Assembly (NCBI GenBank): GCA_903850425.1
Contig: CAINLR010000044.1
Span: forward strand, 1-64,000
Direction of reading: 5' to 3'
DNA from: an uncultured Verrucomicrobia subdivision 3 bacterium
Lineage (GTDB): Bacteria > Verrucomicrobiota > Verrucomicrobiia > Limisphaerales > UBA11358
DNA length: 64,000 bases
This document shows, in pieces, positions 1 to 64,000 of this stretch. Under the pieces are notes generated by a model. That model was not told where the DNA came from and ran no database searches. It worked only from the letters and a program-made list of their open reading frames with translations. How positions within the stretch are numbered: position 1 is the first letter of the stretch; each line of letters starts with the position of its first letter. The position numbers and the translations under genes are program-made.

Positions 1-2
1 CG

Positions 3-125
3 GACTATCTGGCCGAACGCAACCTGAACCCCAAACGGTATGTCTGGCGTGCCGCAGGCGCTGACATCCTGGCCAAGCTCCAGCGCGCCCGCCAAAAACT
101 CACACAGTTAAAATCACGGTCTTGA
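3..125 (+). CDS. IS630-family transposase, C-terminal end (partial)
   Basis: The reading frame is open from the window edge and ends at TGA 123-125, giving 40 residues. It contains NPKRYVWRAAGADILAKL, which resembles the C-terminal signature of IS630/Tc1-mariner transposases (NPKPFVWT..AD.IL). These enzymes use a DDE catalytic core, which would lie upstream and outside the window. I cannot tell whether the element is intact, and no terminal inverted repeat was recognised in the following 400 bases. It precedes the complex I operon in the same direction. The family call rests only on this short tail. Confidence 0.6.
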   Translation, partial: DYLAERNLNPKRYVWRAAGADILAKLQRARQKLTQLKSRS

Positions 126-548
126 AGGACACTACACTAGCACGGTGAACACGGCAGCGGTAGTCGGCGCGAACCGGCGGAGAAAGGTATGTTTCGTCAT
201 GGCAGTTTCCATTGTATTGATGATGAACTGGGTTTGGTTTTAATGGGTTCCGACCTATAAGTCAAGGTGCTTCTATCAGATTTTCAGAAGAGACGATGTA
301 ATTTCCGCTCAGGCAGCTTCTGGCCAGTGACCATTTATCCAGATGGTAAAGCTGGAGGCGTGGCCACCGCACCGGATTGCGGTTGATTAGTTTTTACAAA
401 GCATCCCGCCGCTCATTTTAGCCGTGGTCAAATTGACTGAGCAAATTGTGGCTGGTAAAAGCTAATTTTGGGTATATCGCTGCAACCAAAGTGTGATAAA
501 AATATCCCCGTCGTTGCGGTTCCGTTTTGAACCAAGACGATTTGATTG
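126..548. other. Intergenic stretch upstream of the complex I operon
   Basis: No convincing gene is present. The stretch lies between the transposase end and nuoA, so it should hold the operon promoter and perhaps the right end of the insertion element. I see no clear sigma-70 pair, operator or terminator hairpin, and no strong Shine-Dalgarno sequence just before nuoA. Confidence 0.5.
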
Positions 549-917
549 ATGCAAAATTCATATCTCGTTCTCGTGCTGCTGGCCGTGGCGGCGGTGGGTT
601 TCGCCGCCGCGCCGCTGGCGCTGGCTTGGCTCTGGGCGAAATTCTTTTCGCCGCAAAAGCCGGGCAAGGATAAGAACGCGATTTACGAATGTGGTCTCGA
701 AGGCAAGGGCGATGCTTGGATTCATTTCCGCTCGGAGTATTATCTCTATGGCATCATTTTTTTGGTGTTCGACGTGGAGACGATTTTTCTGCTGCCGTTT
801 GCCGTGGCGTTCACCGGATTGTCCGCTGGTGCGTTTGTGGCGATGATCGTTTTCCTGCTCCTGCTGGTTGAAGGACTGGTCTGGGCGTGGCGCAAGGGAT
901 TCTTAACTTGGAAATGA
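549..917 (+). CDS. nuoA: NADH-quinone oxidoreductase subunit A
   Basis: NuoA is a small three-helix membrane subunit of complex I at the junction of the membrane arm and the quinone site. This protein has 122 residues, the usual size. The family signature is visible: YECG after the first helix, then a loop, then FLVFDVETIFLLPFAV in the second helix. An in-frame TTG at 546 directly precedes the ATG at 549; I chose the ATG, though no strong ribosome site is seen for either. It is the first gene of a tight nuoABCDIHJKLMMN operon, with nuoB starting 18 bases downstream. Confidence 0.95.
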   Translation: MQNSYLVLVLLAVAAVGFAAAPLALAWLWAKFFSPQKPGKDKNAIYECGLEGKGDAWIHFRSEYYLYGIIFLVFDVETIFLLPFAVAFTGLSAGAFVAMIVFLLLLVEGLVWAWRKGFLTWK

Positions 918-935
918 CGCCGGAAAATATTTGCC

Positions 936-1547
936 ATGATTGACGAAGGTCTAAAAAGTGAATTGCAGAAGCAGGGCGTCTATGTGACGTCCATGCAGGA
1001 ACTGTATAACTGGGGCCGTGCGAACTCCGTCTGGCCGCTGACGTTCGGTCTCGCCTGCTGCGCCATTGAAATGATGGCCGCGTCCATGGCGCGTTTCGAT
1101 CTCGCGCGTTTTGGCGCGGAAGTATTTCGTCCATCACCGCGCCAAGCGGACTTGATGATCGTCGCCGGCACGGTCACGAAGAAAATGGCTCCGCTCGTCG
1201 TGCGACTTTACAACCAGATGCCCGAGCCGAAATACGTTATTGCGATGGGCGCGTGTGCGATTTCCGGCGGCCCGTTCAAGCAGGGTTACAACGTGCTCAA
1301 GGGCATTGACCGTTATTTGCCAGTGGACGTGGCGATTCCCGGTTGTCCGCCGCGACCGGAAGCATTGCTGCACGCGATCATGACCTTGCAGGAAAAGATT
1401 TTGAACCAGAAGTTGACTGGGCCGGATCGTCCGCGTCATCTCAATGCCGACGTGGAAGGCGAATATCCGGTGCCCACCTACGGCCCGCATGATTTGCAGC
1501 CGTCGAAAAATTCCGAAGTCTGGCAGCCGCCGCCTATTCAGCGTTAA
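936..1547 (+). CDS. nuoB: NADH-quinone oxidoreductase subunit B (N2 cluster subunit)
   Basis: NuoB carries the terminal 4Fe-4S cluster N2 that passes electrons to quinone. The four expected cysteines are present: the tandem pair Cys41-Cys42 ([10 protein letters not shown]), Cys107 ([10 protein letters not shown]) and Cys137 ([10 protein letters not shown]). The protein has 203 residues; a tail of about 40 residues after the conserved core is rich in Pro and polar residues. It lies between nuoA and nuoC, three bases before the nuoC start. All N2 ligands are intact, so the quinone-reducing end of the complex should work. Confidence 0.97.
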
Positions 1548-1550
1548 ACC

Positions 1551-2210
1551 GTGGAAACTCTCGAACAAATCAAAGTGCGGCTCGAACAAGCGCTGCCCCA
1601 GACCCGCCTGGACATTCTTCCAAACGAATGTCCGGCCGGCGAACGCTCGCTCATCGTGGAATCCAGCCGCGCGGTGGACGTGGCCAAATTTCTCCGCGAC
1701 GACTCACAGTTGCGTTTCGATTACTGCTCCAACGTGACGGGCATTGACTGGCCGGAAGCCAAGATCAAGACCAAGGTCAAAAAAAAGGTGGTCGTCGAAG
1801 GCGTTGAAAAAGAAGTTGAGGAGACCATCGAGACGTTGCGTTCCGGTCATCTGGAAGTGGTTTACCATCTTTATTCAATGGAACTGAAGCACGGTCCCGT
1901 CGTCCTGCGGCTGCGCACGGGGAATCGCGCCGAACAGACGCATTTGCCCTCGCTCACGCCGCTCTGGCGGGGCGCGGAATTTCAGGAGCGCGAGATTTTT
2001 GATTTGTATGGAGTCATTTTCGACGGCCATCCCGACCTGCGCCGCATTTTGATGTGGGACGAGTTTGAAGGCCATCCGATGCGCCGGGATTACGTCGCGC
2101 CGGACGATTTCGAATACGAGCCGACGCCGCACGACGAAGTGCTGGACGCGGCGAAAAAACATTACCCCGTCGCCGCCCAGCCCGAAGTGAAACCGGAGGT
2201 CAAAGCGTGA
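1551..2210 (+). CDS. nuoC: NADH-quinone oxidoreductase subunit C
   Basis: NuoC is a peripheral-arm subunit that packs against NuoD. The C-terminal half holds the family signature FQEREIFDLYGVIFDGHPDL and RRILMWDEFEGHPMRRDY. Translation starts at GTG 1551, three bases after nuoB. About 65 residues in, a charged stretch (IKTKVKKKVVVEGVEKEVEE) interrupts the normal fold between the LRFDYCSNVTGID strand and HLEVVYHLYS; it is absent from typical bacterial NuoC and its role is unknown. The 219-residue product is separate, not fused to NuoD, and its stop overlaps the nuoD start by four bases. Confidence 0.95.
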   Translation: METLEQIKVRLEQALPQTRLDILPNECPAGERSLIVESSRAVDVAKFLRDDSQLRFDYCSNVTGIDWPEAKIKTKVKKKVVVEGVEKEVEETIETLRSGHLEVVYHLYSMELKHGPVVLRLRTGNRAEQTHLPSLTPLWRGAEFQEREIFDLYGVIFDGHPDLRRILMWDEFEGHPMRRDYVAPDDFEYEPTPHDEVLDAAKKHYPVAAQPEVKPEVKA

Positions 2211-3379
2211 ACGCGTTCGCCGCCCAACCACCGAAAAATTTCGAGGTGAAGCCCAAACTCGATCGGAGTGGCACGCCCATTGGCGACTTGTTGGAAATCT
2301 CCATGGGACCGCATCATCCCTCCACCCACGGCGTGTTCCGCATGGACGTGGTGCTGGATGGCGAAACCGTGGTGAAACTCAAGCCGGTGTTCGGCTACCT
2401 GCATCGCAACCACGAGAAGATCGGCGAGAATATTTCCTATCTCTCTTCGATGCCTTACACGGATCGACTGGATTATTTTTGCTCGATGACGAACAACTGG
2501 GCCTACGCCCTGACCATCGAGAAACTGGCCGGTCTCGCGGTCCCTGAGCGCGCCGAATACATCCGCGTCATCATGGCGGAGTTGACGCGCCTCCAGAGCC
2601 ACACCTGTCTCGTCGGATTTTTTGTGCAGGACATGGGCGCGCTCGGCACGCCCATGATGTATGCCTTCCGCGAACGCGAAAAGATTCTCGACCTGTTCGA
2701 GGAAGTCAGCGGCGCGCGGATGATGTGCAATTACATGCGCTTCGGCGGCGTCCGCGTGGACGTGAGCGATGACTGGATTGCGCGGACCAAACAACTGGTG
2801 GCTGACTACTGCAAATTTCTGGACGAGTTCGAAACCTTCATCGCGGAAAATGAAATCGTCCTCGCCCGCACGCAAGGCGTTGGCGTGCTGTCGCGCGAAC
2901 TCGCCATCAGTGCCTCCATCACCGGTCCCATGTTGCGCGCCGCCGGCGTGAACTACGATCTGCGCAAGGTGGACAAATACGGATTCTACAGCCGTTTTAA
3001 TTTCAAGGTGCCGCTTGGCGATCATGGCGACGTTTATGATCGTTACATGGTGCGGGTGCTGGAAATGCGTGAGAGCATCAAGATTTTGGACGAGGCCCTG
3101 CGCGACATTCCCGCCGGCCCGGTCATGGACCCGAAAGCGAAGTTGCGTGGTTTCCGCCCGAAACCCGGTGAGGTTTACGGTCGCGTGGAAGCCCCGAAAG
3201 GCGAGCTTGGATTCTATGTCATCAGCGATGGCAGCCCGAATCCCTATCGCTACCGGATTCGTCCGCCCAGTTTCGTCAACCTGACGATCCTGGAAGACAT
3301 GTGTCTGGGCCACAAAGTTTCCGATGCCATCGTGATTCTCGGCAGCGTGGACATTGTTTTAGGTGAGGTGGACCGATGA
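2207..3379 (+). CDS. nuoD: NADH-quinone oxidoreductase subunit D
   Basis: NuoD forms the quinone-binding pocket with NuoB and is related to the large subunit of NiFe hydrogenases. The 390-residue product shows the family motif MGPHHPSTHGVFRMDVVLDG, then GYLHRNHEKI and the C-terminal RIRPPSFVNL and GSVDIVLGEVDR. The GTG start at 2207 overlaps the nuoC stop as GTGA and has a good ribosome site (GGAGG, 2195-2199) seven bases upstream, which supports this start. In most bacteria nuoE, nuoF and nuoG would follow; here a repeat and nuoI follow instead. Confidence 0.97.
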   Translation: MNAFAAQPPKNFEVKPKLDRSGTPIGDLLEISMGPHHPSTHGVFRMDVVLDGETVVKLKPVFGYLHRNHEKIGENISYLSSMPYTDRLDYFCSMTNNWAYALTIEKLAGLAVPERAEYIRVIMAELTRLQSHTCLVGFFVQDMGALGTPMMYAFREREKILDLFEEVSGARMMCNYMRFGGVRVDVSDDWIARTKQLVADYCKFLDEFETFIAENEIVLARTQGVGVLSRELAISASITGPMLRAAGVNYDLRKVDKYGFYSRFNFKVPLGDHGDVYDRYMVRVLEMRESIKILDEALRDIPAGPVMDPKAKLRGFRPKPGEVYGRVEAPKGELGFYVISDGSPNPYRYRIRPPSFVNLTILEDMCLGHKVSDAIVILGSVDIVLGEVDR

Positions 3380-3392
3380 AAACCCATTCGAA

Positions 3393-3475
3393 GTTGAGCG
3401 TTGAATGTTGGGCGTTGAATGTTTCCCGCATCACCGCGTTAAAGAACATTCAACATTCAACATTCAACGTCCAAC
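3393..3475. repeat. Palindromic repeat between nuoD and nuoI (TTGAATGTTGG family)
   Basis: The left arm (3393-3423) contains repeated GTTGAATGTTGG-like words and the right arm (3445-3475) their reverse complements, so the transcript can fold into a long hairpin inside the operon. A second member of the same word family lies at 61492-61584. Such repeats are frequent in Verrucomicrobiota genomes and are often mis-translated as short proteins. It sits exactly where nuoE-F-G would be in a standard operon. Confidence 0.85.
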
Positions 3476-3491
3476 ATCCAAAAAACGAAAC

Positions 3492-4160
3492 ATGTTAGGC
3501 GAGCAAATCATCAAAGGCATGGCGGTCACCGCCAAGAATTTCTTCGGGAGTTATGTCTCGAAGGAACGCCTGACCACCGTGCAATATCCTGAGGAACGTC
3601 TGGTTCCGAAGGAGAACACCCGGCAGTTCCCGTTCCTCGTGTATGATGGCGATGACGCGGAGAAGGGCCTGCGCTGCGTTGCCTGCCAGATTTGCGAGAA
3701 GGAATGTCCGCCGCAATGCATCTACATCATCAAGAGCAAGGACAAGAAACCGGATTACAAAGGCCAGGCGCAGGTCTATCCGATCACGTTCGACATTGAT
3801 ATTTCCGTGTGCATGAGTTGCTCGATCTGCGTCGAGGTTTGCCCGTTCGAGTCCATCAAGATGGATACCGAGTTCGAGCTGAGCACGGACGACCGCTTCG
3901 AAGGGCTCCTGTTGCACAAAAAGGATCTGGCCAAGTCAAATTCGCACTACCACAAAGTCCATGCGCAGGATGCGAAGGACTCCGATGCCGCCCTCGCCGT
4001 CGAAAAAGCCAAGGCCGAGGCCAAGGCCAAAGCCGCCGCCGAAGCCAAAGCCAAGGCAGACGCCGAAGCCAAAGCGAAAGCCGCTGCCGCCGCTGCCGCC
4101 GCGCCCGTTGGCGCTCCGCCGGTCCCAACAACTCCGCCGCCGGCGTCACCCAATAAATAG
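3492..4160 (+). CDS. nuoI: NADH-quinone oxidoreductase subunit I (2x 4Fe-4S)
   Basis: NuoI carries clusters N6a and N6b and links the peripheral arm to N2. Both ferredoxin motifs are complete: Cys62, 65, 68, 72 (RCVACQICEKECPP) and Cys107, 110, 113, 117 (VCMSCSICVEVCPF). I start at ATG 3492; a longer frame from 3405 only translates the upstream repeat. The last 60 residues form an unusual Ala/Lys/Glu-rich helix-like tail ending in a Pro-rich segment, not found in ordinary NuoI. The gene lies before nuoH rather than after it, a swapped order. Product 222 residues. Confidence 0.95.
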   Translation: MLGEQIIKGMAVTAKNFFGSYVSKERLTTVQYPEERLVPKENTRQFPFLVYDGDDAEKGLRCVACQICEKECPPQCIYIIKSKDKKPDYKGQAQVYPITFDIDISVCMSCSICVEVCPFESIKMDTEFELSTDDRFEGLLLHKKDLAKSNSHYHKVHAQDAKDSDAALAVEKAKAEAKAKAAAEAKAKADAEAKAKAAAAAAAAPVGAPPVPTTPPPASPNK

Positions 4161-4169
4161 CACCCGCCC

Positions 4170-5414
4170 ATGTCCGAACAAATTCATCATGCTTTTGAAG
4201 CGTTCCAGAGGTTGACTCTGGTTGAAAAGACGGATCAGCTTTTCGTTTTCCTGAAGCACTTGATTCTGGTTTGCATTCCCGAATCCCTGCAACCGCTGGT
4301 CTCCGGCCTGTTGTCGGTGGTGCTGATCATGTCGGTGTTTCCTGGAATTTTCGCCATCATCACGGTCATCGAACGCAAAGGTCTGGGTCGCATCCAAAAT
4401 CGCTACGGTCCCAACCGTGTGGGCATTCCCTTCACCAAAATCCGCCTCTGCGGCTTCGGCCAGTTTATTCCTGACGGCATCAAATCGCTGACCAAGGAAG
4501 ACATTGTGCCGCGGGACGCCGATAAAATCGTCCACTTCCTCGCGCCCATCGTGATGCTCATTCCCGTGCTGCTCGCCTACGCAGTGCTACCGTTTGGCAA
4601 GAACATGACCGTGTCCGATTTCGATGCCGGCCTGCTGTTCTTTTTCGCCGTTGGCGGCGCGGTGGAACTCTCCGTGTTCATGGCGGGCTGGTCCAGCCGC
4701 AACAAATACTCGATGCTCGGGGCGATGCGCGCCATTGCGCAAATGATCAGCTACGAAATCCCGCTCATCCTCTCCGCCGTGACCGTGGTGATGATCGTCG
4801 GCTCGCTGAAACTGACGGACATCGTCGCCGCGCAAAACTATTACACCCTCGGCGTTGCACACTGGTTCGTATTCACGCCGTGGGGTCTGGTCGGTTTCAT
4901 CTTGTTCTTCATCGCGTCGCTGGCGGAATCCAACCGCTGTCCGTTTGACTTGCCGGAAGCCGAATCCGAAATCATCGCCGGTTACTTCACGGAATATTCC
5001 GGCTTCAAGTTCGCGCTCTTTTTCCTCGGCGAATATCTGGGCATGTTCGCCATCATCGGCCTCGGCATCACGCTCTTCCTCGGCGGCTGGACTGCGCCGG
5101 TATCGTTCCTAACCTTCATTCCCTCCTACGTCTGGTTCCTGGGAAAAATGATCGGCATCGTTTTTGTCTTCATCTGGATTCGTGGCACGCTGCCGCGGTT
5201 GCGCATGGATCAACTCATGAACCTCGCCTGGAAATTCATGCTGCCGCTCGCGCTCATTAATATCCTTGTCGCCGGCATCTGGCATTTCATGTGTCCGGAT
5301 TGGCAGCGTTGGCTGGTCTGCACGGCCATTATTTTCGGCGCGTATGTCGTGCTGGGACGCGGTCTGATGGGTAACCAAAAACTCGGCAAACGCACTTATC
5401 GCTTCGCTGAATAA
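4170..5414 (+). CDS. nuoH: NADH-quinone oxidoreductase subunit H
   Basis: NuoH is the eight-helix membrane subunit that anchors the peripheral arm and lines the quinone entry channel. Signatures seen are ERKGLGRIQNRYGPNRVG after the first helix, AQMISYEIPLILS, and the acidic loop NRCPFDLPEAESEIIAGYFT that faces the quinone tunnel. The 414-residue length is somewhat above the usual 325-350, with the extra mainly in a 30-40 residue N-terminal segment before the first helix and a C-terminal extension. It begins 9 bases after nuoI and ends 3 bases before nuoJ. Confidence 0.96.
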   Translation: MSEQIHHAFEAFQRLTLVEKTDQLFVFLKHLILVCIPESLQPLVSGLLSVVLIMSVFPGIFAIITVIERKGLGRIQNRYGPNRVGIPFTKIRLCGFGQFIPDGIKSLTKEDIVPRDADKIVHFLAPIVMLIPVLLAYAVLPFGKNMTVSDFDAGLLFFFAVGGAVELSVFMAGWSSRNKYSMLGAMRAIAQMISYEIPLILSAVTVVMIVGSLKLTDIVAAQNYYTLGVAHWFVFTPWGLVGFILFFIASLAESNRCPFDLPEAESEIIAGYFTEYSGFKFALFFLGEYLGMFAIIGLGITLFLGGWTAPVSFLTFIPSYVWFLGKMIGIVFVFIWIRGTLPRLRMDQLMNLAWKFMLPLALINILVAGIWHFMCPDWQRWLVCTAIIFGAYVVLGRGLMGNQKLGKRTYRFAE

Positions 5415-5417
5415 ACC

Positions 5418-5936
5418 ATGTCACTGCCTTTTATCATCATCGCGTTCGTGACGCTCTTTGCCGCTGCGGCAGCCATGAGCCTGCGCAACCTCGTCCATTG
5501 CGCGCTCGCGCTGACCGTGACCTTCGCCGGCCTCGCGGCGCTGTATCTGAACCTCGACGCGCAGTTCGTCGGCTTCGCGCAAATCCTCGTCTATGTCGGT
5601 GCCGTTGCCATTTTGATCGTCTTTGCCATTCTGCTCACGCGCAGCGGCGACTCACCAAACCAGGCGGTGCTCGCGCCGGGTTGGTTTTACGGCATCGTCA
5701 TCTCCGCCACCATTTTCACCGCGCTCGGTTGGGCCGTGCTGAACAGCGGTGCGCTGCCAAAACAAATTCTCGCCGCGCCCGAAGCCACCGTCAAAAGCAT
5801 CGGCGAAGCGCTGATGACGAAATACGTTTTGCCGCTCGAAGTCATCGGCCTGCTGCTCACGGCGGCGATGATCGGCGCGGTTGTCATTGCTTTGAAAGAA
5901 CCCGCAAAAACTGAAGATTCCGGGAGGAAATCATGA
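5418..5936 (+). CDS. nuoJ: NADH-quinone oxidoreductase subunit J
   Basis: NuoJ is a five-helix membrane subunit whose third helix shifts during turnover. The 172-residue product has the family core FVGFAQILVYVGAVAILIVF (third helix) and the preceding ALYLNLDAQ. The stop overlaps the nuoK start by four bases (ATGA), so the two are translationally coupled. A good ribosome site for nuoK (GGGAGGAA) lies within the end of this gene. Confidence 0.95.
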   Translation: MSLPFIIIAFVTLFAAAAAMSLRNLVHCALALTVTFAGLAALYLNLDAQFVGFAQILVYVGAVAILIVFAILLTRSGDSPNQAVLAPGWFYGIVISATIFTALGWAVLNSGALPKQILAAPEATVKSIGEALMTKYVLPLEVIGLLLTAAMIGAVVIALKEPAKTEDSGRKS

Positions 5937-6244
5937 CCCCGCTGCAAGGCTGTCTGCTCGTTTCCGCGCTACTGTTCGCCATCGGCTTTGCCGGTGCCGT
6001 GACCCGCCGCCACGCCATTCTCGCGCTGGTCGGCATCGAACTGATGTTGAACGCCGCGAACCTGAATTTCATCGCCTTCTGGCGCTACGGCGCGCATCCC
6101 GAAGCGATCACCGGCGTGATGTTCGTGATTTTTTCCATCGCCATCGCGGCGGCGGAAGCGGCGGTCGGTCTCGCGCTCATCATCGCGATTTACCGCCATT
6201 ACAAAACCTCCAATTTGGATGAAGTTAAGGAGCTGAAGGGATGA
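5933..6244 (+). CDS. nuoK: NADH-quinone oxidoreductase subunit K
   Basis: NuoK is a three-helix subunit with two membrane glutamates in the proton path, related to MrpC. Both are visible in context: GIELMLNAANLNF in the second helix and AAAEAAVGLALI in the third. The 103-residue length is normal. It overlaps nuoJ upstream and nuoL downstream by four bases each, which marks tight translational coupling in the membrane-arm half of the operon. Confidence 0.96.
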   Translation: MTPLQGCLLVSALLFAIGFAGAVTRRHAILALVGIELMLNAANLNFIAFWRYGAHPEAITGVMFVIFSIAIAAAEAAVGLALIIAIYRHYKTSNLDEVKELKG

Positions 6245-8355
6245 TCTGGATCGTCAAAAATCTCTGGTTGATTCCCGCGCTACCGCTGGTCGCGTCCGGC
6301 ATCATCGCCGTCAACAAACAGCCCAAGCGCAAGCTCGCGGCCGGCCTCGCCATCGGCTCGATGGTCGCGGCGTTCCTGCTTTCGCTCTGCGCCTTTGCCG
6401 CCACGCTCGGTCATCATGGCGGCGAACACGGCGCATTCCGCGAAGTCTTCGGCTTCAACTGGATTCAATTCGGCGGCCAGTGGATGGACCTCGGCTGGGT
6501 GCTCGATCCGTTGACGGCCATCATGCTCGTCATGGTCACCTTCGTCGGCACGCTGATTTTCATTTTCAGCATTGGCTACATGGCGCACGACCAGAATTTC
6601 ATGCGCTTCTTCTGTTTCCTCGCGCTGTTCGCGTCGGGAATGCTCGGTGTGGTCATCGCCAACAATCTGCTGCTGCTCTTTATCTCGTGGGAAATTGTTG
6701 GGCTGACGAGCTATTTGCTCATCGGCTTCTGGTATCACAAGCCCAGCGCGGCGGCGGCGGCGAAGAAAGCCTTCATCACCACGCGCATCGGCGACCTCGG
6801 CCTGTTGCTCGGCATGGTTTGGCTCTACGCTGAAACCGGCACGCTAAATTTCTATGACCACGGCAAGGGCTGCCTTGAAGCTTCCGCACTATCACAAATG
6901 CTGGCCCACGCGACCATCGGCGGACTCGCGGTTTCCACGGCGATCGGCCTATTGATTTTCCTCGGTGCCGTCGGCAAATCCGGCCAATTGCCATTGCACG
7001 TCTGGTTGCCGGACGCTATGGAAGGCCCAACGCCTGTTTCCGCTTTGATCCACGCCGCTACGATGGTGGCCGCCGGTGTGTTCCTCGTCGCCCGCGTGTA
7101 TCCGCTCATGGCGGCGGGCGCGCTCGTCGGTGAGCACGGTGCGCCGGTGACAACCGCCTTGACCGTCGTAACGTGGGTTGGTGCGCTCACCGCGATCTTT
7201 GCCGCGAGCATCGCCGTCGCGCAAAACGACATCAAACGCATCCTCGCCTACTCCACCGTTTCGCAGCTCGGCTACATGATGATGGGCCTCGGCGTCGGCG
7301 GCGTGGCGGTCGGTATGTTCCACTTGATCACTCACGCCTTCTTCAAAGCGCTGCTGTTCCTCGGTTCCGCGTCTGTGATTCATGGCTGCCATGAGGAACA
7401 GGACATCCGCAAGATGGGCGGACTGAAAAAATACATGCCAATAACTTTCGCGGTCTATGCCGTTGGTATGTTGGCGCTGTCCGGCTTCCCGCTGTTTTTC
7501 TCCGGATTCTGGAGCAAAGACGAAATTCTCCACGCCGCGCACGGCTGGTCGGTTTCGCAGATTCCGTTTTACCTCGGCTGCACCGGCGCTCTGTTAACCG
7601 CGTTCTACATGACCCGCCAAGTCGCGCTGGTGTTCTTTGGCGCATATCGCGGCCATGAAAAGGAATCGTCTCACGGCCATTCCGCACACTCTCATTCTCA
7701 TTCCTCCGAATCATCCCACAATCACGATCCGCACGAAAGCCCCGCAGTCATGACCGTTCCGCTCGTCATCCTCGCGGGGTTTGCCATTGTCTTGGGCTTC
7801 GTCGGCACGCCCGCCTGGCCGTGGTTTGACGGCTATCTGACCGGTGAAGCAATCAAATTGGATTTCAGCAAGCTCGCTGAAACTGCCGGGCTGATGGGCA
7901 TCTCAGCTCTGATCGTAATCTCAGGTCTGACCTTGGGTTGGATTCTCTATGGCAATCGCCAGCGCAAGACCGCTGGAGAAAAGGATGTTATTGAAGCAGC
8001 GGTGCCAGCGATCTTCAAGGTTCTCCAAAACAAATATTACGTGGACGAGTTCTATGACGCGACGGTCATTCGCTTCAACGCCTTCGCCGCCTGGTTTTGC
8101 GATTTTGCCGACCAATGGATTTTTGGCGGCCTGGTCTTGATCGTCAAATACATCACGATCGGCCTCGCCTGGCTCTACAAATTCACGGATGAATACTTCG
8201 TCAATCTCGGTTTTGATGTCGGCTGCGATTCGCTCCGCCAAAGCGGCAAAGGCCTTTCGCATCTGCACGCCGGCCGTGTCCAAACTTACCTCCGCATCAT
8301 CGGCGTCGCCTTGGTGGCGCTGATTCTTTTCCTGATCTGGGGGCACAAACCATGA
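6241..8355 (+). CDS. nuoL: NADH-quinone oxidoreductase subunit L (long form)
   Basis: NuoL is the distal antiporter-like proton-pumping subunit; its C-terminal lateral helix clamps the membrane arm. The core is normal: LFISWEIVGLTSYLLIGFWY with the essential Glu, and LGAVGKSGQLPLHVWLPDAM with the TM7 Lys. At 704 residues it is about 90 longer than E. coli NuoL. Two insertions account for much of this. Residues 472-498 form a His-rich loop with nine histidines. Residues about 622-650, after YYVDEFYD and before GRVQTYL, add a hydrophobic segment in the lateral-helix region, as expected if the arm holds one more pumping subunit. It overlaps nuoK and the first nuoM by four bases. Confidence 0.95.
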   Translation: MIWIVKNLWLIPALPLVASGIIAVNKQPKRKLAAGLAIGSMVAAFLLSLCAFAATLGHHGGEHGAFREVFGFNWIQFGGQWMDLGWVLDPLTAIMLVMVTFVGTLIFIFSIGYMAHDQNFMRFFCFLALFASGMLGVVIANNLLLLFISWEIVGLTSYLLIGFWYHKPSAAAAAKKAFITTRIGDLGLLLGMVWLYAETGTLNFYDHGKGCLEASALSQMLAHATIGGLAVSTAIGLLIFLGAVGKSGQLPLHVWLPDAMEGPTPVSALIHAATMVAAGVFLVARVYPLMAAGALVGEHGAPVTTALTVVTWVGALTAIFAASIAVAQNDIKRILAYSTVSQLGYMMMGLGVGGVAVGMFHLITHAFFKALLFLGSASVIHGCHEEQDIRKMGGLKKYMPITFAVYAVGMLALSGFPLFFSGFWSKDEILHAAHGWSVSQIPFYLGCTGALLTAFYMTRQVALVFFGAYRGHEKESSHGHSAHSHSHSSESSHNHDPHESPAVMTVPLVILAGFAIVLGFVGTPAWPWFDGYLTGEAIKLDFSKLAETAGLMGISALIVISGLTLGWILYGNRQRKTAGEKDVIEAAVPAIFKVLQNKYYVDEFYDATVIRFNAFAAWFCDFADQWIFGGLVLIVKYITIGLAWLYKFTDEYFVNLGFDVGCDSLRQSGKGLSHLHAGRVQTYLRIIGVALVALILFLIWGHKP

Positions 8356-9899
8356 ATCACTGGTTGACCATTCTCACGCTCGTCCCGTTCATCGGCGGAT
8401 TCATCGTCGCCGCGCTCGGAGCGGAACGCAAAAATCTTGTCCGCATCATCGCCCTCGCCACCAGTCTGATTGGGCTTGGCGGTGCGCTCTGCATGTGGAT
8501 GCATTTCGACGCTAAATCCGGCGGCCTCCAGTTCATCGAAAAATTCGAGTGGGTTAAATCGCTCGGCATTCAATACTTCCTCGGCGTGGACGGACTCGGC
8601 CTGCTCATGGTGCTGCTCACCGCCATCGTCACGCCGCTCGCAATTCTCGCTTCGTGGAACGTCGAAGATCGTCCGCACGTCTTCCACGCGCTGGTGCTGT
8701 GGTTGCAGGCGGGACTGTTCGGCACGTTCACCGCGCTGAATTTTTTCCACTGGTTCCTGTTCTGGGAACTCGGCCTGATCCCCGCGTTCTTCCTCATCAA
8801 ACTCTGGGGTGGACCCAAACGCGGCCCGGCGGCGACACAGTTTTTCATCTACACGATGGTCGGCAGCGTGGCGTTGTTATTGAGCTTTTTGGTAATTCGA
8901 CTGGCGACCGGCAGCTTTGATTTCATTGATCTGGCCGGCATGGCGAAGTCGGGTGAGTTGAACACCAAGCTGGCGGCGATCATGCCTTGGGTCAGTTGGA
9001 AATCGAACATCGGCCTGATTGTTTTCTTCGGCGCGTTCCTCGGCTTCGCGGTGAAAGTGCCGGTGATTCCGTTCCATACTTGGCTGCCCGCCGCCTATTC
9101 CGAAGCGCCCAGTTCCGTGACGATGCTGCTGACCGGCGTGATGTCCAAGATGGGCGTCTATGGTTTCCTGCGGATCCTGCTGCCGATTTTCCCCGAACAA
9201 ATCCGCGAGATGCTGACGCCACTGCTTTGGCTCGCCGTCGCAACCATCGTGCTCTCCGCCTGCGCCGCCTTCGCGCAAAAGGATTTGAAGCGGATGCTCG
9301 CCTATTCCTCCATCAACCATCTTGGCTACTGTCTGCTCGCCATGTTTGCGGCCGCAAGTGTGGCGACAGGCGTGACCGCTTCCGATCTCCAGAAAGCCGC
9401 CGCCCTCGACGGCGCGCTGCTGCAAATGTTCAACCACGGCCTCACGGCGTCCGCGCTGTTCTTGTTCGTGTCGCTCCTCGAAAAACGCACCGGCGGTCTG
9501 CGCGGCTTGGACGATTTCGGCGGCATCCGCAAAGTTGTTCCAGTCTTCACCGGCCTCATGGGCATCTCTCTCTTTTCCTCGCTCGGTTTGCCGGGCTTGA
9601 ACGGATTCGTCGGCGAATTCCTGATTTTCAAAGGCGTATTCCCGCTCGAGCCGTGGGCGGCGGCGATCTCGACCATCGGCATTTTAGTCACCGCGATTTT
9701 CCTGCTCACACTCATCCAGCGCATCTTCTGCGGTCCGCTGAACGAACGCTGGGCGAAACTGCCCGACCTCACCACCGCCGAACGCCTGCTGGTGTTGCCA
9801 AGCATCGCACTGATGTTCGTGCTGGGCATCTGGCCGCAATTTATTTTGGGCGCGGTGGACGCGACCGTCATGAAACTGGTGCAACAATTGAATTTCTAA
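8352..9899 (+). CDS. nuoM: NADH-quinone oxidoreductase subunit M (first copy)
   Basis: NuoM is an antiporter-like proton-pumping subunit with 14 helices. This 515-residue copy keeps the hallmark residues: FWELGLIPAFFLIKLWGG with the TM5 Glu, and GFAVKVPVIPFHTWLPAAYS with the TM7 Lys at position 235. The TM8 lysine is in the LTGVMSKMGVYGFLRILLP segment. Its ATG overlaps the nuoL stop as ATGA. A second, quite different NuoM follows one base later, so this operon encodes two. Confidence 0.94.
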   Translation: MNHWLTILTLVPFIGGFIVAALGAERKNLVRIIALATSLIGLGGALCMWMHFDAKSGGLQFIEKFEWVKSLGIQYFLGVDGLGLLMVLLTAIVTPLAILASWNVEDRPHVFHALVLWLQAGLFGTFTALNFFHWFLFWELGLIPAFFLIKLWGGPKRGPAATQFFIYTMVGSVALLLSFLVIRLATGSFDFIDLAGMAKSGELNTKLAAIMPWVSWKSNIGLIVFFGAFLGFAVKVPVIPFHTWLPAAYSEAPSSVTMLLTGVMSKMGVYGFLRILLPIFPEQIREMLTPLLWLAVATIVLSACAAFAQKDLKRMLAYSSINHLGYCLLAMFAAASVATGVTASDLQKAAALDGALLQMFNHGLTASALFLFVSLLEKRTGGLRGLDDFGGIRKVVPVFTGLMGISLFSSLGLPGLNGFVGEFLIFKGVFPLEPWAAAISTIGILVTAIFLLTLIQRIFCGPLNERWAKLPDLTTAERLLVLPSIALMFVLGIWPQFILGAVDATVMKLVQQLNF

Positions 9900-9900
9900 A

Positions 9901-11403
9901 ATGCTCGCCTGGACCATTTACATAACATTCATTGGAGTGCTGGTGCTGATGCTCCTGCCGCGGGACAACGCACGCGCCGCCCGCATCGTCGCCTTGCTCA
10001 CCGCCGTTCTTGGCTGCGCGGTGGCGTTCGTCGGGGCGATCCAGCAGACCAATCCCGGCGAAGTCACTACGATTGTCAAAGCCGATTGGATTCCCGCCAT
10101 CGGGGCAAAATACTTTCTCGCGGCGGACGGCATCAGCCTGGTTTTGGTAGTCCTTACCGGCCTCGCCGCCGTCACGGGGATTCTGTTTTCCTGGAACATT
10201 GAAAAACGCACCAAGGAGTTTTTCGCCTTCTACCTCGCGCTTATCGGCGGCGTCTATGGCGTCTTCCTGAGCTTCGACGTGCTGCTGCTATTCGTTTTCT
10301 ACGAACTGACGATCATTCCGAAATATTTCCTCATCGCGCGCTGGGGCAGCACGCGCAAAGAATACGGCGCGATGAAGCTGGCGTTGTATTCGTTCGTCGG
10401 CAGCCATCTCGTGCTCATCGGCATGATTGCCGCTTGGGTCGTGGCCAAAGGTCAGCTCGGCCATGCCTCGCTGAATCTGGTTGAGTTGTCGCAAGTGGCC
10501 TTCCCAATCGCCTTCCAGCACTGGGTTTTTCCGCTCGTCTTTCTCGGCTTCGCAATTCTGGCTGGTTTGTGGCCGTTCCACACGTGGGCGCCCACTGGTC
10601 ACGTCGCCGCACCGACCGCCGGTTCCATGTTGCTCGCCGGCGTGGTGATGAAGCTCGGCGCTTACGGCTGTTTGCGCGTGGCGATGCTCATGTTCCCCGA
10701 GGGCGTGCGGATGTGGCAGGGGGAAATCGCCTGTCTTGCCGTCGGCGGCATCGTGTATGGCGCGGGTGTGGCGCTGGTGCAAAAAGATTTCAAGTTCGTC
10801 ATCGGCTATTCCAGCGTGAGCCACATGGGCTTTGTGCTGCTCGGCCTCGCCACGCTCAACACCATCGGCCTCGATGGCGCGGTGCTGCAGATGTTCTCGC
10901 ACGGCATCATCGCCGGGCTGCTGTTCGGTGTGGTGGGGCGCATGGTTTACGACCGCACGCACACACGCGATTTCAATGATCTCGAAAAGATGAACGTTGG
11001 CAAGCTGCTGCCGTTCGCCGGCATCACGTTCGTGATCGCGGGCATCGCCTCGATGGGTTTACCCGGTTTCAGCGGTTTCGTCGCAGAGCTCCAAGTGCTG
11101 ATGGGCGCCTGGGCGGTGTTCCCGAAACTCACCATTCTCTCCGGCATCGGCATCGTCGTCGGCGTGGCCTACACGCTGCGCGCCGTGCAAAAAGGATTTT
11201 ACTCGGACGTCCCGGCGGAAGCGCCGCATCATCACCACGAGCATCCGCTGGAACCCATTTCGCTTCCTGAAAAAGTCGGCGCGGTGATGCTCATTGGCGC
11301 ATCACTCGTCGTCGGACTTTTCCCCGGCCTTCTGATGAACTGGATTGAACCTTGTTTTAAATCGTCTCTGTTCAAACGCCTGTTGGAAGGAGGTTCGCTG
11401 TGA
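9901..11403 (+). CDS. nuoM: NADH-quinone oxidoreductase subunit M (second, divergent copy)
   Basis: This is a second NuoM-type subunit of 500 residues, one base after the first. It has FYELTIIPKYFLIARWGS with the TM5 Glu135 and LLAGVVMKLGAYGCLRVAM with the TM8 Lys. In the TM7 motif it reads FAILAGLWPFHTWAP where the first copy reads FAVKVPVIPFHTWLP, so the TM7 lysine is replaced by Leu220. It is clearly not a recent tandem duplicate, as the two copies differ throughout. A short His cluster (HHHHEH) occurs near the C-terminus. Operons with two NuoM genes have been reported and are known as 2M complex I; assigning this one to that class is inference. Confidence 0.92.
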   Translation: MLAWTIYITFIGVLVLMLLPRDNARAARIVALLTAVLGCAVAFVGAIQQTNPGEVTTIVKADWIPAIGAKYFLAADGISLVLVVLTGLAAVTGILFSWNIEKRTKEFFAFYLALIGGVYGVFLSFDVLLLFVFYELTIIPKYFLIARWGSTRKEYGAMKLALYSFVGSHLVLIGMIAAWVVAKGQLGHASLNLVELSQVAFPIAFQHWVFPLVFLGFAILAGLWPFHTWAPTGHVAAPTAGSMLLAGVVMKLGAYGCLRVAMLMFPEGVRMWQGEIACLAVGGIVYGAGVALVQKDFKFVIGYSSVSHMGFVLLGLATLNTIGLDGAVLQMFSHGIIAGLLFGVVGRMVYDRTHTRDFNDLEKMNVGKLLPFAGITFVIAGIASMGLPGFSGFVAELQVLMGAWAVFPKLTILSGIGIVVGVAYTLRAVQKGFYSDVPAEAPHHHHEHPLEPISLPEKVGAVMLIGASLVVGLFPGLLMNWIEPCFKSSLFKRLLEGGSL

Positions 11404-12857
11404 ACTATCTCCAACTGCTGCAACTCGCCGCGCCGGAAACCATCGTGACGGTCACGGTGCTGGCCGTGCTGGGTTTGGACCTGACGGTGCTGCGCGGCAA
11501 ATCCATCGCCGCCCGCTTCCACGCCGGTGTCTTTCTCTCGGTGCTTGGTTGCGCGTCCGCCGCGCTGTTGGCGTTCACCCGCCATCAAGATGCGAACTTG
11601 CTGAACGGCATTCTCATCGCCAATCCCACGGTGGACTTCATCAAAGTCGCGTTGCTCGTGCTGACGATTTTCACGTTGCTGATTTCCACCTCCGGAAAAT
11701 TCACCGATCACGTCGGAGAGTATCTGTCGCTGGTCCTGCTCGCCACCATCGGCCTGATGTTCCTCGTCAGCACCGAAGACCTGCTGATGATTTTCATCGC
11801 GCTTGAACTGGCCAGCCTCTCGCTCTACATCCTTACCGCATTCAACAAACACAATTCCAAGTCCAGCGAAGCCGCGTTGAAATATTTCCTGTTCGGCGGC
11901 ATGTCCGCGGCGTTTCTGCTGTTTGGCTTCAGCCTGCTCTACGGGATTTCCGGTTCCACCAATCTGCGCGAAATCGCCACCGGCATCGCAGGCCGGGGAC
12001 TCGATCCGCTATTGCTCGTGGCCATCGTGACGACCGTGATCGGCTTCGGTTTCAAAGTGGCCGCCGTGCCGTTTCATCTCTGGGCACCCGACGCCTACGA
12101 AGGCGCGCCCACGCCCAGCGCCGCGTTCATCGCCGCCGGTTCCAAAGTCGCGAGCTTTTTCATCCTCGCCAAAATTTTCACGCTCGGTTTCGCGGGCGCG
12201 CAAGGCAGTGCCGTCTGGCATGGCTACCTTTCCGGTTGGACGCCAACCGTCGCGGTCGTCGCCGCGCTTTCAATGGTGCTGGGCAATCTGACCGCCATCG
12301 TGCAATCCAGCGTCAAACGCCTGCTCGCCTACTCCGCCATCGCCCACGCGGGCTACATGCTGCTCGGCGTGCTCTCCAACACCCCGCTCAGCGCCAGCGC
12401 GATGATGTTTTACGTCATCACCTACGCATTGACCGTGATCGGCGCGTTCGGCGTGGTGGCCGTGGTGGAAGACGCCACGGGCAGCGATGCGATTGCCAAT
12501 TTCAACGGCCTCAGTCGCCGCGCTCCGGGGCTGTCGTTGTGCCTGCTGATTTTCCTGTTATCGCTCGGTGGCATTCCGCCGCTCGCGGGTTTCATCGGCA
12601 AATTCTTTCTGTTCAGCGCGGCCGTTGGCGCGGAGAACCATCTCGGCCTGCTCTGGCTGGTGATACTCGCCATCGCCATGAGCGCGGTGTCCTTCTACTA
12701 CTACCTGCGCGTGCTCAAAGCGGCGTATGTTCAGGACGCCCCCGAAAACGCTCCCGCCATCCAGGTGCCGCTCGTCACGATGTTCACGCTCGTGCTGCTG
12801 GCGCTGCTGGTAATCCTGCTCGGCTGCGCGCCGGGTTTGCTGACGCAGTATTTGTGA
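11400..12857 (+). CDS. nuoN: NADH-quinone oxidoreductase subunit N
   Basis: NuoN is the third antiporter-like subunit, next to NuoK. The 485-residue product has IALELASLSLYILTAFNKH in the TM5 region, GFGFKVAAVPFHLWAPDAYE with the TM7 Lys, and SVKRLLAYSAIAHAGYMLLG. The GTG start at 11400 overlaps the preceding stop as GTGA and has a strong AAGGAGG (11387-11393) six bases upstream, which supports it. It is the last gene of the operon; no typical terminator follows, only a palindromic repeat. Confidence 0.95.
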   Translation: MNYLQLLQLAAPETIVTVTVLAVLGLDLTVLRGKSIAARFHAGVFLSVLGCASAALLAFTRHQDANLLNGILIANPTVDFIKVALLVLTIFTLLISTSGKFTDHVGEYLSLVLLATIGLMFLVSTEDLLMIFIALELASLSLYILTAFNKHNSKSSEAALKYFLFGGMSAAFLLFGFSLLYGISGSTNLREIATGIAGRGLDPLLLVAIVTTVIGFGFKVAAVPFHLWAPDAYEGAPTPSAAFIAAGSKVASFFILAKIFTLGFAGAQGSAVWHGYLSGWTPTVAVVAALSMVLGNLTAIVQSSVKRLLAYSAIAHAGYMLLGVLSNTPLSASAMMFYVITYALTVIGAFGVVAVVEDATGSDAIANFNGLSRRAPGLSLCLLIFLLSLGGIPPLAGFIGKFFLFSAAVGAENHLGLLWLVILAIAMSAVSFYYYLRVLKAAYVQDAPENAPAIQVPLVTMFTLVLLALLVILLGCAPGLLTQYL

Positions 12858-12923
12858 CGGTTTCATAATAGCTTCAGTTGTCAGCGCTTTTCTTTTGCGG
12901 ATGGAAAGCGGTAGAGGGCTACC

Positions 12924-12986
12924 GCAGTCCAAGACGCTGGCGCGTTGACCTTCCGTCTTGAATTGGCGCGAAGCGTCTTGGACTGC
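12924..12986. repeat. Palindromic repeat after the nuo operon
   Basis: A perfect 15-bp inverted repeat (GCAGTCCAAGACGCT at 12924-12938, its complement at 12972-12986) lies in a larger element from about 12880 to 13060 that also contains GGTAGAGGGCTACC and a second small palindrome AAATTGAG-CTCAATTT near 13017. Elements with the same GCAGTCCAAGACGCT word are familiar to me from Verrucomicrobiota intergenic DNA. It may end nuo transcription but lacks a T-run. Confidence 0.75.
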
Positions 12987-13095
12987 GCCGGCCCTCCGGC
13001 GCTTTGCGGGATTTTGAAATTGAGCCTCAATTTTTGAATGGCGCAAATTTGGATTTGAGAATCTGCGCCGTCCGCGTAACCTTCCGGCACAATTT

Positions 13096-13479
13096 ATGAG
13101 CAACATTCCTTCTGATCTGAAATACGCCAAATCTCACGAATGGGTCCGCGTCAGCGGCGACACCGCTGTCGTCGGCATCACCGACCACGCGCAAGCCGAA
13201 CTCACCGACATCGTGTTCGTGGAACTTCCCGCCGTGGGCCGCCAGGTCAAGGCCGGCGAAGCCTGCGCGGTGGTGGAATCCGTCAAGACCGCCAGCGACA
13301 TCTACTCGCCCGTCAGCGGCGAAATCACCGCCGTCAACCAGGCCGTGGTGGACAACCCCGCGCTCGTGAACACCGCGCCCGACAGCGACGGCTGGTTCTA
13401 CAAAATCAAATTGAGCAACGCGGCGGAACTTAATGCGCTGCTCTCGCCGGCAGATTACAAGAAGCAGATTGGCGGCTAA
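13096..13479 (+). CDS. gcvH: Glycine cleavage system H protein
   Basis: GcvH shuttles the aminomethyl group between the P, T and L proteins of the glycine cleavage system on a lipoyl arm. The 127-residue product has the normal length and the motif SHEWVRV at the N-terminus, with the lipoylation site [17 protein letters not shown] (Lys64). gcvT and gcvP are not adjacent. Lipoyl synthase lipA, which builds the cofactor, is 3 kb away but in a separate transcription unit. A strong terminator follows at 13498. Confidence 0.97.
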
Positions 13480-13497
13480 TACCCTTAAAACAATTCA

Positions 13498-13531
13498 AGC
13501 GCGGATGGCGAAAGCCGTCCGCGCTTTTTCT
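13498..13531 (+). terminator. Rho-independent terminator after gcvH
   Basis: A 12-bp stem (AGCGCGGATGGC, 13498-13509, pairing with 13514-13525, one G-U pair) with a GAAA tetraloop is followed by a T-rich run. It is 18 bases after the gcvH stop and clearly ends this unit. Confidence 0.92.
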
Positions 13532-13583
13532 TTTCGGAGAATTTTCAACTCACGCGCAACCGATCAATATGTAGGCGGCGTGG

Positions 13584-13865
13584 TCACGGCTTCCGTCTGG
13601 TAAATGTCCTGTCGCAGCTTCCCGCCGTGCCCTGCTGGTAATCCGAGTAAGTAATACACGCTCTAAACGTGTCTGTCTTGCCAGAGCAAAAATCTCGAAA
13701 ACCCGCGAGAGCGTCGTCCAGCAAACACTCCTTTAGCCTGCCTGCACTGTCTGGCATCTCAAACATGTAATGTCGGTATGGAGGCTGCTCAAGAGTCGTC
13801 AAATACTCGCCAAACTCAATTACTCCATCAATGCCAACCGTCTTGTTAGTCTTTGGGTCGCTCAT
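13584..13865 (-). CDS. Hypothetical protein, 93 aa
   Basis: I do not recognise this protein. It has 93 residues with no signal peptide or membrane segment, a middle part with DSAGRLKECLLDDALAGF that could be a helix, and a basic C-terminus (RTFTRRKP). It starts 13 bases after the stop of the secreted-protein gene at 13879-14376 on the same strand, so the two may form a small operon. The downstream end runs into low-conservation intergenic sequence, and the C-terminus may be altered by drift. Whether it is expressed cannot be judged from sequence. Confidence 0.4.
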   Translation of the reverse strand: MSDPKTNKTVGIDGVIEFGEYLTTLEQPPYRHYMFEMPDSAGRLKECLLDDALAGFRDFCSGKTDTFRACITYSDYQQGTAGSCDRTFTRRKP

Positions 13866-13878
13866 AAAATCTTGGTGT

Positions 13879-14376
13879 CTATTGTTTCAGTGCTCTGTCT
13901 ACTTTTGTCCTTACTAGGCTTTTCAAAGACTCATCCTGAATACCGTCCACAAGCTTCTTCGCTCCATCCATATCGCCTGCTTTCACCAAGCTCACGACAG
14001 CTTTTGCTTTGGTTTCGGCCAAGTCTTCGGCGGCTTGTTGTGCCGTTGAAGTAGCTGATTCGGATGGGCCTTGGGCTTCTCTGGCTCTCTGAAGTGCAGC
14101 TAATTCTTTGTCTGTATCAATAGGCGTCAGACTGGCACTGCCATCTGCAAGCCTGTAAGTAACCGCAACCAATTCCACCCCTCTCTTGTCGTTAACTTGG
14201 TATTTCCAAAGCCTTCCTGTTTGCGTATCGAGCATATATGTCGAAAGAACTGTGCCTCCTATTTGGCCGAAAACGTAACGACCACCAGAGACTCCCAAAC
14301 TGTCGCCATGCACCGGGCTATCTTCAGCCAACGCCGGAAGTGTAAATAGTGCCAATGTCAGAATTAGTCTTTTCAT
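13879..14376 (-). CDS. Secreted or periplasmic hypothetical protein, 165 aa
   Basis: The protein starts MKRLILTLALFTLPALAEDS, a classic Sec signal peptide with cleavage after ALA. I chose ATG 14376; the frame continues 13 codons upstream but without a signal-like start. The mature part has a beta-like N-terminal half containing GGRYVFGQIG, LDTQTGRLWKYQVND and VAVTYRLADG, like a short periplasmic domain, then a charged helical C-terminal half (ELAALQRAREAQG to VRTKVDRALKQ). No known enzyme motif. It precedes the 93-aa gene on the same strand. Confidence 0.65.
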   Translation of the reverse strand: MKRLILTLALFTLPALAEDSPVHGDSLGVSGGRYVFGQIGGTVLSTYMLDTQTGRLWKYQVNDKRGVELVAVTYRLADGSASLTPIDTDKELAALQRAREAQGPSESATSTAQQAAEDLAETKAKAVVSLVKAGDMDGAKKLVDGIQDESLKSLVRTKVDRALKQ

Positions 14377-14668
14377 AATTATGTCTGTTGTGTGATATGC
14401 ACGAGCTGCGTTCAACTAGTAATGGGCAGCCGGTTGGTTGGCCTATCAACGGTTCCGCGCAGCCTATCAGATTTCATGGCTTGACCCTAAGTTCGCGGGA
14501 AATCCGTGTCGAGCTTTAAGTGGAGCGGAATCGGGTCGAGCAAACGGCCGGCACAAGCCCGGCGCAACGGCCCCCACCGCCTCGGCGACGGGGTGGATGC
14601 CGTCCGACACGCCGTTCATGGCTTCGGCCACGCGGTTGGCGCGGCACCACGTAAGCCGAAGGCTTGCC

Positions 14669-14849
14669 AGAAATTAGCCGGGGGTTGAGTCCCAATTCTG
14701 ATTGGGACGATACGCTCGGTAGCTCGTTCCAAAATGACACATCCCTGAAAGGGTGGCAGAAGATTCTCGCCCCCCTCCAGGGTGCAAAATTCCCCGCACA
14801 TTTTCCGGGGGTATCGCTCCCCGACTCGCTCAACCCCCGGCTAATTTCT
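14669..14849. repeat. Long inverted-repeat element with 21-bp perfect arms
   Basis: A perfect 21-bp inverted repeat (14669-14689 and 14829-14849, core AAATTAGCCGGGGGTTGAG) encloses about 140 bases. The interior holds CCCTGAAAGGGTGGCAGAA and CCCCCTCCAGGGTGC, which may form inner hairpins, and a CTCATCCCTCCGGGATGA palindrome follows just outside. This has the form of a non-autonomous mobile or REP-like element. No coding gene is seen in it. Confidence 0.8.
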
Positions 14850-14914
14850 CTCATCCCTCCGGGATGATTCATTGGCTCAACGGTCGCAACTTGGATCTTA
14901 TTTCGTAGCAGCCC

Positions 14915-14966
14915 ACGTGAGGAGGCTCATTTCAAAACCGGAGAATTATTCAGAGCCTCCTCACGT
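14915..14966. repeat. GAGCCTCCTCACGT hairpin repeat, copy A
   Basis: Perfect 14-bp arms (ACGTGAGGAGGCTC at 14915-14928, complement at 14953-14966) with a 24-base loop. The same words recur at 22173-22237 and as a single arm at 39481-39499, so this is a dispersed repeat family in this genome. It lies before the 3' end of fpr. Confidence 0.85.
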
Positions 14967-15028
14967 CGGCCGCTAAGGTGATTTGAGTCCCATCACCTCG
15001 ACTCCTGCTTCACCGCAGTGAGCGTGGT

Positions 15029-15847
15029 TCACCAGTATTCTTCCGAGTGGATGGTGCCGATTTCCTTGCCGTGGCTGGACGTGAAGCCCTTGGCTTCGAG
15101 TTGCGCCTTGACGACTTTGACCATTTCCGGGTTGCCGCATAGGAAGACTTCAGCCTGCGCCGGGTCGAGCGCCAGTCCGGAATCTTGTTCCACCGCGCCC
15201 TGTTCCAAAATGGTCTGGATGCGACCGGTGCGGCCGACAAAATGCGGATCCTGATCGGGCCGCGTGATGCTGGGAATGTAGGTAAAATTCGGGCGCAGGC
15301 GCGCGAGACTTTCCAGTTCGCCGCGGTAGCCGAGATCCCAACTGTATCGTGCGCCGTGCAGGACGATGAACTTGCGTTGTGTCTCGTGCATCAGCATCGT
15401 CCGCAGCATGGAAATATAAGGTGCCAGTCCGGTGCCGGTGGCGATGAGGATGACCGATTTGCCGGGCGCCACGCGGTCGAGCGTGAAGACGCCACTGGCT
15501 TTTGGCCCGAGAAAAACGCGGCTGCCGTGCTTCAAGGCAAACAGGCGCGGCGTGAGCTGGCCGCTGGTGATGAGCGTCAGATAAAATTCGATATAACGGC
15601 GCTCCACGCTGGACGACGCGATGCTGTAGGCGCGGCGAATCATCTTGTCCGCCTCGGTGACGGGTTCCTCCGCCGCAGCTTCCGCCACGCGCGGAGCGCT
15701 GCCTTGCAGCCCCAGCACGCCGAATTGGCCGGGCTTGAAGTCAAACAGCGGCGCGTCGGGCCGGACCCGGAGCACGACCAATTCCGGATGGATTTCCTCG
15801 CGTCCGACGACGGTGGCGTTATAGGGGCTGGTGGTTTCGGTGCTCAT
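15029..15847 (-). CDS. fpr: Ferredoxin/flavodoxin-NADP+ reductase
   Basis: This FAD enzyme moves electrons between NADPH and ferredoxin or flavodoxin. The 272-residue product has the FAD-binding motif RRAYSIASS, the NADP-binding GTGLAPYISMLR, the VFLCGNPEMV segment and a C-terminal aromatic tail ending SEEYW, like the bacterial Fpr class ending in EKYW. ATG 15847 (MSTETTSPYN) is chosen; 24 upstream codons are open but not conserved-looking. Because the complex I in this window lacks its NADH module, a ferredoxin-linked reductase nearby is suggestive, but they are separate units 2 kb apart. Confidence 0.88.
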   Translation of the reverse strand: MSTETTSPYNATVVGREEIHPELVVLRVRPDAPLFDFKPGQFGVLGLQGSAPRVAEAAAEEPVTEADKMIRRAYSIASSSVERRYIEFYLTLITSGQLTPRLFALKHGSRVFLGPKASGVFTLDRVAPGKSVILIATGTGLAPYISMLRTMLMHETQRKFIVLHGARYSWDLGYRGELESLARLRPNFTYIPSITRPDQDPHFVGRTGRIQTILEQGAVEQDSGLALDPAQAEVFLCGNPEMVKVVKAQLEAKGFTSSHGKEIGTIHSEEYW

Positions 15848-16046
15848 GGCGGTGGCTGAAAAAACATTCAGGGCCTGAAAAACAGGCGGTTCAATTTGGT
15901 CGTGATTGGAATTGCACAAAGCTTCACATCTTTTGCGGGCGAAAGTATAGGGATGCCGCGTTGGATATCAATACCGGGCTTAACTCGATTTGGGCCTTCC
16001 TGAAAACGTCGTGTCATCCGCAGGCGTCTGTGGTTAAATTTCCGTC

Positions 16047-16289
16047 ATGAAAATTCGTTTGTTCATCAAGCCTTACTGTGGATGGTGCCACAAGGCGATG
16101 GTTTGGCTCGACGACCACGACCTCCAGTATCAAGAGCTCGATGTCATCGCCGATGCGGCGGCGTTTGCCGAGATGGTCCGCTTGTCGGGCCAGGAACTCG
16201 CACCGGTGCTGGAGGTGGAGGGCAAGGTCCTGGCGGATTTCGGGCCGGAAGAATTGCCTGGATTTTTTAAGAACTTGAACCACGGATAA
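16047..16289 (+). CDS. Glutaredoxin-like protein
   Basis: An 80-residue thioredoxin-fold protein that starts with the strand MKIRLFIKPYCGWCHKA, so the dithiol active site is Cys11-Gly-Trp-Cys14. The later part has APVLEVEGKVLADFG, where the cis-Pro of the fold is expected. It probably reduces disulfides or mixed thiols in the cytoplasm. It is transcribed divergently from fpr. The gene end overlaps the start of a palindromic repeat, so the last few residues (NHG) come from repeat DNA. Confidence 0.82.
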   Translation: MKIRLFIKPYCGWCHKAMVWLDDHDLQYQELDVIADAAAFAEMVRLSGQELAPVLEVEGKVLADFGPEELPGFFKNLNHG

Positions 16290-16458
16290 CCACGGATGGA
16301 CACGGATTTTCATCGGACCGAGCGCGGCTGTGTGCGGAGCACCAGCCGCAGCACGCCCATTCATTTTACGGCTTCCAAGTGGCCACGCGCTGCGGCTGGT
16401 CTTTCAGACCCAGCCGCGCTCCGATTTTATCCGTGTGCATCTGGGGCCATCCGTGGTT
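16288..16458. repeat. Nested palindromic repeat before lipA
   Basis: Three nested arm pairs are visible: AACCACGGATGGACACGGAT (16288-16307) against 16429-16458 with a small bulge, GAGCGCGGCTG (16320-16330) against 16411-16421, and CCAGCCGCAGC (16342-16352) against 16389-16399. The whole 170-bp block can fold into one long cruciform or hairpin and ends 15 bases before lipA. The CCACGGATGGACACGGAT words are frequent in Verrucomicrobiota intergenic repeats. Confidence 0.85.
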
Positions 16459-16473
16459 AGAATTAGTTTTTTC

Positions 16474-17358
16474 ATGACGACAACTGAATCAAAACCCCGT
16501 CCGCGTCTGCCGGAATGGCTGCGCATCACGCTGCCCAAGTCCGACAGTTTTGCCCGCACGCGCGGCCTGCTCGACGAACTCAAATTGCACACGGTCTGCG
16601 AAAGCGCGCAATGTCCAAACCATTGGGAATGTTGGGAGAAGGGCACGGCCACGTTCATGATCGCCGGCGATCGCTGCACGCGCGCCTGCGGCTTTTGCGC
16701 CGTTTCCACTTCCAAACCGCTACCGCTCGAAGCCGACGAACCGTTGCGCGTGGCCGAGGCGACGCGGCGGATGAAATTGAAGCACGTCGTCATCACGGCG
16801 GTGGCGCGCGATGATTTGAAGGACGGCGGCGCGGACCATTTCCGCCAGACGGTGGAGCAGGTGCGCGCCTTGAATCCCGGCATCGCCATCGAGGTGCTCG
16901 TGCCCGATTTCAACGAGAGCGATGCGTCCATTGACAGTGTGCTCGAAGCCAATCCGCACATCTTCAATCACAATCTCGAAACGGTGCGGCGCTTGACGCC
17001 GAGCGTGCGGCATCGCGCGACTTACGACCGTTCGTTGAGCGTGCTGGCCAAGGTAAAGGCGAAGCGTGGCAATACAATTTACACGAAGTCCGGCGTCATG
17101 CTGGGCTTGGGTGAAACCGAGGAGGAATTATTGCAGGCGTTGCGCGATTTGCGCACGGCCGGCTGCGACATTCTCACGCTCGGCCAGTATTTGCAGCCAT
17201 CGCTGAAACATCTGCCGGTGATTGAATTTGTGACGCCGGCCAAATTTGCGGAATACAAAGTGCGCGCCGAGGAGATGGGTTTTATCCACGTCTCCAGCGG
17301 GCCGATGGTGCGCAGCTCATATCACGCGGATGAATTCACTCTGCCGGCGTTGAGGTGA
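16474..17358 (+). CDS. lipA: Lipoyl synthase
   Basis: LipA is a radical SAM enzyme that inserts two sulfurs into octanoyl chains on proteins such as GcvH. Both clusters have their ligands: the auxiliary cluster Cys42, Cys47, Cys53 (CESAQCPNHWECW) and the SAM cluster Cys68, Cys72, Cys75 (CTRACGFCAV). The C-terminal RSSYHADEF gives the serine that ligates the auxiliary cluster. I start at ATG 16474 (MTTTESKP, 294 aa); a longer frame from 16330 only reads through a palindromic repeat. lipB is not adjacent. Confidence 0.97.
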   Translation: MTTTESKPRPRLPEWLRITLPKSDSFARTRGLLDELKLHTVCESAQCPNHWECWEKGTATFMIAGDRCTRACGFCAVSTSKPLPLEADEPLRVAEATRRMKLKHVVITAVARDDLKDGGADHFRQTVEQVRALNPGIAIEVLVPDFNESDASIDSVLEANPHIFNHNLETVRRLTPSVRHRATYDRSLSVLAKVKAKRGNTIYTKSGVMLGLGETEEELLQALRDLRTAGCDILTLGQYLQPSLKHLPVIEFVTPAKFAEYKVRAEEMGFIHVSSGPMVRSSYHADEFTLPALR

Positions 17359-17363
17359 AATGC

Positions 17364-17383
17364 GGCGGCGCGGCAGCGCCGCC
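17364..17383. terminator. GC hairpin between convergent lipA and GNAT genes
   Basis: An 8-bp perfect stem (GGCGGCGC, 17364-17371, with 17376-17383) with loop GGCA lies 6 bases after lipA and just before the end of the opposite gene. There is no clean T-run, so it may be a repeat unit of the type seen at 22939 as well as a terminator. Confidence 0.5.
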
Positions 17384-17389
17384 CTACCG

Positions 17390-18007
17390 TTAGTGGGCAA
17401 AGGGGTTGCGGTGTTTGATCAAAACGATCAAAACGACGAGACAAATGAAGAAAATGCCGAAGAAGATGCCGGTAAAAATCGTCGTTACTTTCTTGGCGCG
17501 GGCGGAAACCGCGGCGGCGGATTTCTTTTCGCTCGCCGTATAACCCGCGAACTGCGTGTTCAGCGCGGCGTTGATGGCCGCTTCGTTTTTCAATTCCTGC
17601 GTGAGCCACGGCGCTTCAGCCTGTTTCCATTCTGCGGGCAGCAGTTCCAGGTTTTCTGCGCTGGCTTGGTGAAACCCCCAGTGCCGCCAGAACGGGGAGT
17701 TTTCCTGCGTCCACAAGCGGAAGACGCCGTAGTTGGACGACAGGGATTGAATGCGCGCCCAAAATAATTCGCGCGCCGCATCGGCCACGGAAAAATCGGA
17801 ATAGCCTTCGCCATGGAGCAGGGCGGCGGTGCGGATGATCTGGAAACCAATCGCCCCGACCACTTCGCCGGCCCGCTCGACGACTTGGAATTCTGTCAGG
17901 TGGCTTTCCAGGGCATCCGCCGGCAGCCGCATTGACCGCCAAATGGCTTTGAGCGTGGCGAGGTCTTCAATCGTCGCGCGTCGGATGTGGAGCGGCTGCG
18001 GGTTCAC
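17390..18007 (-). CDS. GNAT-like acetyltransferase with C-terminal membrane anchor
   Basis: The N-terminal 130 residues look like a GNAT fold: MNPQPLHIRRATIEDLATLKA at the start, VVERAGEVVGAIGFQII strand pair, and LWTQENSPFWRHWGFHQAS near the end of the domain (typical F..GF motif). The acetyl-CoA loop R/Q-x-x-G-x-G/A is not clear, so catalytic activity is uncertain. Residues 175-198 form one strong membrane helix (TIFTGIFFGIFFICLVVLIV) followed by KHRNPFAH. A tail-anchored GNAT is unusual. Product 205 aa; convergent with lipA. Confidence 0.65.
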   Translation of the reverse strand: MNPQPLHIRRATIEDLATLKAIWRSMRLPADALESHLTEFQVVERAGEVVGAIGFQIIRTAALLHGEGYSDFSVADAARELFWARIQSLSSNYGVFRLWTQENSPFWRHWGFHQASAENLELLPAEWKQAEAPWLTQELKNEAAINAALNTQFAGYTASEKKSAAAVSARAKKVTTIFTGIFFGIFFICLVVLIVLIKHRNPFAH

Positions 18008-18092
18008 TGCCGGATTCTGGCGGAAAATTTCGCGGCGCGAAGAAAAATTTGCAATTTCACCGGACTATGTAATTTTCACGGACATTAAAAAT

Positions 18093-18743
18093 ATGAACCA
18101 CCCCGATACCCAACCTCTGCTCGCAGCTCTGCAATGGCGTTATGCAACGAAGGTTTTTGACGCAACCAAAAAAATCCCCGCCGACGTGTGGGCCGCGCTG
18201 GAACAGTCGCTGGTGCTCACGCCGACGAGTTACGGGATGCAGCCGTATCAGTTTTTGATCGTGCAGGACGCGGCGAAACGGGCGGCGCTGCTGCCGCATT
18301 CCTGGGGCCAGAAACAGGTGGTGGATTGTTCCCATTATGTCGTGTTCACGGCGCGGACGGAATTGACGGACGCGGACGCGGACAAGTTGATTCAACGCAC
18401 GAGCGACGTGCGCGGCATCCCGCTGGAGAAATTAAGTTTCTATCGCGACATGATCCTGAGCGATGTCGTGAACGGTCCGCGTGGTAAGACGGCGCATGAA
18501 TGGGCGGCCCGGCAGAGCTACATTGCGCTGGGGAACATCATGACCTGCGCCGCCCTGCTCGGCGTGGACGCGTGCCCGATGGAAGGCCTCAGCCCGATCG
18601 AATATGATAAAGTTCTCGGCTTGGAGGGCAGCGGTTACAAAACGGTGATGGCCTGTGCCTTCGGCTATCGCGCCCCGACCGACAAATACGCGGGCCTGCC
18701 GAAAGTGCGCTATCCAGCCGCCGATTTGATCCGCGTGGTTTGA
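18093..18743 (+). CDS. Nitroreductase-family NAD(P)H oxidoreductase
   Basis: A 216-residue FMN-dependent protein of the nitroreductase fold. Residues near the start (QWRYATKVFD, then LVLTPTSYGMQPYQFLIVQD) match the FMN-phosphate and dimer segments of the NfsB type, and AARQSYIALGNIMTCAALLGVDACPMEG is the helix-loop typical of the family. It probably reduces nitro, quinone or enal substrates, but the physiological one cannot be told. ATG 18093 is chosen because upstream codons do not look coding. Single gene, divergent from the GNAT gene. Confidence 0.87.
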   Translation: MNHPDTQPLLAALQWRYATKVFDATKKIPADVWAALEQSLVLTPTSYGMQPYQFLIVQDAAKRAALLPHSWGQKQVVDCSHYVVFTARTELTDADADKLIQRTSDVRGIPLEKLSFYRDMILSDVVNGPRGKTAHEWAARQSYIALGNIMTCAALLGVDACPMEGLSPIEYDKVLGLEGSGYKTVMACAFGYRAPTDKYAGLPKVRYPAADLIRVV

Positions 18744-18838
18744 ACCCGGCGGGAAGCGGCGGCGACCAGCCCTGTTCATTAACAGAAGTTTGGTTTTTTT
18801 TGGCTGGCAGATTTCGTTGGTTTGCCTAATATGTCGCC

Positions 18839-19285
18839 ATGTTCAAAAAACTATTCATCCCGTCCGAAGATTCAGATTTGACCAGTCTGACGCTGCTGGT
18901 TTTAAGACTGTGGTTCGGCCTCTCGATGCTGTTAAACCATGGCCTCGACAAGCTCATGCATTTTAGTGAAAGAGTGCAGACCTTTCCCGACCCCTTGGGC
19001 CTGGGCCAGGAAGCCAGTCTGGTGCTGGTGGTGATGGCGGAAGTTTTCGCCTCCCTGTTTCTTGTGTTCGGCCTGATGACAAGGCTGGCGGCGCTCGTTC
19101 TAGTGATCAACCTTTTCGTGGCCTTTCTGATGGTCCACAAAACCGTGATGACCGGACAAGGCGGCGGCGAACTGGCGTTCATTTATCTTGCCGGTTACGT
19201 GGCGCTGCTGCTGGCGGGCGGCGGACTGTTCTCCATGGACACGGTGGTCTTCAAGGTGTCGAAAAAAGTCGAATCACCGGAATAA
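18839..19285 (+). CDS. DoxX-family membrane protein
   Basis: A 148-residue protein with four predicted membrane helices. LRLWFGLSMLLNHGLDKLMH at the first helix and the later LFLVFGLMTRLAALVLVINL are typical of the DoxX family (related to the thiosulfate:quinone oxidoreductase small subunit and to YphA/YqjF-type proteins). The C-terminal GGGLFSMD is the family end motif (G.G.FSLD). The precise role is not known. A good terminator follows at 19311. Confidence 0.85.
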   Translation: MFKKLFIPSEDSDLTSLTLLVLRLWFGLSMLLNHGLDKLMHFSERVQTFPDPLGLGQEASLVLVVMAEVFASLFLVFGLMTRLAALVLVINLFVAFLMVHKTVMTGQGGGELAFIYLAGYVALLLAGGGLFSMDTVVFKVSKKVESPE

Positions 19286-19310
19286 CTCAAGCTCGCATTT
19301 GAAACAACGC

Positions 19311-19345
19311 ATCCGCCACCGGGCCGGCCCGTGGCGGATTTTTTT
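19311..19345 (+). terminator. Terminator after the DoxX gene
   Basis: A 9-bp stem (ATCCGCCAC, 19311-19319, with 19331-19339) with a GC-rich interior that can pair further is followed by seven T. It also lies 10 bases from the end of the convergent gene at 19355. Confidence 0.88.
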
Positions 19346-19354
19346 GGAAGGATT

Positions 19355-19840
19355 TTATTTCGGCTCGGTCCGTTTGACGGCGTGATTGCGGACGTTGGCG
19401 AAGTTGCCGTCTTCGCACGCGGCCACGAAACCTTCCGTGACCGTTTTCAATTCTTCCCAGCGCGCCCGGATCTGCTTGGTTTCGGGGGGCGTAATTCTTT
19501 CATCCGCCGTCGCCGTGGCGATCACGGCGAGCAGGTCGGCAAACTCCTGGACAATCTGGTTGGTGGCCGGAATGAGCAGATGCGGATGCAGCGCGTGCTT
19601 GGGATTCACGATGAAAAATCCGCCCGCGCGCTCGCAGATCCATTGGACGAGCCGCTGGTCGCCGGTGCTTTGAATCAGCGCCTCGATGCGATCGAGCGGA
19701 TTGTCAATGCCGCTGCCGGCGGCGTCCTTGGGGGCTTCGGACCATTTGTAAATGACGGAGGTGGACAGGCCCAGGTCGGCGGAAACCTTCTTGGGCGAGG
19801 TCTGCCCGAACACTGCGCGGAGCAGTTCGTGAGATTGCAT
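19355..19840 (-). CDS. Phage CII-like DNA-binding protein
   Basis: The 161-residue protein starts MQSHELLRAVFGQTSPKKVS and continues with ADLGLSTSVIYKWSEAP, a clear helix-turn-helix with the recognition helix in LSTSVIYKW. The following IDNPLDRIEALIQSTGD and LVQWICERAGGFFIVNP are typical of the phage regulatory protein CII/Cox-like family, which is also common as chromosomal genes in Verrucomicrobiota. It may be a transcription regulator; no phage genes are near. ATG 19840 is chosen over an earlier frame start at 19894 because the conserved part begins there. Confidence 0.65.
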   Translation of the reverse strand: MQSHELLRAVFGQTSPKKVSADLGLSTSVIYKWSEAPKDAAGSGIDNPLDRIEALIQSTGDQRLVQWICERAGGFFIVNPKHALHPHLLIPATNQIVQEFADLLAVIATATADERITPPETKQIRARWEELKTVTEGFVAACEDGNFANVRNHAVKRTEPK

Positions 19841-20051
19841 GGAGTGACAATGAAAAAGCGGCGGCGAATTTGCAAGGATGAAGCGAGCTTCCAAACATCC
19901 GGCGAAATTATAGCTGCGCTTTGGGCGGCGATGTTGTTTGATGGGTGCGCCCGATGAAACCCAGCTTTGAACAACCAGATGTCCTTCCGGCTTGCAATGG
20001 CCTCCGGTTTGGTGGTCTAATCGGCAAACAAAACCAACATGGAGCCGGCTT

Positions 20052-20603
20052 ATGATGTTTTATTTAATTTGTCTGACGGCGGGTCTGGTGTTCACTTTGG
20101 TGAGCGTTGTGGCCGGGCATTTCTTCGGCGGCCACGGTGATCATGTCGGCGGCAGCGGTGGCCACGCGGAGGCCGGCGCGGACGCCAGCGACATGCCGGG
20201 CATCTCCATTTTCAGTCCCACGATCCTGGCCTCGTTCATCACGGCCTTCGGCGGGTTCGGCATGATTTTCTCCGAGTATTCCGCCACGAAAAAGACGATC
20301 ATCAGTGCGCCGTTATCCGTGGTCTGCGCGCTGGTGGTTGCGGGGGCGCTGCTGCTGTTCCTGCGCTCGGTGTTCCGTCACACGCAAAGCTCCAGCGAAT
20401 CGCACATCTCCCGCCTCGCCGGCACGGAAGCTAGCATTGCATCGCCCATTCCTGAAAATGGCGTGGGCGAAATCGCCTATGTCGTCAGCGGCACGCGCTA
20501 CACCGCGCCGGCGCGCACGGAAAATGGCGCGCCCATCGGCAACGGCAAGCTGGTCAAAATCACGCGCGTGGTCGGCACGCAGTTCTACGTCACCGCAATT
20601 TGA
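20052..20603 (+). CDS. NfeD-like membrane protein
   Basis: A 183-residue protein with a first membrane helix (MFYLICLTAGLVFTLVSVV), a Gly/His-rich loop, two more helices (SPTILASFITAFGGFGMIF and PLSVVCALVVAGALLLFL) and a C-terminal soluble domain (about residues 125-183) with GTEASIASPIPENGVGEIAY that fits the OB-fold of NfeD-type proteins. NfeD partners of flotillins are usually encoded next to them, and here the flotillin gene starts 30 bases downstream. ATG 20052 follows GGAGCCGGC; the longer frame from 19992 has no support. Confidence 0.75.
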   Translation: MMFYLICLTAGLVFTLVSVVAGHFFGGHGDHVGGSGGHAEAGADASDMPGISIFSPTILASFITAFGGFGMIFSEYSATKKTIISAPLSVVCALVVAGALLLFLRSVFRHTQSSSESHISRLAGTEASIASPIPENGVGEIAYVVSGTRYTAPARTENGAPIGNGKLVKITRVVGTQFYVTAI

Positions 20604-20633
20604 ATCACTACCTCACACCCACCTAAAATCACT

Positions 20634-22163
20634 ATGCAACCTAACCTCGTTCCGATGCTTGCTGAAGGGCTGAACTTTGTCCAAAGCGGCGTTACCATCA
20701 TCGTCATTGCTGTCCTGGCTGTGGTCGGCTTTCTGCTGCTCTACATGGTGTTCAGCCGCTACACCAAGGTCGGCCCCAACCAGGTGCTGATCGTGTCGGG
20801 CAAGAAGCACAAGCTGGAGGATGGCACCACCGTCGGCTTCCGCATCGTCAAGGGCGGCGGCACCTTCGTGATGCCGATTTTCGAAAAGGTGGATTTGCTG
20901 TCACTCGAACTGCTGACGATTGATGTCCAGACGCCCGAAGTCTATACGAGCAAAGGCGTGCCGGTGAAGGTGGACGGCGTCGCGCAGATCAAGGTCAAGG
21001 GCGATGACATTTCCATCCGCACCTCGGCGGAGCAATTTCTCGGCAAGGCGGTGGACGAGATCCGCAACATCGCCACGCAGACGCTGGAAGGCCATTTGCG
21101 CGCCATTCTCGGCACGATGACGGTGGAGGAAATTTACCAGAACCGCGATGCGTTCGCCTCCAAAGTGCAGGAAGTTGCCGCCGGCGACATGGCGAACATG
21201 GGCCTGGGCATCGTCAGCTTCACCATCCGCGACATTCGCGACACGCAAGGCTATCTCGACGCGCTCGGCAAACCGCGCATCGCCCAAGTCAAACGCGACG
21301 CGCAGATCGCGCAGGCCGAGGCCGACCGCGATGCGATGATCAAATCTTCCCAGGCAACGCAGGCCGGCCAGGAAGCGAAGTTCGCCGCTGATTCAAAAAT
21401 TGCCGAGGCGCAGCGCGATTACCAGACGAACGTGGCCGGTTATCAGGCCGTGGTGAACCAGAAAAAAGCCGAGGCCGATCTCGCGTATGATTTGCAGAAA
21501 TTCAAGACTGGCCAGCTCGTGAAAGCCGAAGAAGTGCAGGTGCAAATCATCGAGAAGCAGAAACAGATTGAGTTGCAACAGCAGGAAATTCTCCGCAAAC
21601 AGCGCCAACTCGAAGCCGATGTTCAGAAGCCCGCCGACGCCGAGCGCTATCGCGTCGAGACGCTCGCCAACGCCACGAAATTCCAACTCGAAACCGAAGC
21701 TGCCGGTGCCGCATCCGCGGCGAAGGCCAAAGGTTTTGCCAATGCGGATGTCGCCAAGGCCACAGGCCTGGCCGAAGCCGAAGCGAACAAGGCGCGCGGT
21801 CTGGCCGAGGCTGCGGTCATCGAAGCGCAAGGCAAAGCAACTGCCGAGGCGATGCAGGCCAAAGCGGATTCGTTCAAGAATTACAACGAGGCCGCCGTCA
21901 TCGAAATGATCATGCGCGTGATGCCCGAGATCGCCGGCAAGATCAGCGAGCCGCTGTCCAAGATGGAGAAGATGGTCATCATCAATTCCGGCAACGGCCC
22001 CGGCGGCGGTGCGAGCAAGCTCACCGGCGACGTGACCCAAATCATCAGCCAGTTGCCGCCCGTGATCGAGAGCCTGACCGGCATCAAGTTCGAGAAACTG
22101 CTCGAACAAGTCCCCGCGCTGAAAGCCGCAATGGGCAAAAGTGACGCGGGTGAAACCAAATAA
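20634..22163 (+). CDS. Flotillin-like SPFH-domain protein
   Basis: A 509-residue protein with one N-terminal membrane helix (residues 20-40), an SPFH/band 7 domain (about 45-215, with VGPNQVLIVSGKKH and VDLLSLELLTIDVQTPEVYT), and a long coiled-coil domain rich in Ala, Glu and Gln with AEAEANKARGLAEAAVIEAQ repeats. The C-terminus has the family segment AVIEMIMRVMPEIAGKISEP. Bacterial flotillins form scaffolds in ordered membrane domains. With the NfeD gene it forms the usual pair. Confidence 0.92.
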   Translation: MQPNLVPMLAEGLNFVQSGVTIIVIAVLAVVGFLLLYMVFSRYTKVGPNQVLIVSGKKHKLEDGTTVGFRIVKGGGTFVMPIFEKVDLLSLELLTIDVQTPEVYTSKGVPVKVDGVAQIKVKGDDISIRTSAEQFLGKAVDEIRNIATQTLEGHLRAILGTMTVEEIYQNRDAFASKVQEVAAGDMANMGLGIVSFTIRDIRDTQGYLDALGKPRIAQVKRDAQIAQAEADRDAMIKSSQATQAGQEAKFAADSKIAEAQRDYQTNVAGYQAVVNQKKAEADLAYDLQKFKTGQLVKAEEVQVQIIEKQKQIELQQQEILRKQRQLEADVQKPADAERYRVETLANATKFQLETEAAGAASAAKAKGFANADVAKATGLAEAEANKARGLAEAAVIEAQGKATAEAMQAKADSFKNYNEAAVIEMIMRVMPEIAGKISEPLSKMEKMVIINSGNGPGGGASKLTGDVTQIISQLPPVIESLTGIKFEKLLEQVPALKAAMGKSDAGETK

Positions 22164-22172
22164 ATAATCACG

Positions 22173-22237
22173 GTAGGAGCCGAGGTGACGAGGCTCAAAT
22201 TAAAACTGAATTAGAGACTCCTTACGTCGTCTCCTAC
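22173..22237. repeat. GAGCCTCCTCACGT hairpin repeat, copy B (diverged)
   Basis: The left arm (22173-22196, GTAGGAGCCGAGGTGACGAG...) and right arm (22214-22237, ...CTTACGTCGTCTCCTAC) pair imperfectly over 24 bases. The words match copy A at 14915. It sits between the flotillin gene and the PLDc_N gene. Confidence 0.75.
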
Positions 22238-22262
22238 TGTGTGATCAACGAAAGATAAACCT

Positions 22263-22508
22263 ATGATTGCAGAAGCATCCGTCCTGCCGGCATTGATTCC
22301 GATTGCGGTGCTGATCTTTTTTGTTCTCCCGCTCGTGCTGCTGGCGTTTGTGTTTTGGATTTGGATGCTGATTTCAGCGATCCAAAACAAAGGCCTGACC
22401 GAAGGTGAAAAGGTCGCCTGGGTGCTGGTGATCGCCCTGTTGCATCTGCTGGGATCGATCCTCTATTTCTTCATCGGCCATCCGAAACGGAAGACACCGC
22501 TTAACTAG
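22263..22508 (+). CDS. PLDc_N-type small membrane protein
   Basis: An 81-residue protein with two membrane helices. The first is LIPIAVLIFFVLPLVLLAFV; after the loop SAIQNKGLTEGEKVAWVLV the second ends LGSILYFFIGHPKR. This matches the N-terminal domain of cardiolipin-synthase-like proteins (PLDc_N), which also exists as stand-alone small proteins. Its own function is not known. It is downstream of the flotillin gene on the same strand, 100 bases away with a repeat between. Confidence 0.75.
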   Translation: MIAEASVLPALIPIAVLIFFVLPLVLLAFVFWIWMLISAIQNKGLTEGEKVAWVLVIALLHLLGSILYFFIGHPKRKTPLN

Positions 22509-22531
22509 ACATTAGGCCACTTAGCACGCGC

Positions 22532-22858
22532 ATGAAAAACGCTAACGTCTTTGTGGATGTGGACCTCACTCTGGTCGATGCCAATGGCAAGCTTCTGGAC
22601 GGGGCACGAGAGGCGTTGCAGCGTTTGCGCGACGAGGGTTGTCACCTGTTTCTGTGGTCTTCCGTCGGAGCTGACTACTGCCGGAAGGTGGCAGCCATTT
22701 ACTGTATGACCGAGTTCTTTGAGGGCTTCACGGCCAAGCCGGACATCATCATCGACGACATGCCCTCGACGTGCGTTACTGATTTCGTTTACGACGTTCG
22801 ACTGGAGCAGTCGTGGAGTGCGCTCGCCGAGCGCATCATCGAAAAACACATTGATTGA
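22532..22858 (+). CDS. Small HAD-family phosphatase-like protein
   Basis: A 108-residue protein with the HAD motif I as FVDVDLTLVDANG (nucleophile and acid Asp at the first and third positions of DVD) and motif II as LFLWSSVGADY (Ser). IIIDDMP near residue 73 fits the acidic motif IV position. The length is short, so it lacks a cap domain, as in C0 HADs. It may be a phosphatase acting on a large or polymer substrate; the substrate cannot be told. The start overlaps no other gene; 23 bases separate it from the PLDc_N gene. Confidence 0.7.
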   Translation: MKNANVFVDVDLTLVDANGKLLDGAREALQRLRDEGCHLFLWSSVGADYCRKVAAIYCMTEFFEGFTAKPDIIIDDMPSTCVTDFVYDVRLEQSWSALAERIIEKHID

Positions 22859-22938
22859 GACGAAACCCCATTGGCCCAACCATGCGATGCTAACCCAATA
22901 GTTTCTTTGGTTATGTTGGCTTATCTCCCAAAATGGGC

Positions 22939-22989
22939 AGGGCGGCGCTGCTGCGCCGCCCTAGCTTTAGGCTGACCAGCAGGTCAGCC
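22939..22989. repeat. Two adjacent GC hairpins before the gnd stop
   Basis: Hairpin 1 has a 10-bp stem (AGGGCGGCGC, 22939-22948, with 22953-22962); hairpin 2 has an 8-bp stem (GGCTGACC, 22970-22977, with 22982-22989). They lie between the convergent HAD and gnd genes and probably stop transcription from one or both. The first unit resembles the hairpin at 17364. Confidence 0.75.
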
Positions 22990-22997
22990 CTACCATG

Positions 22998-24470
22998 TTA
23001 CACCGTGTAAGTGCTGCTGCTGGTCGTGCCGCCGCGACCGGTCCAATTCGTGTGGAAGAACTCGCCGCGCGGTTTGTCCACGCGTTCGTAGGTGTGGGCA
23101 CCGAAATAATCGCGTTGCGCTTGCAGCAGGTTTGCGGGCAAAACGGCACTGCGATATTGGTCGAAGAACGCCAGCGCGGTGCTGAACGCGGGCACCGGAA
23201 TGCCGCGTTTCGCCGCCGTCGCCACGATGTTGCGCCAGCCTTTCTGCGACTTCTTGATCTCGCCCCGGAAGAAATCGTCCAGCAGCAGGTTGGAGAGCTT
23301 CGGATTATTGTCGTAGGCTGCCTTGATCTTGCCGAGGAAACGCGAGCGGATGATGCAGCCGCCGCGCCACATCAGCGCGATGCCGCCGTAGTTGAGGTTC
23401 CACTTGTATTGCTTGGCCGCCTCGCGCATGAGCATGTAACCCTGCGCGTAGCTGACGATCTTGGAGGCGTAAAGCGCGCTCATGATGTCGGCGATGAACG
23501 CCTTCTTCTTTTCGGGATCCGCCGCAATGCTGGTCAGCGCCGGGCGCGGGCCTTTCAATTTCTTCGCGGCCTTCACACGTTCGTCTTTCAACGCGGAAAC
23601 ACAGCGGGAATAAACCGCTTCCGCCATGAGCGTGATCGGAATGCCGAGGTCTTGCGAATTGATGACCGTCCACTTACCAGTGCCTTTCTGGCCGGCGGTG
23701 TCGAGAATCTTGTCCACGAGCGGCAAGCCGTCCGTGTCTTTCGTGCCGAGAATATCCCTGGAAATTTCGATGAGATAGGAATCCAGTTCGCCCAGGTTCC
23801 ATTCGGCGAAAACCGAGTGCATCTCGTCGGCGCTCATGCCGAGGCCGTTTTTCATGATGTTGTAAGCTTCGCAGATAAGCTGCATGTCGCCGTATTCGAT
23901 GCCGTTGTGAACCATCTTCACATAATGGCCCGCACCCGCTTCGCCGACCCAGTCGCAGCAGGGAACATTGCCTTCCACCTTCGCGGAGACGGCTTGGAAA
24001 ATATCTTTCACGTGCGGCCACGCGGCGGGCGAGCCGCCGGGCATGATGCTCGGACCTTTCCGCGCGCCTTCCTCGCCGCCGCTCACGCCGGTGCCGATGT
24101 AGAGCAGACCTTTGCTCTCGACATATTTCTGGCGGCGATTCGTGTCGTCAAACAGCGAGTTGCCGCCGTCAATGATGATGTCCCCAGGCGCAAGGTGCGG
24201 GATAAGTTGCTCGATGAATTCGTCCACCGGCTTGCCGGCCTTGACGAGCATCATTACGCGGCGCGGCGACTTGAGCTTGGAAACCATTTCCTCGATCGAA
24301 TGCGCGCCAAGCACTTTAGTGCCCTTGGCTTCGTTGGCGAGGAAGTGATCCACCTTTTCGGTGGTGCGATTGTAGGCGACGACGGTGAAGCCGTGGTCGT
24401 TCATGTTGAGAATCAAATTCTGACCCATGACGGCCAGACCAATGAGGGCAATATCAGCTTGCGGTTCCAT
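22998..24470 (-). CDS. gnd: 6-phosphogluconate dehydrogenase, decarboxylating
   Basis: Gnd oxidises 6-phosphogluconate to ribulose 5-phosphate with NADP+ in the pentose phosphate pathway. The 490-residue product has the family length. Motifs seen are IALIGLAVMGQNLILNMNDH (Rossmann), YIGTGVSGGEEGARKGPSIM, the catalytic AGHYVKMVHNGIEYGDMQLI, the FAEWNLGELDSYLIEIS segment and QRDYFGAHTYERVD at the C-terminus. ATG 24470 is chosen; the frame is open 127 codons further but reads across the promoter region shared with the giant gene. Confidence 0.97.
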   Translation of the reverse strand: MEPQADIALIGLAVMGQNLILNMNDHGFTVVAYNRTTEKVDHFLANEAKGTKVLGAHSIEEMVSKLKSPRRVMMLVKAGKPVDEFIEQLIPHLAPGDIIIDGGNSLFDDTNRRQKYVESKGLLYIGTGVSGGEEGARKGPSIMPGGSPAAWPHVKDIFQAVSAKVEGNVPCCDWVGEAGAGHYVKMVHNGIEYGDMQLICEAYNIMKNGLGMSADEMHSVFAEWNLGELDSYLIEISRDILGTKDTDGLPLVDKILDTAGQKGTGKWTVINSQDLGIPITLMAEAVYSRCVSALKDERVKAAKKLKGPRPALTSIAADPEKKKAFIADIMSALYASKIVSYAQGYMLMREAAKQYKWNLNYGGIALMWRGGCIIRSRFLGKIKAAYDNNPKLSNLLLDDFFRGEIKKSQKGWRNIVATAAKRGIPVPAFSTALAFFDQYRSAVLPANLLQAQRDYFGAHTYERVDKPRGEFFHTNWTGRGGTTSSSTYTV

Positions 24471-24756
24471 AATATGCGTTTCACGATACCGAAAATTGGG
24501 CCTTAGCCGCGAGTAAAATTTCCGGGGGAACCGGCGGTCGGTGCAACTTGGCACTGCCTCCCGAATGGAGCCGAAGCGGAGCGCAGATGTATCGTCCTCG
24601 ACTGCCCGCGCCACGGACCACTTCCCTCCACCGGTCCGGCTAAAGATCGGAAACTGTCTTTCGCTTTTGCTCAAGTTATTTCTGGGCACGCCGATACTGA
24701 TAAAATTTTTTGTGATTAAAAATAACCCCCGCCGTCCGGCTCCAGTGCCGGCCGCG

Positions 24757-27700
24757 ATGAACCAACGCTCGTCGCTGTGGCGGCGCGGTTGCCAGATGAT
24801 GCTCGGCGCGCTGCTCTTGGCAGCGGGCATCGAGCCAACCGGGGCCGTCAATCTCGTGCAGGAATTTTATCTGCCGATGCCGGAAGCGCAGATTTACCAG
24901 GCCAATTCAGCCATCATCAGCGGCACCGGTTCAACCATCGCCTCCACTTTTTCCATCGTCGTCACGGGCGACGGGACGGTGATTTACTACGACCAGTGGG
25001 AAGATGGTTATGAAACCGACCTCGGCAATCCAGCACAGGCGAGCACCAAAATCTGGGGCGACGGCAATGACGCCAACGGTATTCCGCCGGGCATGGCGCA
25101 CGACCCGCTCGGCCTGCCCACCGGCACGGTCATCACGCTGACGAACAGCGTCACGCTGCCGCGCAATCCCTCGACGCTGTTGTGGGATGCGCGCGATCGC
25201 GTCGCGGCGACCAAGGCGCTGGTGATTTCCCGCGCCGCGTGGCCGGTGAGTCCGGGGCCGGTGTTTGCCGGTGCGGTGGGAGTCTTGTCCACTTTAGATT
25301 ACGGGACGAACTATGTCAGCCCGGTGGGATCGGATATGACCAACGGTCTGTTCAAGTATGTCGGCATGTTTGTGATGGCCGGGCAGAACAACACGGCGGT
25401 AACGATTGACCCCAACGGCAATGGCATCGGCACCACGAACCTCGTGTTGAATCAGGGTGAATCCTATCTCGTCAACGGCGGCATCAAAAAAGGCGGGCGC
25501 GTCACGGCCTCCAAGCCGGTGCAGGCGGACCTGCTCATTGGTCATGTCGGGGCCTCGTATGCGAGCGACTGGTTCACGCTGTATCCGGTAGAAACGTGGA
25601 GCAGCACTTACTTTACGCCCGTCGGCACGGCGGCCAGCGGCAATCCGGCCTATGTCTATCTGTTCAATCCGAACACCAACGCTATTGTTATCAACTACAC
25701 CACGCAGTCGGGCGCGGGCAGCTTTTCCGTGCCGGGAACAAACGGCGTTTTCCAGTTTCAAATGCCGGTGGGTTCAGGCGGCAGTTTTGTGAGCGCGGGC
25801 GGCCAGAACTTTTTTGCCATCAGCACCGTCGCGGCGAATCCGGCGGCGGACACCGCCTACAACTGGGGATTCACGCTGGTGCCCCAGACGGCGCTGACCA
25901 CCGAAGCCGTGGTGGGCTGGGGGCCGGGCAGCGCCGACGGCACAGTGAACGGCAGTCCCGTGTGGGTGACGCCGCTGGCCGCGACCCGCATCTATGTGGA
26001 TTATCAGGGCGACCATCTGGGAGTTCTGATGGACGCCAACGGAAATCATTACGACACGAATTATGATCTCGTCGCGTTGCAGTCAAAGAAGATTTACGAC
26101 CCGAACAAAAACCAGACCGGCATGAGGATTTATACTCTGGATGGCACCTTGATCAGCGCCGCGTGGGGCGAAGATCCGGATGTGGCATCGCCGGGCAATC
26201 CCTACATTGATGCCGGCACGACGGTGCTGCCGTTTCCGGTGCCGATGTTGAAGAAGACCGCAGTCATTATCAACGACGTGGCCCCGACCAACTTGAGCGT
26301 GGGCGACACGATTGCCTATACCGTGCACGTGGACAACAAAGGTCTGCTGCCGCTGGGCAACACCGTAGTCATTGATGCGCCGTCAACTAATCTGCTCTAT
26401 GTCACCAACTCCACCACTTACAACGGTAGTCCCATTGCCGACAGCGCTTCCGGCACCGCGTTTCCGCTGGATGAAGCGGGTTATACTATTCCCGTGATCT
26501 TGAGCCGGGGCACCAGCACCTTCACTTATCAGTGCAAAGTGACGGCCAGTGGGACCGTCAGCAACAGTATCAACATTGGCGGCACCGGCATCTATTCCGA
26601 GACTAGCCTCGCGCCGGTGCCGGCCAGCGGCGCTTCGGTCACCGTGAACTTCGGCGATACGAACGGCGTAGCCGTCAGCCTCTATTCGGTCGGTGCGAAT
26701 GTCTTTGTCACGATGACCAATGCCGTGGGTAACACCACGTCCAACTCGGCCCAGTCTATTTCGGTGACGGTCGTGAACGTGACGCATGGTGACTTGCAAA
26801 CCATTACGCTGACCGAGACGGGCACGAACAGCGGCGTATTCCGAAACCTGGTTGGTCTGCCAACATCGGCCACGGCCGGACTGGGCCAACAGGATGGCAC
26901 CTTGAACACGACTCCCGGTGACATTTTGAGTGTGAGCTACACCGACCCGACTTATGGCGACAGCGCCAGCAACACGGCGGCAATCCAGATTCCATCGCTG
27001 ACCAAGCAGCTTTATTTGAGCGTCAATGGTTCGACCAACGGCGTGCAAGCGCTTAACCGCATTGATCCCATCGCCTATGATCACAATCCTACGCGCACGA
27101 GTGTGGATTTGGGCGGCGCCAGCGTGGTGGCAGTTGATTCGGTTACGACTGTTTCTAACACGGCGCTCACGGCGACGTTCAGCCACACGACTTCATCCGG
27201 CGCGAACCGGCTGATGCTGGTGGGCGTCTCGATTAACCGGTTGACCGGCGGAACCACTTTTGAAATGCCGACCAACGTCACTTATGCGGGCCTCCCGCTG
27301 GTGCTGGTGGGCGGCCGCACGAACATGGTGACGCAGGAAGGCGTGGTGTGGATGTTCGCGCTGATCAACCCGCCGGCCGGCACCGCCAACGTCGTGGTCC
27401 GCTGGGATCAGGCGCAGACCGACGGCGATGTGATCGGCTGCGCCACGTTCACGGGCGTGAATCAAACCACGCCCTACGGCCCATTTTACTCCAGCACGAA
27501 CACCAGCACGGCGGTGAGCCTGGTGGTGCCTTCCGCGCCCGGCGAACTGGTGTTTGACACAGTGATCTTGCGCAGTGCCAATTTTGGGGCGAGCGGCAGT
27601 CCGGGGGCGAATCAGACCGCGCTTTGGAAAACATATTTCAACGCCCGCGTCGCCGCGGGGGCCAGCACGCAACCCGGCGCGACGATCGTGACGAACACGT

Positions 27701-30700
27701 GGACGGTGGCTGCCGCCGCCGATTGGGCCATCGGGGGCATTTCCATCAAGCCCGCCAGCGTGGGCGGCAGCACCAACGTCACCGCGTTTGCGCAGACGCA
27801 GGGCTTCTGCTCGGACTTCGTGATGCCGTCGAACAATTTGGTCAGCATCACGAATTACATTACGGTCACCAATGGCGTGATGCCGGCGAATCCGGCCGTC
27901 ACCGCGAGTTTAAATTACAACGGCACCAACATTCTGACGTTGTCCAATCCGACTTACTCGGCGGCGGGCAGCAATCTGGTTTGGAGCGGGCTGTTGACCA
28001 GCAACGTCACCATTCCCGCTGGCCAGATTATCAGCTATGTCATCTCCAACGGTCAGTCCGGTGTCTCCTTCCATATTGATTACGACAGCACCAACAAGCC
28101 TTCGATAATCGTCCTGCCGGCGTCCACCGTCATTGCCATCAATACTCTCGGAGTGTATGACGCGCCCTATCCGGGAGGGAGTCTGGTCACCGCGCCGGTG
28201 GCCGGTTCGACGCTCTACGTTCGGGCGACAGTCAGTGATCCTTTCGGTAGTTATGATATTACGAGTTTGGCTCTGGGCATCACCGCGCCGAGTCCCAGCG
28301 CCAATGTGAATGTGGTCTTGAATGACACGCGTGTCGTCGCCAATGACGGCTGCGCGAAAACCTACGAATATGTCTGGACCACCGGGCCGACGACCGGCGG
28401 CTACGCCATGGCGGCGACGGCCAGCGAAGGCACGGAAGGCGTCACCGCCTCCGCCGGCGCGAGCCTCGCGCTAATATTCCTCGACCTCGGCACGCCGAGC
28501 GCGACGGAATTTACCAGTGGCGACAATGGGGTGAGCACTAATGTCTATCCCGCGAGCGCCGCCGGTTCTGTATGTGTCCGCGTGACAGATTTCAATCGCA
28601 ACACCAATGCCGCCACGCTGCAAAGCATCCTCGCCACGGTCAGCAGCAGTGCGGGCGACTCAGAACTTATCACGCTGGCTGAGACTGGCACAAACTCAGG
28701 TATATTCACCGCCTGCTTGACAACTAGCACCAACTCGGGGGCCTCAACCAACGACCTTACACTCTACGCGCCCGTCGGCTCCATCTTGACGGTGAATTAC
28801 AGCGACCCAACCGATCCGGCTGATAATAGCAGCGCCACGGCCACCATCAAACCGCTGCCAGGTATATCGGGGGTGGCGATGAACAAGACGATGGTTGCTC
28901 CGTCGGGCGGACAAGTCGGCGTTGGTCAGCCGGTCACTTACAATTTGCAAGTCGTCAATACTGGCAGCACGGTGCTGACCAATGTGGTGGTGACTGACAA
29001 TTTTCCCTCCCTCAAACTGAGTTATTCCTCCGCCGGCAAAATGCCAACGACAATTGCGGCGGGGGTTCTGACGTGGACCAATCTGGGTTCGCTCATGCCG
29101 GGTCAGAGCACCAATTTTACCGTCACCTTTACCACGCTGGCCACGGGCAGCACGACCAATTCCGCCACGGCCAACGGCGGCTCCGCCACCAATTCTTCCA
29201 GCGCCATCATGCGGATCACCCATGCCGCGCTCAACGTCACCAAGACGCTGCTAAGTCCGACCAACACGCCAGTGGCCATCGGCAGCAATGTGGTTTTCCG
29301 CATCCTCATTCAAAACGTCGGGGATACGGTGATCCCGATGCTCCCGTTCGAGGACAGTTACAGCGCCGCCTGCTATCAGTTCCTCTCGGCCACCATCCCG
29401 CCGGATGGTGCCGGTGCGGGTAGTTTGATCTGGACGAACCTGGCTTATCCGACGGCACTGGCGACCAATGCGATCATTACTAATGACATCACGATGAAAG
29501 TAGTCGGCCAGGGTAGTCCGGCGAACAATAGTGCCGTGGCGGATTATGCCGTGGACATTTTCGGTAATCCCGTGCCCGTGGCCGCCAGCACGACCGGCGT
29601 AGTGACGACTGCTGCCAGTATCCTCGGACATGTCTATAACGACATCAATCACAGCGGCGTCTTCACCAATGGCGACACCGGCTTGGGTGGTGTCTCCGTG
29701 CAATTGTTCAGTGATCCTAACGGCGACGGCGATCCATCCGACGGTGCCCTGGTCCAGATCGTCACCACGGATGCGGGTGGCTATTACGAATTGCTGAACT
29801 TGACCCTTGGTCATTACGTCGCAGTGGAAAGGGATCTGCCCGGTTATGCGAGCAGTGCGCCCGCCAACAACCGGCTGGCGTTCAATCTGACAACCTTGAC
29901 GGCCACCAACGGCAATAATTTCTTCGACTATCTGCCCAGTCCCGCTTCTTATTCCACCATCAGCGGCACGGTGTGGAACGACGCAAACGGCAATGGCACG
30001 AATGACACTGCCGAAACCGGCCTGGGGAATGTGGCGCTCGACCTGGTGCAGGATGTAAATACGAATGGCGTGGCGGATGCCGGCGAGCCGGCCGTGGCCA
30101 GCGTTACCACGGATGCCAACGGAAACTACTCTTTCGCCGGAGTTACGGCCGGCAACTATGTCGTCCGCGCGACGGATCTATTCGGCTATTACCACAATGG
30201 CGATGCGCAGCCGCCGAATGACGGGCAGGTGGCCATCAGCGCCAGTGGCGGTGCGACGTTCACCAACATCTGGTTCCTCCAGCATTTAAACCGGTCGCCG
30301 GTCGCCACGAATGACCTTGTTTCGGTGACCGAGAATGTGACGACTACAATTTATCCGCTGGTCAACGACACAGATCCTGACGGCAATCCGCTTGCCATCA
30401 TTTCCGTCACCACGACGAACGGCACGGTGACTTACGCGAGCGGCACCAACGTGCTATTCACGCCCGCCACCAATTTCACCGGCTCGGTCACGTTGAGTTA
30501 CAGCATCAGCGACGGTCACGGCGGCACGGCTAGCGCCTTTATTTTTGTGACCGTGGCGAATATTCCACCGGTGGCGAATCCGGATAACTTCGCGATGACG
30601 GAGAACACGACCAACACGTTCAGCCCGCTTATTAACGACTTGGTGCAAACGCCCGGCGGCAGCTTAACCATCATCGGGGTAAGTCCGACGAACGGTGTGG

Positions 30701-33700
30701 CAACTATCGCCGGCACGAATGTCATCTTTACGCCGACGTTGGACTTTGTGGGTGTGGCGACGATCGGCTATGTCATCACAGATAACGTCGGTGGCACGAA
30801 TAGTTCGGTTATCACGGTGAACGTGACGAACGTGCCGCCGGTGGCGTTTGGACAGTCTGCCAACCTGACGGAAAACACGGCGAGAAATCTGACGCTGACG
30901 GGCAGCGACCCGATCAGCCTGCCGTTGACCTACATCATTGTGAGCGGGCCGGCGAGCGGCACATTGAGTTTGGTTAACACGAACACAGGCGCGGTGACTT
31001 ACACGCCGAACTTGAATTACACGGGCGCGGATGCATTCACGTTCCGCGTGAACAACGGCTACAACAACAGTCCCGCTGCGACGGTGAACATCTTGGTGAC
31101 GAACATCCCGCCGATAGCAAATCCAGATAGTTACACAGTCTTGGCGAACAGCACGAACGGGTTCAGCCCATTGCTCAACGACATTGTGAATACGCCCGGC
31201 GGCATTTTGAGCCTCGTGAGCGTGAGCGCAACAAACGGGACGGCAACGATCAGCGGCACAAACGTCATCTTCACACCGGACACTGATTACACCGGCCCGG
31301 CGACGATTGGTTACACGATTACGGACGGCATTGGCGGCACGAGTAGTTCCGTCATCAGCGTCACCGTGTTCACCGTGGCGGATGTGGCCGTGAGCAAGAG
31401 CGGCCCGGCAACTGTTTTTGCGGCCAGCAATCTGACTTATACGGTTTCGGTGACGAATTTCGGGCCGTCGAGCGCGAGCAGCGTAGTCGTGACCGATGCG
31501 TTGCCGATTGGTGTGACCTTTGTCAGTGCGACCGGCGGTGGCAATGCTAGCGGCAATATGGTCAGTTGGAATTTGGGCACGCTGCTCAGCGGGCAAGGGA
31601 GCAATGTGACGGTGACCGTGACGGCCCCGGCCAGCGGCACGCTGACGAATGTGGCCACTGTAAATTCCCCGACGCCGGACACCAACTTGCTGAACAACGT
31701 GACGCCGCCGGTCGTGACCAGCTTGACGCCCGTTGCGGATTTGGCGATTGGCAAAGCCGGCCCGGCGGGAGTCCGGTTCGGAACAAACTTTGATTACACC
31801 ATTTCAGTGACTAACTTTGGTCCGTCGAGCGCCACGGGAATATCCGTGACCGACAGTTTGCCGGCAGGCCTGGTCTTCGTCAGTTCGGTTCCGGTGGCAA
31901 CGACGAATGCCAACCATCAAGTCATTTGGACCAACCTTGGCAGTCTGGTTGCTGGTGAGACCACCAATCTCACGTTGACTGTTATTTCACCGGCCTCGGG
32001 AACAGTGACCAACCTGGCCTCCATTGGCTGTCCGATCTCGGATCCGAATCCAACTAACAACACTGGCACGCCGGTGGTGACGGCGGTTACTAACACGCCG
32101 CCGGTGGCGAACAATCAAGGTGTGGTGACGCCCGAAGACACGGCGACAAATCTGGTGGTCACCGGGACGGATGTGGAAAGCACTAACTTGGTCTATGCGA
32201 TTCTAGCCGGGCCGGCGAATGGAACATTGGGCGCGTTAAATCCCGCCACCGGATCGGTGACTTACACGCCAGTCACGAATTACTTTGGACCGGATAGCTT
32301 CACCTTCACGGTATTTGATGGCAGCCTATATGCGACGGGCATGGTCAGTATCACCGTGACACCGGTGAACGATGCGCCGGTGGCGTTCAGCCAGAGCGTG
32401 ACGAATCTGGAAGACACGGCACTGCCGATTACTTTGACCGGCGCTGATGTGGACGGGCCGGTAACGAATTTTGTGCTGGTGAGTCTGCCGTTGCATGGAA
32501 CGTTGAGCGGAACAGGCGCAAACCTGACTTACATGCCGACGAATAACTATAACGGCCCGGATAGCTTCACCTTCACGGTGAACGACGGCTCACTGACCAG
32601 CGCCGTGGCCACCGTCAGCATAACCATTCTGCCCGTCAACGACGCGCCGGTGGCGGCCAACGACTCGGCCAGCACGCCGAAAAATGTCGCGGTGACCGTG
32701 CCGGTGCTGGTCAACGACAGCGATCCGGAAGGCGATCCGCTGACCATCATCAGCGTCAGTCCTACCAACGGCACGGCGAACATCGTCGGCACCAACGTCG
32801 TGTTCATGCCCGCGACGAATTTCCTGGGCACGGCCTTCGTCGGCTACGCGATCACGGATGGCAATGGCGGAACCAATTCTGCGCTCATCACGATTTCCGT
32901 GACGAACCGTTTGCCGGTGACGGCGAACGATTTGGCGGACGCGCCGGAAAACGTGGCGGTGACGATTCCGGTGTTGGTGAACGACAGCGATCCTGACGGC
33001 GACGCGCTGACGATTATTAGTGTTAACCCGACCAATGGAATCGCCAGCATCAGCGGCACGAACGTGGTGTTCGCCCCGGCGACAAATTTCCTCGGCGTGG
33101 CGACCATTGGCTACGTGATCACGGATGGTTTTGGCGGGATGAACCAAGCGCTCATCACGGTGACGGTAACAAATGTGCCGCCATTGGCGACCCCAGATAG
33201 TTATAGCATGGCGCAGAATGTGACGAACACGCTTAGTCCGCTCATCAACGACATCGCGCAAACTCCCGGTGGCAACTTAACCATCATCAGTGTGACGCCA
33301 ACAAATGGCACGGCAGTTATCGCCGGCACGAATGTCATCTTCACGCCGACGTTGAACTTTGTGGGCGTGGCGACGATCGGCTATGTCATCACGGACAATG
33401 TGGGTGGGACGAATAGCTCGGTCATCACGGTGAACGTGACGAACCTTCCGCCGGTGGCGTTTGGACAGTCGGTTAGCCTGACGGAAAACACGGCGAGAAA
33501 TCTGACGCTGACCGGCAGCGACCCGATCAGCCTGCCGTTGACCTACATCATTGTGAGCGGGCCGGCGAACGGCACCCTGACGGCGATCAACACGAACACG
33601 GGCGCGGTGACTTACACGCCGAGTTTGAATTACACAGGCGCAGACGTGTTCACGTTCCGCGTGAACAACGGCTACAACAACAGTCTCGCTGCCACGGTGA

Positions 33701-36700
33701 ACATCTTAGTGACGAACCTTCCGCCGCTCGCAAATCCGGATGGTTACACGGTTTTGGAGAACACCACGAACGTGTTTAGTCCCTTGCTCAACGACGTCGT
33801 GAATACGCCCGGCGGCACTTTGAACCTCGTGAGTGTGAGTGCAACAAATGGGACGGCGACGATCAGCGGCACGAACATTATCTTCACACCGGCGAGTAAC
33901 TACTCTGGCCCGGCGACGATTGGTTACACGATCACGGACGGCATTGGTGGCACGAATAATTCTATCATCAGCGTCACCGTTCTGGCCGTGGCGGATGTGG
34001 CGGTGAGCAAGAGCGGCCCGGCGAATGTTTATGCTGCGACGAATTTTAATTATACCATCACGGTCACAAACTTCGGGCCGGGAACCGCTGCGAGTTTGTC
34101 GGTGACGGATGATCTGCCGGCTGCCGTCAGCTTCGTCAGTGCCACCGCTGGTGCCACGCTCGTCGGCAGCCAGTTGGTCTGGACTAATCTTGGTTCGCTG
34201 GCGGCCGGCGCGGCAGTGAGTTTGACTGTGACCGTGACGGCACCCGTCAGCGGCGTGAACCTGACGAACCTTGCCAGCGGTGGCAGTCCAACGAGCGATC
34301 CTACTCCGACAAACAACATCAGTTCGCCCGTGGTCACGGCAGTAACTCCGATTGCCAATCTGGCCGTCGGTAAAACGGGGCCGGCCAGTGTGCTCGCGGC
34401 GGACAATTTGACTTACACGATTTCGGTGACGAATTTCGGGCCGTCTTCCGCGAGTAGTGTGGTGGTGACCGATACGTTGCCGCTGGGTGTCACCTTTGAT
34501 AGTGCGTCCGCCAACGGCACGAGCAGTAGCGGCATCGTCAGTTGGGATTTGGGAACCCTGGCCAGTGGTCAGGTAAGTAACTTGACCGTGACCGTGGTTG
34601 CGCCGGTCAGTGGCACGTTGACGAACGTGGCGAGTGTGAGTTCGCCGACACAAGATACCAATATCGTGGACAATGTAACTCCGCCCGTGGTCACGGACGT
34701 GACGCCGGTGGCGGATGTGCGGGTGAGCAAGGCTGGCCCGGCGGGAATTCTCTTTGGCACCAACTTTAACTACCTGATTTCGGTGACGAATTTTGGGCCC
34801 TCCACGGCATCGTCGCTCTCGGTGACGGATAATCTGCCGGCGGGCTTGGTGTTTGTGAGTGCGCTGCCGGCGACCACGACGAATGGACTGGGCCAGGTTA
34901 TTTGGAATAGTCTCGGAGATTTGCCGGCTGGCACCGGCATGAACCTGGCGTTGACGGTGATTTCGACGGCGCGCGGAACCGTGACGAACATTGCGAGCGG
35001 CGGCAGCCCGACACTGGATCCGACGCCGACGAACAACGTGACGCCGCCGGTGGTTACCGTGGTGACAAATTATCCGCCGCTGGCAAACCCGGATAACGAC
35101 GCGATGACGGAGAACACGACGAACACGTTCAGTCCGCTCTTCAACGATTTGGTCAATACGCCGGGCGGCAGTCTGACGATCATTGGTGTTAGTCCGACCA
35201 ATGGGACGGCGACCATCTCCGGCCCCAATGTCACCTTTACGCCGACGTTGAACTTTATCGGCGTGGCGACGATTGGCTACACGATCACGGATAACGTTGG
35301 TGGGACTAACAGCACCGTGATTACCGTATTAGTGACTAATGTTCCACCGGTGGCGAACCCGGATGTTTATAGCATCGCGGAGAACAGCGGGACGAACATA
35401 TTAAGTCCTTTGGTGAACGACCTGGTGCGGACGCCGGGCGGCAGCCTGACGATTATCAGTGTCAGTCCGACCAACGGCGCGGCCAGCATCAGCGGGACGA
35501 ACGTGCTCTTTGTGCCGGACACAAACTTCCTCGGCGTGGCGACCATTGGCTATGAGATTATTGACAATGTGGGCGGGACGAACCTCGGACTTATCACGGT
35601 TGCGGTTACGAATCGTCCGCCGATTGCCGTGGATGATTTCGCCAGCACGCCGAAGAATGTGGCCGTCACCATTTCAGTGCTGGTCAACGACGCTGATCCC
35701 GATGGCAATCCGCTGACCGTGCTCGGCATCAGTCCGACGAACGGACTCGCTATCATCAGCGGCACCAATGTGGTGTTCACGCCGACGAATAATTTCCTGG
35801 GCACCGCCCAGGTGGGTTACAGCATCTCGGATGGCAACGGCGGGACTGGCTCGGCTGTCATAACCATCCTGGTGACCAACCGGCCGCCAGTAGCGGTCAA
35901 TGACTTCACCAGTTCGGCGGAAAATGTGGCGGTGACGATCCCGGTGCTGGTGAACGACACAGATGCCGACGGCGACGCCTTGACGATCGTGGAAGTAACC
36001 CCGACAAACGGGCTGGCCAGCATCAGCGGCACGAACCTCATGTTCACGCCTGCTACCAACTTTATCGGCACGGCGACGGTTGGCTACGTCATCACGGACA
36101 GTTTTGGCGGGTCCAATTTTGCAGTGGTCACGATCACGGTCACGAACATTCCGCCGGTGGCCAACCCGGACAGTTACAGCCTGGCCGAGAACACGACGAA
36201 TAGCCTGAGTCCGTTGATCAACGACTTGGTGCTTACTCCCGGCGGGAGCTTGAGTATCGCCAGCGTAACGCCCACGAATGGCATTGCTACCATCGCTGGA
36301 ACAAATGTCATCTTTGTTCCGACCTTTAACTTCATCGGCGTGGCGACGATTGGTTACACGATCACAGACAATGTTGGTGGGACGAATAGTTCGGTGATCA
36401 CCGTGAACGTGACGAACCTGCCGCCGACAGCGTTCGACCAATCTGTGACCATGACGGAGAACGTGGCGAAGGTGGTCGCTCTGAGCGGCAGTGACCCGAC
36501 GAGTTTGCCGCTGACTTACCTCATCGTAAGTGGTCCGACGAACGGCACGCTGACCTCGGTCAATACCAATAGCGGTTTGGTGACCTACACGCCAGCTCTG
36601 GATTACGCGGGTGCGGACGCATTCACATTCCGCGTGAACAATGGTTACAGCGACAGTCCCCTGGCCACGGTCACGCTTGCGGTGACACCCACGGCGGATC

Positions 36701-38385
36701 TGGTGGTGGTGCAGACCGGTCCGACCAATGGTGTCGCCGGCTCGAACCTGGTCTTCACGGTGACGGTTACGAATCTCGGTCCGGCCGCGGCAACGAATCT
36801 CGTTATCACCAACCAGTTGGCAGCGGGCTTCACGTTCGTCGGTGCGTCGGCGGGCGGCACCTATGGTAATCATGTTGTGATCTGGCCGCTGCCTTCGCTC
36901 GCGGCCTATGCGGTGACCAATCTCACCGTGACCGCCGTTGCGGCGGAAGGTGGTTCGCTCACGAATGTTGCTTCCGGCACATCGGCGCTACTGGATTTGA
37001 ACTTGACGAATAACAACGGCTCGTTGCCGCAAGCCGAAACCCACACGGTGATTTCCGCGCTGGCTGATGTCGCGGTGTTCAAGGACGGCGGCACGAATGT
37101 CTATGCCGGTCAGTCGGTGGCCTATCTCATTACCGCGACCAATGCCGGTCCGTCCACCGCGACCAATGTCATCGTGCAAGATACTCTGCCGGCGGGGGCC
37201 GTATTCCAGAGTGCGTCCGGCAGCTATTCGCTTAGCAATGGCATGGTTACTTGGTCGGGTGTGACGCTTGCGCCCAATACAGTGGCTACTTTCAATCTGA
37301 TCCTGCTGGCTCCGGCCACAGTCAGTTCATTCCTGAATATTGCCATGGCCAACTCACCGACGGCGGATCCCAACCTGACAAATAACAATGGTTCCTTGAG
37401 CAAGTCCCGCGTGATCACGCAGGTGGTGCCGTCGGCGGATGTGGTGGTATTGTTGACCGGCCCGGCCGCCGCCTTCCAAGGCAGTAACTTCGTGTATAGT
37501 CTGACAGTCACGAATGCCGGCCCGTCGGTGTCGTCTAATATCGTCGTCTCCGACCTATTCCCATCGAACCTGATATTTGTCGCCGCTTCCTCTGGCGGTG
37601 TGTTTTCCAACAATGGGATTACCTGGCCGAACATTCTCTCGTTGGCAGTGGGGGCCACGACCAACTATACCATCACCGCGAGAGGGTTGAACGGCGGAGT
37701 GTTTACGAACCTCGCCGCGGCGCTGGCGGCCACGTTCGATCCCAACCTGACGAATAACAGCGGCGTGTCGCCCGCGTCGCAGGTGCAGACCCTGCTGGGC
37801 CCGGTGCAGTTTGGCTGGCTCAAGGGTTCGCCGGTATTTAACCCGCAGACCGGCTTGTATGAGGAAGCGGTCACGGTCACCAACACCGGTGTCGCCACAG
37901 TGGCCGGCTTCCGGTTGTATGTGGGCGGTCTGCGCAGCGGGGTGACACTCTATAACGCCACGGGCACGAACAACGGTTTGCCGTTCGTTCAATATAACGC
38001 GGCCGTGGATCCCGGTCACTCGGTCGGCCTCCTGCTGGAATTCTATAATCCGTCGCGCCTGGCCTTCACCAACACCTTGTCGGTCGAGGCGATCCTGCCA
38101 CCGGACAGCGGCCCGAGTGGCACCAATGGTTCCGTGCTGATCAACCGGATATTCCAGGACTATCGGTTCACTCCGGCGCGCCTTGTGATTGAGTTCAATT
38201 CGGTGCCGGGCAAGAGCTATACCATCCTCTATTCCACTAGCGTGTCCTCTAACCTTTGGAAAGTCGCCACGCCCACGGTTCCCGCCAACGCCAATGTCAC
38301 GCAATGGTATGATGACGGCCCGCCCAAGACGGAGAGCCGGCCGGATTCCGTGGGCAGCCGGTATTACCGCATCATCAAAAACTAA
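24757..38385 (+). CDS. Giant secreted multi-module surface protein, 4542 aa
   Basis: ATG 24757 opens a signal-peptide-like start (MNQRSSLWRRGCQMMLGALL, cleavage near TGA-VN); an earlier frame start at 24541 lacks support. Residues about 30-500 form a globular N-terminal domain like the IgGFc-binding type. DUF11-type domains follow (NLSVGDTIAYTVHV), then two SdrD-B domains near residues 1620-1850 (GHVYNDINHSGVFTNGDTGL). From residue 1850 to about 4340, cadherin-like/Big-type repeats (PPVANPDSY...TENTTN) alternate with DUF11 repeats (VSKSGPATVFAASNLTY). The C-terminus (SYTILYSTSVSSNLWKV to RYYRIIKN) is a domain seen at the end of many Verrucomicrobiota secreted proteins. No LPXTG or enzyme motif. 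Thr, Asn, Ser, Val and Gly dominate. Likely an adhesin or surface-layer fibre; the function is inferred. The beta-barrel gene follows 9 bases later. Confidence 0.88.
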   Translation: MNQRSSLWRRGCQMMLGALLLAAGIEPTGAVNLVQEFYLPMPEAQIYQANSAIISGTGSTIASTFSIVVTGDGTVIYYDQWEDGYETDLGNPAQASTKIWGDGNDANGIPPGMAHDPLGLPTGTVITLTNSVTLPRNPSTLLWDARDRVAATKALVISRAAWPVSPGPVFAGAVGVLSTLDYGTNYVSPVGSDMTNGLFKYVGMFVMAGQNNTAVTIDPNGNGIGTTNLVLNQGESYLVNGGIKKGGRVTASKPVQADLLIGHVGASYASDWFTLYPVETWSSTYFTPVGTAASGNPAYVYLFNPNTNAIVINYTTQSGAGSFSVPGTNGVFQFQMPVGSGGSFVSAGGQNFFAISTVAANPAADTAYNWGFTLVPQTALTTEAVVGWGPGSADGTVNGSPVWVTPLAATRIYVDYQGDHLGVLMDANGNHYDTNYDLVALQSKKIYDPNKNQTGMRIYTLDGTLISAAWGEDPDVASPGNPYIDAGTTVLPFPVPMLKKTAVIINDVAPTNLSVGDTIAYTVHVDNKGLLPLGNTVVIDAPSTNLLYVTNSTTYNGSPIADSASGTAFPLDEAGYTIPVILSRGTSTFTYQCKVTASGTVSNSINIGGTGIYSETSLAPVPASGASVTVNFGDTNGVAVSLYSVGANVFVTMTNAVGNTTSNSAQSISVTVVNVTHGDLQTITLTETGTNSGVFRNLVGLPTSATAGLGQQDGTLNTTPGDILSVSYTDPTYGDSASNTAAIQIPSLTKQLYLSVNGSTNGVQALNRIDPIAYDHNPTRTSVDLGGASVVAVDSVTTVSNTALTATFSHTTSSGANRLMLVGVSINRLTGGTTFEMPTNVTYAGLPLVLVGGRTNMVTQEGVVWMFALINPPAGTANVVVRWDQAQTDGDVIGCATFTGVNQTTPYGPFYSSTNTSTAVSLVVPSAPGELVFDTVILRSANFGASGSPGANQTALWKTYFNARVAAGASTQPGATIVTNTWTVAAAADWAIGGISIKPASVGGSTNVTAFAQTQGFCSDFVMPSNNLVSITNYITVTNGVMPANPAVTASLNYNGTNILTLSNPTYSAAGSNLVWSGLLTSNVTIPAGQIISYVISNGQSGVSFHIDYDSTNKPSIIVLPASTVIAINTLGVYDAPYPGGSLVTAPVAGSTLYVRATVSDPFGSYDITSLALGITAPSPSANVNVVLNDTRVVANDGCAKTYEYVWTTGPTTGGYAMAATASEGTEGVTASAGASLALIFLDLGTPSATEFTSGDNGVSTNVYPASAAGSVCVRVTDFNRNTNAATLQSILATVSSSAGDSELITLAETGTNSGIFTACLTTSTNSGASTNDLTLYAPVGSILTVNYSDPTDPADNSSATATIKPLPGISGVAMNKTMVAPSGGQVGVGQPVTYNLQVVNTGSTVLTNVVVTDNFPSLKLSYSSAGKMPTTIAAGVLTWTNLGSLMPGQSTNFTVTFTTLATGSTTNSATANGGSATNSSSAIMRITHAALNVTKTLLSPTNTPVAIGSNVVFRILIQNVGDTVIPMLPFEDSYSAACYQFLSATIPPDGAGAGSLIWTNLAYPTALATNAIITNDITMKVVGQGSPANNSAVADYAVDIFGNPVPVAASTTGVVTTAASILGHVYNDINHSGVFTNGDTGLGGVSVQLFSDPNGDGDPSDGALVQIVTTDAGGYYELLNLTLGHYVAVERDLPGYASSAPANNRLAFNLTTLTATNGNNFFDYLPSPASYSTISGTVWNDANGNGTNDTAETGLGNVALDLVQDVNTNGVADAGEPAVASVTTDANGNYSFAGVTAGNYVVRATDLFGYYHNGDAQPPNDGQVAISASGGATFTNIWFLQHLNRSPVATNDLVSVTENVTTTIYPLVNDTDPDGNPLAIISVTTTNGTVTYASGTNVLFTPATNFTGSVTLSYSISDGHGGTASAFIFVTVANIPPVANPDNFAMTENTTNTFSPLINDLVQTPGGSLTIIGVSPTNGVATIAGTNVIFTPTLDFVGVATIGYVITDNVGGTNSSVITVNVTNVPPVAFGQSANLTENTARNLTLTGSDPISLPLTYIIVSGPASGTLSLVNTNTGAVTYTPNLNYTGADAFTFRVNNGYNNSPAATVNILVTNIPPIANPDSYTVLANSTNGFSPLLNDIVNTPGGILSLVSVSATNGTATISGTNVIFTPDTDYTGPATIGYTITDGIGGTSSSVISVTVFTVADVAVSKSGPATVFAASNLTYTVSVTNFGPSSASSVVVTDALPIGVTFVSATGGGNASGNMVSWNLGTLLSGQGSNVTVTVTAPASGTLTNVATVNSPTPDTNLLNNVTPPVVTSLTPVADLAIGKAGPAGVRFGTNFDYTISVTNFGPSSATGISVTDSLPAGLVFVSSVPVATTNANHQVIWTNLGSLVAGETTNLTLTVISPASGTVTNLASIGCPISDPNPTNNTGTPVVTAVTNTPPVANNQGVVTPEDTATNLVVTGTDVESTNLVYAILAGPANGTLGALNPATGSVTYTPVTNYFGPDSFTFTVFDGSLYATGMVSITVTPVNDAPVAFSQSVTNLEDTALPITLTGADVDGPVTNFVLVSLPLHGTLSGTGANLTYMPTNNYNGPDSFTFTVNDGSLTSAVATVSITILPVNDAPVAANDSASTPKNVAVTVPVLVNDSDPEGDPLTIISVSPTNGTANIVGTNVVFMPATNFLGTAFVGYAITDGNGGTNSALITISVTNRLPVTANDLADAPENVAVTIPVLVNDSDPDGDALTIISVNPTNGIASISGTNVVFAPATNFLGVATIGYVITDGFGGMNQALITVTVTNVPPLATPDSYSMAQNVTNTLSPLINDIAQTPGGNLTIISVTPTNGTAVIAGTNVIFTPTLNFVGVATIGYVITDNVGGTNSSVITVNVTNLPPVAFGQSVSLTENTARNLTLTGSDPISLPLTYIIVSGPANGTLTAINTNTGAVTYTPSLNYTGADVFTFRVNNGYNNSLAATVNILVTNLPPLANPDGYTVLENTTNVFSPLLNDVVNTPGGTLNLVSVSATNGTATISGTNIIFTPASNYSGPATIGYTITDGIGGTNNSIISVTVLAVADVAVSKSGPANVYAATNFNYTITVTNFGPGTAASLSVTDDLPAAVSFVSATAGATLVGSQLVWTNLGSLAAGAAVSLTVTVTAPVSGVNLTNLASGGSPTSDPTPTNNISSPVVTAVTPIANLAVGKTGPASVLAADNLTYTISVTNFGPSSASSVVVTDTLPLGVTFDSASANGTSSSGIVSWDLGTLASGQVSNLTVTVVAPVSGTLTNVASVSSPTQDTNIVDNVTPPVVTDVTPVADVRVSKAGPAGILFGTNFNYLISVTNFGPSTASSLSVTDNLPAGLVFVSALPATTTNGLGQVIWNSLGDLPAGTGMNLALTVISTARGTVTNIASGGSPTLDPTPTNNVTPPVVTVVTNYPPLANPDNDAMTENTTNTFSPLFNDLVNTPGGSLTIIGVSPTNGTATISGPNVTFTPTLNFIGVATIGYTITDNVGGTNSTVITVLVTNVPPVANPDVYSIAENSGTNILSPLVNDLVRTPGGSLTIISVSPTNGAASISGTNVLFVPDTNFLGVATIGYEIIDNVGGTNLGLITVAVTNRPPIAVDDFASTPKNVAVTISVLVNDADPDGNPLTVLGISPTNGLAIISGTNVVFTPTNNFLGTAQVGYSISDGNGGTGSAVITILVTNRPPVAVNDFTSSAENVAVTIPVLVNDTDADGDALTIVEVTPTNGLASISGTNLMFTPATNFIGTATVGYVITDSFGGSNFAVVTITVTNIPPVANPDSYSLAENTTNSLSPLINDLVLTPGGSLSIASVTPTNGIATIAGTNVIFVPTFNFIGVATIGYTITDNVGGTNSSVITVNVTNLPPTAFDQSVTMTENVAKVVALSGSDPTSLPLTYLIVSGPTNGTLTSVNTNSGLVTYTPALDYAGADAFTFRVNNGYSDSPLATVTLAVTPTADLVVVQTGPTNGVAGSNLVFTVTVTNLGPAAATNLVITNQLAAGFTFVGASAGGTYGNHVVIWPLPSLAAYAVTNLTVTAVAAEGGSLTNVASGTSALLDLNLTNNNGSLPQAETHTVISALADVAVFKDGGTNVYAGQSVAYLITATNAGPSTATNVIVQDTLPAGAVFQSASGSYSLSNGMVTWSGVTLAPNTVATFNLILLAPATVSSFLNIAMANSPTADPNLTNNNGSLSKSRVITQVVPSADVVVLLTGPAAAFQGSNFVYSLTVTNAGPSVSSNIVVSDLFPSNLIFVAASSGGVFSNNGITWPNILSLAVGATTNYTITARGLNGGVFTNLAAALAATFDPNLTNNSGVSPASQVQTLLGPVQFGWLKGSPVFNPQTGLYEEAVTVTNTGVATVAGFRLYVGGLRSGVTLYNATGTNNGLPFVQYNAAVDPGHSVGLLLEFYNPSRLAFTNTLSVEAILPPDSGPSGTNGSVLINRIFQDYRFTPARLVIEFNSVPGKSYTILYSTSVSSNLWKVATPTVPANANVTQWYDDGPPKTESRPDSVGSRYYRIIKN
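30565..31374 (+). repeat. Internal 810-bp repeat unit of the giant gene, copy 1
   Basis: Three successive modules of about 90 residues begin with PPVANPDNFAMTEN, PPVAFGQSANLTEN and PPIANPDSYTVLAN. The same three modules in the same order recur 2613 bases downstream (33178-33987) with no length change. In the middle module the two copies differ at only a few dozen of about 270 bases by eye. Two DUF11 modules follow this copy. Confidence 0.88.
33178..33987 (+). repeat. Internal 810-bp repeat unit of the giant gene, copy 2
   Basis: This is the second copy of the three-module unit, exactly 2613 bases after the first. Three DUF11 modules follow here instead of two; the last two correspond to the pair after copy 1, so one DUF11 module was gained or lost. 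A more diverged third copy of the first two modules starts near 36148 (PPVANPDSYSLAEN, PPTAFDQSVTMTEN). Confidence 0.85.
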
Positions 38386-38394
38386 TTTACAGCT

Positions 38395-39468
38395 ATGAAT
38401 CACCCTCATCAACGCTGGACGGTGCCGGTTGCCGGGATGCTGCTTTTCGGCACCGCCGTCTCCGCCGAACAAGGTCTGCTGACGTATCAAGACTCCACCA
38501 ACCGCCTGACGCTCTCGCTGCGGTTTGGACTGAACATTTCCGGCAAGTTCAAAGGGGTCGGCGGCCCGCTCAGCTCCCCGGTGCCGTCCGGTAATGCCCG
38601 GCATACTTCGCGCGGCGACGCCTACAACTACGATGACGGCTATGTGCTCACTGACATCAGCGGCAACGCCGGGGGGCAGACTTGGTATTGGGGCCATGAT
38701 AGTGCCAGCCAGGTAAATGCGGTCCCAAATTCAATCGCCTTTAACCGCGACACGACGGTCGGCCTGCCGAGTGAGAGCGCCAACCATGACTCGCCTTACG
38801 TCGGTGGCGAACTGGCTTACAACCGCGAGATCGGCGTCAAGGAGAACTGGCATCACCTGCGCTATGGTCTCGAAGCGGCCCTTAACTTCATGCCGATCCA
38901 GTTCAACAGTGGCGGACTCTACAACGCCATGATTTCGCGGGTGACGGACACTTATGGCTACACGCCCGGCACCACGCCGCCGTCCGCGCCGTATCAAGGT
39001 AGTTATGACGGTCCGGGCTTCGTGATCAACGTTCCGCCGATGAGTTCAGTCACGGCGCTCGTGCCCGGCGGCACCTTTTTGGCGCAGCAACATTTTGAGG
39101 CGAACCTCTGGGGTTTCCGCCTTGGGCCATACTTGGAATATCCGCTTTCGGATAAGTTGAGTCTGCACCTGTCCGGTGGTTTGGCGGTGGGCCTTCTGGC
39201 CGGCGATGCCACTTGGAAGGAAACCCTCACCCTCCCCGGTGGCGGCAGTTCCACGACGATGAGTGGCGGCGGCAGTGATACGGCACTGTTGTTCGGTTAC
39301 TATGTCGGACTAAACGCTGCCTACCAGATCAACGACCGTTGGAGTGTGGAAGCCGGGATTCAGTTTCAAGACCTTGGCACTTACGACCACAACTTCGGCG
39401 GGCGGTCATTGGAACTGGACTTGAGCAAGTCACTCTTCATTCAAGCGGGCATTAGTTACAGCTTTTAG
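38395..39468 (+). CDS. Outer-membrane beta-barrel protein, 357 aa
   Basis: The start MNHPHQRWTVPVAGMLLFGT with cleavage near VSA-EQ is a Sec signal. The mature part has alternating hydrophobic strands (LTLSLRFGLNISGKF, NLWGFRLGPYLEYPL, LSLHLSGGLAVGLLAG, YYVGLNAAYQIND, WSVEAGIQFQDLG) and ends SLFIQAGISYSF with the C-terminal Phe needed for Bam-dependent insertion. A Gly-rich and a Pro-rich loop lie between. It is 9 bases after the giant protein, so they are most likely co-expressed; it may anchor or export the giant protein, which is inference. Confidence 0.75.
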   Translation: MNHPHQRWTVPVAGMLLFGTAVSAEQGLLTYQDSTNRLTLSLRFGLNISGKFKGVGGPLSSPVPSGNARHTSRGDAYNYDDGYVLTDISGNAGGQTWYWGHDSASQVNAVPNSIAFNRDTTVGLPSESANHDSPYVGGELAYNREIGVKENWHHLRYGLEAALNFMPIQFNSGGLYNAMISRVTDTYGYTPGTTPPSAPYQGSYDGPGFVINVPPMSSVTALVPGGTFLAQQHFEANLWGFRLGPYLEYPLSDKLSLHLSGGLAVGLLAGDATWKETLTLPGGGSSTTMSGGGSDTALLFGYYVGLNAAYQINDRWSVEAGIQFQDLGTYDHNFGGRSLELDLSKSLFIQAGISYSF

Positions 39469-39480
39469 CGATTCTTAGTA

Positions 39481-39499
39481 GAGCCTCCTCACGTCGGCT
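39481..39499. repeat. GAGCCTCCTCACGT repeat, single arm (copy C)
   Basis: GAGCCTCCTCACGTCGG at the start of this stretch matches the right arm of copy A (14953). No partner arm is found within 100 bases, so this is a truncated copy, 13 bases after the beta-barrel stop. Confidence 0.7.
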
Positions 39500-39517
39500 G
39501 CTGCTTATTGAGGACGG

Positions 39518-39958
39518 TCAGGGATTGCGCAAGCGGAAGAAGAGATTTCCCGTGGGCGGCGTGACGGTGCAAAAGTTCGTGCCAAAACCATTGGTGATAG
39601 AGTAGCTGCTTGTCACCCAGTTGGTCGTCGCGAGATTGCTGTTTTGCAGCAAGGTGTAGCTGCCCGTGGCGGGCCAGAGAATTTTCACGCTGTTCGCTCC
39701 ATTGGGAACGATGAGTAAGTTCGGCACGCCTGGCATCTGCACGACATTGATGATGCTCCAAAAGCCGCCCGTTACGGAATAGTTGCCGCCGGTCATGGTG
39801 CTGCTCGCATCCGGCTGGCCAATGGTGCCGCTGACCTGATAGGTGCCGCCCGTGCTGGTGCCGCCGCCACCGGCAATCTTATACCAATCCACCGAGTAAG
39901 TCTGCGCGAAGCTGATGGTTGGGATAAGGAGGCTGAGGACTAAAAGTAGATTTTTCAT
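39518..39958 (-). CDS. Small secreted protein with Verrucomicrobiota-type C-terminal domain
   Basis: ATG 39958 gives MKNLLLVLSLLIPTISFAQT, a Sec signal, 146 residues in total. The mature start WYKIAGGGGTSTGG, then TYQVSGTIGQPDASSTMTGG, is a motif I know from many Verrucomicrobiota secreted proteins. The C-terminal 55 residues (SVKILWPATGSYTLLQNSNL to NLFFRLRNP) resemble the end of the giant protein, a short beta-sandwich-like domain that may serve in sorting. Function unknown. The longer frame from 40093 is not supported. Confidence 0.7.
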   Translation of the reverse strand: MKNLLLVLSLLIPTISFAQTYSVDWYKIAGGGGTSTGGTYQVSGTIGQPDASSTMTGGNYSVTGGFWSIINVVQMPGVPNLLIVPNGANSVKILWPATGSYTLLQNSNLATTNWVTSSYSITNGFGTNFCTVTPPTGNLFFRLRNP

Positions 39959-40226
39959 AAATGCAGTGCTGCTACCTCGCAGAGTTTGCACCAGTTGCCG
40001 CATTTCCGCCAAGCTTTGTTTCAATGACTCAGGCTGGAAGCCGGCAATCAAAAAATCGTCTCTCGCGACGGCCGCAAAGGGAATGTAGCCCAAAGAAATT
40101 CAGACTACCTCACCGAATGGCACGGCTGTAGCGGCCACAAGCCGCTGCTCCGCGGCCGGCGCTTTGCGCCCTTCGCGGCCTTCGCGTGAGCAGCAGCTGT
40201 CTGGTCACCTCAAGTGATCCAGCCGC

Positions 40227-41501
40227 TCACGCCGTAAACTTCAGGTAAATCACCTTCAAATACTCAGCCTCCTTGAACGTGGCCGGATGATCGGGCGGAT
40301 GCGACAAAGTCTTCAGTTCGGAAAATTTCCGACCGGAATCAGTCGCGGCCCGGCGCACGGCGTCAAAAAATTCCGGCGCGGAAACGTGCGCCGAACACGA
40401 ACCCGCCACGAGAATGCCGCCGCGCGCCAGCCGGGCGATGCCGAGCGAATTCAACCGTTCGTAAGCGTGAATGGCCCCTTCGCGTTCCGCCGCGCGCTTG
40501 GCCAACGAAGGTGGGTCCAGCACAATGAGATCAAATTGTTCCGTGCCGGTTGGGAGCCATTCAAACGTGTCCGCTTGCACGGTTTCGTGACGACAAGCGG
40601 CGACCCCAGGAAAGTTTTGGTTGAGCGCAACATTCCGTTTGGCGGATTCCAACGCGTGCGTGCTGATGTCGAGGTCGGTCACGGAGCGTGCGCCGCCGCG
40701 CGCGGCATAGACCGAAAAGCCGCCGGAAAAACTGAAGGCGTTCAAGACTTTTCTGCCGCGCGAAAGGGTCTCCACCTCGGCGCGGTTCTCACGCTGGTCG
40801 AGGAAGAAGCCGGTTTTTTGTCCGCGCACCACGTCGGCCTCGAAGCGGATTCCGTTTTCGGAAAATATTACCGGAGCGCTGAGCACCATCCCGGCCAGTT
40901 CCGAAAATACCAGTTGCCCATCGTGCCGCGGCGGTGCTCGGCGTTCCGCTGCAGTCTGGATGTTCCGGCTCAAGCGCAGGACGATGCGCGCGCACGGAAT
41001 TTTTTCTTGGAGCAGCGCGACGATGTCGTCGAGGCGCGGCAGCCAAGCGGCGGTGTAAATTTTCAGCACGAGCGTCAGGTCGTAACGATCCAGCACGAGG
41101 CCGGGCCAGCCATCGCTTTCACCGTGGATGAGCCGATAGCCCGTAGTGGTCCCATCAAAAAGCCCCGCGCGTCTGGCGAGCGCTTGCGCGAGGCGCGTCT
41201 GCCACCACGCCGCATCAATCGTCTGCGGCTTGCCCGCGTGCAAAAGGCGCACGCGGATGGGCGAATCGGGATCGAACAAGCCGACCGCGAGGAATTTGTC
41301 TTTGCGGTCGTAGATGACGGCGAGTTCACCGGCCTGTCCGGGGCGGTTTAGTTCATGGATGCTGTCGGCAAACAGCCACGGATGTCCCGAGCGCACGATG
41401 GTTTCGGCGGCCGCCGTGATGCGCAGACGCAGGCGCGTTGCGGCAATTTGGGTTGCGCTTTGGCCAAGCAGTGGCGGCGAATTTTTCATTATCGTCGGCA
41501 T
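40227..41501 (-). CDS. Class I SAM-dependent rRNA methyltransferase, RlmI-like
   Basis: A 424-residue protein of the RlmI/RlmK type, which methylates cytosines of 23S rRNA. The N-terminal part fits a PUA domain ([35 protein letters not shown]). The methyltransferase part has [15 protein letters not shown], the SAM-binding [19 protein letters not shown], the acidic [15 protein letters not shown] and the catalytic VLDPPSLAK. The C-terminal [12 protein letters not shown] holds the Cys typical of the family. An alternative start at Met5 is possible. trpS follows on the same strand only with the order reversed, so it is a separate unit or the end of one starting at trpS. Confidence 0.88.
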
Positions 41502-41557
41502 GGCGCACGTTGGCGTTCACGCTTCAGCGAGCTAACCAGCTGAAGCTGGACCTCCAG

Positions 41558-42523
41558 CTATTCCAACCCGCTGGCCTTGCGCGCCCGTTTCAAAACGGTT
41601 TGCGCCAGCGTGCGGGCCTTGGCCGCGCCCTCAGCGAGGACGCCGTTGACATAATCCAAATTCGCCGACAGTTCCGCGCGCTTCCGCCGGGCTTCGGCAA
41701 AATAATTCCAATACGACTCAAACAACTGCTTTTTCAAGTCGCCATAGCCAAGGCCGCCGGCGCGCAGCCGGTTTTCAAAATCGTTGGCCGCTTCGGCGGT
41801 CGCCACCAGCTTCAGCAGTTGGATGGCGAGGTTGTTTTCCGCGTCGGGCTTCGGTTCGGCGGGCTGGCGCGAATCCATTTTGATGCCCATGACTTTTTTG
41901 CGGAGCGGCTTTTCGTCGCCGAAAATTTCCAGCGTGTTGCCGTAGCTCTTGCTCATCTTTTCGCCATCGAGGCCGGGAACCTTCGCCGTCTCGCCCCGGA
42001 TTTGCGGCTCGGGAATCACGAACGTCGCGCCGTAAGCCTCGTTGAATTTGGTGGCGATGTCGCGCGTGACTTCGACGTGCTGTTTCTGATCCTGCCCGAC
42101 CGGAACGATGTTCGAGTCGTAAATCAAAATGTCCGCCGCCATCAGCACGGGGTAGGCGAACAGGCCGTGGTTCACGGGAAGGCCCTTGGCCACCTTGTCC
42201 TTATACGAGGTGCATTTCTCCAGCAGGCTCATCGGCGTGAGCGTGGAGAGAATCCAGGCCAGCTCCGTCACTTCTGGCACGTCGGACTGGCGGAAGAAGA
42301 CGGATTTTTTCGGGTCGAGCCCGCACGCCAGAAAGTCCAGCGCCACGTCCAGGGAATTTTTCCGGCGCTCATCGGCGTTGAACAGCGAGGTCATCGAGTG
42401 ATAATCCGCGATGAAATAAAACGCCTCGCCCTTTTCCTGCAGCGCGATGGCGGGCTGCATCATCCCGAAATAATTTCCGAGGTGCAGCGCGCCGCTGGGT
42501 TGGATGCCTGACAAAATTCGCAT
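41558..42523 (-). CDS. trpS: Tryptophan-tRNA ligase
   Basis: TrpRS charges tRNA-Trp. The 321-residue product has the normal bacterial length, the HIGH-type motif as GALHLGNYFG, the KMSKS motif (GEKMSKSYGN) and the PVGQDQKQHVEVTRDIA segment that binds the Trp-AMP. The gene is downstream of a terminator at 42579 and upstream of the methyltransferase, 56 bases apart, and the two may be co-transcribed. Confidence 0.97.
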   Translation of the reverse strand: MRILSGIQPSGALHLGNYFGMMQPAIALQEKGEAFYFIADYHSMTSLFNADERRKNSLDVALDFLACGLDPKKSVFFRQSDVPEVTELAWILSTLTPMSLLEKCTSYKDKVAKGLPVNHGLFAYPVLMAADILIYDSNIVPVGQDQKQHVEVTRDIATKFNEAYGATFVIPEPQIRGETAKVPGLDGEKMSKSYGNTLEIFGDEKPLRKKVMGIKMDSRQPAEPKPDAENNLAIQLLKLVATAEAANDFENRLRAGGLGYGDLKKQLFESYWNYFAEARRKRAELSANLDYVNGVLAEGAAKARTLAQTVLKRARKASGLE

Positions 42524-42578
42524 GGCCCAAAGCTAGCAGCAGCGAGAGAAAATGAAAGGCGGGAAAGCGCGGACAGAA

Positions 42579-42612
42579 CAAAAAAACCGGCACCCGAACG
42601 CGGGTGCCGGTT
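42579..42612 (-). terminator. Terminator after the pseudopilin gene
   Basis: A 12-bp perfect stem (AACCGGCACCCG, 42585-42596, with 42601-42612) with a 4-base loop and, on the minus strand, a run of T. It lies 18 bases past the stop of the gene at 42631 and isolates trpS from it. Confidence 0.92.
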
Positions 42613-42630
42613 GTTGTGAGCGCGGATAGT

Positions 42631-43512
42631 TCACCACCAGAAAACCTTGCTGCCGCCGCCCGTGCGGGGCTGCATGGGATTGCTCGGGTCATAAAATTTA
42701 TGCCAGACGACATGGCCGTCCTTGTAGCCCAGACTGCCACCAGTGGGCATTGCACCTTTTGCGTGCGGGCTGGTGTGATTGTATTTTTTCCCAGCTGGGT
42801 GTTCAAAGCCGCCCTGAACACTGATGTAATTGTTGTTCGGGTTGGAATAGCAAGGCGTAGCTTCATTGTCGCTCAGGATGGCGTCGGCAACCAACACCCG
42901 TTCAGACGCAGAAATGATGGAAGAAATTCCGTTTACCGTAGTGCTTTCGGCGCCCAAAGTCTTGTTCCGGTTGGCCACGGTTACCTTGCACGGATCATCG
43001 TTGCCACCGGGGTTAGGGTGATTGCTTGAGAAGGCGAAGGAGTAACCGGTGACATGAAAATCGCCGGCCGCCGGCGTTGGCCCGGAAATCGCAAAATTCC
43101 ACAGCGTAGACGCGATGCCATACTGGGCGATCCCGGTGCCACCGGCCCAGTTTTCCACATCGCCGAACTTGGGCTCTGTTCCAGGATCGTAGAAGGACTT
43201 CTTCGTCAACCCGGACGCCAACATCGCTTGCGCTGCCGCATCGGGCATGTCCCAAGCCCAACCAGCTCCCTGACCCACTAAATACACGGGCAGTTTATCT
43301 TTGAAATCAACCGCATAGACGTTCAGGGCGATTCCGATTTGGTGCAGGTTATTCACGCACTGCATGCGCTTGGCCTTGTCCTTGGCGCTGGCCAGCGCGG
43401 GCAGCAGCATGGCCGCCAGGATGGCAATAATGGCGATGACGACGAGCAATTCAATCAAGGTGAACGCTTTAAAACTTGGGCGCGAGGCTGACATTTGTTT
43501 CATAGACAACAT
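42631..43512 (-). CDS. DUF1559-type pseudopilin / type II secretion-like protein
   Basis: The N-terminus [20 protein letters not shown] is a prepilin peptidase substrate and a pilin helix; the residue before the cut is Ala rather than the usual Gly. The next part ([20 protein letters not shown]) is the standard continuation in Verrucomicrobiota and Planctomycetota proteins of this class, and [13 protein letters not shown] near the end is the H/DG motif of DUF1559. The 293-residue protein is probably assembled in or exported by a pseudopilus-like system; a specific role is not known. The first ATG (43512) or the third codon after it could be used. Confidence 0.88.
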
Positions 43513-43632
43513 TTCGTTGGGTTATTTAATTAAGGTTACTATGAAAGTGGCCGGAGGCAACAAAAAACTCGTCACCAGAATTGTGGATGCGGCGCATTTT
43601 GGTTTCTTGCCGAGTCCGCTATTTCACATTAT

Positions 43633-43785
43633 CACCGGGCTTCAGCCGGGGGCTGCCTGGGACGGCCGGCTGGAAACGGTTTCAACCGTTTCCGGTCTCC
43701 AGGGTCATTCGCGCTCCGGCCAAGCCGTTGAAACGGCTTTGACTCAACTTCGCCTGTCACCTCCCCACCGGGCTGAAGCCCGGTG
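43633..43785. repeat. Palindromic element with CACCGGGCTTCAGCC arms
   Basis: Perfect 15-bp outer arms (43633-43647 and 43771-43785) enclose two inner hairpins: GGAAACGGTT (43672-43681) with 43684-43693, and AAGCCGTT (43722-43729) with 43732-43739. The element fills the gap between recF and the pseudopilin. Elements with CCGGGCTGAAGCCCGG words are widespread in bacteria with repeat-rich intergenic DNA. Confidence 0.82.
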
Positions 43786-43877
43786 TTAATGAAAGGCAGT
43801 CAGAAAATGGGATAATCCATCGCGGATACAACCCGGAAAAGGCGCGTAGGGAGGGCGAATGGAAACCAGGCCGGCTT

Positions 43878-44966
43878 TTATTTTCCAGCCTCGCCCCGAT
43901 GCAACGCGCCCGCGCGGACTTCCCAGCGATGCAGGTCGCGACTCAGTTCGCTCGGCCAGTTCTCTTCGGTGCAGGTCATGAACACCTGGCCGCTGGTTTT
44001 GCGCGCGTGTTCCAGCAGCGGCAGCAGACCGCTGCGGCGCTTCACGTCCAGTTCCCCCATCACGTCGTCAATCAGCAGGATCGGCGCGCGGCCGTGGATG
44101 CCCGCGAGATATTCGGCCTGCGCCATCTTCAACGCGATGGCCAGCGTGCGTTTCTGGCCTTCGCTGCCAAACTGCGCGGCGGATTTTTCGTTGAGCAACA
44201 ATTGCACGTCGTCGCGGTGCGGTCCGACCAGCGTGGCGCGGAAAGTCCTCTCCCGCGCGCGTGCTTGCGCGAGCTCCACCGCAAAATCATTTTTCACACT
44301 CGGCTGATAGGCGATGCGCAGTTCCTCCGCGTCATTGGAAATGCGGCGATACGCCAGCCGCGCGAGCGGCGAAAATTTCGGCACCAGTTCACGTCGCGCG
44401 CGGATGATTTCGTTGCCGAGCTTCACCAATTCGGTGGAAAAACTTTCGAGCGCGGCCTCGTCACTGGAACGTTGTTTGAGCAACGCATTGCGGGCGCGGA
44501 CGCTGTGCATGTAGCGCTGGAGCAGTGGCAGATACCCTGGCTGTGTCTGCGCGAGCAGCAGATCGAGAAATCGCCGCCGCGCCCGCGCCGTGCCTTTGAC
44601 GAGCTGCAAATCTTCCGTGCAAAAAACCACCGTCCGCAGCGCGCCCAGATAGTCCGCGAGCTTCTTCACCGGCTGGCCGTTGAGGGACAGATTTCGTTCG
44701 CGCGCCGACCAATACATTTTGATTTCCGACTCACCCTGGCCCACGACGTTGCCGCCGACGAAATAGCCTTTCGCGCCGTGCCGGATCATCTGCGCGCTGC
44801 CCACACCGCGAAAGGACCGCAGCGTGGCCATGAGGTAGATCGCTTCGAGGATGTTGGTCTTGCCCTGGGCGTTGTCGCCGAGCAGCAGGTGGAAGCCCGG
44901 CGAAAAATCCGCGTCCAACCGCGCGTAATTGCGGAAGTCTCGGAGTCGCAGATGGGCCAGATGCAC
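43878..44966 (-). CDS. recF: DNA replication and repair protein RecF
   Basis: RecF loads RecA at gaps during repair of stalled forks. The 362-residue product starts MHLAHLRLRDFRNYARLD, has the Walker A LLGDNAQGKTNILEAIYLMA, the signature FGSEGQKRTLAIALKMAQAE and the Walker B ILLIDDVMGELDVKRR. It is not in the usual dnaA-dnaN-recF-gyrB cluster, which is common in this phylum. It is divergent from the zinc-ribbon gene at 45020 across a 53-base gap. Confidence 0.95.
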   Translation of the reverse strand: MHLAHLRLRDFRNYARLDADFSPGFHLLLGDNAQGKTNILEAIYLMATLRSFRGVGSAQMIRHGAKGYFVGGNVVGQGESEIKMYWSARERNLSLNGQPVKKLADYLGALRTVVFCTEDLQLVKGTARARRRFLDLLLAQTQPGYLPLLQRYMHSVRARNALLKQRSSDEAALESFSTELVKLGNEIIRARRELVPKFSPLARLAYRRISNDAEELRIAYQPSVKNDFAVELAQARARERTFRATLVGPHRDDVQLLLNEKSAAQFGSEGQKRTLAIALKMAQAEYLAGIHGRAPILLIDDVMGELDVKRRSGLLPLLEHARKTSGQVFMTCTEENWPSELSRDLHRWEVRAGALHRGEAGK

Positions 44967-45019
44967 GCGGAGAAAATGGCGCGCGGGCGGTCCGACCGCG
45001 AGTTTTTTCAGCGGAGGCG

Positions 45020-45787
45020 GTGGCCAACATCATTTCACGCGTGCCCCGCCGATGCCAGCGCAGCCGTCTTTCTGCATCGGCCCCGGCGGCAACTACGGAG
45101 TTGCGGTTGCGCGCCGGTTTTCTCAAACTCCTGAACATATTGAAGACGGCTGATTACTTAAATGGTGAATGTCCACATTGCGGCCAGGCAATAGAATTTC
45201 CCGCCGAAGGCATCGGGGAAACGATTCCTTGCCCGACGTGCGCCCAGTTTTTCGCCCTGAAACCAGTATGTAAAGTGGAGCCGGCCCAGCCCGCGCCAAC
45301 ACCGGCGCCGATTCAATCGCCGCCGGCATCGGCCCCGCCGCCAGTGCCCGTCGCGCCCGCCCCACCACCACCGCCGCCGCCGCCGCCGCCGCCCGCGCCC
45401 GCAGTTCCGGCACCGCTGATTTCGGTGCCCGTTGCGCCGTCAATAGTCGCGGGAAGCAAGGACCTTTCGCCCGTGTCCGTGGCGGTTGCTCCAGCGGCAG
45501 TTCTAAAACCGCTTGAGGCCCCGGCCGCCAAAGTCAGGCATTCGTCGCGGTCTCACCCGAATCAGTTGGATCAGGCCTGCCGGGAATTCGAAAACGATCG
45601 CGAATTTGAAAAAACTCCGCCGACGCGCGAGCAAGTGGCCCGGGCCATGGTCGCCGCGAAATATCGCAAATTGAACCAGGCCGAAACGCCGACGCACTTG
45701 GAGCTCGTGGCGGCTTTGAAGGAACTGTTTCCCGAATACAGAAAACGCCCAGCCGGCGTTAAGCCGATCACTCCAGATAAGAAGTGA
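45020..45787 (+). CDS. Zinc-ribbon protein with polyproline linker
   Basis: I do not recognise the whole protein. It has a zinc-ribbon with CPHCG and CPTCAQFF (two Cys pairs), then a very Pro/Ala/Val-rich segment with a run of eleven or so prolines, and a charged C-terminal domain (SHPNQLDQACREFENDREFE to PEYRKRP). The Pro-rich part looks like a disordered linker. The start is unclear: ATG 45020 gives 255 residues, but the first 40 residues are Arg-rich and not convincing, and TTG 45140 would place the zinc ribbon at the start. No enzyme motif. Confidence 0.6.
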   Translation: MANIISRVPRRCQRSRLSASAPAATTELRLRAGFLKLLNILKTADYLNGECPHCGQAIEFPAEGIGETIPCPTCAQFFALKPVCKVEPAQPAPTPAPIQSPPASAPPPVPVAPAPPPPPPPPPPPAPAVPAPLISVPVAPSIVAGSKDLSPVSVAVAPAAVLKPLEAPAAKVRHSSRSHPNQLDQACREFENDREFEKTPPTREQVARAMVAAKYRKLNQAETPTHLELVAALKELFPEYRKRPAGVKPITPDKK

Positions 45788-45862
45788 TGCGGTGGGGTGG
45801 TGGTCGAAGGTTTCAACATTTGCGGGGTGGCCGTTTGTTTGGGCCGCGTTAACTTGCAAGCC

Positions 45863-46051
45863 ATGAGCACGGTGCAAGAAATTGAAGCAGTTTTGCCAAC
45901 GCTTTCACGCGCTGAGATTGAAGCAGTCCGTGCGTGGATTGGCGACTTTCTCGAAGACCAACTTGAACTCACCGATGAAGTTAAGGCCAAACTGGATCAA
46001 TCCCGCTGTGAAATCGCCGACGGAAATTATACGACTCGCCAACCCAAATGA
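45863..46051 (+). CDS. Antitoxin-like protein of a toxin-antitoxin pair
   Basis: A 62-residue protein (MSTVQEIEAVLPTLSRAEIE) with a helical N-terminal half (dimerisation) and a C-terminal tail with QLELTDEVKAKLDQS and a Thr/Arg end, as in small antitoxins encoded just before RelE/ParE toxins. The gene at 46055, which resembles such a toxin, starts three bases later. The antitoxin looks intact; the toxin does not. ATG 45863 is chosen over an earlier frame start. Confidence 0.6.
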   Translation: MSTVQEIEAVLPTLSRAEIEAVRAWIGDFLEDQLELTDEVKAKLDQSRCEIADGNYTTRQPK

Positions 46052-46054
46052 GCC

Positions 46055-46317
46055 GTGGCTGCAGCGCGGCAAATCTGGTCGCCCACTTTTTCCAAAGCTT
46101 TTGACGACGTGCCGCCCGGCATCCGCGAAGTCGTGCAGCGCAAGATTGATGAAATGGAACGCGGCTGGAAACCTTCCTGCACCAACGGCTGCAAGGCCGG
46201 TCTGAATTCAAGCTCCGCGTCGGCGACTACCGCGTGCTTTACGAATTCGATGTGCCGCTGGGCCGAATTTAATTCCACTACGTCGGCTACCGGCGGGAGA
46301 TTTACAAACCAAGCTGA
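46055..46317 (+). pseudogene. RelE/ParE-type toxin, frameshifted and interrupted
   Basis: The frame starting GTG 46055 gives RQIWSPTFSKAFDDVPPGIR and VVQRKIDEMERGW, as in RelE-type toxins. Near 46172-46176 the reading frame breaks. In the next frame the homologous continuation is visible: FLHQRLQGRSEFKLRVGDYR, then VLYEFDVPLGRI, the hallmark of the family. That frame then meets a TAA at 46270 and would go on as FHYVGYRREIYKPS to TGA 46315. So one frameshift and one stop inactivate it, unless they are sequencing errors. It is 3 bases after the antitoxin-like gene. Confidence 0.8.
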
Positions 46318-46401
46318 TTGAGCAACGGCATCGGCGCTGGGCGGAGCGCGACCTTCAGGTCGCTTCAATCCACGGCTGGGGCGTTACTGACGGATCAGAG
46401 G

Positions 46402-48297
46402 TTATGGCTTCAATGGCGTTAACTGGATTGCGATTCCGCCGTTCGGGGGAATGTCCGTCTGCACCACCGATTGATTGTCCACTGGCCGCTCCTCTATCTT
46501 AACGGCCTGCCCATCCGGCGCGTCGGAATAGATCTTTGCCGTGAACTGCTTGCGGGGTTCCAGAAAATCCAGTGCGATGGAGAATTTCCCGTTGGCCGGA
46601 GCGATGGCACCCACGCACCATTGATCTCCCGAGCGGCGGGCCACGACCACGCGACGCCCAATCTCGCCTTCCAGCACGCGCGTTTCATCCCACGTCGTCG
46701 GCAACTGTTTCCAATAATCCAAGGCTGGCTCATCGGCAATGCTGCCGGGTGAATCATACCAGAACAAAAATTGCCACGGGCTGAAGTAAATGGTGGAGAG
46801 CGCCAGTTGATGCGCCTTCGTGTTGGTTAGTTTGGGACTGTTCCAGCAATAGGTGTAATCCGCCGGCCCGGTGAGAAACCGCGTGAAGGGCAACGTGGCG
46901 TTGTGAACCGGCGTGGGAAATTCCTCGTTGCCGCCGATGCCTTCGCAGGTCATCAAGTTGGGATACGTCCGCTGATAGCCCGTGTTACGAAACTCGTCGT
47001 GGATGTCCACCATCAGGTGATGCGCGGCGGCTTGGCGAACAGCGTCGTGCAACCAGGCCGTCCAGTGCTGGCTGCCCACGTTTACAAAACCATACTTCAC
47101 GCCTTTCACCCCCCATTTTTCATAGAGTGGGAGCAGCTCGGCCAGCTGCCTCTCCAGCGCGAGATGGTTTACATAGAGAATCACACCAATGCCATTGGTA
47201 TTGGCGTAGTCAATGACTCTCTGCAGTTGGAGCGAATCGGGAACGGGGTTGCGCTTGGGATCCAGGTGCACGCGGGTGGCGTCCGATTTGGGGTCGTTCT
47301 CGGGACCATACCAACCCGCATCATATTCGATAAAATGCAGATTATGCTTCTTGGCAAAATCCACGCACGCCTTGCCACCCGCTGTCGTCAAGGTTGCTTC
47401 GCGAATCACTTTGCCGGGCTTGATCCAAGAAGTATCGGCCAGCACGCAGGGATCATTCAGATTCAGCACCAGATCATTTTGCTCCAGCAATTTTCCGGGC
47501 GAAGCCCCCACCAGCACCACTCGCCAGGGTGAAGTGAAGGCGGTTTGACCGTTTACTTCGCCGCTCAAAAATGTTTCCAGCGTGTTGGTCGCGCCAGGGG
47601 TCAGCCGCAATTTCATGCGCGCATAATCCACGAGCCGCGCTTCGGTAATCGCTGCATATAGGTCCTTGGCCAGTCGCACCGTGAGCGGGCGTTCCACGCC
47701 AGGTTTGATAGCGCTCACGGGCACCGGCCCCTGCGCGCCAACGTTTGATTTCCGGCGCGGATCGGCGGGATCGTAATTGCCCTGCGCCGTGTAAACTGCC
47801 CAGACGATGGGGTCGCCGATGAAGGCGAATTGGGTTAGTTCACGATGGATGACAAACTCCTTCAATGCCGGCTGAGACGGCAACGTGTAGTTGAAAGCGA
47901 CCCCTTCATCATAGGCGCGCAGGGTGATTTGCAGTTTGCGCTGCGGCGGCGCGGTTTGTTCCAAATCAATCACCAGTTGGTTGAAATGATCGCGGACGGT
48001 AGCGCGCTCGCCCGTCACCGGTTTCCAAGTGGTGTCGCTGGAACTGGTCCGCTGGTCGGCGATGTGAAAACTATCGGCGAGTGAACCCGCGCTCAAATCA
48101 AGCCCGAGCCGCGAATCTGCGAGCACCGTCCGTCCCGCATAGGAAATATTATAGACCGGGCAACCTTCGGCTGGGCCGCAAGTCTTGAGGTCGAAGTGAA
48201 CGACCATTTTGCCGTCCGGCGACTTTAATTCCAACGCCGAGACCGCGCTGATGCAGGCCAGTAATACCAGCCCGGCCGCATTAATTTTGCGGTTCAT
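46402..48297 (-). CDS. Glycoside hydrolase family 97, secreted
   Basis: A 631-residue protein with a signal peptide (MNRKINAAGLVLLACISAVS) that matches GH97 by length and layout: a beta-sandwich N-terminal domain, then a (beta/alpha)8 barrel with FIEYDAGWYG and WIKPGKVIRE, and a C-terminal beta domain. The barrel holds IHDEF (Glu435) and EGIGGNEE (Glu452, Glu458, Glu459), which fit the calcium/base glutamates of the inverting SusB type. In retaining members an Asp nucleophile follows GVKV; here that position is GVKYG, so the inverting type is more likely. It would act on alpha-glucosides in the periplasm. ATG 48297 is chosen by the signal peptide. Confidence 0.88.
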   Translation of the reverse strand: MNRKINAAGLVLLACISAVSALELKSPDGKMVVHFDLKTCGPAEGCPVYNISYAGRTVLADSRLGLDLSAGSLADSFHIADQRTSSSDTTWKPVTGERATVRDHFNQLVIDLEQTAPPQRKLQITLRAYDEGVAFNYTLPSQPALKEFVIHRELTQFAFIGDPIVWAVYTAQGNYDPADPRRKSNVGAQGPVPVSAIKPGVERPLTVRLAKDLYAAITEARLVDYARMKLRLTPGATNTLETFLSGEVNGQTAFTSPWRVVLVGASPGKLLEQNDLVLNLNDPCVLADTSWIKPGKVIREATLTTAGGKACVDFAKKHNLHFIEYDAGWYGPENDPKSDATRVHLDPKRNPVPDSLQLQRVIDYANTNGIGVILYVNHLALERQLAELLPLYEKWGVKGVKYGFVNVGSQHWTAWLHDAVRQAAAHHLMVDIHDEFRNTGYQRTYPNLMTCEGIGGNEEFPTPVHNATLPFTRFLTGPADYTYCWNSPKLTNTKAHQLALSTIYFSPWQFLFWYDSPGSIADEPALDYWKQLPTTWDETRVLEGEIGRRVVVARRSGDQWCVGAIAPANGKFSIALDFLEPRKQFTAKIYSDAPDGQAVKIEERPVDNQSVVQTDIPPNGGIAIQLTPLKP

Positions 48298-48737
48298 GCG
48301 GCCAGCCATTCCTTGATAAATATGAGGATGCTGCTCATAGTTCGTATCCGGGCAAGTTGAGTCCAAACGAGCTCAAAGGCAAGCTTGAGATGCGCCGCGC
48401 ATCATCCGGCGGATTCAAGAGTCAGACTGCGGATGGCATTGAGGGATACCATAAAGTTCAAACGCAGGGTGCTCGGCCAATCCGGGCGCAGGGCTGGCGG
48501 ATGCCGCCTTGCGAGGAATTGAAACGCGCACTGCGGGCGGAGATTGACGAGGTGGCTTAGTTGTCATTATATTCGACATCAGTCGGCCGTTTGATAAAAC
48601 CAAAGTCAGGAAGATCGTCGTGGGGGTGATCCGTCATTACTGGGATGCAGTGTTGAAGAGGTTTCAATTCGGGCACGTCCGGATCTGATTTGGACTTGTT
48701 AAATAGTAGGCCGGGCGAAACCCATGGAGATAATCAT
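48298..48737. other. Intergenic stretch upstream of the CHAT gene
   Basis: About 440 bases lie between the divergent GH97 and CHAT genes. Short frames here (for example 48357-48560) have no recognisable content, though its end RALRAEIDEVA could be a decayed fragment. The CHAT gene has a GGAG ribosome site (48726-48729) before ATG 48738. No clear promoter or operator is seen. Confidence 0.5.
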
Positions 48738-51392
48738 ATGCCAAGCAACCAATTGTTCTTTCAGTTGCCAGCCGCGTTCCGGTCGGAGGAAACCCTGGCC
48801 TTGCTCTCCACGGACGCGCAGATTTATGTGGCGTGTAAAAAATGTGGCTGGGAGGACCGAGCGAATCCGATGTATTTGCGCCCGGCGGATTCCTTGTTGC
48901 AGGAACCCTGCCGGCAATGCGGCGCCAAGCAACGAGCGTTCGTCCGGCATTGGGAACAGGTAGCCGGACGCTGCCTGGATTGCGGGCATGATCTGGGGGA
49001 CACGGTCACGGCACCATGGCTAGATCTGAAGTGCGCCGCCTGCAGCTCGCATCGTCTGGATGTGCAGTCGCTGACAATTTCGCCGCCATTTCCGTCGCGT
49101 TTTGGCGAACTGGGGGACAAATTAAGCGCTTCCACCAACCCGGAGCTTGGCATGGGTAAGGAGCAGCCTTGGGGCTTGGATCCCATCCAGGACCGGGATC
49201 ATCTCAACTTGGAGGTGAAGTTTGCCGTGCAGATGTTTCCCGACTCGCATCTGCATGTGTTGTGCGCGGAGTTGTTCTGCCGCACGCTTTGTGCCTGCGG
49301 CGGCTATGGGAACCATGTAAATTTTTACTGGCTGGTTGAATTCCAGGGCCAACTGTTGCGGGATTATTTTCGCACCACGGGCGATCTCGCCGCCGCGCTG
49401 GAGGGGCTGCGAATGGATGAACTGGCGGTAACGGGGGCGCCGGATGATGCCAATCGTGCCATGATCGAGCACAACTGCGCGATTGCCATCAACAGCATGC
49501 TCGCCAGATACCCCGAAGCGGTGGTGGCCGCCGCCGCCGGACGTCCGCAGATCCGGGAGGAAGGCATCGCCGCCGCCCAACGCGCACTGACAGTTTATGA
49601 GAAGGAGTTGGCTGCCGAAACACCCGGCCCGGACGAAAAATCGGACCCTGCCAATTTTCTCACGAGTCGCCAACAAGTGGGACGGACGCATCATTTGATC
49701 GGCGACTTGCTGCGGGTCGGCGCGGAACAATCCCGCCTACCGCAAGCGATCGAACAATTTGAGGAAGCATTGAAATGTGAATTGCCGCCCAAGCTCGCCG
49801 TCGGCATCCGGCAATCACGCGGGGAGGCAATCGCGGCGCTGGAGCATCCCACGCGCGAGCAATTGTTGCTGGCAGAGCAGGATTTGCTGGCCGCCATCCA
49901 GGCCGATGACAAGCGGCTCGCCCGCAATTTTCAGTGGATGCGTTTTGTGCAACTGGCGACGGTGGCGCGCAAGTTGGGTGCGCCGAAACGGGAACTCATG
50001 TCGCTCAAAGCGGGGGCCGGCCTTGCGTTGGAACAGATCCGGCAAAATCCTGAGGAGTGGATTTTGCAGCAACGCTCCGAACGCATGACGGTTCTGTTTG
50101 ACGAACTCGCGCGAGCCTACGCGGAAGCCGGGCAACCGGTCGAAGCCCTCGAAGCCGCCGAAACACTGCGAGCCGCAACTGTGCGGCTCCACACGATGGA
50201 TGAGGCGGACCAGGAGCGACTCCAAAAGGAACGAATATCACTCGTAGCGAGGGATTTGATGCCGGAAGCCGTGCGGCATTTGTTCCCGGAAGCGAGGAGC
50301 CAACCGGCGGCACCGGAACCGTTCGGTCCGGTCGTTCTCGGCCTGTTGGACTATTTGAAGGAGACGCCGACCGCCTGCGTCAGTTATGCGCTTGCGCCGA
50401 GTGACGGGCATCAGGCAGGTAAAGTGATGGCGTTCATCTGCGGACCCTCCGATTCGGCGGAGCCTCGCATCGAGTTTAAAATCTGGCAACCGGCGGATGA
50501 GCCCATGACCTGGAGCCAGGAACTGGTCAGCCCCGGCCCCTTCCGGGAGGGCAACTTGAAAACCAGGCACGCCGCCGCCTATCGGCTTTTCATTGAACCG
50601 GTGGAACCCATTCTCAAGGCGATGAACGTCAAGCGCCTTGTTTTTAGCCTGCCCGGAGCCATGACACATCTTGCCTTCGAGGCATTGATGGATGGCTCCC
50701 AGGGAGGCGGGTTCTTGCTGGACCGCTACGAGATTGGCTACCTGCCCTCGCTCGCGCTGGGGCTGGACCTGGCGAAGATTAGCGCCCCCAAACGGGACGG
50801 CCGCATGCTCGTCGTCGGCTATCAAGGCAGTGACTTGCAAAATGCGGCGCAAGAGGTCGAAGCCCTTCGCCGGCTGTTTGGTGACCGCATGACGTTCCTG
50901 TCCGGCGCCAATTGCAACAAAGTTTCGGTCCTGAAGGAGCTGGGAGAAGATTACGATTTTATCCACTTCGCGTGTCACGGAACTTATGATGATGAATCAC
51001 CACTGAATGCGGCGCTCCATTTGGTCCCAGACCCGCAAGACGATCGCCAGCGGGTCACCGCCGGCGACATCCTGATGAACGTCAAGTTTTCACATAATCC
51101 GGTTGTCACGATGTCCGCATGTTCGACGGCGCTCATGTCGGCGAGTCCCGTCAATAACTGTCATGGCCTGACCGGCAGTCTGCTGCGGGCCGGAGCGCGG
51201 TGTGTGATCGGCAGCCGGTGGCCTGTGTATGATCGCATCGCGATGGACTTCATGTCCGCCTTCTACCAAAAAGCCACCGATTCAAAGCAGTCATCGAACC
51301 TGCTGCAATGCTTCGCCGACGTGCAACGAGAAATGCGGGCCAAGCCGAGGATTGAAAACTTTGCCGCTTTCGGATATATGGGAATTCCTTAG
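48738..51392 (+). CDS. CHAT-domain caspase-like protease with N-terminal zinc ribbons
   Basis: An 884-residue protein. The first 110 residues hold four CxxC pairs (Cys33/36, 58/61, 79/82, 99/102), likely two zinc ribbons. The middle (about 150-550) is helical and TPR-like (RALTVYEKEL, LPQAIEQFEEALK, ARAYAEAGQPVEALEAAETL). The C-terminal 300 residues form a CHAT domain: DFIHFACHGTYDD with the catalytic His747 and VVTMSACSTALM with Cys795, then LLRAGARCVIGSRWPV. CHAT proteases act in type III CRISPR (Craspase) and gasdermin cell-death systems. No membrane segment or signal peptide. The downstream gene resembles EACC1, which suggests a conflict system. The ATG is supported by GGAG eight bases upstream. 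Confidence 0.85.
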   Translation: MPSNQLFFQLPAAFRSEETLALLSTDAQIYVACKKCGWEDRANPMYLRPADSLLQEPCRQCGAKQRAFVRHWEQVAGRCLDCGHDLGDTVTAPWLDLKCAACSSHRLDVQSLTISPPFPSRFGELGDKLSASTNPELGMGKEQPWGLDPIQDRDHLNLEVKFAVQMFPDSHLHVLCAELFCRTLCACGGYGNHVNFYWLVEFQGQLLRDYFRTTGDLAAALEGLRMDELAVTGAPDDANRAMIEHNCAIAINSMLARYPEAVVAAAAGRPQIREEGIAAAQRALTVYEKELAAETPGPDEKSDPANFLTSRQQVGRTHHLIGDLLRVGAEQSRLPQAIEQFEEALKCELPPKLAVGIRQSRGEAIAALEHPTREQLLLAEQDLLAAIQADDKRLARNFQWMRFVQLATVARKLGAPKRELMSLKAGAGLALEQIRQNPEEWILQQRSERMTVLFDELARAYAEAGQPVEALEAAETLRAATVRLHTMDEADQERLQKERISLVARDLMPEAVRHLFPEARSQPAAPEPFGPVVLGLLDYLKETPTACVSYALAPSDGHQAGKVMAFICGPSDSAEPRIEFKIWQPADEPMTWSQELVSPGPFREGNLKTRHAAAYRLFIEPVEPILKAMNVKRLVFSLPGAMTHLAFEALMDGSQGGGFLLDRYEIGYLPSLALGLDLAKISAPKRDGRMLVVGYQGSDLQNAAQEVEALRRLFGDRMTFLSGANCNKVSVLKELGEDYDFIHFACHGTYDDESPLNAALHLVPDPQDDRQRVTAGDILMNVKFSHNPVVTMSACSTALMSASPVNNCHGLTGSLLRAGARCVIGSRWPVYDRIAMDFMSAFYQKATDSKQSSNLLQCFADVQREMRAKPRIENFAAFGYMGIP

Positions 51393-51415
51393 CCGTTTAA
51401 ACCAAAGAAAAACAT

Positions 51416-51733
51416 ATGCCCAACCACGCCCTATTGGAATTACAGATTGATTCACGTGATGAGACCATCGTAAAGGAAGTCGAAACCAACCTCGCCTCGG
51501 TTGAAGTAACGCGATGGGAAACCGCGCGGATGGATCCGGTAACGGTCCTCGCAATCGCCGCCGCCGCCGTGAAACTCATCAGCGCGCTGCTGGAGCTCAA
51601 GGCCAAGCTGGCGCGGAAACCCGGTGCGCCGAAGGTCACGATCAAATCGGCGAACGGCAAAAGCATCGCTCTGGCAGACGCAACCGAGGCCCTGCTCACG
51701 ACGATGGTTTCAGCCGTGAAACCAGAAAAGTAA
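51416..51733 (+). CDS. EACC1-like small protein (candidate effector-associated component)
   Basis: A 105-residue protein 23 bases after the CHAT gene on the same strand. The layout fits what I know of effector-associated constant component 1: an N-terminal beta strand and helix (MPNHALLELQIDSRDETIVK), a hydrophobic central helix (MDPVTVLAIAAAAVKLISAL) and a C-terminal beta hairpin (APKVTIKSANGKSIALADA) followed by a short helix (ATEALLTTMVS). In described systems this part is encoded next to caspase or trypsin-type effectors. The match is by eye, so the family assignment is provisional; what is sure is the tight pairing with a CHAT protease. Confidence 0.55.
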   Translation: MPNHALLELQIDSRDETIVKEVETNLASVEVTRWETARMDPVTVLAIAAAAVKLISALLELKAKLARKPGAPKVTIKSANGKSIALADATEALLTTMVSAVKPEK

Positions 51734-52060
51734 ACGGCCGGAGCGAGGCATTCAATTTGATGGGAAACCGCATCTGGCGGGCCAACCTCCCGATCGAGGG
51801 TTGGGCCGAATCCGACCCGACGAAGCGTGCAGCCACACGCGGGGTGGACTGGACGCGTTGCACTCCAAATCCGATTTGCGCATCACGGATATGGTGCGCG
51901 CAAAAATGGATTCCGCGCGGGACCTGATGCGCGCCGCCAAAACCAAAATGTGTCACCCACTTTTTCCAAAAAAATGGTCTCACAATTAACTTGGTCCCAC
52001 ACCTCCAACCGCTGACAACGCTTCCACAAGATCCCAGCATCGTTGGTTGGCCAATCTGCG
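51734..52060. other. Intergenic stretch downstream of the CHAT/EACC1-like unit
   Basis: About 330 bases without a gene I can support. A small frame near 51858-51989 (KSDLRITDMVRAKMDSARDL) may be a remnant. The stretch ends at the 3' end of the convergent glycosidase gene. No clear terminator hairpin is seen. Confidence 0.45.
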
Positions 52061-55000
52061 TTATTTCCAGTGGTATTCCCGCGCCCCGTTCAATTTTAAC
52101 CGCCACCAAGCCCCGTCCCGTTGTGGGTTCGTGGTTGGCTCAAATCCCTCCACGCAGCGCACGGTCGCCGGACGACCAAACCGCGCGGCGCTCAATTGAA
52201 GGTCGAAATTCCCTTTACGCGGCAGGGCCCGTAAAACCCATTCGCCATTTTCGCGCCGCACCACGACGCTGCCGCTGGTGCGCACATCGCCGAAGTCGAG
52301 CACCTGGCCGGTCGCATTGAGCCGGTGTTGATAAATGTCGTCATCGCCGTTTGGGTCGGATGGTTCGGCTTCAAACGTGAGGTTCTGCCCATGAGCGCGG
52401 ACACGCAGGGTGCCGGTTCGCATCCGATCTTCGCCATCGTTTTTGCCGTGCAGGGCGAGCCGCCCGCCACCCGGCTGAAATAATCCAATGCGCACGCTGT
52501 AGTCACCGTCGGGCAGACCGTCGGGCAAGCGAAGCTCATGCGGGCCGTCACGGAGCGTTTCACCGGCTTTCCAGGATGAAGTAGGCTTCGGCAGGGCATG
52601 GTCATTTTGAAGCGAGATGATTTCGCCGCTGACGAAATGCACAAAACAGTTGTAATTGTCCGACATGTTTTCGCCGACCTGCCACTCGTAGCTGAGCACG
52701 AAGGAACGGTCCCCGGTTTGCCGGAATTCCGCAATGGCCGGGTGGATGTGACGCCCGCCGCTCGCATTCCAATCCTCGGCCGCGCGGGCATTGGCGAAGG
52801 TGCTGTCGAAAGTTTGCGCATAGTCGGCGATAACCCCATCCAGCGACGCCGTCCAAGCGGTGACGCCCGCGCCTTTTGCCAGCCAGCCAAATTGTGGCAG
52901 GATGAAAGCTCCCTCCTGCAACGGTTTTGCTTCATTGTTGGCGGTCACCACCAGACCATTATTGTAGGTGACGCGGGCTTGCGTCCATTTTCCGGCTTTC
53001 GCCGCCTGCGATCCGTCCACCCATTTTCCGTCCACTCGATATTGAATATTGATGGGCACGGCCGTCGCGTATCGCGCCGTGACCGGCGACAACAGGTGGT
53101 GTTCCAGCCAAGCCAGCGGCACGTCTGAATAGGTTGCGCCACCCAAAAACCCGGCATGACCATAAATGACCTCCTGCATCCGGTATTGGTCGAGGACTTC
53201 CATGGGTGGCCGCGCACCCCACGTGGGCGCATTCCACCAGCGTTCGTAATAGCCCATCCCATGGTTGAACTGCAACGGATGAATTTTTAAGAGATCGAAA
53301 TCCACCATCAAGGGGGCCTTTTGGCCGGCTTTGTCGGGCCAACCCGCGCCGAACTGCGCCTCCACGCCGTCGAGGCAACCACTCCAGAACCAATGATTGG
53401 CCCCTTCGCCCAGCACCGGTCCGACATACGTGGCGCGTTCGAATGCCCACAATTGCCGATGCGCCTCCCAAACGGGTCGGAAGCTCGCGGCACCCTCGGC
53501 ACCGGCGCGAAAATCGGTGTGAAACCAGGGCGGAACCGCCGAATGCACATCCAGATAATCGGCGTTGGGGGCGTAGCGGGCGAAGATCTGCGAACTCTGC
53601 GTTTTCGCCAGCGGGAGGATGGCCTGCGGCTGCACGGCAAAGGACTGTATTTTGGTGCCGGAATTGAACCATGCCAGCACGCGGTTACTGGTCGAATCCA
53701 GCGCCACGTCGTCGGGGTTGAACCCTTCATAATTCGGATAATAATCCACATAGTTCTCGTGCAGGGCGATGTCGTTTCCCAGCCGTTTGGCCGTGGCCAC
53801 CAAGTGCTTCATCCCCGGGTCGCCACCCAGTTCGGCATTGGCGGGAACATGGGCGGGAAGTGCATTGTCGTAGCCGCTCCGCTGCCAGTTATGAATGATG
53901 GCGATGCAATGGTTGATCCCGTATTCGTGCAGGGTTTCCAAATGTCTTTCAATTTCGTCAAAATGGCCGCCCCAAATGTCGAGCACCACCCTGCTCGCGA
54001 GGTGATCACGAAATGGCGATGGTGGATTCGGAATGTTTGGCATCGTTTCTGCAAGATGCCACGCGGCGGTAAACACCAATCGCTCGTGCAGCGGCCCGCG
54101 GGTCCCGTCGGTCCGGGAGGCATACACCGCATGATTGCCCTCGTGGCTGGAGGCCGAGGATTCCGTCCAGTCGAGAAACGCGTTCACGAATAAATTCTCG
54201 TGCTCAAGATAATATATCTGGCCGGAGTAGTAGGGAACCGTCACGGGCCGACGATGTAATACCGGTCCCCACCGCCCGCCGTCCATGGCTGCGATTTCCG
54301 GCCGGTCACAGCTCAGGTCCAAAACCAAACTTTTCCCGCTCATTACTGCGGTGCAGCGGAGCGTTGCGGCATGTCCCGCCACATCATATGTGGAAATGCA
54401 AGCAACCCCACCCGGCACCGATTGCCAACGACTGTTCTTGAGGATTGCCGTCTTCGTCCAATCCAGACGGGCATCGCCTGCCAACGGGATCTCGACGGCA
54501 ACTTTTTCGCCGTGCGCCGTGGCCCGCAACCGCCAAGTGCCCAACGGCGGGTCACCGGCCGCGACCGGGCGGGTCCATTGATATTGGAGAGTTCCATCGG
54601 CGCCGCGGTAGCTTAACGTGGCTATCTCAGCGCTGACCGCTGCGGTGATTTTGCTGGGAAAACCAGAGGGTGGAGCGACCTCGCCATTTTGGGTGGGATA
54701 AAGGCGGCGCAGATCCAGTGGTGGAATCTGCGTGGTCCGATTCACCGGCTTCGGTGCGAAGCCCTCCAACACCAGCTCGCGCCCGCTCCAAAGCGCAAAA
54801 TCAAATGAGGCGTTGTCGCGCGGGCCAGGATCGGTTTCGAAACGAACTGTCACGGTTTGACCAGCCAGGTCGGTGAGGTCGAAAGAAAACGGCTGCCACT
54901 GGGCATCCGTTCGATTTTCATCCAGCAAGATCCGCCCGTTCGCCCGGATGCGAAAGGTCGCTCCATCTGACTTGGGTTTTTCACCCGGACCAGCCATGGC

Positions 55001-55375
55001 GTCGCCACGCATCGCCACGGCACCAATCAGTTTGATACGTTGAACCGCGTCGGCCGAAGGTAAAACAAAGCGAAACTCTTGAAACGCCACACCTGTTCCG
55101 CCCCGCCATGGCGGATGCAACAGGAAGGCCACGCGCCAGTTCTGTTCGCCCACCGGTTGCAAGGCCACCCCCGTAACGGCATCAAACCCTCCGGCCCAGC
55201 CAATGGGAAAGTGCCTTTCCTCCTGGCCGCGATATTGGTAGCCAACTGCGTATAATCCAACTTCGTCCAGCGCCAACCGGTCGGAGTCGGGGCGAATCAA
55301 GGGTGCCAGCTCGTGATCGCCCGCCCGCACCGTGACTGCGGCCAGCAGACTGATGGCAAAGAAAAGAAATTTCAT
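52061..55375 (-). CDS. Large secreted glycosidase-like protein, 1104 aa
   Basis: ATG 55375 gives MKFLFFAISLLAAVTVRAGD, a Sec signal. Residues about 25-210 resemble an NPCBM-type carbohydrate-binding domain (DGATFRIRANGRILLDENRT, VTVRFETDPGPRDNASFDF). The middle (about 420-840) looks like a (beta/alpha)8 barrel of the GH101/DUF5696 type: WGGHFDEIERHLETLHEYGI, IALHENYVDYYP, ADYLDVHSAVPPWFHTDFRA, VGPVLGEGANHWFWSG. YLDVH supplies a plausible Asp nucleophile. A beta-rich C-terminal part follows. The substrate is unknown; complex glycans are likely. It lies in a zone with GH97, which suggests polysaccharide use. Confidence 0.7.
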   Translation of the reverse strand: MKFLFFAISLLAAVTVRAGDHELAPLIRPDSDRLALDEVGLYAVGYQYRGQEERHFPIGWAGGFDAVTGVALQPVGEQNWRVAFLLHPPWRGGTGVAFQEFRFVLPSADAVQRIKLIGAVAMRGDAMAGPGEKPKSDGATFRIRANGRILLDENRTDAQWQPFSFDLTDLAGQTVTVRFETDPGPRDNASFDFALWSGRELVLEGFAPKPVNRTTQIPPLDLRRLYPTQNGEVAPPSGFPSKITAAVSAEIATLSYRGADGTLQYQWTRPVAAGDPPLGTWRLRATAHGEKVAVEIPLAGDARLDWTKTAILKNSRWQSVPGGVACISTYDVAGHAATLRCTAVMSGKSLVLDLSCDRPEIAAMDGGRWGPVLHRRPVTVPYYSGQIYYLEHENLFVNAFLDWTESSASSHEGNHAVYASRTDGTRGPLHERLVFTAAWHLAETMPNIPNPPSPFRDHLASRVVLDIWGGHFDEIERHLETLHEYGINHCIAIIHNWQRSGYDNALPAHVPANAELGGDPGMKHLVATAKRLGNDIALHENYVDYYPNYEGFNPDDVALDSTSNRVLAWFNSGTKIQSFAVQPQAILPLAKTQSSQIFARYAPNADYLDVHSAVPPWFHTDFRAGAEGAASFRPVWEAHRQLWAFERATYVGPVLGEGANHWFWSGCLDGVEAQFGAGWPDKAGQKAPLMVDFDLLKIHPLQFNHGMGYYERWWNAPTWGARPPMEVLDQYRMQEVIYGHAGFLGGATYSDVPLAWLEHHLLSPVTARYATAVPINIQYRVDGKWVDGSQAAKAGKWTQARVTYNNGLVVTANNEAKPLQEGAFILPQFGWLAKGAGVTAWTASLDGVIADYAQTFDSTFANARAAEDWNASGGRHIHPAIAEFRQTGDRSFVLSYEWQVGENMSDNYNCFVHFVSGEIISLQNDHALPKPTSSWKAGETLRDGPHELRLPDGLPDGDYSVRIGLFQPGGGRLALHGKNDGEDRMRTGTLRVRAHGQNLTFEAEPSDPNGDDDIYQHRLNATGQVLDFGDVRTSGSVVVRRENGEWVLRALPRKGNFDLQLSAARFGRPATVRCVEGFEPTTNPQRDGAWWRLKLNGAREYHWK

Positions 55376-55720
55376 CGTTGTCGTGCCGTCATACATAGAA
55401 CAGAAAGACCGCCTTGAGCAGTCCAAAAAACACTAAATGTTCTATTCTGGTGACGGGAACGAGCCGCCTCGATCAACGACTCAACCGCGCGGCGAGCACG
55501 GGCCGGAAGGGTGCCAGTTAACTTGCGACGCACTTCCTTGCATTCACAGTATCGTCCGCAGCGTCCGTCAACTGGTCCACCACCGGGACCAATCTTCTCC
55601 CGTCAAAGGTCGGTGCGGATGGCTGGGTTCGGGCCGGTGGCATTGCGACATTTTATTTTTTGCACATATGCAAGGCAGTCGAATCCTAATGGACTTGAAT
55701 CTGCCACAACGCGCACGCCT
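55376..55720. other. Intergenic stretch between the glycosidase and the HZS-like pseudogene
   Basis: 345 bases without a credible gene. A possible promoter for the pseudogene cannot be identified with confidence. No long palindrome is seen, unlike most gaps in this window. Confidence 0.45.
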
Positions 55721-56354
55721 ATGAGAATCATTTCACTGTTGATGTTTTTTGCCGCCGTGCTGTCACTGGAAGCGGGTCCAACGAATGCTATTTTGTTCGT
55801 CAGCCAGACGGCCATTCCCGGTGATTTTACGACCATCGCTGCGACGTTCGGGAATCAACAAGCCACTCCAGAAAGGTGTGGTCGCGGTGGAGATTTGCAT
55901 GTCTGATAGGCGGACGGCACGATAAAAAATCTGACCCGTGCCGCCGATTATGGCCGGTGGGGAAACCAGTTGACCAACAGCATTGCGGTCTGCCAACCGT
56001 CCGCCCATTGATTGGAGTGGTAAGAAGGCGGTTTTCAGCATGGTGGTGGGAGCGGCGAAGGCCCAGTATGACTACGCCACGGTGAGCTACTGGCACCTAT
56101 ACGAAACCACCAATTTCACCGATCCGGCATCCGTCGCCATCATCACCAAGGTCCCGAACCAGCCGACGAATTTCAACAGCGTCGCCCCGATTTACGGCAC
56201 GGATGACCACATCATTTTCGCCAGCGGCATCCACTTGACGCGTTTGCGCCCGCCGGCGTCCTCAACGGAGAGGCGGGCCACGAATTTGCCGTGGCGACGC
56301 CGCAGGCCGCGAATTGCGTGCTTGCGGTTGTCGAGCACCTTGGTGTATCTATAG
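55721..56354 (+). pseudogene. Decayed hydrazine-synthase-alpha-like secreted protein
   Basis: ATG 55721 starts MRIISLLMFFAAVLSLEA, a signal peptide, then ILFVSQTAIPGDFTTIAATF and GRGGDLHV, the start of a family whose members carry a domain like the hydrazine synthase alpha subunit. The frame then breaks. ADGTIKNLTRAADYGRWGNQ in another frame and PPIDWSGKKAVFSMVVGAAK, then AIITKVPNQPTNFNSVAPIY in a third continue the expected order. At least two frameshifts occur within 350 bases, and the C-terminal two thirds of the normal protein are absent. It is a clear remnant; the function is lost. Confidence 0.75.
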
Positions 56355-56489
56355 CGGCGCGAGTTTGAGTTGGAGCCGGAGGGATTGCCCGGCGTTGCAG
56401 AGCGTTTCATTCGGCAACCCGGCCGCATAATCTGTAGCAGGCGACCCGCTCACCCGCAAAAACAGTTGTAAATCATTGAAAGTCAGAGT

Positions 56490-56576
56490 GCCGATGTGGC
56501 GGAATTGGCAGACGCGCTAGACTCAAAATCTAGTATCCGTGAGGATGTGTGGGTTCGACCCCCTCCGTCGGCACCA
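56490..56576 (+). tRNA. tRNA-Leu (CAA)
   Basis: The cloverleaf is complete. The acceptor stem is GCCGATG (56490-56496) with CGTCGGC (56566-56572), and the CCA end is encoded (56574-56576). The D arm follows with GGCGGAATTGGCAGAC, the anticodon stem is CTAGA/TCTAG with anticodon CAA at 56524-56526, and a long type II variable arm (TATCCGTGAGGATG) precedes the T arm with GGGTTCGACCCCC. The type II arm and the anticodon both indicate leucine. Confidence 0.95.
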
Positions 56577-56758
56577 ACTTATCAATGGCTGGAGGCAGCC
56601 TTCCGACTTTGAACTTTTCAGTTCGCGTTGGAATCATTATTCAAGCTGCCAGAATACTTCGAAAATGAAGCCCGTTTCATTGTTTCGAACTACTTTCGAT
56701 TCCTCCTAATCTCCAAGGTGCGAACGGCTGTCAGCCTTCACTTCGTTCGGTTGGACTT

Positions 56759-59032
56759 CTATTCGCCGACGAGGCGGTAGGGATTGACCGTGTCTTCACC
56801 GATGCTCGTGGTGGGGGAAGCTTTGAGCGAGAGCGCGAAGGCGATGGTGAAATCCGTCGCGCCATTTACCTCATCCACCACGCGGAAGGTCAGGGCGCCG
56901 GTGAAACTCCGCAGGTCGCGGTAGAGCGTGTAAAACTGTTCCTGCAAACGGCCGCTCTGCGCGTTGTAATTGTGTGTGGCGCGCAGACCCCAGTTGTCGT
57001 TCACGCGATAAAATATCGTGCTGCGGATATAGTTATTTTGTCCCGCCGCGAAATTATTCGCCGCGTCATTCCCCAGATACCAGTGGCCAATGCCCCAGCT
57101 CCAGCGGTCGCTGGGCGCGAAGGTCAACTGGTGCAACGCCATTTTCACATCGCCGCGGCCTAGGTCGTAACGCAGTTCGGATTCCGCAGTGAGCCAGGAG
57201 CGCGGCCGGAACTTGAACTGCGAATAGAGGTCATTCAAATCGCTCTGCTTGTTGGTGCTGCCGGCGACGTAGCCGGGGGCGAGCCGCCAGTCGAGCATGA
57301 CATTCCAGTTCACCAGATCATCAATCTGTCCGCCGCGTTTGGTCTGCAATACGTTGCGCAGGCCGAACCGGACCACGTTCTGGGAGTCAACGGAATCAAT
57401 GCTGTTGTAGTCGGGGTAGGAAACGGGTGAGAGCTGGAGCGCGGGCATTTCGCCATCAAACTGCGGCAGTTGCTCGAACGGGGTGCTGGGGCGCGGCACA
57501 AAAACGTAATCCGCCGAAGGCTCCAGGATGTGCCGCAGTCCGTCCACTTGGAAAAAGGAATTGGTCGCGTTGGCCCACAGCCGCGAGACTTTGAAGGACG
57601 TGCGCACGCCGGTGTTCAAGACGCCGCGATAGACGTCGGCGTTCGAGTTGGTGTAGCTCGAACTCCGGCTGCTGTAATAAGTGAACCGGCCGCCGACGCG
57701 CGGCGCGACGTTGAGCCAGTGGAAAAAGGTCCACGGCAGGGTGAGCTGATGATAGGTGTCGCCGCGGGCGGCGGAGTCGGCGTAAAAACCATTCGTGCCG
57801 TAATAGAGTCCGTTCGTGTTGCCGCCGTTTGAGGTGAAGGAGCGATACCAACCGGCCGAGCTGACGCTGTCGTAATAGACCGGCGTGTCCAAGACCTGCT
57901 GGCGGAAGCCGGTCAGCCGCACGTCGGGCAGGCGTTCGATCTGGCTGAAAAAGCTGTTCACGCGCGGCGTGGTCAGCGCGTCGAGGCTCCAGTTGTCCCA
58001 GTATTTATTCGCCTCGACGAAGGTGTTCGGCTGCGGATTGGCGGTGTAATCGCCTTCAAAAAAATCATGCACCATCAGCGGGTCGCTCTGGTAATTCACC
58101 AGCGCCTTCAAATTCAGATTCGTCGCCGGCGTCGCCTGCCAGCCGAGGTAGAAGCGCTGGCGGTTCTCCGGGATGTGGCCGTAGAACGGCAGGCCGTTCG
58201 TGCCGGAATAGGGCTCCGCATCGTGCTGGTAATAGTATTTGGTCATCACTTCACCCCACTGACCCAGATGCAAATTGAGGTCCGGCCCGGCACCCACGCC
58301 GCGTTTGGAACGGTAGTCGAGATGGATTTTACCGTTCGCCTCGTCGCCCAGAAACCAGGTGTAGGTGTTCAGCAGATACGCCCCGTAGCGGCTGCGATAA
58401 CCGGGCGTCAGCATGAAATTATTGGCGTGCGGCCCGAGGTTGCGCTGGTAATACGGAAAATAAAACACCGGCACGCCCTCGGCAAAAACCACGGCGTTCC
58501 ACATCTGGAGAGATTTGCCGGGAATCAGTTTAAGGCGGCTCGCGCGAACTTTGAAGGCCGGGTCCGCCGCGTCATCCGTCGTCACAAACGCCTTGTGCGC
58601 CGTGTAAACGTGGTTGCTGGCATCGCCCGTCAAGCCTTCGCCCCCGGCAAACATCGGCGCTTTGCCAGTGCGGAATTGTTCACTGCGCATCTGGCGCGTC
58701 TTGAAATTATAGTGGATATGCTCGCCCACCCAGAGCTGGTCGCCCGATTCAATGCGCACGGCGCCGTCGGCATCTACATCGCCTGACTTCATGTTTAACG
58801 CGGCGTTGTCGGCCGTGAGCACGACGGTTCCATGATTGTAGTTCACATAGATGCCATTGGTGCCCGTCGCCGTGCCTGAAGCGTTGTCATAATCCACCTT
58901 GCCTTCAATCGTGCCGGGCAGGATCCGGCTCAAGGCATTCACTTCCCACGAAGGTTCCTCCGCCGCGCGGACGAGGCACGGCAGCAGCGCGGCCAGCAAA
59001 GCCAGGGCGGTAATAGCGGAAAATTTTCTCAT
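56759..59032 (-). CDS. lptD: LPS-assembly protein LptD-like
   Basis: LptD inserts lipopolysaccharide into the outer leaflet of the outer membrane. The 757-residue product has a signal peptide (MRKFSAITALALLAALLPCL), an OstA-like N-terminal domain of short beta repeats (VVLTADNAALNMKSGDVDAD, RIESGDQLWVGEHIHYNF), and a long C-terminal beta barrel with many aromatic strands. Conserved VPVFYFPYYQRNLGPHANNF links the two, as in other LptD proteins. Cysteines for the disulfides of E. coli LptD are absent, as in many non-proteobacterial forms. Other Lpt genes are not in the window. Confidence 0.85.
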   Translation of the reverse strand: MRKFSAITALALLAALLPCLVRAAEEPSWEVNALSRILPGTIEGKVDYDNASGTATGTNGIYVNYNHGTVVLTADNAALNMKSGDVDADGAVRIESGDQLWVGEHIHYNFKTRQMRSEQFRTGKAPMFAGGEGLTGDASNHVYTAHKAFVTTDDAADPAFKVRASRLKLIPGKSLQMWNAVVFAEGVPVFYFPYYQRNLGPHANNFMLTPGYRSRYGAYLLNTYTWFLGDEANGKIHLDYRSKRGVGAGPDLNLHLGQWGEVMTKYYYQHDAEPYSGTNGLPFYGHIPENRQRFYLGWQATPATNLNLKALVNYQSDPLMVHDFFEGDYTANPQPNTFVEANKYWDNWSLDALTTPRVNSFFSQIERLPDVRLTGFRQQVLDTPVYYDSVSSAGWYRSFTSNGGNTNGLYYGTNGFYADSAARGDTYHQLTLPWTFFHWLNVAPRVGGRFTYYSSRSSSYTNSNADVYRGVLNTGVRTSFKVSRLWANATNSFFQVDGLRHILEPSADYVFVPRPSTPFEQLPQFDGEMPALQLSPVSYPDYNSIDSVDSQNVVRFGLRNVLQTKRGGQIDDLVNWNVMLDWRLAPGYVAGSTNKQSDLNDLYSQFKFRPRSWLTAESELRYDLGRGDVKMALHQLTFAPSDRWSWGIGHWYLGNDAANNFAAGQNNYIRSTIFYRVNDNWGLRATHNYNAQSGRLQEQFYTLYRDLRSFTGALTFRVVDEVNGATDFTIAFALSLKASPTTSIGEDTVNPYRLVGE

Positions 59033-59206
59033 GCGGCGCGGTCAATTAAACAGAACCAGCCGCCACTGCCAAGCGAGTTTTCACCCCGCACCCGCCGGCG
59101 GGCGCGGCGGGCCACGGTTCTGGCCGCGCCGGCAGCCCGGATAGGGTCGATCGGTGCCGGTGGCAAATTCGCTTTTCTTTCGCGCGCATTTTCCTACGCT
59201 GGCGTC

Positions 59207-59692
59207 ATGCCTTCATTCGACATTGTTTCGCAACTCAACTCGATGGAAATCGAAAACGCCGTCAACCAGGCCAAAAAGGAACTGGCCAACCGGTTCGATT
59301 TCAAGAACAGCAAATGGGAAATCCTACTGGAGAAAACCGAGATCAAGCTCACCGCCGACAACGAATTCAAAGTCAGCACGCTCAACGAAATTGTCATTGG
59401 CAAGCTCGCCAAGCGCGGCCTCAGCATGAAAAGCATCGAGCAATGCGACCCGGACATTTCGCCGCTCGGCCATGCGCGGCAGAGCATCAAGCTCAAGCAC
59501 GGCATCGCGAGCGCCGACGCCAAGCTGATCGCCAGCTTCATCCGCGACAGCAAGCTCAAGGTCACCACGCAGATCCAGGGCGACGAAGTGCGCGTGCAGG
59601 GCAAGAGCCGCGACGATCTGCAAGCGGTCATCGCCGCCGTGCGCGGGCACGAATTTCCCGTGGCGGTGCAGTTTGTGAATTTCCGCGACTGA
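59207..59692 (+). CDS. yajQ: YajQ-family nucleotide-binding protein
   Basis: The 161-residue product is full length for the family: MPSFDIVSQLNSMEIENAVN, ANRFDFKNSKWEILLEKTEI, KLKHGIASADAKLIASFIRD and the C-terminal AVRGHEFPVAVQFVNFRD. YajQ proteins bind RNA, nucleotides and, in some species, cyclic di-GMP. The last 60 bases are found again at 60285-60344, after the DUF6883/DUF4926 pair, with only synonymous differences. Confidence 0.95.
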   Translation: MPSFDIVSQLNSMEIENAVNQAKKELANRFDFKNSKWEILLEKTEIKLTADNEFKVSTLNEIVIGKLAKRGLSMKSIEQCDPDISPLGHARQSIKLKHGIASADAKLIASFIRDSKLKVTTQIQGDEVRVQGKSRDDLQAVIAAVRGHEFPVAVQFVNFRD

Positions 59693-59698
59693 CGCAAA

Positions 59699-60037
59699 AT
59701 GAAATTGCCGGACGCCCACGTCGCTGTTGTCAGCCGCGAAAAAGTTGCGGATTATCTCCTCAACACGGCGCATCCCGACAACGGCGGCAAGGCGGAATTT
59801 TTCGAGCGACATGGATTCCACCGCGACGAATGGGAAGTGCTGGCTGCTGCGTTGAAACATCTGGCTGTCAACGGGGAGGTGATTTTCATCGGCGAAACGT
59901 TGCATGGGAAAAAGCATGTTGTCGTCGGGCCGCTGCCGTCGCCCGGCGGCAAGTCGCCGTTGGTGCAAAGCATCTGGATAGTGGACAAAGGTCTGGTTGT
60001 GGCTAGATTGGTGACGGCATATCCGCGCAAAGCATGA
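59699..60037 (+). CDS. DUF6883 protein
   Basis: A 112-residue protein with the DUF6883 layout: KLPDAHVAVVSREKVADYLL, the AHPDNGGKAEFFERHGFHRD segment with a conserved GKA-FF-x-GF motif, and the C-terminal SIWIVDKGLVVARLVTAYP. The domain also occurs at the ends of polymorphic toxins, and as stand-alone genes it is often followed by a DUF4926 gene, as here. A toxin role is an inference from that. It starts 7 bases after yajQ and overlaps the next gene by four bases (ATGA). Confidence 0.75.
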   Translation: MKLPDAHVAVVSREKVADYLLNTAHPDNGGKAEFFERHGFHRDEWEVLAAALKHLAVNGEVIFIGETLHGKKHVVVGPLPSPGGKSPLVQSIWIVDKGLVVARLVTAYPRKA

Positions 60038-60279
60038 AAGGCAACATGAAGATCAAAGAACATGACCGCATCGTTTTGAAAACCGCCATCGCCGCCGTAG
60101 GTTTGGAAGCCGGCGATGTGGGAACTGTGGTCCATGTGTATCGTGATGGGCTGGCTTACGAGGTGGAATTCACCACCCTCAATGGCGACACCGCCGCCGT
60201 GATCACCGTGGAAGCCGCCCAAGTGCGGCCCGTCCACAAACGCGAAATCACCCACGCCCGCGAACTGCAACCGGCCTGA
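60034..60279 (+). CDS. DUF4926 protein
   Basis: An 81-residue protein with a KOW/SH3-like small beta fold: HDRIVLKTAIAAVGLEAGDV, then GTVVHVYRDGLAYEVEFTTL and TVEAAQVRPV. This is the standard DUF4926 layout. The ATG at 60034 overlaps the upstream stop; a second Met five codons in (60046) is also possible. The pair with DUF6883 is common in bacterial genomes and is a candidate toxin-antitoxin or toxin-immunity pair, without direct proof. A duplicated yajQ end follows 5 bases later. Confidence 0.75.
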   Translation: MKGNMKIKEHDRIVLKTAIAAVGLEAGDVGTVVHVYRDGLAYEVEFTTLNGDTAAVITVEAAQVRPVHKREITHARELQPA

Positions 60280-60284
60280 AGTTT

Positions 60285-60344
60285 GCCGCCGTGCGCGGGC
60301 ATGAATTTCCCGTGGCGGTGCAGTTTGTGAATTTCCGGGATTGA
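60285..60344 (+). repeat. Second copy of the last 60 bases of yajQ
   Basis: The stretch matches 59633-59692 in 57 of 60 positions by eye. The three differences (CAC/CAT, CGC/CGG, GAC/GAT) are all synonymous, so it still reads AAVRGHEFPVAVQFVNFRD and a stop. It has no start and is a fragment. Together the copies flank the DUF6883/DUF4926 pair, a 652-base interval. Confidence 0.95.
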
Positions 60345-60356
60345 AGCTGCCTTTAC

Positions 60357-60959
60357 ATGGACTTGTTCCGCTCCAGCAAAGTCCGGCTCGTCCTGATTAT
60401 TTCAGGAAGTCTGCTGCTGGGCTGGATCGGCTTCAGTTGGAGATACGCCATGAAGTATTGCCACCGCCACTGCATTCATCAAACGGCGGCTGCGTTCCGG
60501 CTGTATGCGAGCGATCATAAAGGGAATCTCCCTTTCAGCACGAATGGTTTTGGCGATGCTTTGATGCTATTGGTCAACAGTGAGTATGTGACAGGAGTGG
60601 CTTTGACGACCATCCCTTTTGTTTGCGGCCCTGATGACGACGGGCATGTTTTTGCCGCCGCACTGACCAACCATTCCATCGTGCCGGAAGCCGCCTGCTC
60701 GCGAGTTTACGTTCAAGGCTTGAATGAGACAAACAATCCCGAGATTTGCGTTTTGTTTGACCGCAACTCCTGCAATGGCGGCGATCATGCCCGCTCCCCG
60801 TGGGCGCACCGGCTAAGAGAGGTCTGTCTGTTGGATAGTTCGGTGCGAGACATTCGCGACGAAGCCTGGCCGGAATTCAGCCGGAAACAAGTAGAGTTAC
60901 TGGTGGCCGCTGGTTTTTCGCGAACGAATGCGCTGCATTACTATCCAGCCGCAAATTAG
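60357..60959 (+). CDS. Membrane-anchored DUF1559-like hypothetical protein, 200 aa
   Basis: The N-terminal 27 residues contain one membrane helix (VRLVLIISGSLLLGWIGFSW) and no prepilin motif. The rest has FRLYASDHKGNLPFSTNGFG, as in the extracellular part of DUF1559 proteins, and a C-terminal REVCLLDSSVRDIRDEAWPE that takes the place of the usual LDGHV motif. So it looks like a pseudopilin relative with a plain membrane anchor. The function is unknown. It starts 13 bases after the duplicated yajQ end and is followed closely by the GNAT gene. Confidence 0.65.
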   Translation: MDLFRSSKVRLVLIISGSLLLGWIGFSWRYAMKYCHRHCIHQTAAAFRLYASDHKGNLPFSTNGFGDALMLLVNSEYVTGVALTTIPFVCGPDDDGHVFAAALTNHSIVPEAACSRVYVQGLNETNNPEICVLFDRNSCNGGDHARSPWAHRLREVCLLDSSVRDIRDEAWPEFSRKQVELLVAAGFSRTNALHYYPAAN

Positions 60960-60970
60960 CTGAATCTTTC

Positions 60971-61468
60971 ATGCGCCTCAAACTCCAGCCCGCCACAACG
61001 GATCACGCTGAGTCCATCGCAGCGTTGCGCGTGGCGATCGCCGAAAATCTGACCGCGCGTCATGGCCCGGGCCCGTGGTCCGCCGCCGGCACGATCAAGG
61101 GCGTGTTGTTCGACCTGCGCAATTCTTCGGTTTATGTCGCCACGCGCCGGAACCGGGTGATCGCCACGCTGAATCTCTGCACCAAGAAGCCGTGGGCTAT
61201 TGACCGGAAATATTTTTCCATCTGCAAACGCCCGCTGTATCTGGTCTCGATGGCGGTGCATCCCGACTGGCAGCGCCAGGGCATCGGCCGCTTATGCGCG
61301 GCGGAGGCGGTCAAGCTCGCCAAACAATGGCCGGGTGATGCGATATTTCTGGATGCCTACGATGCCGCCGCAGGCGCGGGCGAATTTTACCGGAAGTGCG
61401 GCTTCCGCGAAGTCGGGCGCGTGACGTATCGCAACGCCCCGCTGATTTATTTTGAGCTGCTGGTGTGA
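60971..61468 (+). CDS. GNAT-family N-acetyltransferase
   Basis: A 165-residue GNAT protein. The acetyl-CoA loop is seen in LVSMAVHPDWQRQGIGRLCA (Gln/Arg-x-x-Gly-x-Gly), and the C-terminal FLDAYDAAAGAGEFYRKCGF and GFREVGRVTYRN fit the last strands. The N-terminal segment is MRLKLQPATTDHAESIAALR. The substrate is unknown. It follows the membrane protein at 60357 by 11 bases and may be co-transcribed with it. Confidence 0.85.
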   Translation: MRLKLQPATTDHAESIAALRVAIAENLTARHGPGPWSAAGTIKGVLFDLRNSSVYVATRRNRVIATLNLCTKKPWAIDRKYFSICKRPLYLVSMAVHPDWQRQGIGRLCAAEAVKLAKQWPGDAIFLDAYDAAAGAGEFYRKCGFREVGRVTYRNAPLIYFELLV

Positions 61469-61491
61469 GACGCGGATTCAAACGAACCGCC

Positions 61492-61584
61492 AACATCGAA
61501 CAACCAACACCCAACCGCCAATGAAGGCACGCGCGGCGGCGGCTTCATTGGAGGTTCAGCGTTGAATGTTGGTTGTTCGATGTT
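61492..61584. repeat. Palindromic repeat of the TTGAATGTTGG family, second copy
   Basis: Perfect 18-bp outer arms (AACATCGAACAACCAACA, 61492-61509, with 61567-61584) enclose a 9-bp pair (CCAATGAAG, 61518-61526, with 61543-61551). The words GTTGAATGTTGG are shared with the element at 3393-3475. It lies between the convergent GNAT and MBL genes. Confidence 0.85.
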
Positions 61585-61592
61585 TCCCTCGC

Positions 61593-62987
61593 TTAAATCT
61601 CCACGACCTGCTGGTATTCCGGCACGATAACTTCGGCCTTTGGCTTCATCGCACGCAAGGTTTCCGCGTGGGCCAGGCATTGCGCTTCTTCGCCGTGAAT
61701 GCAAAATACTTTCTTCACGTTGCCAGAGATTTTCTGGACGTAGGTGCGCAATTCATTTTTGTCGGCGTGGCCGGAATAGGTGTCGAGCGACACGATCTGC
61801 GCGCGGACGGCCACCGGCTCGCCAAAAATATTGACCGGGTTTTTGCCCAGGGTGATGAGTGAACCGAGCGTGCCTTCGGCGCAGTAGCCAATGAACAAGA
61901 TCAGATTTTTGGCGTCGCCGATGTGGTTCTGCAAATGATGCCGCACGCGGCCGGCTTCGCACATGCCGGAGGCGCTGATAATGACGGCGGCTTCGGGGAG
62001 GTCGTTGAGTTTCTTGGATTGCTCGGCCTCGCGGATGTAAGTGAGATTGGACATGCCGAATGGATTCGCCTTTTCGTGCAAAAATTTATTGATCGTCTCG
62101 TTGAAACATTCCGGGTGCAGGCGGTAAATTTCCGTGGCGTTCACGCTCAACGGGCTGTCCACAAAGATCGGGCAGCGCGGCAGCTTGCCGGCGAGCGTGA
62201 GCTGGTTCAGCACATAAACAATCTGCTGCGTGCGCCCGACGGAAAACGCGGGGATGATGACCTTGCCGCTCTGGTTCAAGGTTTCCAACACCAGCCGGCC
62301 GACGATTTCGTCGGCGTCGGTGCGGATGGCATGTTCGCGTCCGCCGTAGGTGGATTCGATCTGGAGATAGTCCACATTTTCGACCGGCACCGGGTCGCGG
62401 AGAATCTCGTCTCCGCCACGGCCGACATCGCCGCTGAAGAGGTAGCGGAACTTTTTCCCTTTCTCTTGAACATCCAGAATCACCTGCGCGGAACCGAGGA
62501 TGTGCCCGGCGTCGCGGAACGTGACGGTGACGCCCTCCACGACCAGGAACGGGCGCTCGTAACTGACACCGACGAATTGATGCAGCGTCTTCTCCGCGTC
62601 GGCGATGGTGTAAAGTGGCGGGACCGGCGGCAGACCTTTCTTGGCGCGCTGCTTGGAGACGAAGAGCGCGTCCGCTTCCTGAATGTGGCCCGAGTCCACG
62701 AGCATGATCGCGCAGAGGTCGCGCGTGGCGAAGGTGCAATGGATGTTGCCGTTGTAACCCTGCTTGACGAGGTTCGGCAAATTGCCGGCGTGGTCCATGT
62801 GCGCGTGGCTCAGGACGACGGCGTCAATGGTTTTCGGATCGAACGGAAAGCAGCAGTTGCGGTTCACTGACTCTTCGCGATGGCCCTGGAACAAGCCGCA
62901 TTCAAGCAGCAGCTTCTTGCCGTTGACCTCGAGGAGATACATGGAGCCGGTGGTGGTGCGCGCGGCGCCGAGGAAGTGGATTTTCAT
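61593..62987 (-). CDS. Beta-CASP metallo-beta-lactamase fold RNase-like protein
   Basis: The 464-residue product resembles CPSF-like RNA-processing nucleases. The metal site is LSHAHMDHAGNLPNLVKQGY; later motifs are TFRDAGHILGSAQVI and LFSGDVGRGGDEIL. The beta-CASP part has VIIPAFSVGRTQQIVYVLNQ, ISASGMCEAGRVRHHL and the final SGHADKNELR. It probably processes RNA in the cytoplasm. Start ATG 62987 (MKIHFLGAARTTTGS) is chosen because the family begins there; 10 codons upstream are open. Confidence 0.9.
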   Translation of the reverse strand: MKIHFLGAARTTTGSMYLLEVNGKKLLLECGLFQGHREESVNRNCCFPFDPKTIDAVVLSHAHMDHAGNLPNLVKQGYNGNIHCTFATRDLCAIMLVDSGHIQEADALFVSKQRAKKGLPPVPPLYTIADAEKTLHQFVGVSYERPFLVVEGVTVTFRDAGHILGSAQVILDVQEKGKKFRYLFSGDVGRGGDEILRDPVPVENVDYLQIESTYGGREHAIRTDADEIVGRLVLETLNQSGKVIIPAFSVGRTQQIVYVLNQLTLAGKLPRCPIFVDSPLSVNATEIYRLHPECFNETINKFLHEKANPFGMSNLTYIREAEQSKKLNDLPEAAVIISASGMCEAGRVRHHLQNHIGDAKNLILFIGYCAEGTLGSLITLGKNPVNIFGEPVAVRAQIVSLDTYSGHADKNELRTYVQKISGNVKKVFCIHGEEAQCLAHAETLRAMKPKAEVIVPEYQQVVEI

Positions 62988-63085
62988 GGGGATAAAATGC
63001 GCGGTTGCGCGCGACAAGCAATCTTTTTGCGGCCCAATTTCGCGATGGACTTTCCGGTTTGATTCGCTAGATTCCTCCGACCGTT

Positions 63086-63346
63086 ATGAAATCTGATACG
63101 ACCACATTAGTCCTAAATTTCGCGCTCGCCGTGCTGGTGATCCTCGGCGTGCTGTTCGCCGTGCTCGCCATGAACCGCACGCGCGAGTTGCGCGCGTTGA
63201 GCAGCCTCGCCTCATTTGACCAAACCGCCATGATCCGGGCGCAGGCGCTCGCCAACGACACTGCCGCCTACAACGCCACGGCCAAGAGTCCCGAACTCAC
63301 CAAAATTCTGACCGCCATCCAGCCCAAAACCGCCCCCCTCAAATGA
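63086..63346 (+). CDS. Small membrane protein, 86 aa
   Basis: It has one N-terminal membrane helix (LVLNFALAVLVILGVLFAVL) followed by a soluble part (MNRTRELRALSSLASFDQTA, then KSPELTKILTAI). The downstream gene overlaps by four bases and has the same layout, so the pair is likely one operon with related function. I cannot name a function. It is divergent from the MBL gene. Confidence 0.65.
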   Translation: MKSDTTTLVLNFALAVLVILGVLFAVLAMNRTRELRALSSLASFDQTAMIRAQALANDTAAYNATAKSPELTKILTAIQPKTAPLK

Positions 63347-63684
63347 ACGACAACACTCCCTCCACCACCGGCGATCAGATTGCCGCGCTGCAACGCCAGG
63401 TTTTTTCGCTCCTGATTGCCCTCATCGTCGTGAGCGGCACGCTGACGGTTTTTCTTTACCGCCAGTCCAGCATTGCGGGCAAAGACTACGCCGCCATCGA
63501 GAAGCAGGCCGAACAGATCGTCACCGCCTACAATCAAAACCAGGCCTTGATGGTCGGGTTCGTCAATGCACTCGTCGCCTACGGCCAGACGCATCCCGAA
63601 TTCCGCCCGGTGCTGCAGAAATACAACATCGTGCCGGGACCGGGCGCACCCTCCGCTGCGCCCGCCGCCGCGCCAAAGAAGTAG
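63343..63684 (+). CDS. Small membrane protein, 113 aa
   Basis: It has one N-terminal membrane helix (QVFSLLIALIVVSGTLTVFL), then a coiled-coil-like soluble part (IAGKDYAAIEKQAEQIVTAY) and an Ala/Pro-rich end (PGAPSAAPAAAPKK). It overlaps the upstream gene as ATGA. The segment NALVAYGQTHPEFRPVLQKY looks conserved. No function can be named. Confidence 0.65.
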   Translation: MNDNTPSTTGDQIAALQRQVFSLLIALIVVSGTLTVFLYRQSSIAGKDYAAIEKQAEQIVTAYNQNQALMVGFVNALVAYGQTHPEFRPVLQKYNIVPGPGAPSAAPAAAPKK

Positions 63685-63688
63685 AAAT

Positions 63689-64000
63689 TCAAGCCGCCTT
63701 CCCGCCGCAGTTCGGACAAAAGTTCGCCTGCGGCGGATTTTTTTGCCCGCAGCCGACGCAGACCAACCGCGCGGCCTTGTTACGCCGGTGAATCATCAGG
63801 TTGCGGATGTAAGGAATCCAGGTGAACGCGTAGGCAAAAATGAAAACGGAATCCTGCTGGTGCAGGGAATAACACAGCAGCGTCACCGACCCCACCAGAC
63901 TCAACCACCAGAACGCCTGCGGCACGACGACCTGTTTCTTTTTCTCCGTGGCATACCACTGGACGAAAAAGCGCGAGAAGAACACGGCGTTGCCCAGCCA
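63689..64000 (-). CDS. LAB_N-domain membrane protein with C-terminal zinc ribbon (partial)
   Basis: The frame stays open to the window edge (the last codons read WLGNAVFFSRF), so the start is outside. The visible part matches the N-terminal domain of lipid A biosynthesis proteins (LAB_N): FFSRFFVQWYATEKKKQVVV, PQAFWWLSLVGSVTLLCYSL and FAYAFTWIPYIRNLM. It ends in a zinc ribbon (CVGCGQKNPPQANFCPNCGG). The zinc-ribbon fusion is uncommon. A role in lipid A or membrane lipid metabolism is inferred. The only Met in the visible part (63985) is not likely the start. Confidence 0.7.
   Translation of the reverse strand, partial: WLGNAVFFSRFFVQWYATEKKKQVVVPQAFWWLSLVGSVTLLCYSLHQQDSVFIFAYAFTWIPYIRNLMIHRRNKAARLVCVGCGQKNPPQANFCPNCGGKAA

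What the first reader, a model, noticed from the sequence alone, without database searches (positions are those of the whole stretch)
59633..60344. DUF6883/DUF4926 cassette bracketed by two copies of the yajQ 3' end
The last 60 bases of yajQ recur right after the cassette with 3 changes, all synonymous. That pattern says the second copy was once part of a coding yajQ. It fits arrival of the cassette with its own yajQ end by recombination at yajQ, displacing the old end downstream. The yajQ 3' end may thus be an integration site for small TA-like cassettes.
Basis: partly seen in the sequence, partly recalled or inferred. Interest (0 to 1): 0.6.

Follow-up and report, generated by a model that had tools for sequence, protein, structure and literature searches.

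The report
Toxin cassette inserted behind yajQ's end
A small toxin-and-partner gene pair sits right behind the housekeeping gene yajQ, between two copies of that gene's end, and related bacteria carry the same kind of gene pair behind other housekeeping genes in the same way, so it looks like a mobile unit that uses copied gene ends as landing strips.

Summary
In detail: the last 60 bases of yajQ recur after a two-gene cassette (DUF6883, DUF4926) with three changes, all synonymous. The second copy is best read as the displaced native end: in G035 and G038 yajQ is directly followed by a homologue of the ORF that here follows the second copy. G025 carries a different cassette of the same family between two copies of its own yajQ end, starting within 2 nt of the same base. 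It is not peculiar to yajQ: 39 of 123 testable DUF6883 hits are flanked by long direct repeats (cross-locus null 0 of 368; glyoxalase loci 0 of 28). I count 14 as clear gene-end duplications, behind yajQ, gcvP, trpE, gltX, ileS, glmM, an oxidoreductase and DNA methylases. DUF6883 is predicted to be a BECR-fold RNase toxin; DUF4926 its likely partner. Best reading: insertion with long duplication of the target gene's end, then spread by homologous recombination using that end as an arm. The insertion type is known for restriction-modification units and displaced 3' ends for CDI/Rhs loci; housekeeping-gene ends with tandem arrays look new. All of it is inferred from sequence.

The parts
59207..59692 (+). 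yajQ, full-length host gene; its last 60 bases (59633-59692) are the upstream repeat copy
   Evidence: DUF520 E 1e-56; NCBIfam YajQ equivalog above cut-off; repeat
59633..59695 (+). upstream copy of the yajQ 3' end (functional end of the gene)
59699..60037 (+). DUF6883 ORF, 112 aa, predicted BECR-fold RNase toxin; starts 6 nt after the yajQ stop
   Evidence: Pfam; AlphaFold2 model pLDDT 93; fold matches; conserved residues
60034..60279 (+). DUF4926 ORF, 81 aa as listed (homologues start at the internal Met at 60046), SH3/KOW-like barrel, likely antitoxin/immunity partner; ATGA overlap with the DUF6883 stop
   Evidence: Pfam; AlphaFold2 model pLDDT 90; weak Foldseek matches to NusG/SH3
60285..60347 (+). 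downstream copy of the yajQ 3' end, read as the displaced native end
60357..60959 (+). ORF of 200 aa, previous neighbour of yajQ; its homologue abuts yajQ directly in G035 and G038
   Evidence: 63.5% aa identity over 170 aa

Best explanation
A promoterless toxin-partner cassette (DUF6883 toxin, DUF4926 partner) inserted at the stop codon of yajQ, so that it is expressed as the tail of yajQ's transcript. The insertion duplicated about 60 bases of the gene's end: the upstream copy completes yajQ, the downstream copy is the old native end, still next to its old neighbour. [quoted passage not shown] no integrase or transposase in the cassette). Once made, the arrangement gene end - cassette - gene end can spread by ordinary homologous recombination: one crossover in the gene, one in the downstream copy, needing no shared flank beyond that gene. 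Shown by sequence: the arrangement, its recurrence behind other genes, the displaced position of the second copy, unrelated flanks of near-identical cassettes. Inferred: toxin activity, expression from the host gene, spread by homologous recombination.
For: Second copy at the native junction. Different cassettes at the same yajQ point in G000 and G025: DUF6883 46% identical, DUF4926 68%, yajQ 88%. 39 of 123 DUF6883 hits with flanking repeats of score 25 or more against 0 of 368 cross-locus pairs; same test with a generic window 40 of 120, against 0 of 28 usable glyoxalase loci. 14 gene-end cases. Mobility: of 92 cassette pairs with DUF6883 at least 72% identical, 77 have no similar flank on either side, 8 share the upstream side only, 2 the downstream side only, 3 both, 2 untestable. 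Ancestry of the copies: in G035 the downstream gcvP end is nearer to G001's gene (117 of 125) than to its own upstream copy (108 of 125), while the upstream copy is nearer to G034/G037 (118 of 125); in G538 18 relatives match the two trpE copies about equally at their 21 differences. Over 14 ends, differences fall 37/27/87 on codon positions 1/2/3 (58% third; functional yajQ ends 71%). Tandem arrays: ileS in G531, trpE in G538, gcvP in G040. Upstream co-directional ORF of 100 codons or more abutting the cassette in 52 of 104, against 77 of 505 random places.
Against: For yajQ itself the copies are too alike (3 of 57) to prove different ancestry; G000's closest held relative by yajQ (G027) differs at 45 of 483 bases and does not discriminate. 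In G035 most other relatives (26 of 29) match the upstream gcvP copy at more of the 17 sites than the downstream one. 66 of 151 differences over the 14 ends are non-synonymous, so decay of the downstream copy is part of the picture. 84 of 123 hits have no repeat of that score. G035/G038 are themselves distant (yajQ 78% aa) and near-identical to each other here, so they count as one witness. No vehicle is known: one plasmid hit, no phage hit, none in viral contigs.
Confidence: 0.6

Rival explanations
1. Plain insertion with target duplication, never recombined: the cassette inserted once into each gene, the gene's end was duplicated in place, and the two copies later diverged, the upstream one under selection, the downstream one decaying.
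For: Repeat lengths vary (47 to 184 nt among the gene-end cases) as in insertion with long target duplication; the second trpE copy in G538 looks decayed (most of 18 relatives match the preceding copy); 42-44% of differences are off the third codon position.
Against: gcvP in G035 and the first trpE copy in G538 look like ends of different lineages; in G000 the three changes separate the upstream, selected copy from its relatives, while the downstream copy carries the commoner bases.
Confidence: 0.25
2. Site-specific integration: a recombinase supplied in trans integrates small circles at gene 3' ends, the copied end being the attachment core, as for islands at tRNA or other gene ends.
For: Same start of the copied end in yajQ for two unrelated cassettes; arrays in which the newest cassette lies next to the gene.
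Against: No recombinase in the cassette; targets are unrelated genes with no shared core; the copied ends of gcvP (48 v 125 nt) and ileS (51 v 98 nt) differ in length between genomes. The shared yajQ start may reflect local similarity of the cassette's 3' end to yajQ (about p 0.01 in both genomes; none at 11 other targets, one untestable).
Confidence: 0.08
3. Assembly artefact or strain mixture in metagenome-assembled genomes.
For: Most named loci are metagenome-assembled; exact repeats are prone to misassembly; the one complete record seen, the Nitrosococcus plasmid, has no repeat.
Against: Copies differ by up to about 20% and so cannot be joined by chance of assembly; the pattern recurs in many unrelated assemblies with different genes; 0 of 28 glyoxalase loci show it.
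Confidence: 0.05
4. DUF6883/DUF4926 is not a toxin pair but an ordinary small operon carried along with genome rearrangements.
For: No activity has been shown; DUF4926 has only weak fold matches.
Against: CdiA-CT fold with matching catalytic residues, fusion to an RHS protein with DUF4926 directly downstream.
Confidence: 0.12

Closest known systems
Insertion with long target duplication of restriction-modification units (Nobusato et al. 2000, read about in PMC1643837, PMC3031569, PMC3874152, PMC4978471; the original and Furuta 2010 are not held)
   Same: A small selfish module flanked by direct repeats of the target of about 100 bp and variable length, with no own transposase, seen by comparison of related genomes.
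   Different: Cargo is a toxin-partner pair; the duplicated piece is the end of a gene in sense orientation, so that the gene is restored and the cassette follows its stop; copies of different ancestry; tandem arrays; many different host genes.
Orphan toxin-immunity modules of CDI and Rhs loci (passages of PMC4927057 and PMC3967940)
   Same: A new 3' end with a toxin-immunity pair displaces the old 3' end downstream; repetition gives tandem arrays; homologous recombination between the repeated gene parts; BECR toxin then partner gene order.
   Different: There the host gene is the toxin gene itself and gets a new toxin end; here the host is a housekeeping gene whose protein is unchanged and the toxin is a separate ORF.
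Integron gene-cassette arrays
   Same: Promoterless small cassettes, toxin-antitoxin cargo, newest next to the anchor.
   Different: No integrase seen in the cassette; the anchor is a housekeeping gene and the repeat is its end. attC sites were not searched for.
CdiA-CT of Klebsiella pneumoniae 342 (PDB 6CP9)
   Same: Predicted fold of DUF6883 (Z 11.6, rmsd 2.1, 100 residues, 25% identity); K, Y, H, R, T as in the active site listed in PMC9086364 (residues matched by offset from the aligned range, not by a printed residue alignment).
   Different: Stand-alone ORF without delivery domains; partner DUF4926 is an SH3/KOW-like barrel.

Membership tests
Insertion with long target duplication | Module flanked by direct repeats of the target, order of 100 bp, variable length | tested here: met
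   63 nt here; 47-184 nt in 14 gene-end cases
Insertion with long target duplication | Related genome with single, uninterrupted target | tested here: met
   51 of 53 full yajQ loci have no such second copy; G035/G038 show the junction without cassette
Insertion with long target duplication | Cargo is a restriction-modification unit | tested here: not met
   Cargo is DUF6883/DUF4926; three DNA methylase genes appear as targets instead
Type II toxin-antitoxin pair | Two small co-directional, overlapping ORFs | tested here: met
   ATGA overlap at 60034-60037; 113 of 125 deduplicated DUF6883 hits have DUF4926 downstream
Type II toxin-antitoxin pair | Toxin fold and active site | tested here: met
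   (K15 and Y19 in 100 of 100; H25 78, R103 77, T106 86)
Type II toxin-antitoxin pair | Toxicity and neutralisation | not testable with these tools
   bench work needed
CDI/Rhs orphan module | Host gene is a cdiA or rhs gene | tested here: not met
   Host gene is yajQ
Integrase-driven element at a gene 3' end | Own integrase inside the element | tested here: not met
   Only two ORFs between 59693 and 60284
Integron cassette | attC site and an integron integrase | not tested
   no attC search was run

The most novel reading that the evidence does not exclude
An integrase-free kind of mobile gene cassette: toxin-partner pairs that make a copy of a host gene's 3' end and thereby carry their own homology arm, so that RecA-type recombination delivers them behind the same housekeeping gene in any relative, whatever its flank; repeated arrival builds integron-like arrays anchored on essential genes (ileS, gltX, trpE, gcvP, glmM, yajQ), newest cassette first.
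Probability: 0.35. Interest if true: 0.85.

Novelty: new variant of a known kind. Interest (0 to 1): 0.68.

Why it matters
How small toxin pairs without any transposase move between chromosomes is an open question. Here the traces of the moves are readable: a duplicated gene end marks each arrival, tells which gene was the landing site, and lets one order successive arrivals. If the recombination reading is right, housekeeping genes act as shared landing strips and the element needs no enzyme of its own, which can be tested directly in a naturally transformable laboratory strain.

Tried and rejected
Phage or plasmid vehicle: 1 plasmid record (Nitrosococcus halophilus, 42% identity, no flanking repeat), 0 phage records, 0 viral contigs. 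Junction made by similarity between cassette end and target: seen at yajQ in both genomes (about p 0.01 each), absent at 11 other targets, one untestable. Mosaic yajQ in G000 against G027: not informative (one search failed). PADLOC models: no hit for the cassette proteins at E 1. gltX as a second hot spot: only G078 of 44 genomes with a gltX match has a tail copy. Wider phylum: 12 of 387 sampled genomes have DUF6883, against 66 of 320 in the order and 15 of 49 in the genus.

Controls that speak partly against uniqueness: DUF5615 loci 5 of 25 usable and HigB loci 5 of 19 also have flanking repeats, but only one (L362, HigB) looks like a gene end; 5 DUF5615 and 2 glyoxalase loci were dropped because the locus was cut short and the window overlapped itself. 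Of the 39 repeat-flanked DUF6883 hits, about 25 were not assigned to a gene end, and two rows are fragments of one locus (L172). L113's downstream copy starts 270 nt after the cassette. L141's target is an unassigned 105-codon ORF.

Literature: DUF4926 1 paper (search listing only), DUF6883 0 papers; 'long target duplication' 19 papers; four further searches for toxin-antitoxin insertion of this type gave listings with nothing matching by title and abstract. Two more found papers on BECR toxins and orphan Rhs toxins. Papers were read as found passages only. The library lacks most subscription papers, so absence from print is not shown.

Full report
What is there. yajQ (59207-59692) ends in a 60-base stretch that recurs at 60285-60344, with three synonymous third-position changes. 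Between the copies are two overlapping ORFs, DUF6883 (59699-60037) and DUF4926 (60034-60279). The cassette starts 6 nt after the yajQ stop, the second copy 5 nt after the DUF4926 stop. The host is probably of the Limisphaerales (Verrucomicrobiota): the DUF6883 of the same-genus genome G010 is found 100% identical in a named Limisphaerales record.

The yajQ locus in relatives. Of 53 full-length yajQ loci only G000 and G025 have a second copy of the end. In 15 loci the same MBL-fold gene lies downstream, at 13, 74 and 99 nt in three of them and at 640-2322 nt in twelve. The contents of those twelve differ; ParD (G046) and ParE (G031) are confirmed by Pfam. In G035 and G038, one nucleotide after the yajQ stop, begins a homologue (63.5% over 170 aa) of the ORF that in the window begins 12 nt after the second copy. 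So the second copy occupies the native junction. G035 and G038 are near-identical here and distant from G000 (yajQ 78% aa). The nearest genome by yajQ, G027, has other ORFs behind yajQ and no second copy.

Two cassettes at one point. G025 has yajQ - DUF6883 - DUF4926 - yajQ end. Its second copy is closest to its own yajQ end (2 of 57 differences), and G000's second copy is closest to the end of G027 (2 of 57) and then to its own (3 of 57). The two DUF6883 proteins share 46% and the DUF4926 proteins 68%, the host genes 88%. The copied stretch starts within 2 nt of the same base. Independent insertion or exchange of the cassette are both possible. Local similarity of the cassette's 3' end to yajQ just before that point may explain the shared start.

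Not a yajQ matter. DUF6883 occurs in 15 of 49 genomes of the genus, 66 of 320 of the order and 12 of 387 sampled over the phylum. After removal of duplicates 125 hits were left, 113 with DUF4926 downstream, 123 testable. 39 of these have a direct repeat of score 25 or more between the 500 nt upstream and the 900 nt downstream; none of 368 cross-locus pairs reaches 25 (top 24.5; 99% at 14.5). With a wider window the count is 40 of 120 for DUF6883, 5 of 25 for DUF5615, 5 of 19 for HigB and 0 of 28 for glyoxalase genes. I of the 39 clear gene-end duplications: yajQ (G000, G025), gcvP (G022, G035), ileS (G531, G582), trpE (G538), gltX (G078), glmM (G035), a GFO/IDH/MocA oxidoreductase (G586), DNA methylases (G006, G261, a Planctomycetota genome; the one of G261 at about the cut-off) and an unassigned ORF (G549). 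In several the DUF6883 start overlaps the gene's stop as ATGA or GTGA. An abutting co-directional ORF of at least 100 codons is present in 52 of 104 cassettes, against 77 of 505 random places.

The cassette moves. Of 92 pairs of cassettes with DUF6883 at least 72% identical, 77 have no similar flank on either side, 8 share only the upstream side, 2 only the downstream side, 3 both, and 2 could not be tested. For example the glmM cassette of G035 and the ileS cassette of G531 are 85% identical.

Arrays. Behind ileS in G531 follow DUF6883/DUF4926, an ileS end, a further ORF whose start overlaps the stop of that end, and a second ileS end. Behind trpE in G538 follow two cassettes (the second with a partial DUF6883), each with a trpE end. 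Behind gcvP in G040 follow a weakly PIN-like ORF, DUF4926, a gcvP end, a further ORF and another gcvP end. Other trpE loci of that family hold scattered, partly internal trpE fragments. The array order fits repeated insertion at the gene, the newest first.

Where the two copies come from. In G035 the downstream gcvP copy is nearer to the gene of G001 (117 of 125) than to the upstream copy (108 of 125), and the upstream copy is nearer to G034 and G037 (118 of 125); at the 17 differing sites 26 of 29 relatives match the upstream copy more often, and G001, G047 and G020 the downstream one. In G538 18 relatives match the two trpE copies about equally (4-11 v 4-11 of 21), while the next copy along looks decayed in most comparisons. 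Over the 14 ends the differences fall 37/27/87 on the codon positions, 85 synonymous and 66 not; functional yajQ ends show 71% on the third position, here 58%. The low p against one third (8e-10) is not a test of in-place duplication, since the upstream copy stays under selection in either case. The mix fits copies of different ancestry plus later decay of the downstream one.

How it would work. An end - cassette - end arrangement can be passed on by two ordinary crossovers, one in the gene and one in the downstream copy. The recipient keeps its own downstream flank and its own end is left as the downstream copy. This explains the shared upstream but unshared downstream sides (8 v 2 pairs) and the ancestry of the copies. 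It does not explain how a new gene is first entered; there, insertion with long target duplication, as described for restriction-modification units ('in the order of 100 bp', PMC3874152, passage), is the nearest known process.

What the proteins are. AlphaFold2 models DUF6883 well (pLDDT 93); the best match is the CdiA-CT toxin of Klebsiella pneumoniae 342 (Foldseek E 9e-5; Z 11.6, rmsd 2.1, 100 residues), then CdiA-CT of E. coli 3006, a Salmonella toxin, BrnT and RelE at Z 5-8, a range the tool calls common. The active site listed for Kp342 is K157, Y160, H170, R252, T255 (PMC9086364, passage); by offset from the aligned range K15, R103 and T106 fall on K157, R252 and T255. K15 and Y19 are found in 100 of 100 proteins, H25 in 78, R103 in 77, T106 in 86. 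In G652 DUF6883 is the C-terminal domain of an RHS protein with DUF4926 directly behind. DUF4926 is an SH3/KOW-like barrel with weak matches only. Toxin first, partner second, is the order of polymorphic toxin cassettes (PMC3482391, passage).

Verdict. Observation confirmed, interpretation supported and widened. New variant of a known kind.

Noticed in passing
window 60357-61468 and the yajQ-MBL interval of relatives: The stretch between yajQ and the MBL-fold gene is a variable spot with ParD, ParE, methyltransferase-like and acyltransferase-like cargo in different genomes, mostly without a yajQ end copy.
   Followed up: partly
L311, L312, L313, L316 (trpE loci of G530, G533, G535, G073): Downstream of trpE lie several degraded trpE fragments, some internal rather than terminal, as if many insertions and deletions had followed one another.
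   Followed up: partly
L362 (G092): A HigB-type toxin gene is flanked by a duplicated end of an ORF that looks by eye like a tyrosine recombinase, the frame of which begins in what looks like a tRNA gene.
   Followed up: no
L414 (Nitrosococcus halophilus plasmid pNHAL01): DUF6883 and DUF4926 lie between an ATP-binding protein and a metal-dependent hydrolase, near a RelE/ParE toxin and a DNA methyltransferase.
   Followed up: no
L118 (G295): DUF6883 is the C-terminal domain of a 562-codon frame with an LPD3 domain, with DUF4926 directly behind.
   Followed up: no
L034 (G015:C70): A contig begins with a yajQ end followed by a glycosyltransferase-like ORF; another contig of this genome breaks off inside yajQ, so a third yajQ case cannot be excluded.
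   Followed up: no
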